Origin: Bacillota bacterium
GTDB taxonomy: Bacteria; Bacillota; Limnochordia; DTU080
Assembly (NCBI GenBank): GCA_012840225.1
Contig: DULU01000025.1
Span: 1 to 43,075 of the forward strand
Direction of reading: 5' to 3'
Length of the DNA stretch: 43,075 nt
Shown: positions 1 to 43,075 of the stretch, in pieces
Layout: each line of letters starts with the position of its first letter
Position numbering within the stretch: position 1 is the first letter of the stretch
Program-made: the position numbers and the translations under genes
The notes under the pieces: generated by a model
Seen by the model: the letters and a program-made list of their open reading frames with translations, nothing else
What the model was told of the DNA's origin: nothing
Database searches by the model: none

Positions 1-1046
1 AGATATGGGTTGCCGCGCAGAAGATGGTAAAACCAGCCCGGCCGGGAATATACCAAGCCGGCCAGCCGCTTGGCTATGGTTAGGTTGGCCAGGATCTTTT
101 GCCGGATTTCTTTCTGGTAAGAATTAAAGTCGGTGATTTTTCCGTTCAGAAAGGCGGCGGCCTGGCGGGCGGCTATGATGCCGCTGCCCAGGGCATTGGC
201 GATGCCTTCGCCCGATAAGGGGTCGGCCAGTCCGGCGGCATCTCCGGCCAACAAAACCGGACCTTTGGATATAGGCCGCCGGTGGTTGAAAAGGGGGATG
301 AGGTGGCCGGCCAGGCGTTTGGGATAGGCCGTCAGCCGGCAGTGCGTCAACAGTTCCTGCAGCGCTTCCTGCAGTTTGGCCCGGCCGCGGCGGAAGGTGC
401 CGGCTCCGCAGCTCAGCACTTCTTTTTTTGGAAAAACCCAGCAATATCCCCATGCAGGCCGGCCAAAGGAAATATAGCCCCGCGACCGCCACTCCGAGAG
501 CACCGCCGGCGGCACTTCGACCTCCGCCTCCAGGGCGGCGCCGGCTGGAGCCGGAGCGATGCCCAGGGATTTGGCCACCGGTCCTAAAGCGCCGTCGCAG
601 CCGATCACCGTTCGGGCCAGGATCGGTCCGGAGACGGTATGCACGACCGCTCCCTCTTTTACCAGCTCCACACCGGTACAGGCACATTTCTCCCTGATCT
701 CCCCACCGGCGGCAGCCGCCTCTTTGACCAGAAGATGGTCTAGTTTTTCCCGCATGGTGAGCAAGGCCACCGGTGAGCCGGCTTTCAGCTGCAGCAAGTC
801 GCCGTGCAACAGGCTGACGTTTATCTCTTCCAAGCTGTCTTCTACAGCTTTCTGCCATCCATCCGCCGGCAGTTGTTCGGTGAGGTAAAGTTGAGCCGCA
901 GCGGACAAAGCCCCACCGCAGGCCTTGTAGCGGGGGAAAGAGGCGCTGTCCAGACCCACAACCTTTGCTCCCGCCAAAGCCAGACTTCTCAGTGATATGG
1001 CTCCGGCGGGACCTAAACCGACTACCACGCAATCAGCTTTTTCCAT
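1..1046 (-). CDS. Geranylgeranyl reductase family FAD-dependent oxidoreductase (3' end outside window)
   Basis: An open frame reads leftward from ATG at 1046 to the window edge without a stop, giving about 348 residues. The N-terminus carries an FAD-binding Rossmann motif (VVVGLGPAGA, residues 7-16) and a nearby YKACGG segment. Near residue 275 it has GDAAGLADPLSGEGI, the second FAD motif typical of the geranylgeranyl reductase/digeranylgeranylglycerophospholipid reductase family. Members reduce isoprenoid double bonds in quinone, chlorophyll or lipid side chains; the substrate here cannot be told from sequence. The start is supported by GAGAGGTGG about 8 bases upstream. The gene is divergent from the ComA-like gene. 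Only the extreme C-terminus is missing. The family call is firm; the exact activity is inference. Confidence 0.85.
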   Translation of the reverse strand, partial: MEKADCVVVGLGPAGAISLRSLALAGAKVVGLDSASFPRYKACGGALSAAAQLYLTEQLPADGWQKAVEDSLEEINVSLLHGDLLQLKAGSPVALLTMREKLDHLLVKEAAAAGGEIREKCACTGVELVKEGAVVHTVSGPILARTVIGCDGALGPVAKSLGIAPAPAGAALEAEVEVPPAVLSEWRSRGYISFGRPAWGYCWVFPKKEVLSCGAGTFRRGRAKLQEALQELLTHCRLTAYPKRLAGHLIPLFNHRRPISKGPVLLAGDAAGLADPLSGEGIANALGSGIIAARQAAAFLNGKITDFNSYQKEIRQKILANLTIAKRLAGLVYSRPGWFYHLLRGNPY

Positions 1047-1079
1047 GTGCTACCACCTCTCACAGCCACAACATCGTTG

Positions 1080-1109
1080 GTTGCCCAGAGTTGCCTGAGG
1101 TTGCCTGGT
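1080..1109. repeat. Three-copy 10-bp tandem repeat
   Basis: Three consecutive 10-base units beginning GTTGCC (GTTGCCCAGA, GTTGCCTGAG, GTTGCCTGGT) lie between the divergent reductase and ComA-like genes. They match no regulatory motif I recognise. Several other short tandem duplications occur in this window. Confidence 0.7.
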
Positions 1110-1182
1110 CTAGTCTCCCTCTATTTTTGTTTTACTTTTCCCTTGATTATTTATTTTCCTGCGGTAGGAATGTGCTCCGGTC

Positions 1183-1211
1183 GCACCATATACTTGTGAT
1201 GGGTATATAAT
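1183..1211 (+). promoter_or_regulatory. Candidate promoter for the ComA-like gene
   Basis: A perfect TATAAT lies at 1206-1211, about 62 bases before the ComA-like start. The -35 region at the expected distance (about 1183-1188) is a poor match, so only the -10 element is convincing. The remainder of the 1047-1272 intergenic region shows only the 10-bp tandem repeat. Confidence 0.3.
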
Positions 1212-1272
1212 GCTTTGCCTTTGCCTTATCGAATACATTGCCATTTTAGCGATCCCGGAAGGAGGCCGCTTC

Positions 1273-2100
1273 ATGCAGGAGTCATCGTCGTCATTTTGGG
1301 AGGGAATCATCGCCCCGCCGCTCCGGCGGAACCCGAAACCGCGGCAGACCGGTTTGACCATGGTGATCGACAAAGGTCTCGGTCTGAATGAATTTGCCGA
1401 TCTGCTGTTGCTCTGTCATGAACATATCGATTTTATTAAGTTGGCGTTCGGTACCTCTTTGCTATATCCCCCTCAAATCCTGGAAAGAAAGATCAGGATG
1501 GCGAAGGAGCATCAGGTAGCCATCTATCCGGGGGGCACCTTGCTCGAAATCGCCGTCGTACAGAAGAACGCCCCCCGGGCCATACAAAAGCTGGCGGCTG
1601 CCGGTTTTACCGCTATAGAGATTTCCGACGGCACCATCAATCTGCCGTCGGAAGCCAGGTTGCGGCTGATGCGCCTGGCGGCGGCGGAAGGTTTGCAGGT
1701 GATCTCGGAGGTCGGTAAAAAGGACAAGGCCAAACAGCCGACGGCTGAGGAGATCCGTGCCGGCATCCTCCACGACCTGGAGGGAGGAGCGGAGTATGTG
1801 ATTGTTGAGGGGCGCGATTCCGGAAAGGGAATAGGAGTTTTCTCTTCGGAGGGCGAGGTGGACCTGACGATGGTGAAAGCCATTGTGAGCGGCCTCCCTC
1901 ACCCCGAGAAGCTCATCTGGGAAGCTCCGCAGGTGGCTCAGCAGCAGAAGTTTCTGATTGAGTTGGGACTCGACGTCAATCTGGGCAATGTGCAAACCGG
2001 CGATGTGCTGTCCCTGGCGGCCACCCGCATGGGTTTGCGCGGCGACACCCTTCGCCTTTATGTAGAAAAGAGCGGACCGGTGGAATTCGATAATTGGTGA
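1273..2100 (+). CDS. Phosphosulfolactate synthase family protein (ComA/YitD-like)
   Basis: This 275-residue protein resembles the ComA family, a TIM-barrel enzyme that adds sulfite to phosphoenolpyruvate to give 2-phospho-3-sulfolactate. That is the first step of coenzyme M synthesis in methanogens; bacterial homologues (YitD in Bacillus) are linked to sulfolactate or stress. Visible family segments are the early DKGLGLNEFADLL, the IDFIKLAFGTS strand, the YPGGTLLEIA turn, AIEISDGTINLP and EYVIVEGRDSGKGIG. I chose ATG 1273 because GGAAGGAGG lies just upstream; the longer frame opening at 1210 would start inside the TATAAT box. No other coenzyme M or sulfolactate genes are nearby, so the physiological product is uncertain. 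Confidence 0.8.
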   Translation: MQESSSSFWEGIIAPPLRRNPKPRQTGLTMVIDKGLGLNEFADLLLLCHEHIDFIKLAFGTSLLYPPQILERKIRMAKEHQVAIYPGGTLLEIAVVQKNAPRAIQKLAAAGFTAIEISDGTINLPSEARLRLMRLAAAEGLQVISEVGKKDKAKQPTAEEIRAGILHDLEGGAEYVIVEGRDSGKGIGVFSSEGEVDLTMVKAIVSGLPHPEKLIWEAPQVAQQQKFLIELGLDVNLGNVQTGDVLSLAATRMGLRGDTLRLYVEKSGPVEFDNW

Positions 2101-2222
2101 GAAAGCCGGCCGGCGCAAGAGTTTTTTCGTCGATTTTTCCGTAAATATGAAGGAAAAGATGCCATGAAGCCGTAAATAATCGTAAACTGCATGCCGGATA
2201 TGCCGGTGAGGGAGGCGACTTC

Positions 2223-2429
2223 ATGGCGAGGTGTTCCGACGTTTTGAAAGCAAAAGTGCAAGCTGAGCCGGTATCTCCTCCAGCCGATATCGAGGCGGCT
2301 TTTCACCGCCTGCTGGAAACGGATCGCCAGAGCCGCGAATTTGCTCTGCTGTGGGCGGAGATTGACAGTTATCTGGAAAAGGAGCTGGCGGCGGCCAAGA
2401 AAGCTTCCGGGGCCGGGGCGGTAGTCTGA
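2223..2429 (+). CDS. Small hypothetical protein, 68 aa
   Basis: This short frame has a good ribosome site (GAGGGAGG, about 7 bases before ATG 2223). It encodes a mainly helical, charged protein with a Cys near the N-terminus and an Ala/Lys-rich tail. There is no membrane segment and no motif I recognise. It lies between the ComA-like gene and the ileS promoter. Its last codons and stop fall in the first copy of a 17-bp tandem duplication, so its C-terminus may have been altered by that event. Coding is supported mainly by the ribosome site and the open frame. Confidence 0.5.
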   Translation: MARCSDVLKAKVQAEPVSPPADIEAAFHRLLETDRQSREFALLWAEIDSYLEKELAAAKKASGAGAVV

Positions 2430-2453
2430 TGCCGACGGTAGCCTGATGCCGGC
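2420..2453. repeat. Two-copy 17-bp tandem repeat
   Basis: Two adjacent 17-base copies (consensus GGTAGYCTGATGCCGRC, two differences) span the stop codon of the small gene at 2223-2429. The first copy supplies that gene's final Val codons and TGA. This looks like a recent short tandem duplication. Confidence 0.75.
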
Positions 2454-2509
2454 GGGGGCTTGTTTCTCAGTCACGGCGGCTTGATGCTTCATATGGCTCC
2501 TGATGCGCA

Positions 2510-2539
2510 TTGACTAGGAAAACCTGGTGCGGATATAAT
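2510..2539 (+). promoter_or_regulatory. ileS promoter
   Basis: TTGACT at 2510-2515 and a perfect TATAAT at 2534-2539 are separated by 18 bases. Transcription would begin near 2546, leaving a leader of about 160 bases before ileS. This is one of the best sigma-A type promoters in the window. Confidence 0.7.
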
Positions 2540-2545
2540 ATGGCC

Positions 2546-2703
2546 GTAACTGCTTGCCGGCGCGGCGTTGGACCGGCCGGCAGCCGGCAGGTAGGGAAGG
2601 CTTTCATGTCTAATATTCGGGTGCTTTCACCCGGCGAGTGGCGTCCAGGGCGAGACCGCATACAATCCGTTTGTTCGTCCTCGTTTTTGGAGGGCGACTT
2701 TTT
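2546..2703 (+). promoter_or_regulatory. ileS leader with attenuator, probably a divergent T-box
   Basis: The leader has the arrangement of a T-box, which senses uncharged tRNA. A T-box-like sequence AGGGCGAGACCGCA lies at 2647-2660, where the canonical form is AGGGTGGNACCGCG. It is followed by a strand TCGTCCTC at 2675-2682 that can pair either upstream with AGGGCGA (2647-2653, antiterminator) or downstream with GAGGGCGA (terminator). Upstream are a GGGTG-CTTT-CACCC hairpin near 2615-2628 and a strong GC stem (CTTGCCGGC with GCCGGCAGG). The bases that normally pair with the tRNA CCA end are changed, and I could not identify the specifier codon. T-box control of ileS is known in Firmicutes; its operation here is inference. 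Confidence 0.5.
2675..2703 (+). terminator. Intrinsic terminator of the ileS leader
   Basis: An 8-bp stem (TCGTCCTC at 2675-2682 with GAGGGCGA at 2690-2697, one G-T pair) closes a T-rich loop and is followed by a five-T run. The right arm also contains the probable ileS Shine-Dalgarno (GGAGGG), so the hairpin could affect translation as well as termination. Confidence 0.6.
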
Positions 2704-2705
2704 AT

Positions 2706-5567
2706 ATGGGGGTTTATAGAGTGGGAGCTGAAGGATACAAAAACACCGTTTTGGTAGGGAAAACCGGTTTCCCGATGAAGGCGCAACTGGTGCAGAGAGA
2801 ACCCGCCCGGCTGGCGGCATGGAAAAATGCGGGACTATACCAGCGCCTGCAACAGCTGGGCAAAGAGGCGAATCTGCCTGTGTTCGTCCTGCACGACGGT
2901 CCGCCGTATGCCAATGGCCATATACATATCGGCACGGCTTTGAACAAGGTCTTGAAGGACATGGTGATCCGCTCGCGGTCCATGGACGGCTACCGCGTGC
3001 CTTATGTGCCGGGCTGGGACACTCACGGCTTGCCGATTGAACTGCAGGCCATAAAGGAAGCCAGCCTGAACAAGCATGCTGCCACCCCGCTGGAACTGCG
3101 CCGGCGTTGCCGGGAATTCGCTTTTCGTTACATTGCCATCCAGAAAGAGGAGTTCCAGCGCCTGGGGGTGTGGGGCGACTGGGATAATCCCTATCTCACC
3201 CTGCACAAGGAATACGAGGCCAAGCAGATCGAGATCTTCGGGGAGATGGCACTGAAGGGCTTTATTTATAAAGGGCGCAAGCCGGTATATTGGTGCACCG
3301 ATTGCGAGACGGCCTTGGCCGAAGCGGAGATCGAGTATTATGATCACCGCTCCCATTCCATATATGTGGCCTTCCCGGTGACGGATGGCAAGAGCCTGCT
3401 TCCCGAGGAGAAGACCTCGGTGGTGATCTGGACCACCACTCCCTGGACCTTGCCGGCCAACCTGGCCATTGCCCTGCATCCGGATTATATATACGCTTTG
3501 GTGCAGGTCGGCGCGGAAAAATACCTCACGGCGCTTGAGCTGCTCCCGACGGTAGCGGCCGAATTGGGCTGGCAGGATCCCAAGGTGATCGGCCGGTGGA
3601 CGGGGAAGGAGCTCGAAGGGGTGGTGACCCGTCATCCGTTTATCGACCGCAGCTCGCCGCTGATCATGAGCGAATATGTCACCCTTGATGCCGGCACGGG
3701 CTGCGTGCACACCGCACCCGGCCACGGTATTGAGGACTATGATGTCGGGCAGCGTTATGATCTGGACGTTTATGCTCCTGTCGACGATCAGGGGCGCTTC
3801 ACCGGCGAAGCCGGCAAATACAGCGGCCTGCCGGTGTGGGAAGCCAACGAACTGATCACGGCCGACCTCAAGGCCGGCGGCTATCTCCTCGCTCACGGCA
3901 GCATCATGCACCAATACCCGCATTGCTGGCGCTGCAAGCATCCGGTGATCTTCAGAGCCACCGATCAGTGGTTCGCCTCCGTGGAAAATTTCCGGGATCA
4001 GGCTCTGGAGGCCATCCGCCGGGTGCAGTGGATACCCAAATGGGGCCAGGAACGCATCGGCGACATGGTCGCCAAGAGAAGCGACTGGTGTATCTCCCGC
4101 CAGCGGGTCTGGGGGGTGCCGATTCCCATCTTCTATTGCGAGCGCTGCGGGCACCATCTGATCACTCCGGAAACCATCACCGCCGTGGCCGACCTGTTCC
4201 GCCGGGAAGGATCGGATGCCTGGTACAAATATGAAGCCCACGAGATCCTGCCGCCGGGAACCAAGTGTCCGGAAGCCTCCTGCGGCGGCACAAGCTTCCG
4301 CAAAGAGACGGACATCATGGATGTGTGGTTCGATTCAGGTTCCAGCCATGCCGCCGTCTGCCGCCAGCATCCCGAGCTGCGCTGGCCGGTCGATTTGTAC
4401 CTGGAGGGATCGGACCAGCATCGTGGCTGGTTCCAGTCCTCCCTCCTGACCTCGGTGGCCGCTTACGGCCAGGCGCCGTATAAGGCGGTGTTAACCCATG
4501 GCTTCACCGTGGATGCCGAAGGGCGCAAGATGTCCAAATCTCTGGGCAATGTGATCGCCCCCGGAGACGTGATCAACAAATATGGCGCCGATGTGCTGCG
4601 CCTTTGGGTTTCGTCTGCCGACTACCGCGGCGACATCAGCATTTCGGAGAATATCCTGGAGCAGATGGTGGAAGTGTACCGGCGCATCCGCAACACGGTG
4701 CGCTTCCTTTTGGCCAACACTTCCGACTTCTCTCCGGAGAAAGACAGGGTGCCGTTTGAGCAGATGACCGCTCTCGACCGCTGGGCCCTCATGCAAGCCG
4801 AACGCCTGCATGAGCGGGTGATCAAGGCTTACCGCACCTATGATTTTCATATCGTCCATCAAGCTTTGCATCAGTTTTGCGTGGTGGATATGGGTGGCTT
4901 TTATCTCGACGTGCAAAAAGACCGCCTCTATTGCGACAGCCCCGATTCCCTGCGGCGGCGCTCGGCGCAGACGGCCATGTTGGATATTTTGCTGACCCTG
5001 GTGCAGCTGATGGCCCCGGTGCTGGTCTTCACGGCCGATGAGATTTGGGAATACCTGCCGGAAGCGGTGAAAGAGGTGGAAAGCGTTCACCTGTGCCGCT
5101 GGCGGCCTGTGGAGACAAGCCGCCTGCATCAAGACCTGGAGGAGAGCTGGCGCCAGTTCTTCACCATGCGCAAGGTGGCGGCTAAAGCCTTGGAGCGGGC
5201 CCGCAACGAGAAAATGATCGGCAGCAGCAACGATGCCGCCCTCCATCTATACCTGGGGGAGGCGGCCTTCTCTGCCTGGCAGGAATTGGCGAAAACAGGT
5301 GAGGACGCCTCCGCCTTGTTTATCGTTTCCCAGGCGCACATCCACCGGGCCGGCGAGTCACCAGCCGACGGCATAGTGGAGGAAGATGCCGACGCCGGGG
5401 TGACGGCTGTGGTGACGCCTGCCGCCGGCCATAAATGCAGCCGGTGCTGGCGCTATAGCGAGACGGTGGAAGAGGAAGCCGCTGGCGGCGAAGGCGGCGA
5501 CCTGTGTCACCGCTGCCGGGAGGTATTAAGCCGGGCGAATATGCGCTCCAACGCTTCTTCGGTGTAG
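2706..5567 (+). CDS. ileS: Isoleucyl-tRNA synthetase
   Basis: This 953-residue cytoplasmic class I synthetase charges tRNA-Ile with isoleucine. The signature HIGH region reads ANGHIHIGTAL (residues 69-79, last His replaced by Thr), and KMSKSLGN lies near residue 608. The CP1 editing domain lies between them (TTTPWTLPANLAIA near residue 240, GTGCVHTAPGHG near residue 333). The C-terminus carries a four-Cys zinc site (CSRCW near 910, CHRC near 932), as in bacterial IleS. Length is normal for the family. ATG 2706 follows GGAGGG by 10 bases; an in-frame GTG at 2721 is an alternative. It has its own promoter and attenuator. Its last 61 bases overlap the convergent hemL. Confidence 0.97.
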   Translation: MGVYRVGAEGYKNTVLVGKTGFPMKAQLVQREPARLAAWKNAGLYQRLQQLGKEANLPVFVLHDGPPYANGHIHIGTALNKVLKDMVIRSRSMDGYRVPYVPGWDTHGLPIELQAIKEASLNKHAATPLELRRRCREFAFRYIAIQKEEFQRLGVWGDWDNPYLTLHKEYEAKQIEIFGEMALKGFIYKGRKPVYWCTDCETALAEAEIEYYDHRSHSIYVAFPVTDGKSLLPEEKTSVVIWTTTPWTLPANLAIALHPDYIYALVQVGAEKYLTALELLPTVAAELGWQDPKVIGRWTGKELEGVVTRHPFIDRSSPLIMSEYVTLDAGTGCVHTAPGHGIEDYDVGQRYDLDVYAPVDDQGRFTGEAGKYSGLPVWEANELITADLKAGGYLLAHGSIMHQYPHCWRCKHPVIFRATDQWFASVENFRDQALEAIRRVQWIPKWGQERIGDMVAKRSDWCISRQRVWGVPIPIFYCERCGHHLITPETITAVADLFRREGSDAWYKYEAHEILPPGTKCPEASCGGTSFRKETDIMDVWFDSGSSHAAVCRQHPELRWPVDLYLEGSDQHRGWFQSSLLTSVAAYGQAPYKAVLTHGFTVDAEGRKMSKSLGNVIAPGDVINKYGADVLRLWVSSADYRGDISISENILEQMVEVYRRIRNTVRFLLANTSDFSPEKDRVPFEQMTALDRWALMQAERLHERVIKAYRTYDFHIVHQALHQFCVVDMGGFYLDVQKDRLYCDSPDSLRRRSAQTAMLDILLTLVQLMAPVLVFTADEIWEYLPEAVKEVESVHLCRWRPVETSRLHQDLEESWRQFFTMRKVAAKALERARNEKMIGSSNDAALHLYLGEAAFSAWQELAKTGEDASALFIVSQAHIHRAGESPADGIVEEDADAGVTAVVTPAAGHKCSRCWRYSETVEEEAAGGEGGDLCHRCREVLSRANMRSNASSV

Positions 5568-6814
5568 GCGACGTCGTCTTCACCGAGGGCGGCCGAGACA
5601 AACCAGGCTTCGTATTTGGAAGGGGCGATCAGGAGGCCTTCTTCCAGACACAGATGGAAAAACTCGGCGAAGGTGCTGCTGTCTGCCCGGTCGCAGGCAG
5701 CGCTGTCGAGCACCGGCTCAGCCGTGAAATGGACCGAAAAGGCGCCGCCGAAATGCCCGACATGGACGGGAATACCGTGCTTTTGCGCAGCGGATTTGAT
5801 CACCGCCACGAGCCTGGCAGCATAGCCTGCCAGGCGTTCGTATATTCCGGGGGTAGCTAAAGCCGAAAGACAAGCCAGTCCGGCCGCCATGGACAGCGGG
5901 TTGCCGGCAAAGGTGCCGTCCTGGTAGACCCCGCCGAGAGGCGCCACGGCACTCATGATCTCCCGGCGCGCTCCATATGCCCCGATAGGCAGGCCGCCCC
6001 CGATCAGTTTTCCGAGGGTGATGATATCCGGACGCAGGTGAAAGAGGCTGCTCACCGAGCCGTATGTGAAGCGGAAGGCCGTGATCACTTCATCCCAGAT
6101 CACCAGGGCGCCAGAGGCCTGCGCCAGCTCTTCTATCAATTCCAGAAATCCCGGCACCGGCGGCACGATGCCGAAATTGCCCACCACCGGTTCCACCAGG
6201 ACGGCGGCTATCTCGTCGCCCCTCTCCGCCATGGCCTGCCGCAGGGCGGCGGGGTTATTATAGGGGATGCTGATCACGCCCGCCTTCACTTCCGGAGGAA
6301 TTCCCAGACTGTCTTCGATGCCCAGGGTGCTGGAGCCGGAGCCGGCGGCGATCAGCACCAGGTCGCTGTGTCCATGATAGGAACCGGTAAATTTGAGAAT
6401 CAGCCGGCGCCCGGTGACCCCCCGGGCCAGCCTGATGGCTGTCATTACAGCCTCCGTGCCGGAGGCATTGAAGCGCACCTGATCGATGATGGGGATGTGG
6501 CGACAGAGCAGCTCGGCCAAGCGGGCCTCCAGTTCGGTCGGCGCGCCATACACAGTACCGTGCGGCAGCTGCGCCTCCACCGCCGCCGTCACCGCCGGAT
6601 GGCCGTGGCCCAGGATCAAGGCGCCGTAAGCACAAAGAAAGTCGATATACCGGTTGCCGTCCACATCATATAGATAAGGCCCGCTGCCCCGGGAGATAAA
6701 GACCGGATGGCCGCCTACGGCATTGAAGGCCCGCGACGGGCTGTTCACTCCCCCGGCCAAAAATCTCTGCGAGCGGTCATATAAATAACTCGATTGGTCA
6801 AAATCCTTGTGCAT
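5507..6814 (-). CDS. hemL: Glutamate-1-semialdehyde 2,1-aminomutase
   Basis: This 435-residue class III aminotransferase-fold enzyme converts glutamate-1-semialdehyde to 5-aminolevulinate, an early step of tetrapyrrole synthesis. It opens with the family's SYLYDRSQRFLAGGVNSPSR. The PLP-binding Lys lies in TLGKLIGGGLPIGAYG near residue 268, and GSYHGHSD and NASGTEAVM are also present. I placed the start at ATG 6814, preceded by GTGAGGGA; the frame can extend to TTG 6838, but the ribosome site would then lie inside the gene. The 3' end runs 61 bases into the 3' end of ileS on the other strand, leaving no room for a terminator. No other hem gene is nearby. Confidence 0.95.
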   Translation of the reverse strand: MHKDFDQSSYLYDRSQRFLAGGVNSPSRAFNAVGGHPVFISRGSGPYLYDVDGNRYIDFLCAYGALILGHGHPAVTAAVEAQLPHGTVYGAPTELEARLAELLCRHIPIIDQVRFNASGTEAVMTAIRLARGVTGRRLILKFTGSYHGHSDLVLIAAGSGSSTLGIEDSLGIPPEVKAGVISIPYNNPAALRQAMAERGDEIAAVLVEPVVGNFGIVPPVPGFLELIEELAQASGALVIWDEVITAFRFTYGSVSSLFHLRPDIITLGKLIGGGLPIGAYGARREIMSAVAPLGGVYQDGTFAGNPLSMAAGLACLSALATPGIYERLAGYAARLVAVIKSAAQKHGIPVHVGHFGGAFSVHFTAEPVLDSAACDRADSSTFAEFFHLCLEEGLLIAPSKYEAWFVSAALGEDDVAYTEEALERIFARLNTSRQR

Positions 6815-6853
6815 CGCTGGTTTTCCCTCACTATGCAAATTTGCTTATTCGGC

Positions 6854-6903
6854 CCGGTCCGCAGATCGGCCGCAGCCCGGCCGCAGCTCGTTCCACGGAC
6901 CGG
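6854..6903. repeat. GC-rich inverted repeat in the hemL/DUF5665 divergent region
   Basis: CCGGTCCG at 6854-6861 and CGGACCGG at 6896-6903 form a perfect 8-bp stem. The 34-base spacer itself contains CGGCCGCAG twice. There is no T-run. It lies upstream of both divergent genes (hemL and the DUF5665-like gene) and could act as a leader hairpin for hemL, or it may be chance in GC-rich DNA. Confidence 0.4.
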
Positions 6904-7053
6904 CCCGCAGCCGGGCCCGCAGGGCATTAAGTTTCGCCATGGTGAGACAGGAAACCTGCGTAGAAGGCCGCGGTTTGATCATAGCCTGGTACGGGAATTC
7001 TATGCTGGAGGGCCCTTGTGCCTATGCGAGGAGCGGCAGGGGGAGGGCAGGGC

Positions 7054-7362
7054 ATGAGCGGGATCAAAGGTTTGCTGATGGAGCTTTTGGTCAAGCTGGA
7101 GAAGAATCTGGCCGCCTGGGAAAAGGCGGGGATGGCCGATCTGGTGGCTTTGTATGAGAATCCCAGGCGCTTGCTGTGGCTGAACTTCATTTCCGGCATT
7201 TCCAGGGGGTTCGGCATTGCCGTCGGTTTCACCCTCATCGGGGCGGTTTTTCTTTTGCTTCTGGCCCGGATAGCGGCCCTGAACCTACCTATCATCGGGG
7301 AGTTCATTGCCGATATCGCCCGCATTGTGCAAAATGAGCTGCGCCTGTCGGGCCCGCCCTGA
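7054..7362 (+). CDS. DUF5665-like small membrane protein
   Basis: This 102-residue protein has an N-terminal amphipathic helix, a conserved-looking block ENPRRLLWLNFISGISRGFG (about residues 33-52), and a hydrophobic segment of about 20 residues (AVGFTLIGAVFLLLLARIAA). It ends with LNLPIIGEFIADIARIVQ. This pattern matches the short DUF5665 family of Firmicutes, whose function is unknown. ATG 7054 is supported by GGGGGAGGG upstream; the frame extends to 7018 without better support. It heads a run of closely spaced genes with the DksA-like gene and lspA, a neighbourhood common near ileS in Clostridia (from general knowledge). Confidence 0.75.
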   Translation: MSGIKGLLMELLVKLEKNLAAWEKAGMADLVALYENPRRLLWLNFISGISRGFGIAVGFTLIGAVFLLLLARIAALNLPIIGEFIADIARIVQNELRLSGPP

Positions 7363-7394
7363 ACCGCAGCATTAGCGAGAGAAAGGAGCAAAAA

Positions 7395-8132
7395 GTGTCT
7401 GATAACAGTATTGGTATAGATTTCGACCGGATTGCCAAAGCTCTGGCCGATGAGGAGAGCCGCCTTAGAGGTCTGATAGATTCCCTGCGCCTTGAGATCT
7501 CTGAAATAGGCGAAGCGGCAGGAAACAGTGATCTGTCCAGCTATGACCAGCACCCGGCCGATGCCGGCACGGAGACCTATGAGCGGTCCAAGGACACCGG
7601 TTTTTTGCTCAGTGCGGAGCGGCAGCTGGAACAGGTCGTCGAGGCCAAGAAGCGACTGGCTTCCGGCAGTTTCGGCCACTGTGCCTCCTGCGGGCACCCA
7701 ATTGATCCGGAAAGGCTTTATGCTCTGCCATATGCGGAAAACTGCCGCCCCTGCCAGGATGAGGAGGAAGAGGTGAGCCGCGCCGGGCGGCCGCAAGGGG
7801 TGGTATACCAGTCGCATGCCAGGGAGCATATTTTGACCCCGTTTGCGGATGACGAGGAGGAGGTGACAGCCGACTGGGAAGAGGCCTGGAGACAGTTGGC
7901 CGAATATGGGAGCGATGCCGAATATGGTTTTGAGCCCGGCAGCGCCGCAGATATTGTGGCCGGGGACGATGTGGACGAAGAGCTGCTCCGGACGGTGAAC
8001 GAGCAGTTTCCCGGAGATCCCGAAATGGAGCTGGCGCGGGAGCTCACCCCGGAACTGGAAGCCGAATGGCGGCGGCAATATGCGGCAGATAAACGAAAAG
8101 AAAGAGGGAAGAGCGGGGAGAAAGCCGAATGA
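7395..8132 (+). CDS. TraR/DksA-type zinc finger protein, YteA-like
   Basis: This 245-residue protein combines an N-terminal helical region (LADEESRLRGLIDSLRLEI), the family segment SSYDQHPADAGTETYERSKD and a C4 zinc finger (GHCASCG near residue 96, CRPCQ near residue 117). The very acidic C-terminal half continues to the end. This layout matches YteA-type proteins of endospore-forming Firmicutes, related to DksA but not known to act identically on RNA polymerase. It starts at GTG 7395 after AAAGGAG. It follows the DUF5665-like gene by 32 bases and precedes lspA by 30, so the genes are probably co-transcribed. Confidence 0.85.
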   Translation: MSDNSIGIDFDRIAKALADEESRLRGLIDSLRLEISEIGEAAGNSDLSSYDQHPADAGTETYERSKDTGFLLSAERQLEQVVEAKKRLASGSFGHCASCGHPIDPERLYALPYAENCRPCQDEEEEVSRAGRPQGVVYQSHAREHILTPFADDEEEVTADWEEAWRQLAEYGSDAEYGFEPGSAADIVAGDDVDEELLRTVNEQFPGDPEMELARELTPELEAEWRRQYAADKRKERGKSGEKAE

Positions 8133-8162
8133 TGCCCATGCAGAAGGAGGCTTTTTTTCCGG

Positions 8163-8606
8163 GTGCGACTGATAGTGGCTCTGCTGATTGTAATTGGCGA
8201 TCAGTTGACCAAATTCTGGGTACATTCCCACCTTGAACCGGGGCAATCCGTACCTATTTTGCCACCCTGGCTCTACCTGACCTATGTGCAAAACCCGGGA
8301 GCGGCTTTCGGCTTGATGGCCGAGCGCACGCCCTTTTTGATTCTGACCACGGCGGCGGCGGCGGCCGTGGTGGTGTGGAAACGCAAAGAGATCAGTGCTC
8401 AAGGGAAAGTCTTCAGATGGGGCGTCGCCTTGACGCTGGCCGGGGCGGCCGGCAATTTTATCGACCGCATCCGCATAGGCAGGGTGCTTGATTTCATCGA
8501 TATGCGCATCTGGTGGATATTCAACGTGGCAGATATGGCGATTGTCACCGGAGTGACTCTCCTGATCTGGTCCATGCTCTTTGCTTCCCGGGACGAGAAA
8601 AGATGA
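8163..8606 (+). CDS. lspA: Lipoprotein signal peptidase (signal peptidase II)
   Basis: This 147-residue integral membrane aspartic protease cleaves signal peptides of prolipoproteins after lipid modification. Four hydrophobic segments are visible. The catalytic aspartates lie in the two family motifs, GNFIDRIRIGRVLDFID (about residues 97-113) and FNVADMAI (about 119-126). The N-terminal GDQLTKFWV motif is also present. The start is GTG 8163, about 13 bases after AGAAGGAGG. The stop overlaps the rluD start (ATGA), implying translational coupling. Confidence 0.95.
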   Translation: MRLIVALLIVIGDQLTKFWVHSHLEPGQSVPILPPWLYLTYVQNPGAAFGLMAERTPFLILTTAAAAAVVVWKRKEISAQGKVFRWGVALTLAGAAGNFIDRIRIGRVLDFIDMRIWWIFNVADMAIVTGVTLLIWSMLFASRDEKR

Positions 8607-9556
8607 GCGATATAAAGCAATGGCAGGTCCAGCCCGAAGAGGCGGGAAAACGGGTCGATGTGATCATTGCGCCGCTTTTTCCTTCCCGCCAGGCCGCCCA
8701 GGCGGCCATCGCCGCCGGCCGGGTGCAGCTCAACGGGCGCCGGGTGATCAAGCCCAGTCAAAAGCCGGCCGCCGGGGAGGTGATCACCATCATGCCGGCA
8801 CCGGCAGCGGCCCCCGCCTCTCTCACGGCCGAGCCTATTGCTCTGGACGTTGTCTATGAAGACGAGGATGTGATCGTGATCAACAAGCCCCGCGGCATGG
8901 TGGTCCATCCGGCTCCGGGGCACAGTGAGGGTACACTGGTGCATGCTCTCCTCCATCATTGCCGGGGATCCCTTTCGGGGATCGGTGGTGTGGAGCGCCC
9001 GGGCATCGTCCATCGCCTCGACAAAGATACTTCCGGCGCCATCATGGCGGCCAAGAATAATCAGGCTCACCTCTTTTTGGCCCGGCAGCTGAAGGAGAGA
9101 AAGATCAAGCGCACCTATATTGCCCTGGTCCATGGCCGGCCGCCGGCTGCCGGCAAAATCGACGCCCCTATCGGCCGCCGGCCGCTGGAGCGCAAAAAGA
9201 TGGGTGTCATTCCCACAGGCCGGCCGGCCGTCTCCTACTTCCGCGTTTTGGAATATTTTTCCGATTGCTCCCTGTTGGAAGTGGAGCTGGATACCGGGCG
9301 CACACATCAGATCCGCGTCCATCTCGCTCATATTGGGTATCCGGTGGTGGGGGACAACCAATACGGCCGGCGCCGTCAAGCCGGACCGGCTGTGGAGGAT
9401 GGGCAGCTTTTGCATGCCTGGCGCCTTAGCTTTCCTCATCCCCGTTTGGGGATCACCATGAGCTGTGTGGCTTTTCCTCCGCCGGTTTTCGGTGAGATTC
9501 TGGCGGATCTGCGGAAAAAAGCAGGAGAAAATCCGGCGACCTTCAATTTCTACTAA
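8603..9556 (+). CDS. rluD: Ribosomal large subunit pseudouridine synthase, RluD family
   Basis: This 317-residue RNA-modifying enzyme has an N-terminal S4 RNA-binding domain (about residues 10-65, with RQAAQAAIAAGRVQLNGRRV) followed by the RluA/RluD catalytic domain. The catalytic Asp is in HRLDKDTSGAIMAAKN near residue 138. RTHQIRVHLAHIGYPVVGD near residue 237 is the usual later motif. The ATG at 8603 overlaps the lspA stop by four bases. The lspA-rluD pair is a common Firmicutes arrangement. Which uridines are modified cannot be read from sequence; in Firmicutes this position is usually annotated RluD. Confidence 0.92.
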   Translation: MSDIKQWQVQPEEAGKRVDVIIAPLFPSRQAAQAAIAAGRVQLNGRRVIKPSQKPAAGEVITIMPAPAAAPASLTAEPIALDVVYEDEDVIVINKPRGMVVHPAPGHSEGTLVHALLHHCRGSLSGIGGVERPGIVHRLDKDTSGAIMAAKNNQAHLFLARQLKERKIKRTYIALVHGRPPAAGKIDAPIGRRPLERKKMGVIPTGRPAVSYFRVLEYFSDCSLLEVELDTGRTHQIRVHLAHIGYPVVGDNQYGRRRQAGPAVEDGQLLHAWRLSFPHPRLGITMSCVAFPPPVFGEILADLRKKAGENPATFNFY

Positions 9557-9595
9557 ATAGGAAGCAAGAGGAAGAAAGGAGGTGTGTGGACGGAT

Positions 9596-10318
9596 ATGTA
9601 TGGGGAGATTATGATTATCGGCCATCGCGGCTTCCCGACGGTCGCTCCGGAAAACACCATACCGTCTTTTCGCCGGGCGATGAAATCCGGCGCCGACGGC
9701 ATTGAGCTAGACGTCCACCTAAGCAAAGACGGGGTGCCGGTAGTCTGTCATGACGAAAAACTGGAGCGGACTACCAACGGCCAGGGCCTGATTGCCGATC
9801 ACACCCTGGAGGAACTGAAAAAGCTCGACGCCGGCTCCTGGTTCAGTGCGGAATTTGCCGGGACACCTATGCCCACCCTGGAAGAGGTATGCAAATTGAT
9901 GACCGAGTGGGACGGCTGGCTCAATATTGAGCTGAAGACCAATGTCATACCCTATCCCGGGATAGAGGAAGCCGTGCTGGCTTTGATAAGGAAATATGAC
10001 CTGGTCGAGCGCACCATGATTTCCTCCTTTAATCATTACACCATTAAAACCTGGCATGATCTGGCTCCTGCCGTCCCGGCGGCCATTCTGTATTCAAACC
10101 AGCTGTACCAGCCCTGGCGCTACGCCCGCACCGTAGGAGCCGCCGGTTTGCATCCGCATCACTCCACCGTCACTCCGGAATTGGTAAAAGAAGCGTTGAC
10201 CAACGGCATCAGCATTCGTCCCTGGACCGTCAACAAGCATGAGGATATTAAGCGGCTTATGCTCTATGGAGTAACCGGATTGATCACGGACCGACCTGAT
10301 TTAGCTGCCCGCGCTTGA
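9596..10318 (+). CDS. Glycerophosphodiester phosphodiesterase
   Basis: This 240-residue TIM-barrel hydrolase of the GDPD family (UgpQ-like) cleaves glycerophosphodiesters to glycerol-3-phosphate and an alcohol. Catalytic and metal residues lie in IIGHRGFPTVAPENT (residues 7-21), GADGIELDVHLSKDG and VCHDEKLERTTNG. NIELKT and the closing GVTGLITDRPD complete the family pattern. There is no signal peptide, so it is probably cytoplasmic. ATG 9596 lies 12-13 bases after AAAGGAGG; GTG 9584 is too close to that site. The gene sits between rluD and the pyr operon promoter, whose -35 element overlaps its 3' end. Confidence 0.9.
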   Translation: MYGEIMIIGHRGFPTVAPENTIPSFRRAMKSGADGIELDVHLSKDGVPVVCHDEKLERTTNGQGLIADHTLEELKKLDAGSWFSAEFAGTPMPTLEEVCKLMTEWDGWLNIELKTNVIPYPGIEEAVLALIRKYDLVERTMISSFNHYTIKTWHDLAPAVPAAILYSNQLYQPWRYARTVGAAGLHPHHSTVTPELVKEALTNGISIRPWTVNKHEDIKRLMLYGVTGLITDRPDLAARA

Positions 10319-10343
10319 CCTTTTAGCGACAATCGTATATGCT
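10315..10343 (+). promoter_or_regulatory. pyr operon promoter
   Basis: TTGACC at 10315-10320 and TATGCT at 10338-10343 are separated by 17 bases. The -35 element overlaps the stop of the glycerophosphodiesterase gene. Transcription would start about 15 bases before the PyrR-binding hairpin, which supports the assignment. Confidence 0.6.
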
Positions 10344-10361
10344 TCCATCGAATATATACCA

Positions 10362-11037
<676 letters not shown>

Positions 11038-11088
11038 AGAAGCGGCGATAGCTGAAAAAAAGGCTTTTGGATAGAGAGGAGTCCGGCT

Positions 11089-12018
11089 GTGCAACGGGAT
11101 TTGTTGGGATTGAGGCAACTTGAGGCCAAGGACATGGAGTTGATCCTGGACACTGCGGAAGCCTGCAAGCAGCTGTTCAACCGGCCGGTGCGTAAAGTGC
11201 CTACTTTGCGCGGCAAAGTGGTGGTGAATCTTTTTTACGAGCCGAGCACGCGCACCAGGACTTCCTTTGAAATGGCCGGCAAGTGGCTGAGTGCCGATGT
11301 AGTGAACATAACGGTAGCCGCCAGCAGCGTGGTCAAAGGGGAGAGCCTGAAGGATACCGCCCGCACCGTACAGGCTCTGGGAGCCGATATGGTGGTGATC
11401 AGGCACCAGGCTTCCGGCGTCCCGCACCTTTTGGCCCGCACCGTCGATGCCGCCATCATCAACGCCGGGGACGGCACCAACGAGCATCCTACCCAAGGGT
11501 TGTTGGATATATTTACCATCCGCCAGCATCTGGGGCAGGTGGCCGGCAAGCGGGTGCTGATCGTGGGCGATATTTTACATAGCCGGGTGGCCAGATCCAA
11601 TATCTGGGGGCTGACCAAATTGGGCGCGGCCGTGATGGTCTGCGGGCCGCCCACTTTGATCCCGGTCGGTCTGGAGAAACTGGGCGTGACGGTAGTGGAA
11701 AACCTGGATGAGGTCCTGCCGCTTGCCGATGTGGTAAATGTCCTGCGCATTCAGCTGGAGCGGCAGAAAGCGGGCATGTTTCCCACTTTGCGGGAGTATA
11801 CCAGGCGCTGGGGCATCACCGGCGAACGCCTAGCGCTCATGCGGCCCGACGCTCTCCTGATGCATCCGGGACCGGCCAATCTGGGCGTGGAGATCAGCGA
11901 AGAGGCCACCTTGGACCGGCGTTCGGTTATCCGGGAACAGGTGACCAATGGGGTGGCGGTGCGCATGGCCGTCCTATATTTGCTAAGCGGAGGTGAGCGC
12001 CATGAGCTTGCTGATTAA
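11089..12018 (+). CDS. pyrB: Aspartate carbamoyltransferase catalytic subunit
   Basis: This 309-residue cytoplasmic enzyme condenses carbamoyl phosphate with aspartate to carbamoyl aspartate. The carbamoyl-phosphate motif STRTRTSFE is at about residues 53-61. [24 protein letters not shown] and the C-terminal [13 protein letters not shown] complete the family pattern. It starts at GTG 11089 after AGAGGAGT. It overlaps pyrC by 17 bases. No pyrI regulatory subunit is present, as is usual in Firmicutes. Confidence 0.96.
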
Positions 12019-13297
12019 AGGTGGTCGGGTGGTCGATCCGGCGGCAGGTCTCGACGGCTATTTCGATATACTGGTGGAAGAGGACCTGATTGCCGGGATT
12101 ATGGCGCCTGGGTCGGAACCGGTGGCGGCTGATGAGGTGTATGAGGCCGGAGGCCGTCTGGTGCTTCCGGGCTTGGTGGACCTGCACGTGCACTTCGGCG
12201 AACCGGGAAGGGAAGAGCGGGAGACGATCAAGTCGGGCACCATGGCAGCGGCCAGGGGCGGCTTCACCACTGTATTGATGATGCCGGACACCGAGCCGCC
12301 GCTGGATGATCCGGCTGTATTGGCGCAGGCGCTGGATATAGCTTCCAGAAAGAGTGCCATAAGAGTGTTGGCCGCCGGAGCCTTGAGCAAGGAGCTGGCC
12401 GGGCGGGAGATGACCGAACTGGCCGGTCTGGTGGCCGCCGGAGCCACCGGTTTGGTCGAGCCGGACCGCCTGCCGGCCAACAAAGCTTTGCTGCGCCGCA
12501 TCCTGCAATATGCCGCTCCCCTGGGGGCGTTCATCGCCGTGCATCCCGTCGAGTACGACTTGCTCGGCAGCGGGGTGATGCATGAAGGTGCGCAGTCCAC
12601 TGCTTTCGGCATACCGGGCATACCGGCGGCAGCCGAGGAGGTGGCGGTAGCCGCCTGCCTGCTTCTGATCGCCGCCACCGGGACGCCGCTCCATCTGTCG
12701 GGGATCAGCACCGCCGGGTCGGTGCGCCTGATCGCCAGGGCAAAGGAAGACGGGCTGCCGGTCACCTGCGATACCAGCCCCTATCACCTGGTGCTGACGG
12801 ATGAATATATGTCCGGTTATGAGGCGTCCGGGAAGCTTTTGCCGCCGCTGCGGCCGCCTGAGGACGTGGCCGCTTTGGTGGCGGGGCTGACCGACGGCAC
12901 CATTGACTGTGTCGCCACCAATCATACGCCCTATCCTCCGGAAGAAAAAGATATCGAGCTGGATAAGGCGCCCTTCGGGGCCGTGGCCCTGGAGGTAGCC
13001 TGGCCGCTTTTATATCATCACCTGGTGCGGGAAGGACGGCTGTCGCTCAGGCGTCTGGTGGAAGCCATGTCCGCCAAACCGGCCGCTTTGCTGGGCCTGG
13101 CCGGAAAAGGGACCGGCACCTTGCGCCTAGGTGGACCGGCCGATCTCGTCATCGTCAATCCGGAGGCGCAGAAAGTGGTGCAGCCGGAATCGTTTTGTTC
13201 TAAAGGCCGCAGCACGCCGGTGAGCGGCCGCTTGCTGAGCGGGTGGCCTGAAGCGACAGTGGCCGGAGGCCGCCTGGTATGGAGGGAAAGCCGTTGA
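12002..13297 (+). CDS. pyrC: Dihydroorotase
   Basis: This 431-residue type I dihydroorotase is an amidohydrolase that cyclises carbamoyl aspartate to dihydroorotate. The metal-binding [17 protein letters not shown] lies at about residues 60-76. Later metal and substrate regions include [30 protein letters not shown] and [17 protein letters not shown] 12002 follows GGAGGTGAG inside the end of pyrB; a GTG nine bases earlier is less well placed. It overlaps pyrB by 17 bases at its start and pyrF at its end, consistent with translational coupling in the pyr operon. Confidence 0.95.
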
Positions 13298-14391
13298 CCG
13301 CCAAAGCCGCCCAGTTTACCGCCCATTTTATGGATCGCCTGCTGGAAGCCTGCCGGCAGAAAAACTCCCGCCTGGTGGTGGGCCTTGATCCCCATATTGC
13401 CTTGCTTCCACAGGAACTGCTCCCCGGCGAGGGCCGCACCGGTGAAGACCGCACCGGTGAAGACCGCACCGGCGAGGGCCGGCCTGGGGAGGGTCGCACC
13501 GGGGCGGAGCCGAATCTGTCGGCGGAGGCGGCCTCCCGGGCCATCCTGGAATTCAACCGCCGGATTATTCCTGCCGTGGCCGACCATGCCGCCGCCGTCA
13601 AACCTCAACTCGCCTTTTATGAGCGCTGGGGATGGCACGGCATGCAAGCCTATGGTGAGACGGTGAAAATAGCCCATCAACACGGCCTCCTGGTCATTGC
13701 CGATGCCAAGAGATGCGATATTGGCTCCACAGCCGAAGCTTATGCGGCCGCCTATCTCGGCCCGGCGGGCGGAGAGAAAGCTGCGGACGGCGGGGTGGCT
13801 GAGGACGGTGCGGCAGCTATGGACAGTGCGGCGGCTGCGGACGATGTTGATATGGAGGCCGATGCCATCACCCTGCAGCCCTATATGGGCAAGGACGGCA
13901 TAGAGCCGTTCCTCAGGCGCTGGACGAGAGGCAAAGGCTTTTTTGTGCTGGTGCGCACCTCCAATCCCGGCGCCGGGGATGTTCAGGACCTCACCGTGGG
14001 TGAGGAGAAGCTCTATGAGCGGGTGGCTGCCCTGGTCGAGGAGTGGGGAAGCTCCTCCGTCAGCCATGCCAGCGGCTTTTCGGCTCTGGGGGCGGTAGCC
14101 GGGGCCACGTATCCCAGGGAACTGGCTAGGCTGCGACGCCTAATGCCGCACACCTTCTTCCTCGTGCCCGGCTACGGAGCGCAAGGCGGCGATGCCGCCT
14201 CCGTGCGCCATGCTTTCCTGCCGGACGGCAGCGGCGCGGTGGTCAATTCCAGCCGCCAGGTGATATTTGCCTACAGAGAGCAGAAATGCGGCGGCGAGAG
14301 GTGGAGGAAAGGCGAAGGTTGGTGGGCGGATTGCGCCCGGCAGGCAGCTGAACGCGCCAGGCTGGACATCAATGCGGTTCTGGCATTATAA
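13279..14391 (+). CDS. pyrF: Orotidine 5'-phosphate decarboxylase (type 2) with repeat insertions
   Basis: This enzyme decarboxylates OMP to UMP. The type 2 pattern is clear: RLVVGLDPH near residue 33, AVKPQLAFYERWG near 111, catalytic VIADAKRCDIGSTAEAY near 141, and a late FLVPGYGAQGGD. At 370 residues it is longer than the 270-310 I expect for the subfamily, because of two insertions. One is five exact 5-residue repeats (GE[GD]R[TP], residues 50-74). The other is an Ala/Gly/Asp-rich loop (about 163-195). Catalytic residues are intact, so it should be active. ATG 13279 has GGAGG upstream; TTG 13294, overlapping the pyrC stop as TTGA and preceded by GGAGGG, is an equally good alternative. Confidence 0.93.
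   Translation: MEGKPLTAKAAQFTAHFMDRLLEACRQKNSRLVVGLDPHIALLPQELLPGEGRTGEDRTGEDRTGEGRPGEGRTGAEPNLSAEAASRAILEFNRRIIPAVADHAAAVKPQLAFYERWGWHGMQAYGETVKIAHQHGLLVIADAKRCDIGSTAEAYAAAYLGPAGGEKAADGGVAEDGAAAMDSAAAADDVDMEADAITLQPYMGKDGIEPFLRRWTRGKGFFVLVRTSNPGAGDVQDLTVGEEKLYERVAALVEEWGSSSVSHASGFSALGAVAGATYPRELARLRRLMPHTFFLVPGYGAQGGDAASVRHAFLPDGSGAVVNSSRQVIFAYREQKCGGERWRKGEGWWADCARQAAERARLDINAVLAL
13426..13500 (+). repeat. Five-copy 15-bp tandem repeat within pyrF
   Basis: Five head-to-tail 15-base units encode GEGRT, GEDRT, GEDRT, GEGRP and GEGRT. Copies two and three are identical in DNA, implying recent amplification. The repeat keeps frame and falls between the first beta strand and the following helix of the decarboxylase barrel. 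Confidence 0.95.
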
Positions 14392-14392
14392 T
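14363..14392 (+). promoter_or_regulatory. Candidate internal promoter before carA
   Basis: TGGACA at 14363-14368 and TATAAT at 14387-14392, separated by 18 bases, lie over the last codons and stop of pyrF. They are 34 bases upstream of carA. This could give carA-pyrK-pyrD-pyrE transcription independent of the PyrR attenuator. It is based on consensus matching only. Confidence 0.4.
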
Positions 14393-14426
14393 AATTATAA
14401 TTTTTGGGCACCTGAGGTGTATAAAT

Positions 14427-15572
14427 ATGCATGCCATGATGTTGCTCGCGGACGGTACCGTTTTTCATGGAGAGGCCATAGGCGCTGCGGGCGAAGTTTA
14501 TGGGGAAGTGGTCTGCCATACCAGCATGACCGCCTACCCTGAAGTGTTGACCGATGCTGCCTGCAAAGACGACATCGTGGTGTTCACCTATCCGTTGATA
14601 GGCAATATCGGAGTGCCGGCCGAGGACGGTGAATACAGCCGGCCGCAGGTTAAGGGCGTGGTGGCCGGGGAGATCTGCACCAAGCCCAGCAACTGGCGCA
14701 CCGTGGACCGGCTGGAGGATTACTTGCTGACTCATGGTGTGCCGGCTGTTACCGGTATCGACACCAGAGCGCTCAGCCGCCACCTGAGGCGCAACGGCAC
14801 CATGAGAGGCGCCATCGTCTGCGGGGACACGCCACCGGAGGCGGTCCTGGCCAGGCTGAGAGAAGAGGCTGATGATCCTGCCAGGGACCTGATAGCCTCA
14901 GTCACGCCAGCCGCACCTTATGTTTACCATAAGGGCAGCGGCCGCCGGGGCCATGTGGTGGTGGTGGACTGCGGCGCCACCCGCCGGGTTTTAAGCGTTC
15001 TCAGTGCCGGTGATTACCGGGTCACGGTGGTACCGGCTTATACGGCTGCCGAGGAACTATTGGCCTTCTCTCCGGACGGCGTTATAATCACCGACGGTCC
15101 GGGTGATCCCAAGGCCGCTGCGCCGCTGGTGGAGACCACTCGCCGGCTGCTCGGGCAAAGGCCCCTGTTTGGTTTCGGCCTGGGGCAGCTGATCATCGCC
15201 CTGGCGCTCGGGGCCGACACCTATAAGCTGAAATATGGCCACCGGGGAGCCAATCATCCGGTAGAGGATCTGGCGGCCGGCCGGGTGTTTATCACCTCCC
15301 AAAACCACGGCTTCGCCGTGAAAGAGGGCACGCTTCCCGCCGGGATAACGGTCTCTCATGTCAATCTGAACGACGGTACCATCGAGGGGTTTTTCCACGA
15401 GCAGTGCCCTGTTTTTGCCGTGCAGTTTTTTCCTGAAGCCGCCATGGATCAAGGAGCAGGTCCGGCGTGGCGCGGCGATTTGTTCAACCGCTTTCTGGCG
15501 GCGACAGGCGAACGGAAACAGAAGCGGGAGTTGGGCGGCAGCGGGATAGTGGCGACCTTCCTGCCAAGCTGA
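14427..15572 (+). CDS. carA: Carbamoyl-phosphate synthase small subunit, glutaminase site lost
   Basis: This 381-residue protein aligns by eye with CarA along its whole length: N-terminal HTSMTAYPEVLTD and FTYPLIGNIGV, then GIDTRALSRHLR, then a class I glutamine amidotransferase domain with ITDGPGDPK and KLKYGHRGANHPV. CarA normally hydrolyses glutamine and passes ammonia to CarB. Here the nucleophile motif GICLGHQ reads GFGLGQL, so Gly251 replaces the catalytic Cys and Leu replaces the glutamine-binding Gln. The catalytic His of HPEA is Phe335 (FPEA). The rest is conserved and the frame is intact, so this is not simple decay. ATG 14427 follows TGAGGTG. No carB follows; pyrK is next after 63 bases. 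It probably serves structurally in an ammonia-dependent synthase. Confidence 0.9.
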   Translation: MHAMMLLADGTVFHGEAIGAAGEVYGEVVCHTSMTAYPEVLTDAACKDDIVVFTYPLIGNIGVPAEDGEYSRPQVKGVVAGEICTKPSNWRTVDRLEDYLLTHGVPAVTGIDTRALSRHLRRNGTMRGAIVCGDTPPEAVLARLREEADDPARDLIASVTPAAPYVYHKGSGRRGHVVVVDCGATRRVLSVLSAGDYRVTVVPAYTAAEELLAFSPDGVIITDGPGDPKAAAPLVETTRRLLGQRPLFGFGLGQLIIALALGADTYKLKYGHRGANHPVEDLAAGRVFITSQNHGFAVKEGTLPAGITVSHVNLNDGTIEGFFHEQCPVFAVQFFPEAAMDQGAGPAWRGDLFNRFLAATGERKQKRELGGSGIVATFLPS

Positions 15573-15635
15573 GCTGAGCAGCGAGTTGGGGAAGAGCCGG
15601 GATGAAGAGGAAGCAGGGAAAAGGAGCCGGTAAAG

Positions 15636-16469
15636 TTGTGCCAGGACGATAACAAAAGGCAGTTTATCACGAGGATCACCAGCCACAGGCAATTGACCCG
15701 GGATATATGGGAACTCAGATGCGATTTGCCGTCCGGCATGCTTTCGGCCTCGCCGGGGCAATTTGTCATGATAGAGGTTTCCCCTTCTCTGCAGCCTTTC
15801 TTGCGCCGGCCGTTCAGCATTGCTTACCGGCAACCGGCCCCCTCCGGAAAGGGGGAGGAATTTGCCGTCATCTACCGAGTGGTCGGGGAAGGTACCCGTC
15901 GGCTGAAGAGTCTTTCGCCTGGCGATGAGGTGAATATCATCGGGCCGCTGGGTAGGGGTTTCACCTGGCCGCGCCGTGATGACCGGCGGCCGGTGCTCAT
16001 CGGTGGAGGCCTCGGGGTGCCGCCGCTCCTCTTTTTGGCGCAAAGGATGGTCGCCTCGGGGGTGGTGCCGCAGTTTTTCGCCGGCTTTACCCGTGCCGAT
16101 CAGGCTGTCGGCCTTGATATGCTGAGTGAGCTGGGTGTGGTGCCGGTGGTGGCCACGGATGACGGCTCGCTCGGCCGGAGAGGCTTGGTCACAGAGCTTC
16201 TTCCCGACCCTCCTCCCGGTGATCTCTGCGTCTATTCCTGTGGTCCGCTGCCCATGTTGCAGGCCGTGGCTTCCTGGTGCAGAACCGGAAGGATACCTTG
16301 CGAAGTTTCCCTGGAAAACAGGATGGCCTGCGGTGTGGGTGCCTGTCTGGGCTGTGCTTGGCCGGCTGCAGTCCCGGAGAGCCACGATAGAGACTCTCGC
16401 CGTTATGTGCTTATCTGCAAAGACGGCCCGGTATTTGCTGCTGAGGAGGTATTCGCTTTTGACCGTTGA
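15636..16469 (+). CDS. pyrK: Dihydroorotate dehydrogenase electron transfer subunit
   Basis: This 277-residue iron-sulfur flavoprotein transfers electrons from dihydroorotate dehydrogenase 1B to NAD+. The FAD-binding ferredoxin-reductase domain shows RRPFSIAY near residue 55. The nucleotide-binding region shows IGGGLGVPPLLFLA near residue 124. The C-terminal 2Fe-2S site has CGVGACLGC and a fourth Cys in VLICKDG. It starts at TTG 15636 after AAAAGGAG. The stop lies inside the first codons of pyrD. It pairs with the class 1B pyrD that follows. Confidence 0.93.
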   Translation: MCQDDNKRQFITRITSHRQLTRDIWELRCDLPSGMLSASPGQFVMIEVSPSLQPFLRRPFSIAYRQPAPSGKGEEFAVIYRVVGEGTRRLKSLSPGDEVNIIGPLGRGFTWPRRDDRRPVLIGGGLGVPPLLFLAQRMVASGVVPQFFAGFTRADQAVGLDMLSELGVVPVVATDDGSLGRRGLVTELLPDPPPGDLCVYSCGPLPMLQAVASWCRTGRIPCEVSLENRMACGVGACLGCAWPAAVPESHDRDSRRYVLICKDGPVFAAEEVFAFDR

Positions 16470-17418
16470 TGTTGATGATGAAGAGAAGACCTGGTGGCGC
16501 TCGCCGCTGCTCCGCACTTCCCTCGCTGGCCTGACTTTGCAAAACCCGGTGTTGGCGGCTTCCGGCACCTTTGGCTACGGCATAGAGTATGGCGGGCTGG
16601 TCGATGTTACGAAGCTCGGCGGGATCTGCACCAAAGGTGTCAGCATAGACCCTTGGCCCGGCAACAGGCCGCCGCGGCTCGCGGAAACGCCGGCGGGAAT
16701 GCTCAACGCCATCGGCTTGCAAAATCCCGGTGCGGCGGCTTTTGCAGAGGACTATTTGTCCTGGCTGGCAGAGCAGACTCCGGCTGTGGTGGTGAACATA
16801 GTCGGACGGACCATTGAGGAATATTCCGCCGTTGCCGCCTTCCTGGACCGAAAAGCGGGGATAGACGCCCTGGAAATCAATATTTCCTGTCCCAACATCA
16901 AGAAAGGCGGCCTCTCCTTTGGCACCGATCCGCAGGCTGCCGCCGCAGTGGTGAAGGCAGTGCGCCGGGTAACTTCCCTCCCCTTGATCGCCAAGCTCAC
17001 CCCTAATGTCACCGATATCACCCAGATTGCCTGCGCCGTGGAGGCGGCCGGGGCCGATGCCGTCAGTCTGATCAATACCATAACCGGTATGATCATCGAC
17101 GTTAACCGGCGCCGGCCGCTTTTGGCCAATGTCTTCGGCGGGCTCTCCGGGCCAGCGATCATGCCGGTGGCCTTACGCATGGTGTGGCAGGTATATGAGG
17201 CGGTAAAAATCCCCATCATCGGCATGGGTGGCATCACCAGCGCCCATGATGCCCTGCAGTTCATCATGGCGGGAGCGAGAGCCGTGGCTGTGGGCTCGGC
17301 TACTTTCCGCCGTCCGGATACCATGGTCGAGGTGGTGCGGGGGCTTTATGATTATTGCCGGGAGCAGCGCACCTCCATCGCCGCTTTGGTGGGCGTGGCG
17401 CATGGCGGTGCTCATTGA
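16459..17418 (+). CDS. pyrD: Dihydroorotate dehydrogenase, class 1B catalytic subunit
   Basis: This 319-residue FMN enzyme oxidises dihydroorotate to orotate. NPVLAASGTFGYGIEY (about residues 30-45) and GGICTKGVSIDPWPGN are class 1B features. The catalytic base is the Cys in EINISCPNIKKGG near residue 143, as in class 1B. The C-terminus has IIGMGGITSAHDALQF and an FMN phosphate loop (AVAVGSATF). I set the start at TTG 16459, nine bases after GAGGAGG and overlapping the end of pyrK by 11 bases. The longer upstream frame runs inside pyrK and is not supported. Confidence 0.94.
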   Translation: MTVDVDDEEKTWWRSPLLRTSLAGLTLQNPVLAASGTFGYGIEYGGLVDVTKLGGICTKGVSIDPWPGNRPPRLAETPAGMLNAIGLQNPGAAAFAEDYLSWLAEQTPAVVVNIVGRTIEEYSAVAAFLDRKAGIDALEINISCPNIKKGGLSFGTDPQAAAAVVKAVRRVTSLPLIAKLTPNVTDITQIACAVEAAGADAVSLINTITGMIIDVNRRRPLLANVFGGLSGPAIMPVALRMVWQVYEAVKIPIIGMGGITSAHDALQFIMAGARAVAVGSATFRRPDTMVEVVRGLYDYCREQRTSIAALVGVAHGGAH

Positions 17419-17461
17419 CCGCCGGACCGAGAGCTAGAGCACTGGAGAAAGGTGTGGATTT

Positions 17462-18052
17462 ATGACGGAAATTAACGTTAAGGAAGCCGAACGGGCCATG
17501 GAGTTATTCCGGCAGGCCGGGGCTCTCCTGAAGGGACACTTTTTGCTGACGAGCGGCAGGCATTCCGATACATATCTGGAAAAGAGCCTTGTGCTGCAAT
17601 ATCCCCGTTTTGTCGATGAGTTGAGTGCCATGCTGGCTGAAAAATTTGCCGCCGACAAGATAGAAGTGGTGGTCGGACCGGCGGTGGGCGCCATCGTCCT
17701 GGCCCACGGCGTGGCCAGGGTGCTCGGCACCAGAGCTATATTCACCGAGCGGGAAGGCGGCCGGTGCGTTTTGCGGCGCGGCTTTTCCTTGGCACCAGGG
17801 GAAAGGACCCTGGTGGTAGAAGATGTAGTTACCACGGGCGGCTCGGTGCGGGAAGTGATCGACTTGGTGAGAGCTACCGGAGCCGACCTGGTGGGTGTGG
17901 GCTGCCTCCTGGACCGCAGCGGGGGACGTACCGACCTGGGCGTGAGGACGGCTTTTCTGGCGCAGATTGAGGCTCCTTCCTGGTTGCCTGCAGATTGTCC
18001 CCTGTGTGCAGCAGGTGTGCCTCTCACCAGCCGCGGCAGCCGCCATATATAA
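17462..18052 (+). CDS. pyrE: Orotate phosphoribosyltransferase
   Basis: This 196-residue type I PRTase joins orotate and PRPP to make OMP. It shows GHFLLTSGRHSDTYLEKS near residue 25, VVGPAVGAIVLAH near 70, FTEREGG near 94 and the PRPP loop TLVVEDVVTTGGSVREVIDL near 117. It is the last recognised pyrimidine gene of the operon. ATG 17462 follows GAGAAAGGTG. A DUF58 gene follows after 42 bases without a visible terminator, so transcription may continue. Confidence 0.95.
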   Translation: MTEINVKEAERAMELFRQAGALLKGHFLLTSGRHSDTYLEKSLVLQYPRFVDELSAMLAEKFAADKIEVVVGPAVGAIVLAHGVARVLGTRAIFTEREGGRCVLRRGFSLAPGERTLVVEDVVTTGGSVREVIDLVRATGADLVGVGCLLDRSGGRTDLGVRTAFLAQIEAPSWLPADCPLCAAGVPLTSRGSRHI

Positions 18053-18094
18053 AGAGTCGCCATATAAAACCGAATAAAAAAGGGGCGAAAACCG

Positions 18095-19432
18095 GTGAGC
18101 GCGACATTCTGGCGCCGTTGCCTATGGGCGTTGCTTTTGGCCGCCCTCATTTTCAGCGGCAGGTTTTTGTATATCACCTTATACAGCCTTTTTATTTTGT
18201 ATTTTTTGACCCGCTGGCTGACGCGCACCGCCTATCGCGCCATGACCATACAAAGGACTCTGGACCGGAACCGGGTGTTCAGAGGTGAAGAGGTGGAAGC
18301 GACGATCACGGTGACCAACAATAGCTTCGCCCCTTTGGTGTCGGTCGCTCTCACCGATGAGATGCCTTACAAACTCCCCCCGCAGACACCGCACACAGCG
18401 ATTTTTGCTCTGGCTCCGCGGCGGCAGGTGTCTTTTTCCTATCGGGTGCGCACCAGGGAAAGAGGAGTATATCACCTGGGGCCGATCGATCTGGCCGCCG
18501 CCGACCCTTGGGGCTTGGAAACCTTGCGGGACAGGGTGGAATCCTTCAGCGAAGTGATCGTCTATCCGAAAGTATATCCCCTCAGCAATCTAGGCTTGCC
18601 TTCGAGTTTGCCTTTTGGGGAAATAAAGACGCGCCATCGCTTTTTCGAGGATCCGGCCCGCACCATCGGTTTGCGGGAATATGTGCCAGGCGATCCCCTG
18701 AAGCGTATTCACTGGAAAGTGAGCGCCCGTACGGGAGTCCTGCACACCAGGGAGTTTCAGCCGACGATAGCCCTGGAAACGGGCATTTTTCTCAATCTGA
18801 ATATCGATGAATATGATGTGCAGTTTCTGGACCGGGCTCTGGAGTTTGCCATAGAAGTGGCCGCTTCTTTGGCCTACTATCTCTACCGGCGGCGGCAAGC
18901 GGTAGGCCTGGTGAGCAACGGCCGGGATGGCGGCATCATAGCTGTGCCGGCGAGTGCCCAGCTCGCTCCAGCTTCCCAACTCGCTCCAGCTTCCCAGCTC
19001 GCCCCAGCCGCACAATCTACCCCCGCTGCACAGTCCGCCTCTTCGGAGCCTTTCTCAAGCAGGCTGCCGGTTCAGCCGGACAACGCTTTGATCCGCCTCC
19101 CTTCCCGGAAGGGAGCCGGCCAGCTGATGCACATCATGGAGACCCTGGCGCGCATTGAAGGAGCCAAGGGTGGCGCTTTCAGCTCCGTTTTGACAGATGA
19201 GGGGCGGCAGTTGCCCTGGGGTTCCACCTTGTTGGTAGTGACGCCGGAGGATACCCCTGAGATAGTCAATGCCCTCTTCAGCCTGCGCCGGGCCGGGTAT
19301 CATGCCGTCACCCTGCTGGTCGGCAACACTTGCCACCACCCGGGTTTCCTCAGTAACCCGCCCATGCCGGGCCTCTACTTCTACCGGTGCCGTCATGAGA
19401 CCGAACTGGGAGCTTTGAACAAGACCGGCTAA
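18095..19432 (+). CDS. DUF58 domain protein, membrane-anchored
   Basis: This 445-residue protein begins with two hydrophobic segments (about residues 8-21 and 25-38). A beta-rich region follows (VFRGEEVEATITVTNNSFAPLVSV), then the DUF58 signature near residue 190 (TIGLREYVPGDPLKRIHWKVSART). DUF58 proteins are often encoded with MoxR ATPases and transglutaminases; neither is present here. A Gln/Pro/Ala repeat loop at residues 288-317 interrupts the region after the signature. The start is GTG 18095 after AAAGGGGCG. Function is unknown. Its position between pyrE and purE is unusual and it may simply be co-transcribed. Confidence 0.85.
   Translation: MSATFWRRCLWALLLAALIFSGRFLYITLYSLFILYFLTRWLTRTAYRAMTIQRTLDRNRVFRGEEVEATITVTNNSFAPLVSVALTDEMPYKLPPQTPHTAIFALAPRRQVSFSYRVRTRERGVYHLGPIDLAAADPWGLETLRDRVESFSEVIVYPKVYPLSNLGLPSSLPFGEIKTRHRFFEDPARTIGLREYVPGDPLKRIHWKVSARTGVLHTREFQPTIALETGIFLNLNIDEYDVQFLDRALEFAIEVAASLAYYLYRRRQAVGLVSNGRDGGIIAVPASAQLAPASQLAPASQLAPAAQSTPAAQSASSEPFSSRLPVQPDNALIRLPSRKGAGQLMHIMETLARIEGAKGGAFSSVLTDEGRQLPWGSTLLVVTPEDTPEIVNALFSLRRAGYHAVTLLVGNTCHHPGFLSNPPMPGLYFYRCRHETELGALNKTG
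18956..19045 (+). repeat. 18-bp tandem repeat within the DUF58 gene
   Basis: Three clean 18-base units encode AQLAPA, SQLAPA and SQLAPA. Two degenerate units (AQSTPA, AQSASS) follow. The frame is preserved. The repeat forms a Pro/Ala/Gln-rich linker, similar in style to the repeats in pyrF and fmt. Confidence 0.9.
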
Positions 19433-19434
19433 AA

Positions 19435-19446
19435 TGTCTATAGACA
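19435..19446. promoter_or_regulatory. 12-bp perfect palindrome before purE
   Basis: TGTCTATAGACA is a perfect 12-base palindrome placed two bases after the DUF58 stop, abutting the purE ribosome site (AGGTGATG). It could be a repressor operator or a short hairpin limiting purE translation. I recognise no specific regulator for it. Confidence 0.4.
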
Positions 19447-19457
19447 GGTGATGTAAA

Positions 19458-20009
19458 TTGAACAATAACCACAATGGCCACGCTGCTGCAGATAGGGAAA
19501 AAGCGCAGACCGGCCCGCAGGTCGGCATCATTATGGGCAGCGCCTCGGACCGATCGGTGATGCAACCGGCAGTGGACATATTAAAAGAGTTGGGCATCAG
19601 TGTCGAGGTGCGCATCCTCTCGGCGCACCGCACTCCCGAAGAGACGGCCGCATATGCCCGGGAAGCCCAATCGAGAGGTCTGGAAGTGCTGATCGCCGGC
19701 GCCGGTCGGGCGGCACACCTGCCGGGTGTTTTGGCGGCCTACACCCTTTTGCCGGTGATCGGGGTGCCCGTCGGCGGTGGGCCTCTTTCCGGGCTGGATG
19801 CTTTGTATGCCATTGTGCAGATGCCGCCCGGCATCCCTGTGGCCACCATGGCCGTGGACGGGGCATTGAATGCCGGCTTGTTCGCCGCCCAGATCATCGC
19901 CGCCAAGGACGGAGCCGTGCGGCGGCGCCTGGAGATGTATCGCCAGCGCCTGAGAGAACAGGTAAAAGAGCGAGACAGGCAGCTGCAGAAGGAAGAAGGC
20001 GAACAATAA
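19458..20009 (+). CDS. purE: N5-carboxyaminoimidazole ribonucleotide mutase
   Basis: This 183-residue enzyme moves the carboxylate of N5-CAIR to give CAIR in purine synthesis. The family core begins VGIIMGSASDRSVM near residue 22, with the catalytic-loop EVRILSAHRTPE near 49 and LIAGAGRAAHLPGVLAA near 78. One Gly of the common AGAGGAAHLPG motif is Arg here. A polar N-terminal extension of about 20 residues and a charged C-terminal helix flank the core. It starts at TTG 19458 after AGGTGATG. Its 3' end contains the first PurR half-site, so purE itself lies upstream of the purB promoter and may be read from the pyr side. No purK is nearby. Confidence 0.93.
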   Translation: MNNNHNGHAAADREKAQTGPQVGIIMGSASDRSVMQPAVDILKELGISVEVRILSAHRTPEETAAYAREAQSRGLEVLIAGAGRAAHLPGVLAAYTLLPVIGVPVGGGPLSGLDALYAIVQMPPGIPVATMAVDGALNAGLFAAQIIAAKDGAVRRRLEMYRQRLREQVKERDRQLQKEEGEQ

Positions 20010-20037
20010 ATAGATTTACATGATAATGTTCGGGATA
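19995..20037 (+). promoter_or_regulatory. PurR operator: two inverted PurBoxes
   Basis: A forward PurBox (core CGAACAAT, box 19995-20007) and an inverted one (core AATGTTCGG, box 20025-20037) are separated by 17 bases, with 23 bases between CGAAC and GTTCG. This spacing and orientation is what B. subtilis PurR, a PRPP-sensing repressor, recognises (AWWWCCGAACWWT, 16-17-base spacer). The second box lies five bases upstream of the -35 element, much as in the B. subtilis pur operon. A third, forward box-like sequence (ATAGGCGAACATT) is at 20089-20101, before the purB ribosome site. Confidence 0.75.
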
Positions 20038-20041
20038 TTCA

Positions 20042-20071
20042 TTGACCGTCGCCCGTTTCATCTGTTAATAT
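20042..20071 (+). promoter_or_regulatory. purB-purF-purM-purH-purD promoter
   Basis: TTGACC at 20042-20047 is followed after 17-18 bases by TTAATAT (20065-20071). It lies immediately downstream of the PurR operator. The leader to purB is only about 40 bases, too short for a guanine riboswitch. Confidence 0.6.
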
Positions 20072-20115
20072 GAGGTCGTCATCCCGTAATAGGCGAACAT
20101 TTGGGAGGCGGCTAG

Positions 20116-21531
20116 ATGAAACGAGAAATCTATGCGGCCATCAGTCCTCTGGACCACCGCTATTATGCCGGTGCCCCGGCTTTGTTTGAGCGGTTGAGCG
20201 AGTATCTTTCGGAGAATGCATATGTGCGCTACCAGGCGCGGGTGGAAGCGGCGCTGACTAAAGTTTTGGCCCGGCGGCACCTTTGCCCTCCGGAGGTGTC
20301 TGTTGAGGTGGAGAAAGCGGCCTCGGAGATCACCCCCGACGAGGTGTATGCCGAAGAGGCCAAGACGCATCACAACATCAGAGCCATGGTCAACTGCCTG
20401 CAGCGCCGGGTGAGCGAGGAAGCCCGCCCCTTTGTCCATTTCACCGCCACCTCGTGGGATATCATGGATACCGCCCGGGCTTTGCAGTATCGCGATGTTA
20501 CCGACCGGGTGCTCCTACCGCTCCTCTATGAGCTGCTGGGCATCCTGATCGAGATCACCAAAAGGGAAGCCTGCACCCCGCAGATCGGCCGCACGCACGG
20601 ACAACATGCCGTGCCGATCACTTTCGGCTTTGCCATGGCGGAATATGTAGCCCGGCTTGGCGAACGCCTCGTGGCCCTGAAAGAAGCCGCCGCCAATTTG
20701 CGGGGCAAGATGGCCGGGGCGGTCGGCGCTTACAATGCCGCCTCTTTATTTTTTGCCGATCCCGAGACCTTTGAAGAGGAAGTCCTGGCCGAGCTGGGGC
20801 TTTCCCCGGCCATGCATGCCACGCAGATCGTGGCTCCGGAATATGTGACCGACTGGGTGCACAGCCTCCTCACCGTCATGGGCGTGCTGGCCAATCTGGG
20901 CGACGATTTGCGCCAGCTGCAGCGGACGGAGATCGCCGAAGTGGGGGAGGCCTTCCAGGCGGGGCAGGTCGGCTCCTCCACCATGCCGCACAAGAGAAAC
21001 CCCTGGAACTTTGAACATGTCAAGAGCATATGGAAAGTTTTCGCCCCACGCATCGTCACCCTTTATATGGACCAGATCTCCGAACACCAGCGTGATCTGA
21101 CCAACTCGGCTTCGTCCCGCTTCATTCCCGAAGTGGCGGCAGGCCTGGCGGATATGGCGGACCACCTGCTGAGGGTGCTGCGCAAGCTGGTGGTGGACCG
21201 GGAAAGGATGGCCGCCAACCTGCACCTGCAAAAGGAGATGATCGTGGCGGAGCCGCTCTACATCATCCTGGCTTCCCTGGGGCATCCGGATGCTCATGAA
21301 GCCGTGCGCCGGCTTACCCTGGCTTCTGAGAAGAGCGGCCGGCCGTTATATCAGCTGGCGGCGGAGAGCGAGGAGTTGGCTCCTTATCTGGCCCGCCTGA
21401 CCCCGAACCAACTGCAGGTCCTGGAGAAGCCGGAGTCATATACCGGTGTGGCGGCGCGCAAAGCGGCGGCGACGGCCGCCTATTGGGAAAACTGGTTGAG
21501 GAATATAACGAGCGAACGGGAGGCCAATTAA
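20116..21531 (+). CDS. purB: Adenylosuccinate lyase
   Basis: This 471-residue enzyme of the fumarase/aspartase superfamily splits SAICAR to AICAR and adenylosuccinate to AMP, releasing fumarate. The superfamily signature GSSTMPHKRNPWNFE (residues 292-306) carries the flexible catalytic loop. FTATSWDIMDTA near 109 and IGRTHGQHAVPITFG near 157 are the other conserved blocks. ATG 20116 follows TGGGAGG. It is the first gene behind the PurR operator. Its TAA is directly followed by the purF start. Confidence 0.95.
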   Translation: MKREIYAAISPLDHRYYAGAPALFERLSEYLSENAYVRYQARVEAALTKVLARRHLCPPEVSVEVEKAASEITPDEVYAEEAKTHHNIRAMVNCLQRRVSEEARPFVHFTATSWDIMDTARALQYRDVTDRVLLPLLYELLGILIEITKREACTPQIGRTHGQHAVPITFGFAMAEYVARLGERLVALKEAAANLRGKMAGAVGAYNAASLFFADPETFEEEVLAELGLSPAMHATQIVAPEYVTDWVHSLLTVMGVLANLGDDLRQLQRTEIAEVGEAFQAGQVGSSTMPHKRNPWNFEHVKSIWKVFAPRIVTLYMDQISEHQRDLTNSASSRFIPEVAAGLADMADHLLRVLRKLVVDRERMAANLHLQKEMIVAEPLYIILASLGHPDAHEAVRRLTLASEKSGRPLYQLAAESEELAPYLARLTPNQLQVLEKPESYTGVAARKAAATAAYWENWLRNITSEREAN

Positions 21532-22941
21532 GTGGGCGGAATTTTGGGCATTCACTCACCGCAACCGATAGCGGCAGCCGGTCTGGTTTACCTCGGTTTA
21601 TATGCCTTGCAGCACAGAGGTCAGGAATCGGCGGGCATGGCTGTGGCCGACAACGGTACCATTCGCATTCATAAAGGGATGGGTATGGTGGCGAATGTGT
21701 TCGACGACCGGCACCTGGCCGGTTTGCCGGGGCGTATCGCCATCGGGCATACCCGTTATGGCAAAAGCGAGGCCACCTATCCGATAGGCATACACCCTCT
21801 GTCGGCCATCACCAAATATGGACAGATCGCCATAGCCTGCAACGGCAATCTTCTGAATCCGGCCAGTTTGCGGCGTCGGCTCTTGCAGAAGGGATCGGTT
21901 TTCCAAACCGCCACCGACAGTGAGGTCATTTTGAATCTCATCGCCAAAGGGGAAGAAGCCAACCTGGAAGATGCCGTAGCCGGCGTCATACCGCAGCTGC
22001 GGGGGGCATATGCAGCGGTATTGCTCTCCCACGGTAAACTGTTGGCCTTCCGCGATCCCTACGGCGTGCGCCCCCTGGTGCTCGGCAAGTTGGGCGAAGC
22101 TTACGTGGTGGCCTCGGAAACCGCGGCGCTCGATAGCATCGGGGCGGTATATGAGCGCGAATGCCGACCCGGCGAGCTGGTGATCATCAGCGATAAGGGC
22201 CTGGAGAGCAGACAGGTGGTGACGCTGGACCGTCCGGCTTTTTGCGTTTTTGAATATGTATACCTGGCCCGTCCCGACAGCAATATCGGGCAGCAAAACG
22301 TGCATCTGATCAGAAAAGAGATCGGCCGGGTTTTGGCCAGGGAAGCCAAGGTGGAGGCGGATCTGGTGATCCCGGCTCCGGAGTCGGCCAACTCCGCCGC
22401 CATGGGCTATGCGGAGGAGTCCGGCATCCCCTTTGATTTCGGCTTGATGAAAAATCGCTATGTCGGCCGCACTTTCATCCAGCCCACGCAGGATCTTCGC
22501 CGCCAGGGGGTAAGCATGAAATTCAATGCCGTGCGGGCCATCCTCTCGGGCAAACGGGTGGTGCTGGTGGAGGACTCCATCGTGCGCGGCACGACCACCT
22601 CCCAGGCGGTGCAGATGATCCGCAACGGAGGGGCCAAAGAGGTGCATCTGATGATTGCCGCCCCACCATTCACCCATCCCTGCCATTACGGCATCGATGT
22701 GCCCAGGGAAGGGGAGCTGATCGCTTCGGGGCGCACTTCTGATGAGGTGGCGGCTTTGATCGGGGCTGATACCTTGCACTATATTTCGCCGGCCGGTTTG
22801 TGCCGGGCAGTGGGGCGGGTCATGAAAGAGTTGTGTCTGGCGTGCTTCAGCGGTGAATATCCGGCCGGGTTGCCGGAGTCCGGGGACCAGGCCGCCATGC
22901 CGCCGGGCGAATTTGAGAAAGAGAAAGAGAGAGGGCGGTAG
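21532..22941 (+). CDS. purF: Amidophosphoribosyltransferase lacking the catalytic Cys1
   Basis: This 469-residue protein is PurF, which makes phosphoribosylamine from PRPP and ammonia taken from glutamine. The N-terminal Ntn-glutaminase normally begins Cys-Gly-(I/V)-x-Gly-Ile; here it begins Met-Gly-Gly-Ile-Leu-Gly-Ile, so Gly2 (GGC) replaces the nucleophile. No upstream start is possible because the purB TAA is the preceding in-frame codon. Other glutaminase features remain (LQHRGQESAGM, GHTRY, CNGNL, TATDSEV). The PRTase loop VVLVEDSIVRGTTTSQAV is intact. The four Fe-S cysteines of the B. subtilis type are present (FCVFEY, HPCHYGID, CLACF). GTG 21532 has GGGAGG eight bases upstream. It is probably ammonia-dependent. 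Confidence 0.94.
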   Translation: MGGILGIHSPQPIAAAGLVYLGLYALQHRGQESAGMAVADNGTIRIHKGMGMVANVFDDRHLAGLPGRIAIGHTRYGKSEATYPIGIHPLSAITKYGQIAIACNGNLLNPASLRRRLLQKGSVFQTATDSEVILNLIAKGEEANLEDAVAGVIPQLRGAYAAVLLSHGKLLAFRDPYGVRPLVLGKLGEAYVVASETAALDSIGAVYERECRPGELVIISDKGLESRQVVTLDRPAFCVFEYVYLARPDSNIGQQNVHLIRKEIGRVLAREAKVEADLVIPAPESANSAAMGYAEESGIPFDFGLMKNRYVGRTFIQPTQDLRRQGVSMKFNAVRAILSGKRVVLVEDSIVRGTTTSQAVQMIRNGGAKEVHLMIAAPPFTHPCHYGIDVPREGELIASGRTSDEVAALIGADTLHYISPAGLCRAVGRVMKELCLACFSGEYPAGLPESGDQAAMPPGEFEKEKERGR

Positions 22942-22944
22942 CCA

Positions 22945-24006
22945 ATGACCAAAGATATAGACAGGGAAGAGAGCACTTATAAAAAGGCCGGCGTCGACAT
23001 TGAGGCCGGCTATGAGGTCGTGCGGCGCATCAAGGACCATGCCCGGCGCACGGCGATTCCGGGAGTGCTGGGCGGGATCGGTTCCTTTGGCGGCCTATTT
23101 GCCCTGGACCGGGAAAAATATAAAGAGCCGGTCCTGGTGGCCGGCACCGACGGCGTCGGCACCAAACTGAAGATCGCCTTTATGATGGATAAGCACGACA
23201 CGGTGGGCATTGATGCCGTCGCCTATTCCGTCAACGACATCATCTGTCAGGGGGCCAAGCCGCTCTTTTTCCTCGATTATATCGCCATGGCGAAGGTGGA
23301 GCCGGCCAAAGTGGAGGAGATCGTCAAAGGCGTCTGTGCCGGCTGCCGGCTGGCCGGCTGCGCTCTGCTCGGCGGGGAAACCGCCGAAATGCCCGGCATG
23401 TATGCCCCGGGAGAATATGACCTGGTCGGTTTCGGCGTCGGCGTGGTGGAAAAAACGGCCATCATCGACGGCTCGGCCGCCGGAGAGGGGGACAGGCTCC
23501 TGGCCGTCTCCTCCAGCGGCTTGCACAGCAACGGCTACTCGCTCGTGCGCCATGTCCTCTTCGAAAAAGCCGGCCTGAAAGTGGATGCTTATGTGCCGGA
23601 GCTCGGATCCACCCTGGGAGAAGCCCTGCTGGTGCCCACGGCTATATATGCCGATCTCGTCGGCAAACTGACCTCTCAGGTGGCCGTGCACGGCATTGCC
23701 AATATCACCGGCGGCGGTTTGTACGAAAATGTGCCGCGGGCCATGGGAGCCGATCTGCAGGCGGTGGTGCGGCGGGGAAGCTGGATCGAGCCTCCCATCT
23801 TCAGCTTCATCCAAAAGTTGGGAAACATCAGCGATGATGAGATGTTTCATACCTTCAACATGGGCGTCGGCCTGGTGGTCATCGTGCCGCCCGCCGAAGC
23901 CGGGCGCGCTGCCGAGGTGATCAAGGCCGCCGGTTTCGGTGCCTGGGACATCGGCGAGGTGAGAAAAGCTGCCGCCGGAGAGGCAGGCGGGTTGATCATC
24001 GTGTGA
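22945..24006 (+). CDS. purM: Phosphoribosylformylglycinamidine cyclo-ligase (AIR synthetase)
   Basis: This 353-residue ATP-dependent enzyme closes the imidazole ring, converting FGAM to AIR. It opens with YKKAGVDIEAGYEVVRRIK and carries LVAGTDGVGTKLKIAF near residue 67. AYSVNDIICQGAKPLFFLDY, LLGGETAEMPGMY and the late NITGGGLYENVPR and FNMGVGLVV are family motifs. ATG 22945 lies three bases after the purF stop with GAGAGGG upstream. The FGAM it needs must come from PurL/PurQ/PurS encoded elsewhere. Confidence 0.96.
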   Translation: MTKDIDREESTYKKAGVDIEAGYEVVRRIKDHARRTAIPGVLGGIGSFGGLFALDREKYKEPVLVAGTDGVGTKLKIAFMMDKHDTVGIDAVAYSVNDIICQGAKPLFFLDYIAMAKVEPAKVEEIVKGVCAGCRLAGCALLGGETAEMPGMYAPGEYDLVGFGVGVVEKTAIIDGSAAGEGDRLLAVSSSGLHSNGYSLVRHVLFEKAGLKVDAYVPELGSTLGEALLVPTAIYADLVGKLTSQVAVHGIANITGGGLYENVPRAMGADLQAVVRRGSWIEPPIFSFIQKLGNISDDEMFHTFNMGVGLVVIVPPAEAGRAAEVIKAAGFGAWDIGEVRKAAAGEAGGLIIV

Positions 24007-24031
24007 CCTATTACGGGAAAGATGAGAAAGG

Positions 24032-25579
24032 ATGAGCCAAGTGCCTAGAGCCATCATCAGCGTCTATGATAAAACCGGCGTCGTGGAGCTGGGGCGCAGT
24101 TTGGTGAATTTGGGGTATGAAGTGGTTTCCACGGGAGGTACATACCGTTGCCTGAAAGAGGCGGGCCTTCCCGTCACCTATATCAGCGAGGTCACCGGGT
24201 TTCCGGAAATCCTGGACGGGCGGGTGAAAACCCTGCATCCGGCCATACATGCCGGTATCCTGGCCAAGCGCCGGGAAGCCGGGCATATGTCCGAACTGGA
24301 AGCCCGCCAAATCAAGCCGGTCGATCTGGTGGCCGTCAATTTGTATCCTTTTACCGCCGTGGCCGCCCGCCCGGAGGCCACCCTGGATGAAGTGTTGGAG
24401 AATATCGATATCGGCGGTCCGACTCTGATCAGAGCGGCAGCCAAAAATTTCCCGGATGTGATCGTCGTGGTCAATCCGGAGAGGTACGGCGAGATACTGG
24501 CCGCCCTGCAGGCGGGGGGACTGGATCCGGCGCAAAGGCGGAGCCTGGCGGCGGAAGCCTTCGCCCATACGGCCGCCTACGATGCCGCCATCACCGGCTA
24601 CCTGCAGACGGCGGGGCTCCAGTCGGACGGATTTCCCACCTCGCTCACCCTGCACTTCCAGCTGCAGCAAGAGATGCGGTACGGCGAAAACCCCCACCAG
24701 AAAGCCGCTTTTTATCGCAGCCTGTGGGAGGAAGGAAGAAAGGACACCTTGGTGCATGCCGTCCAGCTTAACGGCAAAGAGCTGTCCTACAACAATATCG
24801 GCGATGCCTCCGCCGCCCTGGAGATGGTCAGGGAATTTGCCCAACCGGCGGTGGCCGCCGTCAAACATGCCAATCCCTGCGGTCTGGCCGTCGGCGCTAC
24901 CCTGAAGGAGGCGTTCATCAAAGCCCGGGATGCCGATCCGGTCTCCATCTTCGGCGGGGTGGTGGCCTGCAACAGAGCGGTGGATGAAGAGACCGCCAAA
25001 TTGATGGCCGAGATCTTTTTGGAGATCGTCCTGGCTCCTTCCTTCACTCCGGCTGCTCTGGAAATTCTCTGTCGCAAGCCGAGCCTGCGCCTCTTGCAGT
25101 TGCCTGTCGGCGCACCGCAGCCTTGGCTTGATATGAAGCGGGTGCCTGGCGGCCTCCTGGTGCAGGAAGCCGATGTGCACGCCCAGGAGCGCTCGGCATG
25201 GCAGGTGGTCACCAAGAAAGTGCCGACGGCGGCCGAATGGGAAGATCTGGCTTTCGGCTGGCAAGTGGTGAAGCATGTCAAATCCAACGCCATTGTGGTG
25301 GTCCGCGACGGGCAAACCGTGGGGGTGGGCGCCGGGCAGATGAGCCGCATCAAGGCGGCCGAGATTGCCCTGGCTCAGGCCGGAGAGAAAGCGGTCGGTG
25401 CGGCTTTGGCGTCCGATGCCTTCTTCCCCTTTGATGATGTAGTGAATGCGGCTGCCGCCGCCGGGGTGATGGCCATCATCCAGCCTGGCGGTTCCAAACG
25501 GGATGCCGATTCACTGGCCGCGGCCGACAAGGCCGGCATAGCCATGGTCTTTACCGGTATGCGCCACTTCAGACATTGA
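24032..25579 (+). CDS. purH: Bifunctional AICAR formyltransferase / IMP cyclohydrolase
   Basis: This 515-residue protein catalyses the last two steps of IMP synthesis. The N-terminal cyclohydrolase domain (to about 200) shows [29 protein letters not shown] and [15 protein letters not shown]. The C-terminal formyltransferase shows [44 protein letters not shown] and [11 protein letters not shown], closing with [14 protein letters not shown]. Length is normal. ATG 24032 is assigned; GTG 24041, nine bases after AAAGG, may be the real start. It needs 10-formyl-THF. No purN is next to it, although purN often precedes purH in Firmicutes. Confidence 0.96.
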
Positions 25580-25629
25580 GCGGTGCCGATGAGACTGCAA
25601 GGGCCGGACACTGGCAGGAGGGAGAAATT

Positions 25630-26904
25630 ATGAAAGTGCTGGTGGTTGGCGGGGGAGGACGGGAACATACCCTAGCTTGGGCGCTTTCCCGGAGCCCCGG
25701 GGTGAGCGAGCTGTGGACCACGGCGGAGAAAAACGCCGGGCTCTGCGGGATAGCTCGCTGTGTGGATCTGACCGAGCAGGGTGTGGCCGCTTTGGCCGAC
25801 TGGGCAAAAGGCCAAGGGATAGATCTGACGGTCGTCGGACCCGAAGCCTATTTAACGGTGGGTATCGCCGACGAATTCAGATCCAGGGGGCTGAAGATTT
25901 TCGGACCTACCAAGGCTGCTGCCGAGATCGAGGGCAGCAAGGTTTTTGCCAAAGAACTGATGGCCGGGCAGGGGGTGCCCACGGCGCCCTTTACCGTGTG
26001 CCAAAGTGCCGGGGCGGCACTGCAGGCTGCCCGCCGCTTCGGCCTGCCGGTGGTGATCAAAGCCGACGGGTTGGCGGCCGGCAAAGGGGTGAGCGTCTGC
26101 TTCAATTGGGAGGAAGTGGAGAAGGCCGTCGACCAGATCATGGTGGAAAAAGTGTTTGGTGAGGCCGGAGCGGCGGTGGTGGTCGAGGCCTATCTGGAAG
26201 GAGAAGAAGCGAGCATCCATGCTTTGGTGGATGAAAGCGGCTTCCAGGTGATGCCCTCCTCGCAGGATCACAAAAGAGTTTTTGATAACGACCAGGGGCC
26301 GAACACCGGCGGTATGGGCGCCTACAGTCCGGCACCAGTGGCCGGCGAGCCGGTACTTGAGGAAGTGTCCGCCCGCATCCTGCGGCCTGTGCTGGAGGCT
26401 TTGGCGGCCGCCGGGCGCAGCTTTACCGGCGCTTTGTATACCGGCATCATGATGACCAAAGAGGGACCGCAGGTGGTGGAATTCAACTGCCGCTTCGGCG
26501 ATCCGGAAACGCAGGTGCTGCTGCCGAGACTCAAGACCGACTTTTTGGAAGTGCTCCAGGCTGCGGCCGAACAGCGCCTGGCTGAGCTGCCGCTCAAGTG
26601 GCGGCCCGAGCATGCCGCCTGTGTGGTCTTGTGCTCCTCGGGCTACCCCGGCGCCTATAAAACCGGTTATCCCATCACAGGTCTGGAGGAAGCCGCCGCT
26701 TTACCCGGAGTCCTGCTCTTCCACGCTGCCACGAGCTGTCAGGACGGCGTCTGCCGCACGGCCGGCGGGCGGGTGATTGGCGTCACCGGAATGGGCATAG
26801 ATCTGCCTCAAGCGTTGGCGCGGGCATACCAGGCCGCCGGGCTCATCTCCTTTACCGGGAAGCATTACCGGAAGGATATCGGCGCCAGAGCCCTGAGAAA
26901 GTGA
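25630..26904 (+). CDS. purD: Phosphoribosylamine-glycine ligase (GAR synthetase)
   Basis: This 424-residue ATP-grasp ligase joins phosphoribosylamine to glycine. The start shows [20 protein letters not shown]-grasp features include [13 protein letters not shown] near residue 140, [20 protein letters not shown] near 214 and [15 protein letters not shown] near 286. ATG 25630 follows GGAGGGAG; the frame could open at 25576 but without a ribosome site. It is the last gene of the purB-purD unit and is convergent with rqcH. The 55-base intergenic space shows no intrinsic terminator, only a direct repeat of CCCCTCAG. Confidence 0.96.
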
Positions 26905-26959
26905 TAGCCGCTATTTAGCCGACAGAGGGAGCCAACCGGCATCAACCCCTCAGATCCCC

Positions 26960-28768
26960 TCAGCCCAGCCTCTTCAGCCTGTTGATCACTTCTATATCCG
27001 GGGTGATATAGGCCGTCTTGTGGTGATCATAGAGGACGAAGCCCGGCCGGGCTCCTTTTGGTTTGCGCACATAACGGCGCAGGCAATAGTCCACAGGCAC
27101 CTGGCTGGAACTCCTGGCCTTGCTGTAGTATGCGGCCAGTTGCAAGGCCAGGAGCAAGGTGTCCTCGGCTATTTCCTCATGTTTGTTCCTGATGATCACA
27201 TGGGCGCCGGGCTGGTCTTTTACATGCAGCCAGAGATTGTGGGGGGCGGCCAGTTCCATGGTGATCAGATCGTTTTGCCGGTTGTTTTTGCCGACGAGTA
27301 TCTCCGTACCGTCGGGCGCGGTGACGCTGAGAAAAGCCGGCCGGCGCACATCAGCCTTTTTCTTGGTCCCCCTTGTTCCTTTCCCCTTATATGGCGCCTT
27401 TTTGTCCTGGCCCCGGTGGCCGTCCTCCATCAGGCCGGCGGCGATCATCTCATCTTTTATGTCTTCCAGGTCGGCTTCATTTTCCGCATTCATCAGATTG
27501 ACAAGAATGCTGCGGTAATAAGCCGCGGTCTCCACTGCGGCGGCTCTGCGCTTCTCAGCCTGCACGGCGGTCTTCTTGCCTTTTTGGTACATCTTAAAAT
27601 AGTGATGGGCATTCTCCTCCGGAGAGAGCGCCGGGTTCAGCTCCACTTCCAGGGGGGCGCTTTGATTATAATAATCCTCCAGGATGACCGAGGTGGCACC
27701 GGGGGGCACTTTGGCCAACTGTGCCAGCAATAGTTCCCCGATCTTCCGGTATTCTTCGGCCCGGGCGGCACCGGCCAGCGCTTCCTCCTGGTGGGCCAGG
27801 TGTTTTTCCAGTTTGCCCAGCGCTTCCTCCAATAGGCGCTGCAGCCTGGCTTTCCCCTCCGCCAGGGCTTTCTGCCCCAGCACCACCTGGTAATAGGAGC
27901 ACAACAGAGCATTAAGGTCGGGATAAGTGCGACCTGGCAGGCCGAGATGGGTGAGAGGCAAAAGCCAAAAGTGGGCCGGCGCTCCAGGTATTTCATGTGT
28001 GCCCCAGGGGGAGATCCGGCCGGCGGCAACAGCAAGAGTCACTTCCCGAAAAGTCCGCCACAGCGTCTCGGCATCCTCCGGCGCCAGATCCGCGCGCACA
28101 AGGTCGGGCGGGAAGCCGGCCCTGGACACAATTTCCCTGCCGGCTTCAGGGCCGATGCCGTCGAAGATCTCGCTTATCGCCCGGGCTAGCTGCCTGGGTC
28201 CCGGTATATGCCGCAGCTGGAATAAAAAATCCTCCCGCTCCACCTTCAGAGGATCTTTTTTGCCCTGGTCGGGTGGGGCGATATAAGGCCGCCCCGGCAT
28301 CACTTCCCTGTGGCGTGATTGATGAGCGCCGACGTGCCTGATGCCGTCGAGCATGAGACCGCTCTCCGGCGCCACCAGGAGGAGATTGCTGTGCCGGCCC
28401 ATGATTTCCAGAATCAGATGGCGCTCCACCCGGCTGCCGTCGCCTGCCCTGGTCTCGAAGCGGATATTCATGATCCTCTCCCAGCCTGGTTGCTCGATGG
28501 CCAAAACCCTGCCCGGCAAGAGATGCTTGCGCAGAACCATGCAAAAAGGGGTGGGCCATGAGCTATAAGGTCTATCGTCGTCGACCAGATGAGCGCGGGG
28601 AGCGGCCGGATCGGCCGAAAGCAGCAGGTGAAAATTCCGGCCGGGCTGCCGCAAGGTTAAAAGCACTTCCGCCGAGCCGCACTGGCTGATCTGATGCAGG
28701 CGGGCATTGGCGAGGAAGCCGTTCAGTTCGCTCACCAGGCCGCGGAGAAACATCCCGTCAATAGCCAT
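26960..28768 (-). CDS. rqcH: Ribosome-associated quality control protein RqcH (NFACT family)
   Basis: This 602-residue protein belongs to the NFACT/Rqc2 family, which binds stalled 50S subunits and adds C-terminal alanine tails; older annotations call it a fibronectin-binding protein. The NFACT-N domain begins DGMFLRGLVSELNG. The catalytic DR pair of B. subtilis RqcH reads Glu97-Arg98 (QPGWERIM). A long coiled-coil region (about 300-440) follows, then the NFACT-R domain with VGKNNRQNDLIT and LWLHVKDQPGAHVIIR near residue 505. It starts at ATG 28768 after GAGAAAGGAA. A Lys-rich segment (about 455-475) before NFACT-R probably aids rRNA binding. Confidence 0.93.
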   Translation of the reverse strand: MAIDGMFLRGLVSELNGFLANARLHQISQCGSAEVLLTLRQPGRNFHLLLSADPAAPRAHLVDDDRPYSSWPTPFCMVLRKHLLPGRVLAIEQPGWERIMNIRFETRAGDGSRVERHLILEIMGRHSNLLLVAPESGLMLDGIRHVGAHQSRHREVMPGRPYIAPPDQGKKDPLKVEREDFLFQLRHIPGPRQLARAISEIFDGIGPEAGREIVSRAGFPPDLVRADLAPEDAETLWRTFREVTLAVAAGRISPWGTHEIPGAPAHFWLLPLTHLGLPGRTYPDLNALLCSYYQVVLGQKALAEGKARLQRLLEEALGKLEKHLAHQEEALAGAARAEEYRKIGELLLAQLAKVPPGATSVILEDYYNQSAPLEVELNPALSPEENAHHYFKMYQKGKKTAVQAEKRRAAAVETAAYYRSILVNLMNAENEADLEDIKDEMIAAGLMEDGHRGQDKKAPYKGKGTRGTKKKADVRRPAFLSVTAPDGTEILVGKNNRQNDLITMELAAPHNLWLHVKDQPGAHVIIRNKHEEIAEDTLLLALQLAAYYSKARSSSQVPVDYCLRRYVRKPKGARPGFVLYDHHKTAYITPDIEVINRLKRLG

Positions 28769-28813
28769 ATTGTTTCCTTTCTCTGTCCGGTTCTAATAAA
28801 AAAGGAGAATGAC

Positions 28814-28840
28814 CTCATAAGATAGAAGCACCCTTATGAG
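28814..28840. repeat. 8-bp inverted repeat between rqcH and the TPR gene
   Basis: CTCATAAG at 28814-28821 and CTTATGAG at 28833-28840 form a perfect stem around an 11-base loop in the divergent intergenic region. There is no T-run. It may be a protein-binding site serving one or both promoters, or an mRNA hairpin. Confidence 0.45.
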
Positions 28841-28880
28841 CTTAACACGAATTTGCCTGATTTAGCGAGGTTTAATTTAT

Positions 28881-29726
28881 ATGCCGCCAATTGCTTGTGG
28901 TAAAGAAAGAAACCGCCTGCGGAACATCATCATTCTCCTGGTGGTGGTCGCCCTCTTCGGTTTGACCGTCATCGCCGGGGCCCGCACCGAAAAAGTGGCG
29001 GTTCTTTTTGAATATGGCTATGCCTGGCTTGCCGCCGGGCAGTATTCCATGGCTCTCAGGTGGTTCGATGAATTGACCAAGATAGAGCCGGCCGACCCCG
29101 AAGCCCACCTGGTGAAAGGAACTATTTACCAGATCCTGGGCGATGAGGAGCAGGCCTTGAACAGCTGGGCGGAGGCCGAACGCCTGGGCAGTTGGGAAGC
29201 TGTCTGCCTGGCCGGCGACCTGCTTTATAAGCAAGGGAAGCTGGAGTTGGCGGCAGCGGCATATCAAAAGGTGCTGGAGCAGAATGCCGGCACCGCCAAA
29301 GCTTTATATGGCCTGGGGCTCGTGGCCGAGAAAAAAGGGGATAACGCAGAGGCGCTCGGCTATTACCAGCAGGCGGTGGACATAGCTGAAGGCAATCCGG
29401 ATTACGAAATGCCCCAGGCCTTTTACCGCCTTGGCATGCTGCACTATCGGACCGGGGATCATGAACAGGCCCTGGAAGCTTTGCAGCGCGCCGCACTCCT
29501 CTCTTCGCTCGATCCATACATCATGCTGGCTTTGGGTGAAGTCTATGAAGCCTCCGGCGCCATTCCCGAAGCATTGCACGCCTATGAATATGCGCTGCAT
29601 CTCCAACCCGGACTGGCCCCTGCCGCCGAAGGAGTGGCAAGAATGAAAAAGGCCGCCGGTACCGCCGGCAGCCAGGGAGATAACCGCACCGGCCAGGCGG
29701 ATGGTGGCAGCAGCCGGGCGGAGTAG
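28881..29726 (+). CDS. Membrane-anchored tetratricopeptide repeat protein
   Basis: This 281-residue protein has a single N-terminal membrane helix (IIILLVVVALFGLTVIAGA, about residues 14-32) preceded by basic residues. At least five TPR units follow (for example EYGYAWLAAGQYSMALRWFD, AKALYGLGLVAEKKGDNAEA, AFYRLGMLHYRTGDHEQALE). A Gly/Ser-rich tail ends it. The repeats should face the outside if the N-terminus is cytoplasmic. TPRs are scaffolds for protein complexes; no partner is evident, as rqcH is divergent and the following gene is an ATPase behind a hairpin. The ATG at 28881 has only a weak site (GCGAGG) upstream. Confidence 0.85.
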   Translation: MPPIACGKERNRLRNIIILLVVVALFGLTVIAGARTEKVAVLFEYGYAWLAAGQYSMALRWFDELTKIEPADPEAHLVKGTIYQILGDEEQALNSWAEAERLGSWEAVCLAGDLLYKQGKLELAAAAYQKVLEQNAGTAKALYGLGLVAEKKGDNAEALGYYQQAVDIAEGNPDYEMPQAFYRLGMLHYRTGDHEQALEALQRAALLSSLDPYIMLALGEVYEASGAIPEALHAYEYALHLQPGLAPAAEGVARMKKAAGTAGSQGDNRTGQADGGSSRAE

Positions 29727-29760
29727 CGATCGCCGGCGCTCCCTGATTCAGGTTATTTAT

Positions 29761-29827
29761 ACTCCAGATGACGAATAGGCTTATGCTGCAGGCCGTTATG
29801 CAGCAGGCCAAGCTTAGCATCTGGAGT
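29761..29827 (+). promoter_or_regulatory. Nested hairpin covering the ATPase ribosome binding site
   Basis: The outer arms ACTCCAGATG (29761-29770) and CATCTGGAGT (29818-29827) pair perfectly. Inside are GCTT/AAGC (29779-29782 with 29810-29813) and a third stem TGCTGCA/TGCAGCA (29784-29790 with 29799-29805). The right outer arm contains GGAG, the only Shine-Dalgarno-like sequence for the ATPase start at 29839, so folding should block its translation. There is no T-run, so it is not an intrinsic terminator. I could not match it to the Mn2+-sensing yybP-ykoY or the NiCo riboswitch. Confidence 0.6.
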
Positions 29828-29838
29828 GAAGCAAGCCT

Positions 29839-32625
29839 TTGTCGACTTCCTATAATTGGCATATGCTCTCAAAGGGTGCCGTGCTGCACCGCGCCGGGGT
29901 GAACGAGACCCGCGGTTTGACAACAGCCGAAGCCGAAAAGCGTCTCGCCGCCTTCGGACCGAATAAGCTCATGGAAAAGGCGGCGCGCCCGCGCTGGCGT
30001 CTCTTTCTGGAGCAATTTCAGGATTTTATGGTATTGATCATGCTGGCCGCCGCCGGCATCAGCTTTGTCCTGGGCGAGAAAGCCGATGTGTTGGCCATCC
30101 TGGCCATTGTGTTCCTGAACGCGATCCTGGGCTATATCCAGGAAGCCAAAGCGGAATCCTCCCTGGCCGCCCTGAAGGAATTGACGGCGCCTACCAGCCG
30201 GGTGATCAGAGACGGGACCATTAAGACAATAAAAGCGGAGCGACTGGTGCCGGGAGATATCCTGCTTTTGGAGAGCGGAGACAGGGTACCTGCCGATGTC
30301 CGGCTGCTGGAGAGCTTTTCCCTTGCCGTCGACGAGAGCCCGCTCACCGGCGAATCTCTTCCGGTGAACAAGAGCGCCGATTGGCTGGGCAAGGGAGACG
30401 AAGCTCCGGGTGACCGGCGCAATATGCTGCACATGGGCACCACGGTGGTCAGGGGACACGGCCGGGGGGTGGTGGTGCAAACCGGCATGAGCACGCAGAT
30501 CGGGGAGATCGCCGGCTTGGTGCAGGAAAGCGCTCCGGGACCGACCCCTCTGCAGGTGCGCCTGGAGCAACTGGGCCGGGTGCTGGTGCTGGTGTGTCTG
30601 AGCGTGGTGCTGGTGGTCTTTTTCACCGGTGTATGGCAAGGCGCCTCGGCTTATACCATGTTTCTCACCGCCGTCAGCCTGGCGGTGGCCGCCATTCCGG
30701 AAGGATTGCCAGCTGTGGTCACCATTGCGCTGGCCATCGGTGTGCAAAGGATGATCCGCCGTCGGGCTATCGTCCGCCGTCTGCCGGCGGTGGAGACCCT
30801 GGGGTGCGCCACCGTTATCTGTTCGGATAAAACCGGAACTTTGACCAAAAACGAGATGACCGTCATCGGGCTGGTCGGCCTGCATGGTGGGCTGAAGGTC
30901 GGCGGCAGCGGATATGAACCAAAAGGGGAGTTTTTCTCTCAACCTGAGGGTGAGGCGGCGGTCAAACAGCCGACGTCGGCAGTGCGGCCCATCGATCCCG
31001 GTCGTCACCCCGACTGGCACATGGCCTTGCTCATATCCGCCTTGTGCAATCACGCCGTGATCCGGCGGGAGAACGGGAAGATAAAGCCTTATGGTGATCC
31101 GACTGAAGCGGCACTGGCCGTTCTGGCCATGAAAGCCGGCCTGGATCCGGAGCAATTGCGCAAGAAGTATCCGCCGATAGCGGAGATTCCTTTCGATGCC
31201 GAGCGCAAGCGCATGAGCGTGGTGGTCGACTACCATGGCCGGCGGAGCCTCGTGAAAGGGGCCCCGGGCATTATCCTGGAGCGCTCTACCCACACGCTGG
31301 AAAACGGCCGGGTGAGGCTGCTTTCCACCACAGAGAAAAACCGGCTGAAAGCCAAAGCGGCCATGTTGGCCGGTGAGGCCTGGCGCGTTTTGGCTTTGGC
31401 TTACCGCGATCTGCCTCCCGGACACTCCCTGGGGGAACCGCCCCCCGAAGAATTGCTGGAGCGGAAACTGGTATTCGTAGCCTTGGTATATATGATGGAC
31501 CCGCCGCGCCCCGAAGTGCGCCGGGCCGTGCAACTGGCACGCTCGGCTGGGGTGCGCACCATCATGGTTACCGGCGACCATCAGGAGACCGCTCTGGCCG
31601 TGGCCAGGCAGCTGGGATTAGCGGGGACGGGGCAGGTTTTGACCGGCGAGGAAATCGACCGTCTGGACGACGAGCGCCTGAAGCAGCTGTTGCCGAAAGT
31701 GAACGTTTTCGCCCGGGTGTCGCCCCGGCATAAACTGCGCATTGTGCGTACCCTGCGGGCGATGAACGAGGTGGTGGCCATGACCGGCGACGGGGTGAAC
31801 GATGCCCCGGCGGTGAAAGAGGCCGACATCGGTATAGCGATGGGTCAGGCCGGTACCGACATCACCAAGGAAACCAGCAGCATGATCCTGGCCGACGACA
31901 ACTATGCCACCATTGTGGCCGCCATAGAAGAAGGCCGCGGCATATACGACAACATCCGCAAGTTTATCCGCTATCTCCTGGCTTCCAATACCGGTGAGGT
32001 GCTCACCATGTTCACGGCGGCGCTCGCCGGTTTGCCCCTGCCGCTTTTGCCGGTGCAGATCCTATGGATGAACCTGGTCACCGATGGGCTACCGGCAGTG
32101 GCCTTAGGATTGGATCCCCCCGACAAAGGGGTGATGATGCGTCCGCCCCGGCGCCCTGACGAAGGAGTCTTCTCCCGGCGCCTGCACTGGAAAATATTGC
32201 TCCGGGGTCTATTAATCAGCTTCTGCACGCTGGCGGTGTTCCAGTTCGCGCTCATCAGCCGTCCGGGTGAGCTCTCATATGCGCAGACCATGGCCTTTAC
32301 CACCTTGGTCACCTCGCAACTGCTATATGTGTTCCAATGCCGCAGCGAATACCGTTCCCTTTTTGAAGTGGGACTATTTACCAACGGCAAATTGCTGGGG
32401 GCGGTGGCCGTCTCCCTGGCCATGCAACTGACTGTTATCTATCTGCCTGCCGCCTCCCGCCTTTTCTATACCACCCCGTTGCAGGCCGCCGACTGGGCGC
32501 TCATATTGGCCGCCGGCAGCTGGACCATCATGCTGGAAGGCCTTTTGCGCTTTATCAGGAGCAAGGTCAGACGCCACTTGTCCCTGCTGCGGGTTCAGGC
32601 CCGGTCTCAAGGGGCGTATAGATGA
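29839..32625 (+). CDS. Calcium-transporting P-type ATPase (SERCA-like, type IIA)
   Basis: This 928-residue integral membrane pump shows every P-type hallmark: the TGES actuator loop (LTGESLPV near residue 171), the phosphorylation motif [13 protein letters not shown] near 328, KGAPG in the nucleotide domain, and [20 protein letters not shown] near 647. Ion-site residues match SERCA: PEGLPA in M4, SNTGE in M5 and NLVTDGLPA in M6. Ca2+ export is therefore likely, although Mn2+ is possible. The start TTG 29839 keeps the N-terminal [13 protein letters not shown] similar to the family's WH-x-L; ATG 29863 has no ribosome site. The GGAG before the start lies in a strong hairpin. Confidence 0.93.
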
Positions 32626-32694
32626 TCTAAAATATTCCCTACTCCTGCCGATGTTAATATGAAGAGCCTAGTAACTGTCGTAGCTGCAGGCCTA

Positions 32695-32723
32695 TTTACA
32701 GTCTGTGGCCGGCGCGGTAAAAT
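32695..32723 (+). promoter_or_regulatory. Promoter of the yicC operon
   Basis: TTTACA at 32695-32700 and TAAAAT at 32718-32723 are separated by 17 bases, 32 bases before the yicC start. It probably drives yicC-mihF-remA and perhaps genes beyond. Confidence 0.65.
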
Positions 32724-32755
32724 AGGGACAGTCTTCCTGCTTTTGGAGGGTTATA

Positions 32756-33631
32756 TTGCTTCATTCAATGACGGGATATGGTGTAGGCACGGCTACGGAG
32801 GGTGAGCTGTCGGTCCGGGTGGAGATGCGGTCGGTAAACCACCGCTTTCTGGATATCAATATGCGCCTGCCGCATCACTGGCTTCGTCTGGAAACCCAGT
32901 TGCGACAACTGGTGGAGAGGAATATATCTCGTGGTAGACTAGAAATATACGTTACACTGGAGGATTTTCGGGTCAGGGAGAGAACCGTCATTCTTGATGA
33001 ACCCCTGCTCCGCGGCTACATTGGTGCTTTGCGCCGGGCGGAGGAGATTGCCGGTCCCATTTCTGCCGATTTTGCCTGCTTGCTGTCCGTACCGGGCCTT
33101 TTCAGCGTAGCCGATGAGCCGGAACAGGATGAGCTGATGGCGACAGTGTTGCACAAAGCCGCCACCGAAGCTTTGGAAGCCTTGTTGGCCATGCGCGCTG
33201 CCGAAGGCCGGCGGCTGGAGGCAGATATTACCGGGCGCATTGATAAAATAGGACTTTGGTTGGAAGGCATTCGCCGGCGTCAGCCTGAAGTGATAGAGGA
33301 ATATCGGGAACGTTTGCAAAAGCGAATCCAGGAGTTGCTGCCTGCGCTGGAAATAGACGAGCATCGTCTGGCTATGGAAGTAGCTCTTGCAGCAGATAGG
33401 TCTTGCATAACCGAAGAGTGTGTAAGAATTGAGAGCCACATCCAGCAATTCCGCAATATTTGCCTGGAAGGTGGACCAGTAGGAAGAAAACTGGATTTTT
33501 TGCTGCAGGAGATACATAGGGAAATCAGCACCATGGGGGTCAAGTCCGGCGACCAAATCATCAACACGGTCGTTGTGGATATGAAAGCCGAGCTCGAAAA
33601 GGTCCGTGAGCAAGTGCAAAACATCGAGTAA
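32756..33631 (+). CDS. YicC family endoribonuclease
   Basis: This 291-residue protein begins with the family's SMTGYG motif (residues 4-9) and ends with the conserved C-terminal block DFLLQEIHREISTMGVKS and EKVREQVQNIE. YicC-type proteins are endoribonucleases implicated in small-RNA turnover in E. coli, and the gene commonly precedes remA and gmk in Firmicutes. The start is TTG 32756, after TTTTGGAGGG. Length is normal. Confidence 0.92.
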   Translation: MLHSMTGYGVGTATEGELSVRVEMRSVNHRFLDINMRLPHHWLRLETQLRQLVERNISRGRLEIYVTLEDFRVRERTVILDEPLLRGYIGALRRAEEIAGPISADFACLLSVPGLFSVADEPEQDELMATVLHKAATEALEALLAMRAAEGRRLEADITGRIDKIGLWLEGIRRRQPEVIEEYRERLQKRIQELLPALEIDEHRLAMEVALAADRSCITEECVRIESHIQQFRNICLEGGPVGRKLDFLLQEIHREISTMGVKSGDQIINTVVVDMKAELEKVREQVQNIE

Positions 33632-33651
33632 AACAAACAGGAGGTGAAAAC

Positions 33652-33957
33652 ATGGCACTGCCAAAACTAACCCCGGAGGAGAAAAAGAAAGCATTGCTGA
33701 AGGCCCAAGAGATGCGCAGCCGGAGAGCGGTTATCAGGGAGAATCTGAAATCCGGCAAGATGACACTCAGAGAGATATTGTCCAAGACAGACGATGAAGT
33801 AATAGCCAAAATGAGAGTGGCTTATTTATTACAGTCATTACCGCAGGTCGGTAAGGTAACCAGCCGGAAGATCATGGAGGAAATCGGCATACACGAAAGT
33901 CGCCGGGTGCAGGGCCTGGGTAAGAGGCAAATCGGGGCACTTTTGGAAAGGTTCTAA
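33652..33957 (+). CDS. mihF: Integration host factor, actinobacterial type (MihF)
   Basis: This 101-residue basic protein matches the mIHF family: the opening ALPKLTPEEKKKALLKAQEM, then LREILSKTDDEVIAKMRVAYLLQSLPQVGK and KIMEEIGIHESRRVQGLGKRQ. The last two form the helix-two-turn-helix DNA-binding fold. mIHF is an essential nucleoid-associated protein in actinobacteria, where its gene precedes gmk and rpoZ as here. ATG 33652 follows AGGAGGTG. It lies 20 bases after yicC. Identity is strong; its function outside actinobacteria is inferred from the family. Confidence 0.9.
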   Translation: MALPKLTPEEKKKALLKAQEMRSRRAVIRENLKSGKMTLREILSKTDDEVIAKMRVAYLLQSLPQVGKVTSRKIMEEIGIHESRRVQGLGKRQIGALLERF

Positions 33958-33968
33958 GTGCAGTTGTT

Positions 33969-34000
33969 GATGCCGCTGTCGTTCCCACGGCAGCGGCATC
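33969..34000 (+). repeat. 10-bp hairpin between mihF and remA
   Basis: GATGCCGCTG at 33969-33978 and CAGCGGCATC at 33991-34000 pair perfectly around a 12-base loop, and a further CG/CG pairing is possible inside. No T-run follows, so it is more likely an RNA processing or stability element than an intrinsic terminator. Confidence 0.6.
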
Positions 34001-34028
34001 AGGCTAGGAAGGGGATTCATTCATCCTC

Positions 34029-34295
34029 ATGGAGATCAAACTGATCAACATCGGGTTCGGCAATATAGTGGCGGCAAACCGCCTGATAGCCATCGTCAGC
34101 CCGGAATCGGCACCGATCAAGCGCATCATCCAGGATGCCAAAGAGCGCGGTATGTGCATCGACGCCACCTATGGGCGGCGGACGCGCGCCGTCATCATTT
34201 GCGATTCCGATCATGTCATCTTGTCTGCCGTGCAGCCGGAGACGGTGGCTCATCGCCTATCCACCAAAGAGAATGGGTTGGATCCGCTCACATAA
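34029..34295 (+). CDS. remA: RemA family regulatory protein (DUF370)
   Basis: This 88-residue protein starts [20 protein letters not shown] and contains [18 protein letters not shown] and [14 protein letters not shown], which are diagnostic for RemA/DUF370. In B. subtilis RemA is a DNA-binding activator of biofilm matrix and osmoprotection genes that forms ring-shaped oligomers. The yicC-remA-gmk-rpoZ order is typical of Firmicutes, with mihF as an insertion relative to B. subtilis. ATG 34029 has GGAAGGGG about 14 bases upstream, a rather long spacing. Confidence 0.93.
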
Positions 34296-34322
34296 GCCCC
34301 TCGGCAAGCAGGGAAGAGCATC

Positions 34323-34353
34323 TTGCGCGCAGATGCCGGCCGGGATATATAAT
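34323..34353 (+). promoter_or_regulatory. Candidate promoter before gmk
   Basis: TTGCGC at 34323-34328 is followed after 17 bases by TATATA (34346-34351), with TATAAT overlapping at 34348-34353. The -35 match is moderate. It would give gmk-rpoZ transcription independent of yicC. Confidence 0.35.
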
Positions 34354-34377
34354 TGATGAGGAGTGTTCCGGGAATTC

Positions 34378-34974
34378 ATGAAGCGACGTGGATTTCTCAT
34401 CGTGCTGAGCGGGCCGTCGTCGGCCGGCAAAAGCACTTTGCTCGACATGGTGTTGAAGATGGATGCGGAACTGTGCTATTCTGTTTCCGCTACCACCAGG
34501 TCTCCGAGAGCGGGAGAAAAGCATGGAGTAGATTATTTTTTTCATACCGAGGAACACTTTATGAAGATGGCCGGCGAAGGTGCTTTGCTGGAATGGGCTA
34601 ATTATTGCGGGAATTGGTACGGTACGCCCCGCCAGTATGTGATGGAGGCCATCGCCGAAGGTAAAACAGTAATCACCGATGTGAATATCGACGGCGCCCG
34701 GCAGCTGCGCCGGACATTGCCCGAAGGCGTTTTCGTATTTTTGATGCCACCCTCCCTGGGCGAGTTGCGGAAACGGATCGTAGCCAGAGGCGCCGATTCC
34801 GAGGAATCGATGAACATGCGCCTGGCTGCGGCTGCCGAGGAGATCAGTGCCGTCGTCGATTATGATTACTGCATACTGAACGACGATCTGGAAAAGGCTG
34901 CCCGCCAGCTCTTGGCTATTATCTGGGCCGAGCGCTGCCGGGTATCCCGTATGGAATTCCCTGCAGTTTTGTGA
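34378..34974 (+). CDS. gmk: Guanylate kinase
   Basis: This 198-residue enzyme phosphorylates GMP to GDP. The P-loop GPSSAGKSTLLD lies at residues 11-22. GMP-binding features include SVSATTRSPRAGEKHGVDYF and ALLEWANYCGNWYGTP. FVFLMPPSLGELRKRI and the late DYDYCILNDD complete the pattern. The ATG at 34378 is chosen because homologues begin close to the P-loop; a GTG at 34363 is in frame but lies almost on top of GAGGAG. The gene is coupled to rpoZ, 16 bases downstream. Confidence 0.95.
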   Translation: MKRRGFLIVLSGPSSAGKSTLLDMVLKMDAELCYSVSATTRSPRAGEKHGVDYFFHTEEHFMKMAGEGALLEWANYCGNWYGTPRQYVMEAIAEGKTVITDVNIDGARQLRRTLPEGVFVFLMPPSLGELRKRIVARGADSEESMNMRLAAAAEEISAVVDYDYCILNDDLEKAARQLLAIIWAERCRVSRMEFPAVL

Positions 34975-34990
34975 TAGAGGTGAGCGCCAA

Positions 34991-35206
34991 ATGATGATGA
35001 ATCAACCTCCGATGGAAATATTGCGGGAAAAAGTGGACAGCCGCTACACCCTGGTGGTGATGGCGGCCAAAAGAGCTCGGCAACTTTTGGACGGAGCGTC
35101 GAGGCCGCTGGTGGAGGGTAATTCGGAAAAAGCGGTGACCGTAGCCCTGAAGGAAGCGGCGGCAGACAAGATCACCTATGAACGCCCGACCGGCATAAGC
35201 AAATAA
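34991..35206 (+). CDS. rpoZ: DNA-directed RNA polymerase omega subunit
   Basis: This 71-residue protein has the omega fold sequence: EILREKVDSRYTLVVMAAKRARQL, then a short acidic loop, then KAVTVALKEAAADKITYE. Omega helps assemble and stabilise RNA polymerase. It starts at one of three consecutive ATG codons at 34991, after GAGGTGAG. In many Firmicutes coaBC lies between rpoZ and priA; here it is absent. Confidence 0.93.
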   Translation: MMMNQPPMEILREKVDSRYTLVVMAAKRARQLLDGASRPLVEGNSEKAVTVALKEAAADKITYERPTGISK

Positions 35207-35284
35207 TGTTGGTCAGGTTTCCGACCCGGTGTGGAGCGGTAAAAAACAAGGGGTTTGCCGGCAAGGGCGGACCCCTACATTTTT

Positions 35285-35316
35285 CGGTGCAGATTACATC
35301 GGGTGCAGATTACATC
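35285..35316. repeat. Two-copy 16-bp tandem repeat before priA
   Basis: Two adjacent 16-base copies (SGGTGCAGATTACATC, one difference) lie between rpoZ and the priA start, ending 17 bases before it. This is another short tandem duplication of the kind seen elsewhere in the window. Confidence 0.85.
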
Positions 35317-35333
35317 ATGATGGAGGGCCGGCT

Positions 35334-37541
35334 TTGACATGCGACAATGCGGCACAGGTGGCGGTGGATATCCGGGTGCGTCAGGTCGACCGGGTATTTG
35401 ACTATGCAGTGCCGCCTGCCTTGGCAGATAAGTTGAAACCTGGTCATCGTGTCCTGGTGCCGTTCGGGCACAGGTTTGTCGAAGGCTATGTGGTGCGCTA
35501 TCCGGTGGCCTCGGAGCAAGAGCAGCTCAAACCGATCAAAGAGCTTTTGGATGCCGAGCCGCTGATCACGGCGTCGGGTCTGCAGCTGGCCGGCTGGCTG
35601 AGAGAGCGTTACCTATGTTATCTGTCGCAATCTCTTCAATGTTGGTTGCCGCCGGGAACCTCCATGCGCAGCAGCAGCAAAGCGGCTCCTCTATATAAAA
35701 ATGTATACCAGCTAAAGGAGGGGCTGACTGCCGAGCAAATCGCTGTGGAGCTGGCCCGGGCTCCTAAACAGAAGGAAGCGGCATTGTGCCTGTTATCCCG
35801 CGGAGGAACGCTTTCCGGGAAGGAAGCCGGCGGTCTGGGCATCAAACCGGCCGTCCTGGAAGCTTTGGTCGCCCGCGGCCTGGCCGATTGCCGGCGATTG
35901 TTGGTCAAGCGAGACCCCTGGCGCGGCCGCCTCTGGGAGAAGAGCCAATGGCAGCTCACACCGGCACAACAGGCTGTGGCGGCGCGGCTCGTCTCTGCCG
36001 TGAGAAGCGGCCGGGGCGAGTTTCTCCTCAAAGGGGTGACCGGCTCCGGGAAGACGGTGATCTATCTGGAGACTATCGCTGCCGCTCTGGAAGCCGGGAA
36101 AAGCGCCATCGTCTTGGTCCCGGAGATCAGCCTGACCCCGCAAGCCGTTCATGCCTTTAAAAGCCGTTTCGGCGACCAGGTGGCCGTCCTGCACAGCAGA
36201 TTGTCGACCAGCGAGAGAGCCGATCAGTGGCGGGCGGCATATGAAGGAGAGGTGCGGGTGGTGCTGGGGGCGCGCAGCGCCGTCTTCGCCCCTTTGTCCG
36301 ATCTGGGGCTGATCGTCATCGACGAAGAGCACGAATCGGCCTATAAACAGGAAGAGGCGCCCCGTTACCATGCCAGGGAAGTGGCCCTGGAAAGGGTGCG
36401 CCGCTGCGGTGGGGTGCTGTTGTTGGGCAGCGCCACCCCAAGCCTGGAAAGCTACCGCAAGGTTCAGGAAGGCGCCCTGGAACTATTGGAGTTGCCGGAG
36501 CGGGTCGACGGCAAGCCTTTGCCCAAGGTCGAGCTGGTGGACATGCGCGAAGAGCTTATGGCCGGCAACCGCACCATGTTCAGCCGGGAGCTTTATGCGG
36601 CGCTGCACGACTGCCTGGTGCGCGGCGAGCAGGCTATTCTCTTCCTCAACCGGCGCGGTTTCGCCACGTTTCTTTTGTGCCGGCAATGCGGCCACTCCAT
36701 CGGCTGCGACCATTGCCAGGTGACCATGACCTTTCATCAACCCGACAGGTTGATCTGTCACTACTGCCATGCGGAGAAAAAAGTACCGGGCGCCTGCCCA
36801 AGCTGCCAAAGCAACATGCTCAGACCCTTCGGCGCCGGCACTCAAAAAGTGGAAGCGGAAACCAGGCGCCTTTTCCCCAGAGCGCGGATCATGCGCATGG
36901 ACATGGACACTACCTCCCGCAAAGGCGCGCATGAACAGATCTGGCAAGCCTTCAGAAACGGGGAAGCCGATATTCTGATCGGCACGCAGATGGTGGCCAA
37001 AGGGCTGCATTTTCCCGGCGTGACGCTGGTAGGAGTGTTGTGTGCCGATGTCTCCCTGCACCTGCCGGATTTCCGGGCGGCCGAGCGCACTTTTCAACTG
37101 CTTACCCAGGTGGCAGGGCGGGCAGGACGGGGCAGCGAAAGCGGCCGGGTCCTGGTGCAGACTTATATTCCCGAACACTATAGCATCCAGGCGGCGCAAG
37201 CCCATGATTACGACGGCTTTGCCAGGCAGGAACTTTTCTACCGGCAAAAGGCCGGCTATCCCCCCTTCACCTCCCTCCTGCGGGTGATAGTCTCGGCGCT
37301 TGAGGAGGCCGAAGCGGCCGGGTTGGCTAAAGAGCTGGCCAGATATTGTTATTGCCCCGGCGTGAAGGTGGTAGGTCCGGCTCCGGCTCCGCTTAGCCGC
37401 TTGAAAGATCATTATCGATGGCATATCCTACTTAAAGGAGAGGCTGAGCTTTTGGCCGCCACGGCCCGAAATGCGCTGTCGCAGGTCCATGCGGGTAGCG
37501 TGCAGGTGGGGGTGGATGTGGATCCGCTTTCCCTGCTTTAA
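35334..37541 (+). CDS. priA: Primosomal protein N' (replication restart helicase)
   Basis: This 735-residue SF2 helicase recognises stalled forks and reloads the replicative helicase. The N-terminal 3'-binding domain is followed by Walker A GVTGSGKTVIYLET near residue 234 and the DEEH box (VIDEEHESAYKQEEAPRYHA near 326). A zinc-binding region of paired Cys lies near 448-490 (CRQCGHSIGCDHC, CHYC, CPSC). Helicase motifs LIGTQMVAKGLHFP and QVAGRAGRG complete it. I set the start at TTG 35334, preceded by GATGGAGGG, rather than the longer frame from 35229, whose extra residues cross a tandem repeat and match nothing in the family. Confidence 0.95.
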   Translation: MTCDNAAQVAVDIRVRQVDRVFDYAVPPALADKLKPGHRVLVPFGHRFVEGYVVRYPVASEQEQLKPIKELLDAEPLITASGLQLAGWLRERYLCYLSQSLQCWLPPGTSMRSSSKAAPLYKNVYQLKEGLTAEQIAVELARAPKQKEAALCLLSRGGTLSGKEAGGLGIKPAVLEALVARGLADCRRLLVKRDPWRGRLWEKSQWQLTPAQQAVAARLVSAVRSGRGEFLLKGVTGSGKTVIYLETIAAALEAGKSAIVLVPEISLTPQAVHAFKSRFGDQVAVLHSRLSTSERADQWRAAYEGEVRVVLGARSAVFAPLSDLGLIVIDEEHESAYKQEEAPRYHAREVALERVRRCGGVLLLGSATPSLESYRKVQEGALELLELPERVDGKPLPKVELVDMREELMAGNRTMFSRELYAALHDCLVRGEQAILFLNRRGFATFLLCRQCGHSIGCDHCQVTMTFHQPDRLICHYCHAEKKVPGACPSCQSNMLRPFGAGTQKVEAETRRLFPRARIMRMDMDTTSRKGAHEQIWQAFRNGEADILIGTQMVAKGLHFPGVTLVGVLCADVSLHLPDFRAAERTFQLLTQVAGRAGRGSESGRVLVQTYIPEHYSIQAAQAHDYDGFARQELFYRQKAGYPPFTSLLRVIVSALEEAEAAGLAKELARYCYCPGVKVVGPAPAPLSRLKDHYRWHILLKGEAELLAATARNALSQVHAGSVQVGVDVDPLSLL

Positions 37542-37587
37542 ATGAACTTGGAATTCCTTTTCAATTTTTGTGGCGGGAGGAAAATAT

Positions 37588-38070
37588 GTGGCTGTTTTGC
37601 AAATCAGGCAGCTGGGAGATCCGGTTTTGCGCCGGCAGGCGGCACCTGTGGAAAAAATTACCAAACGCGTCTTAAAAACATTAAAAAATATGGAAGAGAC
37701 CATGTATGCCGCCGATGGTGTGGGATTGGCGGCACCGCAGGTCGGGATCTCCGAGCGGCTGATAGTGGTGGATTATGGTGAAGGACCGCTCCATCTGATC
37801 AATCCCGAGATTGTATCGGCGAGCGGCAAAACGATTGACAGCGAAGGCTGCCTGTCTATCCCCGGCGTCTCCGGTTATGTGGAGAGAGCCGCCGAGGTGG
37901 TGGTGAACGCTCTGGATACCAAAGGCAGGGTGCGGCGCATCGAGGCTGAAGGTATGTTTGCCAGGATATTGCAGCACGAGATTGATCACCTGGATGGCGT
38001 GCTCTTTATCGATAAAGCCACCAGCATCAGCCGGGAAGAGGCAGAAGATAGCGCCGGGAAGCAGCGGTAA
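37588..38070 (+). CDS. def: Peptide deformylase
   Basis: This 160-residue metalloenzyme removes the formyl group from nascent N-termini. All three motifs are present: [10 protein letters not shown] near residue 45, EGCLSIPG near 87 and QHEIDHLDG near 130, which supply the metal ligands Cys and two His and the catalytic Glu. GTG 37588 follows GGGAGG by seven bases; an in-frame GTG at 37570 is less likely. It precedes fmt by 16 bases. Confidence 0.96.
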
Positions 38071-38086
38071 GGAGGTAGGCGTCACC

Positions 38087-39085
38087 GTGCGTGTGGTGTT
38101 TATGGGCACACCCGATTTTGCCGTGCCGATTCTGAGAGCGGTAGCTGAAGCCGGGCATGAGATATTGGCCGTCGTCACCCAACCCGACCGGCCGGGGGGA
38201 CGGGGCATGAAGCTTTTGCCGAGTCCGGTGAAGAGCGAAGCCCTGCAGAAGGGTTATCAGGTGTTGCAGCCGGAAAAACTGGACCGGGAAACCATTGCCG
38301 CTCTTTCCCGGATGGCGCCCGAGGTAATAACCGTAGCCGCTTTTGGGCAACTGTTGCCGGAAGAATTGCTGCGGGTGCCGAAATATGGCTGCCTTAATGT
38401 GCATCCTTCATTATTGCCCAGACACAGAGGAGCGACGCCGATCCAGCAAGCCCTGCTAGATGGTGATGTGATCACCGGTGTTACCATCATGGTGATGGAG
38501 AAAGCTCTTGACGCCGGCCCCATAATGCTGCAAAAGCAAAGCGTGATCATGTCGTCCGACGATGCCGGCTCCCTTGGGGAACACCTCTCGGCTGCCGGCG
38601 GTGCCCTGCTGGTGGAGGCATTGCAGCTTCTGGCCGCCGGACAGGCCGTCTGCCGGAGGCAGGACGATAGCGCCGCCACCTATTGCCGCAAATTGAAAAA
38701 AGAGGATGCCTTGCTGGACTGGAATCTTCCCGCCGAAAAGCTGGCACGGCAGGTGCGCGCCTTTAACCCGCACCCGGGGGCTTACTGTTTCCGGGGCAAG
38801 GAACGCCTGAAAATCCGGCGCGCCGGTTTGGCCTCCGGCCTGATGTGGGACGCGGCGCCGGCTCAGGCTCAGGGACCTGTCCAGGTCCAGGCGCCGGCTC
38901 AGGTTCCGGACGGAGCGTGCCGTCCGGGTCAGATCGTGGCTGTTGAGAACGAGGCCTTGCGGGTGGCTTGCGGGGCAGGGGAACTGCTCCTTTTTGAGGT
39001 GCAGCCGGCCGGCCGGCCGCTTATGAGCGGGGCGGCCTATGCCAGGGGCCGGCGTTTGGCTCCCGGCGATTTATTGCTGCCGTGA
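38087..39085 (+). CDS. fmt: Methionyl-tRNA formyltransferase with repeat insertion
   Basis: This 332-residue enzyme formylates initiator Met-tRNA using 10-formyl-THF. It begins VVFMGTPDFAVPILRAVAEAG and contains the catalytic region NVHPSLLPRHRGATPIQQAL near residue 105, with GVTIMVMEKALDAGPI after it. The C-terminal OB-fold domain is interrupted at residues 257-274 by three 6-residue Pro/Gln repeats. GTG 38087 lies 11 bases after AAGGAGG. It follows def closely; def and fmt together manage N-formyl-methionine. Confidence 0.95.
   Translation: MRVVFMGTPDFAVPILRAVAEAGHEILAVVTQPDRPGGRGMKLLPSPVKSEALQKGYQVLQPEKLDRETIAALSRMAPEVITVAAFGQLLPEELLRVPKYGCLNVHPSLLPRHRGATPIQQALLDGDVITGVTIMVMEKALDAGPIMLQKQSVIMSSDDAGSLGEHLSAAGGALLVEALQLLAAGQAVCRRQDDSAATYCRKLKKEDALLDWNLPAEKLARQVRAFNPHPGAYCFRGKERLKIRRAGLASGLMWDAAPAQAQGPVQVQAPAQVPDGACRPGQIVAVENEALRVACGAGELLLFEVQPAGRPLMSGAAYARGRRLAPGDLLLP
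38855..38908 (+). repeat. Three-copy 18-bp tandem repeat within fmt
   Basis: Three 18-base units encode APAQAQ, GPVQVQ and APAQVP. The frame is preserved. The repeat lies in a loop of the C-terminal domain and resembles the Gln/Pro/Ala repeat in the DUF58 gene. Confidence 0.85.
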
Positions 39086-39128
39086 GGACACCGGTGAAGC
39101 AGGCGAGCGAGCAAGCGAGTCGATAGCT

Positions 39129-39941
39129 TTGATAAAGGTATTGATTGCCGACAACAACATAGATCTGTGCCTGATGCTGAAGGAGCATTTGTCACAGGAA
39201 CCCGGCATCGCGGTAGTGGGCATGGCGCACAGGGGCGATGCAGCCCTGGAGTTGACCAGGCGGCAAAAACCGGATGTGCTGCTTTTGGACATCGTCATGC
39301 CGCACCTCGACGGTCTCTCGGTCTTGGAACGCTTGCATCAGGTCGGCCCACCAAAGCCGCCGGCTGTTTTGGTGATCACCGTGATCAGCCATGAAGACAT
39401 ATTGAAGCGCTGCACGGCCATGGGCGCCCGCTATGTGCTCCTCAAGCCGTTTGACCTCCAGGTGCTGGTGCGGCGGATAAAGCAGTTTTCCACCCCGGAT
39501 GATCCTTTTGTCCCGTATGCCGCCAAAGAAAATGGAAATGCGGCAGCCGAGGTGCAAAAGGAGGTGGCCTTGGCCCATCTCATGCATCAGCTGGGTGTAC
39601 CGCCGCATCTCAAGGGATATAAGTACTTGAAAGAAGCCGTGCTGTTGGTGCAACGGCAGGAATATCTGTTGACCGAGAGTTTGAGCAAATCTCTATATCC
39701 CGGCATTGCCGCCAAATTCGGCAGCACGGCCTCCGGGGTGGAAGGAGCCATCCGCCATGCCGTCGCTGCCACCTGGCGGCAGGGAAACCGCCGCTTTTTA
39801 CAGGAGTTGCTGAGTCCGGGCGGCAGCGGTGATGGCGACAGGCGCCCGGAAACAGCGGACCGGTTTCCCTGCCCCACCAACGCCGTGCTGATCAGGCGGC
39901 TGGCGGCAGAACTCCGCAAACAGAGGGAGAGCCGGTTTTAA
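39129..39941 (+). CDS. spo0A: Sporulation response regulator Spo0A-like
   Basis: This 270-residue protein has a receiver domain (to about 125) and the Spo0A C-terminal DNA-binding domain (about 145-265). The phosphorylation site is Asp54 (LLLDIVMPHLDG), with Lys106 in LLKPFD. The domain shows LMHQLGVPPHLKGYKYLKEA and PTNAVLIRRLAAELR, as in Spo0A. Three deviations stand out. The acidic pair reads Asp-Asn (residues 8-9) instead of Asp-Asp. In the recognition helix, SRVERAIRH of B. subtilis reads SGVEGAIRH, losing two Arg, one of which (R214) I recall as contacting the 0A box. The TTG start has only a weak ribosome site. It follows fmt, not spoIVB, which is unusual. Confidence 0.82.
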   Translation: MIKVLIADNNIDLCLMLKEHLSQEPGIAVVGMAHRGDAALELTRRQKPDVLLLDIVMPHLDGLSVLERLHQVGPPKPPAVLVITVISHEDILKRCTAMGARYVLLKPFDLQVLVRRIKQFSTPDDPFVPYAAKENGNAAAEVQKEVALAHLMHQLGVPPHLKGYKYLKEAVLLVQRQEYLLTESLSKSLYPGIAAKFGSTASGVEGAIRHAVAATWRQGNRRFLQELLSPGGSGDGDRRPETADRFPCPTNAVLIRRLAAELRKQRESRF

Positions 39942-39953
39942 TACCCGTGATCG

Positions 39954-41216
39954 TTAGTTCCCCGTGATTTCGGCGCGGATGATTTCCTCGGCCTTGATCA
40001 GGGCTTCCGTAATGCCGATGCTGCCGTCGAAAGCTTTGATGAACTCGTTGCCGGCCGTGGCTCTGTAGCGGCCGTAACGTTGGTGCTTGGTACCGTGGAT
40101 GTATAGCGGATCATATACCAGCGCCATCAGTTCATTGGTGTACTTGAAAGACATCAGGTCCGGATCATGATAATGCGAGCGGAGCACCGAAATCATGCCG
40201 CGGCGCAGCAGGTATTGTTTCAGGTTTTCTGGCTCCATGAAGGCGGTGATCACCTGCCAGGCGGCATCCGGATTTTTGGATGAAGAAAGAATCATCAGAT
40301 TTGCCGTCATGAACTGCAGCACATCGTTGCCTGGCGTCGGTCCCGGATAACGGGCGAAGCCGATCGTCTCCGGACCGACATCAGGGTAGTTGTTGACGAT
40401 GGTGGATCTGTCGTCTCCGGACCAGGCGTAATACATTGCTCCTTTGCCTTTGGCTAAATCATCGCTGGAAGCGGCCAGGTTGGGCGGCATCCCTCCTATG
40501 CGCCACCAATCCCGCAGCTGCGCCATGACCTGATGTCCCACGCTGTTATTCAGATTGGCCCTTGTTTGCCCCTCCTCGATAATGGTAGCTCCCAGTTGCC
40601 TGAAATGCGCTTCCACCAAAGCCAGAATGTAAATGTTGCTTCGCCAAGTCCGCCAGCCCCATTGGGCGATAGTGCCGTCTGCGTTGGTGCGGGTAGTGCG
40701 GCGGGCGGCCTGCGTCACCTCATCCCAGGTCTGAGGAAAACTGGTCATACCTGCCTCGGCAAAGACATTCTTGTTCCAGGCCACACCCCAGGTCCAGAGC
40801 ATGAAAGGCATGGCCCGCAACTGTCCGCCATAGGTGACGCCGTCCAGCACGGCCGGCAATATATCGTTTTTCCCGGGCCAGGAGGCGATGTATTTGTCGA
40901 GCGGCATGGCGTAGCCATTTTCCACCCACTGACCCATGACACTGTCTACTTCATACATGATGTCCGGACCTACACCGGCTACCGTCTGGACGATCACCGC
41001 TTCCCTCGGATTTGAGACCCGTGTCTCGATCTTGAGATCGATATCGGGATGGGTTTCGTTAAACATACGTTCCCAGTCTTTCAGCCATTGTTCGGCTTCC
41101 GGCACTGAATTGTGATACAACATCCACCACACAACAGGTGTCTTTCCTAACCCTATCTCGGCACACAACAAGCAGATGGCGACGACCCCAATTGCCAATA
41201 TGCGTCTATACTTCAT
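39954..41216 (-). CDS. ABC transporter extracellular solute-binding protein (sugar type)
   Basis: This 420-residue secreted protein resembles family 1 solute-binding proteins for sugars or oligosaccharides. It has a signal peptide (KYRRILAIGVVAICLLCAEIGLG); the Cys is not in a proper lipobox, since Leu precedes it, so signal peptidase I cleavage is more likely. Typical features are WERMFNETHPDIDLKIETR, AGVGPDIMYEVDSV, MPFMLWTWGVAWNKNVFAEAG and FPQTWDEVTQAA. ATG 41216 follows AAGGGAGGAG. No permease or ATPase gene is adjacent, so it is an orphan in this window. It has its own promoter and ends 12 bases from the spo0A stop. Confidence 0.88.
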   Translation of the reverse strand: MKYRRILAIGVVAICLLCAEIGLGKTPVVWWMLYHNSVPEAEQWLKDWERMFNETHPDIDLKIETRVSNPREAVIVQTVAGVGPDIMYEVDSVMGQWVENGYAMPLDKYIASWPGKNDILPAVLDGVTYGGQLRAMPFMLWTWGVAWNKNVFAEAGMTSFPQTWDEVTQAARRTTRTNADGTIAQWGWRTWRSNIYILALVEAHFRQLGATIIEEGQTRANLNNSVGHQVMAQLRDWWRIGGMPPNLAASSDDLAKGKGAMYYAWSGDDRSTIVNNYPDVGPETIGFARYPGPTPGNDVLQFMTANLMILSSSKNPDAAWQVITAFMEPENLKQYLLRRGMISVLRSHYHDPDLMSFKYTNELMALVYDPLYIHGTKHQRYGRYRATAGNEFIKAFDGSIGITEALIKAEEIIRAEITGN

Positions 41217-41233
41217 TTTTGCTCCTCCCTTAT

Positions 41234-41252
41234 AATAATTCTGATAATTATT
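41234..41252 (-). promoter_or_regulatory. AT-rich inverted repeat upstream of the solute-binding protein gene
   Basis: AATAATT (41234-41240) and AATTATT (41246-41252) are perfect inverted copies around a 5-base centre. They lie in the transcribed leader, between the -10 element and the ribosome site. This could be an operator for a sugar-responsive repressor, or chance in AT-rich DNA. Confidence 0.35.
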
Positions 41253-41278
41253 GCCATAAATTATGCACACCGATATTA

Positions 41279-41307
41279 ATTATAAAAGAAAGTTACACGC
41301 CTAGCAA
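41279..41307 (-). promoter_or_regulatory. Promoter of the solute-binding protein gene
   Basis: On the minus strand TTGCTA (41307-41302) and a perfect TATAAT (41284-41279) are separated by 17 bases. The start codon is about 62 bases downstream. The local base composition is strikingly AT-rich compared with the rest of the window. Confidence 0.65.
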
Positions 41308-41340
41308 TAGTTACTCTGTCTCAAAAAATTGCTCTGCTGT

Positions 41341-42042
41341 TTACGCGTCGGGTAGGAAGGTCTGGTGAAGCGCCGTGCGCCAAGCTCGATAAGCAGAAAA
41401 CAGCATGAATAAGCCGACGCTGATGGAACCGGCAGGATCGAGGTAAACCGACCAACTCTGTTTCTTCCAGAGCATGGCGGCAGTCAGGGTGGCCACCACC
41501 AGGGCATCCGCCGCCGTTTTGGCTCTATATAGCCGCCACTGGGCTTCGATTACCGGCGTCGGTTCCTGCCGGGCCAACCTATGGCTGCGCTGCCAAAACC
41601 AGAAGTTGACCAAGCCGCCGGCCACGGCGACGAGCAGGCCGGCCAAGACCTGGCCTACCGGTTTTGGATAAACGAGGCGACCGATACCGCTGCCTGTGGA
41701 AACCACAAAGGCCAGGAGCATTATGGCTACTATAGACCGGCTGGTGATGGTCTCCAGCCGCATCCGTCTCGGACTGTCCGGGAGAAGGCGTCCGGTAGCC
41801 ACCTGCCGGGCCAGCCACCAGGCCGCCAGCAGCACAGCCAACTCGCTGGTGCGGCGCAGGAGATCGGCCAGCAAAGTTACTGAGCGCCCTATCAGGTAGG
41901 TGACCGTTCCGGCCAAAGGGGCCCACAGGCTGAGGAGGCAAGCATAGCGCAGCGTGCGCTCCTTATCGCGGGCCGCAGTGGACTCTGTTGCCGCCGCCCC
42001 TCGGCCGGCTGATGAAGTTGAAGGATCCTCGTGGCTATTCAT
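41341..42042 (-). CDS. CDF-like (cation efflux family) membrane protein, divergent
   Basis: This 233-residue protein has a polar N-terminal tail and about six hydrophobic segments. It shows a cation-diffusion-facilitator pattern: TLLADLLRRTSELAVLLAAW in the second segment, LYRAKTAADALVVATLTA in the fifth, and LDPAGSISVGLFMLFSAYRA in the sixth. The metal site looks lost: the expected His/Asp pairs read Arg/Glu and Lys/Asp. The usual cytoplasmic C-terminal domain is missing. It may not transport metals in the usual way. Its ATG lies one base after the upstream gene's stop and lacks a clear ribosome site, implying coupling. Confidence 0.55.
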   Translation of the reverse strand: MNSHEDPSTSSAGRGAAATESTAARDKERTLRYACLLSLWAPLAGTVTYLIGRSVTLLADLLRRTSELAVLLAAWWLARQVATGRLLPDSPRRMRLETITSRSIVAIMLLAFVVSTGSGIGRLVYPKPVGQVLAGLLVAVAGGLVNFWFWQRSHRLARQEPTPVIEAQWRLYRAKTAADALVVATLTAAMLWKKQSWSVYLDPAGSISVGLFMLFSAYRAWRTALHQTFLPDA

Positions 42043-42043
42043 T

Positions 42044-42772
42044 TCAAAACAAGTTCAAGAATTCGGCGGCGGCTTTGGTGACGGGAATGGATAGCACAGC
42101 CACGGTGAGCGGGACAGTGACGGTGTCGGTACCCCGCTTGGACATGGCTTCCACCACCCCGCCGGCTATGGCCAGGATGGGAGCGGTCAGCAGACCGACA
42201 GCCCAAGTGGTCACCGCCAGCAGCGTGAGGAAGATAGGTAGGGTAGAGATACCTATCATGGCCAAAGTTCCCTCCAATGATTTAGCCCTGTCGAACCAGG
42301 GATGGCGGTATTTATGCCGCCCGAAACGCCGCCCGATGAGCGCGGCTACCGCATCGCCGAATCCCCAGCATATAAAGCCCAGAGCCGGATAGTATTTATA
42401 TTCGGCGCCCAAAACTCCCCAGAAAAAGGCCAACAGCAACACCATGATGGCTTGCAGGTAGATGATCTGCCCGATAACCTCTCTAATGTCCCGCCCTTTG
42501 CGGGCAATCGACAGCGCCTGAAACATAGGGAGCTTGGCAGCCAGCCGGACAATAATCATGGCTGCGATATAAAGCGAAAAAATTGCGGCAACGGCATTAT
42601 ACCAGTGATCATAGGCCATGATGAGGATAAATATGGACAGGCTGCACATCAGATGATAAGATTTGCGCCTCAATTCGTCCGGCAGACGCACCAACTTGCT
42701 GAGAAGCGCCAATCCTCCGGCGAAGAAGATGTAATAGATGATGAGTACAGCCGTTCCTTTTAGATCTAGCAG
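42044..42772 (-). CDS. Dolichol/phytol kinase or CDP-transferase-like membrane protein
   Basis: This multi-pass membrane protein has the pattern ELRRKSYHL near the N-terminus and WGFGDAVAALIGRRFGRHKY followed by KSLEGTLAMI. That pattern is seen in CTP-dependent polyprenol (dolichol, phytol) kinases and related phosphatidate-cytidylyltransferase-like proteins; the lipid substrate is unknown. The conventional start, TTG 42712, has GGAGGA directly against it, which is too close. Reading upstream in frame adds a hydrophobic segment (AVLIIYYIFFAGG) that homologues would need, and a CTG codon at 42772 sits seven bases after AAAGGAG. I therefore place the start at CTG 42772 (242 residues). This is inference. 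Confidence 0.7.
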   Translation of the reverse strand: MLDLKGTAVLIIYYIFFAGGLALLSKLVRLPDELRRKSYHLMCSLSIFILIMAYDHWYNAVAAIFSLYIAAMIIVRLAAKLPMFQALSIARKGRDIREVIGQIIYLQAIMVLLLAFFWGVLGAEYKYYPALGFICWGFGDAVAALIGRRFGRHKYRHPWFDRAKSLEGTLAMIGISTLPIFLTLLAVTTWAVGLLTAPILAIAGGVVEAMSKRGTDTVTVPLTVAVLSIPVTKAAAEFLNLF

Positions 42773-42810
42773 AGTATAACTCCTTTGTTACCCGACTTGA
42801 CGGCATTAAT

Positions 42811-42839
42811 TTACCACCGGAGGGCGAAATCCTTGTCAA
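42811..42839 (-). promoter_or_regulatory. Candidate promoter for the lipid kinase-like gene
   Basis: A perfect TTGACA on the minus strand (42839-42834) is followed after 17 bases by TGGTAA (42816-42811), a weak -10. It lies about 40 bases upstream of the proposed CTG start. From 42840 to about 42986 I see no gene or clear signal. Confidence 0.4.
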
Positions 42840-42986
42840 AATAATGGTTTGGTGCTTCAAATGGTATAAGTAAACTCAGCTAGACGAGCAAGTTGAGGAG
42901 ATGGCCAAAGGTATGTTCGTCAGTTCGTGAGAGTGTAGCAAGCAGATAGGCTGGATAAAGCCCTACTGCATTGATCATAATCAAGC

Positions 42987-43021
42987 AAAAAATTAACCCA
43001 CCGGAAAAAGCTTCCGATGGG
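42987..43021 (-). terminator. Intrinsic terminator after tRNA-Pro
   Basis: On the minus strand CCCATCGGAA and TTCCGGTGGG form a 10-bp stem with one G-T pair and a short loop, followed by TTAATTTTTT. It lies 10 bases downstream of the tRNA 3' end. A run of six T on the plus-strand side makes it possibly bidirectional. Confidence 0.8.
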
Positions 43022-43030
43022 CTTTTTTGC

Positions 43031-43075
43031 TGGTCGGGGTGAGAGGATTTGAACCTCCGACCTCTGCGTCCCGAA
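43031..43075 (-). tRNA. tRNA-Pro (anticodon CGG), 3' part only
   Basis: The window edge cuts the gene within the anticodon loop. On the minus strand the visible part reads loop TTCGGGA, stem CGCAG, a five-base variable loop, T-arm GGAGG-TTCAAAT-CCTCT, acceptor CACCCCG, discriminator A and an encoded CCA. Loop positions 34-36 give anticodon CGG, and the acceptor sequence fits proline tRNA. The 5' half lies beyond 43075. Confidence 0.9.

Follow-up and report, generated by a model that had tools for sequence, protein, structure and literature searches.

A CarA without its catalytic cysteine and histidine in a bacterial pyrimidine operon: probable structural subunit of an ammonia-dependent carbamoyl phosphate synthetase

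Introduction

Can a CarA that has lost the catalytic residues of its glutaminase still serve a bacterial carbamoyl phosphate synthetase (CPS), and if so, with which nitrogen source? The question is raised by a stretch of 43,075 nucleotides of Bacillota DNA (hereafter the window), whose pyr operon holds an open carA frame with replacements at both the catalytic Cys and the catalytic His. Glutamine hydrolysis in E. coli cannot proceed without Cys269 and His353, and ammonia is turned into carbamoyl phosphate by CarB (PMC6245113). Bacterial CPS is assigned to the glutamine type in reviews (PMC6245113, PMC6022934), one of which places full-length ammonia-only CPS beside animal CPS I and lists all bacterial CPS under the glutamine type (PMC6022934); glutamine is named in review as the physiological donor of E. 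coli CPS. Vertebrate CPS I carries Ser for Cys, at Ser294 in human CPS1, and takes ammonia as its substrate (PMC4655335). The original prediction for the window rightly invoked this animal precedent, and proposed that loss of both residues leaves either an ammonia-dependent enzyme or a purely structural subunit. In the open-access literature, to which our search was confined, we came across no account of a naturally glutaminase-dead bacterial CarA.

A CarA fold without the glutaminase residues

The carA gene of the window (14427..15572, + strand) encodes 381 aa in an open frame and is identified by both sequence and fold. Its two domains score above their cut-offs (PF00988, 148.5 bits; the class-I amidotransferase domain PF00117, 126.1 bits), as does TIGR01368, the NCBIfam model for the "glutamine-hydrolyzing" small subunit (379.9 bits versus a cut-off of 307.35). 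The protein matches the E. coli small subunit (PDB 1c30 and others) with an E-value of ~1e-82, and its AlphaFold model (mean pLDDT 87.2) overlays on that subunit with a TM-score of ~0.89 and 40% identity in the structural alignment.

The codons of the nucleophile elbow (15171..15191, + strand) read GGT TTC GGC CTG GGG CAG CTG, giving GFGLGQL where E. coli CarA has GICLGHQ. In an alignment with E. coli CarA that is locally ungapped, Gly251 (15177-15179) falls on Cys269 and Phe335 (15429..15431) on the catalytic His353; on the same + strand, Leu255 (15189-15191) takes the place of the glutamine-contacting Gln273 and Ala45 (14559..14561) that of Ser47 in the glutamine site. Neither the two catalytic positions (Cys269 and His353) nor the two of the glutamine site (Ser47 and Gln273) keep their residues, and Gln254 stands at His272. 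Shifting the motif by one residue, so that H-Q would be set against Q-L differently, was rejected because the alignment has no gap around the motif. The open frame, the motif and the residue assignments of the original prediction are all borne out.

Its further statement that the rest of the protein is conserved holds for the fold, the CarB-contacting half and Glu355 (Glu337; 15435-15437, + strand), but not for Ser47, for Lys202 (Thr185) or for the loop that follows the HPEA motif. Gly241, Gly243 and Asn311 (E. coli numbering) are retained along with Glu355. The altered loop, residues 339-348 (AMDQGAGPAW, versus SPGPHD in E. coli; 15441..15470, + strand), carries a 4-residue insertion as well as substitutions, and is modelled with low confidence (pLDDT < 50). 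In E. coli, this loop helps to form the wall of the ammonia tunnel. At the E. coli Gly293 position of the tunnel, the window protein has Ala275, and a bulky blocker is absent. The protein thus has a glutaminase-like domain lacking the catalytic Cys, as in CPS I, but glutaminase and synthetase are not fused: the ORF spans 381 aa and carB lies on another contig.

The pyr operon, carB and a second CarA

The window is contig C21 of a draft genome (G000) of 3.55 Mb in 154 contigs, 96.6% complete with 4.3% contamination. On the + strand, carA is preceded by pyrB (aspartate carbamoyltransferase, 11089..12018; Pfam OTCace_N/OTCace), pyrC (dihydroorotase, 11993..13297; Amidohydro_1 and operon position) and pyrF (OMP decarboxylase, 13279..14391; OMPdecase). 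It is followed by pyrK (electron-transfer subunit of dihydroorotate dehydrogenase B, 15636..16469; DHODB_Fe-S_bind), pyrD (dihydroorotate dehydrogenase, 16501..17418 with an approximate start; DHO_dh) and pyrE (orotate phosphoribosyltransferase, 17462..18052; Pribosyltran and operon position). Two tandem-repeat inserts, in frame and of low complexity, interrupt pyrF at 13424-13502 and 13780-13843, with periods of 15 and 18. Between pyrE and purE/purB lies a gene for a DUF58 protein (18095-19432) with a QLAPAS-type tandem repeat at 18957-19008.

In this order, pyrB-pyrC-pyrF-carA-pyrK-pyrD-pyrE, pyrK comes directly after carA with no carB between. The gene is therefore a pyr operon carA as originally described, but its carB is found in an arg cluster instead: the sole carB of the genome lies on contig C65, with an argD-like gene ahead of it and argG and argH behind. 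All catalytic residues and tunnel-gate residues (Cys232, Ala251, Ala314) of this CarB are intact.

A second CarA is split over the ends of contigs C124 and C126, which share a 14-base in-frame overlap. Joined, it comprises 364 aa and is intact, with GICLGHQ and HPEA; it is a solitary gene, with glnA and glutamate-synthase-like genes nearby. In tetranucleotide signature, C124/C126 agree with the window (correlations 0.74-0.78). The genome also holds two pdxS copies that are 79% alike (C116 and C126), the latter adjoining one half of the intact CarA; they could be paralogues, or could reflect contamination on C126. This second pdxS, together with a neighbour protein of the C124/C126 CarA that is only 37% like its counterpart in G002, leaves contamination or transfer as a possible source. 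The intact CarA may thus be real, or may be a contaminant or transferred.

Cys-less CarAs across the class and phylum

We scanned 399 genomes of the phylum with a DNA pattern for the Cys-to-Gly motif, which matched 51 genomes. Because a reversed control pattern finds matches in a number of genomes too, we counted only hits that tblastn showed to be CarA; since the pattern sought Gly only, the resulting count is a lower bound. Combining pattern, tblastn and further copies, we found at least 37 Cys-less CarAs in 35 genomes from 15 family groups, where a CarA of any kind is present in 285/399 genomes. Residue 269 is Gly in 35 of the 37 and Ser in the other two. In 26 genomes with a Cys-less CarA, an intact CarA was not detected; these include G087 and G328, single-contig assemblies of 98-99% completeness. 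The other class-I amidotransferases of these two genomes retain both Cys and HPE, indicating that the loss is specific to CarA.

Within the class, 27 of the 73 genomes examined have a CarA, and ten carry one Cys-less copy each, nine with Gly and one (G005) with Ser; the His is lost in all nine that are readable at that position. The Cys-less protein is the only CarA found in eight of these genomes (G001, G003, G004, G005, G006, G007, G011 and G015), and G000 and G002 have both a Cys-less and an intact CarA. A position in the pyr operon is common to 7/10. In five of those seven (G001, G004, G005, G006 and G011), a single carB follows an argD-like gene, the arrangement also seen in G000, and Cys-less carA is paired with carB in G007, G002 and G003. 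G003 (loci L183 and L184) has two carB genes and one CarA, which is glutaminase-dead, leaving the carB of its arg cluster with no CarA of its own. In G012 and G025 it is an intact CarA that occupies the pyr operon. CarA was undetected in every genome examined of families f8 and f13 of the class.

In family f31, all 11 CarA-bearing genomes have a Cys-less copy, with Asp for the catalytic His, in the operon pyrB-pyrC-carA-carB-pyrK-pyrD. Five of them, including G087 and G328, have no other CarA, and six have an additional intact copy. One dead and one intact CarA also occur together in G106. In G078, both CarAs (L283 and L304) have Gly for Cys with the His kept, one after argD with carB and the other in pyrB-pyrC-carA-carB, so both the arginine and the pyrimidine CPS of this genome seem glutaminase-dead. 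Across 20 CarB copies surveyed, the catalytic residues are retained in all, one copy being cut before the last three, and the gate residues are retained in 18/20.

Beyond the phylum, the contig scan covered 80 named distant CarAs, of which 79 have both Cys and His. One Gemmatimonadetes CarA (L085, 6001-7071) keeps the Cys (GICLGHQ) and has Arg for the catalytic His (YRPEASPGPHD).

Losses cluster in the glutamine site and tunnel

We compared the 37 Cys-less CarAs with 62 intact CarAs in E. coli numbering. Losses cluster at positions 47, 202, 269, 353 and 357-362: among Cys-less CarAs, His353 is retained in 6/35 readable copies, Ser47 in 13/37, Lys202 in 21/37 and Pro360 in 11/37. Of the Gly/Phe pair of the window protein, Gly is nearly constant across these copies, with Ser in two; the His is mostly lost, kept in six and replaced by Asp in f31. 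Gly may be preferred at the nucleophile elbow owing to the strained backbone there. Asp45, Gly241, Gly243, Gln310, Asn311 and His312 are mostly retained.

Positions invariant among intact CarAs show where the changes fall. Dead CarAs mostly keep 15-17 of 18 such positions in the N-terminal domain (11/18 in one row) and 15-18 of 18 in the amidotransferase domain outside the site. Of up to 16 in the site and tunnel, no more than 6-13 remain. The window protein keeps 15/18 and 15/18 in the first two sets, its sister in G001 16/18 and 16/18, and the window protein has more site changes than that of G004. With the changes concentrated in site and tunnel in this way, the loss falls on glutamine use, and the subunit is otherwise kept. 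In f31, the former active-site loop has become a new conserved QFDPEG[FY]xGYSETGF, or close variants of it, across genera (L232-L237, L239), which suggests a new function for the lost active site.

Selection and history

For close pairs of Cys-less carA genes, dN/dS (NG86) is 0.07-0.20. In a genus that carries both a dead and an intact carA, the value for each of the two genes is 0.09-0.10. For the window protein itself no relative is close enough to calculate dN/dS; its similarity to 13 intact CarAs is 46.3%, against 47.5% for G001, where the dead CarA is the sole copy. A tree built from 99 CarAs calls for 11 changes of state by parsimony and at least five by well-supported branches, but does not settle which way each change went. 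The window protein and that of G001 form a group (support 92), so the dead state is probably older than the split of the genera.

The original prediction had named as counter-evidence a second intact carA alongside relaxed selection on this one. The second copy is present, as the possible contaminant on C124/C126, but neither a broken frame nor clear relaxed selection is seen. A simple pseudogene is thus unsupported, given the open frame, a similarity to intact CarAs at the level of G001 and the low dN/dS of the type.

Discussion

Our analysis, drawn from sequences and predicted structure, favors a model in which the window CarA is a glutaminase-dead but folded structural subunit that binds CarB in an ammonia-dependent CPS; we consider this probable. 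Of the two outcomes originally proposed, an ammonia-dependent enzyme or a structural subunit, this reading would combine both, and it fits best with the many near-complete genomes in which a Cys-less CarA stands alone with an intact CarB; the second intact CarA makes it less secure in G000 itself. CarA would bind CarB as a structural, possibly allosteric, subunit, and the holoenzyme would turn free cytoplasmic ammonia into carbamoyl phosphate for the pyrimidine pathway. Ammonia could enter through the opened tunnel wall or by an alternative path such as that proposed for human CPS1, which uses external ammonia and whose entry path may differ from the old glutaminase site (PMC4655335). In E. 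coli, variants whose tunnel is blocked or perforated retain activity when ammonia is supplied from outside (PMC4655335). Without glutamine, the E. coli enzyme works only at very high ammonia (PMC6245113), so an enzyme of the type proposed here would need either enough ammonia or a better affinity for it. The absence of carB from the pyr operon of the window, and the six Cys-less CarAs that retain the His, also weigh against the model. For bacteria with only a Cys-less CarA, the model implies ammonia, not glutamine, as the nitrogen source of carbamoyl phosphate. In G000 an intact CarA may compete for the same CarB, giving glutamine-fed and ammonia-fed forms; the dead copy could also be dispensable there, and its role is less certain than in genomes where it is the only CarA.

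The coexistence of dead and intact CarAs invites another reading, in which the dead protein is a regulatory or decoy subunit that occupies part of the CarB and so reduces activity with glutamine, or that joins intact CarA in mixed oligomers. G000, with an intact CarA and a single CarB, would suit such a role, as would the dead and intact pairs of six f31 genomes, G002 and G106. We nevertheless consider it unlikely, since in 26 genomes no intact CarA was detected that it could regulate, and in f31 and elsewhere the dead gene is directly followed by its own carB. The same intact copy in G000 could instead mean that the window gene is a decaying leftover, its residues lost neutrally once an intact CarA was gained. 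Its slightly fewer invariants than in G001 and its greater number of site changes than in G004 point that way, but its open frame in a compact operon does not, nor does its similarity to intact CarAs, equal to that of G001 with its sole dead CarA. The dead state is grouped with G001 and so probably predates the split of the genera, and dN/dS is low among close relatives of the type, although not calculable for the window gene from a close relative of its own; we rate a leftover as rather improbable.

The newly conserved loop of f31 indicates a site that is not simply eroding, and leaves some room for ammonia fed in trans by another glutaminase, or for an altered pocket that hydrolyzes another amide. 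Both are very improbable: the operons examined show no candidate glutaminase, and the replacements vary from lineage to lineage, a pattern that does not point to a single new activity. Sequencing or assembly error is rejected, as is chance. Although the window comes from a draft of 154 contigs, an error would have to produce several separate changes in one site while keeping the frame open, and parallel states occur in 34 other genomes (36 other Cys-less CarAs in the phylum, most also lacking the His), which makes it hardly credible.

Setting these alternatives against the structural-subunit model, we more tentatively extend the latter to a broader history, which we regard as possible but somewhat against the odds: the phylum would have repeatedly switched its CPS from glutamine to ammonia while retaining a full-length pseudo-glutaminase subunit, and at least one family, f31, would have remodelled its dead site into a new conserved feature, for example an inlet for ammonia or a site for an effector. 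If the model is true, a recurrent and stable bacterial pseudo-glutaminase would overturn the view that all bacterial CPS are of the glutamine type, and provide a natural bacterial parallel, with many replicates, of the vertebrate transition from CPS II to CPS I. It would also show a role of CarA besides making ammonia. The automatic name "glutamine-hydrolyzing" would then be wrong for these genes, to which TIGR01368 applies it at scores well above its cut-off, and metabolic models that rely on this name would assign them the wrong nitrogen donor.

Among known systems, E. coli CarA (PDB 1jdb, 1c30, 1cs0) shares the two-domain fold, the families and the pathway of the window protein, but uses glutamine through Cys269, His353 and Glu355, of which the window protein lacks the Cys and the His, with Ser47 and Gln273 replaced as well.

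A CarA that has lost its nucleophile can no longer use glutamine, and ammonia-dependent synthesis can remain; Cys269 of E. coli was the subject of work by Rubino et al. in 1986 (cited in PMC6245113). Engineered E. coli mutants such as C269S (crystal structure 1c30) resemble the window protein in this loss, but the Cys-less CarAs described here are natural, stable and recurrent, and have mostly also lost His353, Ser47 and the tunnel loop. Bacillus has paired CPS enzymes, pyrAA/pyrAB for pyrimidines and carA/carB for arginine, and some relatives of the window genome, such as f31, likewise separate a pyrimidine-operon CarA from another one. Both Bacillus enzymes are taken to use glutamine. Unlike in those pairs, the pyrimidine copy here has no working glutaminase.

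Prokaryotic carbamoyl phosphate synthesis independent of CarA-CarB is known from smaller enzymes, the carbamate-kinase-like CPS of Pyrococcus and the small CPS of Methanobrevibacter smithii (PMC6022934); these are different or reduced enzymes, whereas the bacteria described here retain the full CarA-CarB type, with its CarA dead. The closest counterpart is vertebrate CPS I (human CPS1, 5dot/5dou; PMC4655335), which retains a glutaminase-like domain lacking the catalytic Cys and takes its nitrogen from ammonia, as we propose for the bacterial enzyme. CPS I is one fused mitochondrial chain that needs N-acetylglutamate and has Ser at the Cys position (PMC4655335), whereas the bacterial system has two chains and Gly; in the tunnel, Gln318 blocks in human CPS1 (PMC4655335) where the window protein has Ala275. 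With these differences, the Cys-less CarA enzyme would most likely be a bacterial, two-chain parallel of CPS I.
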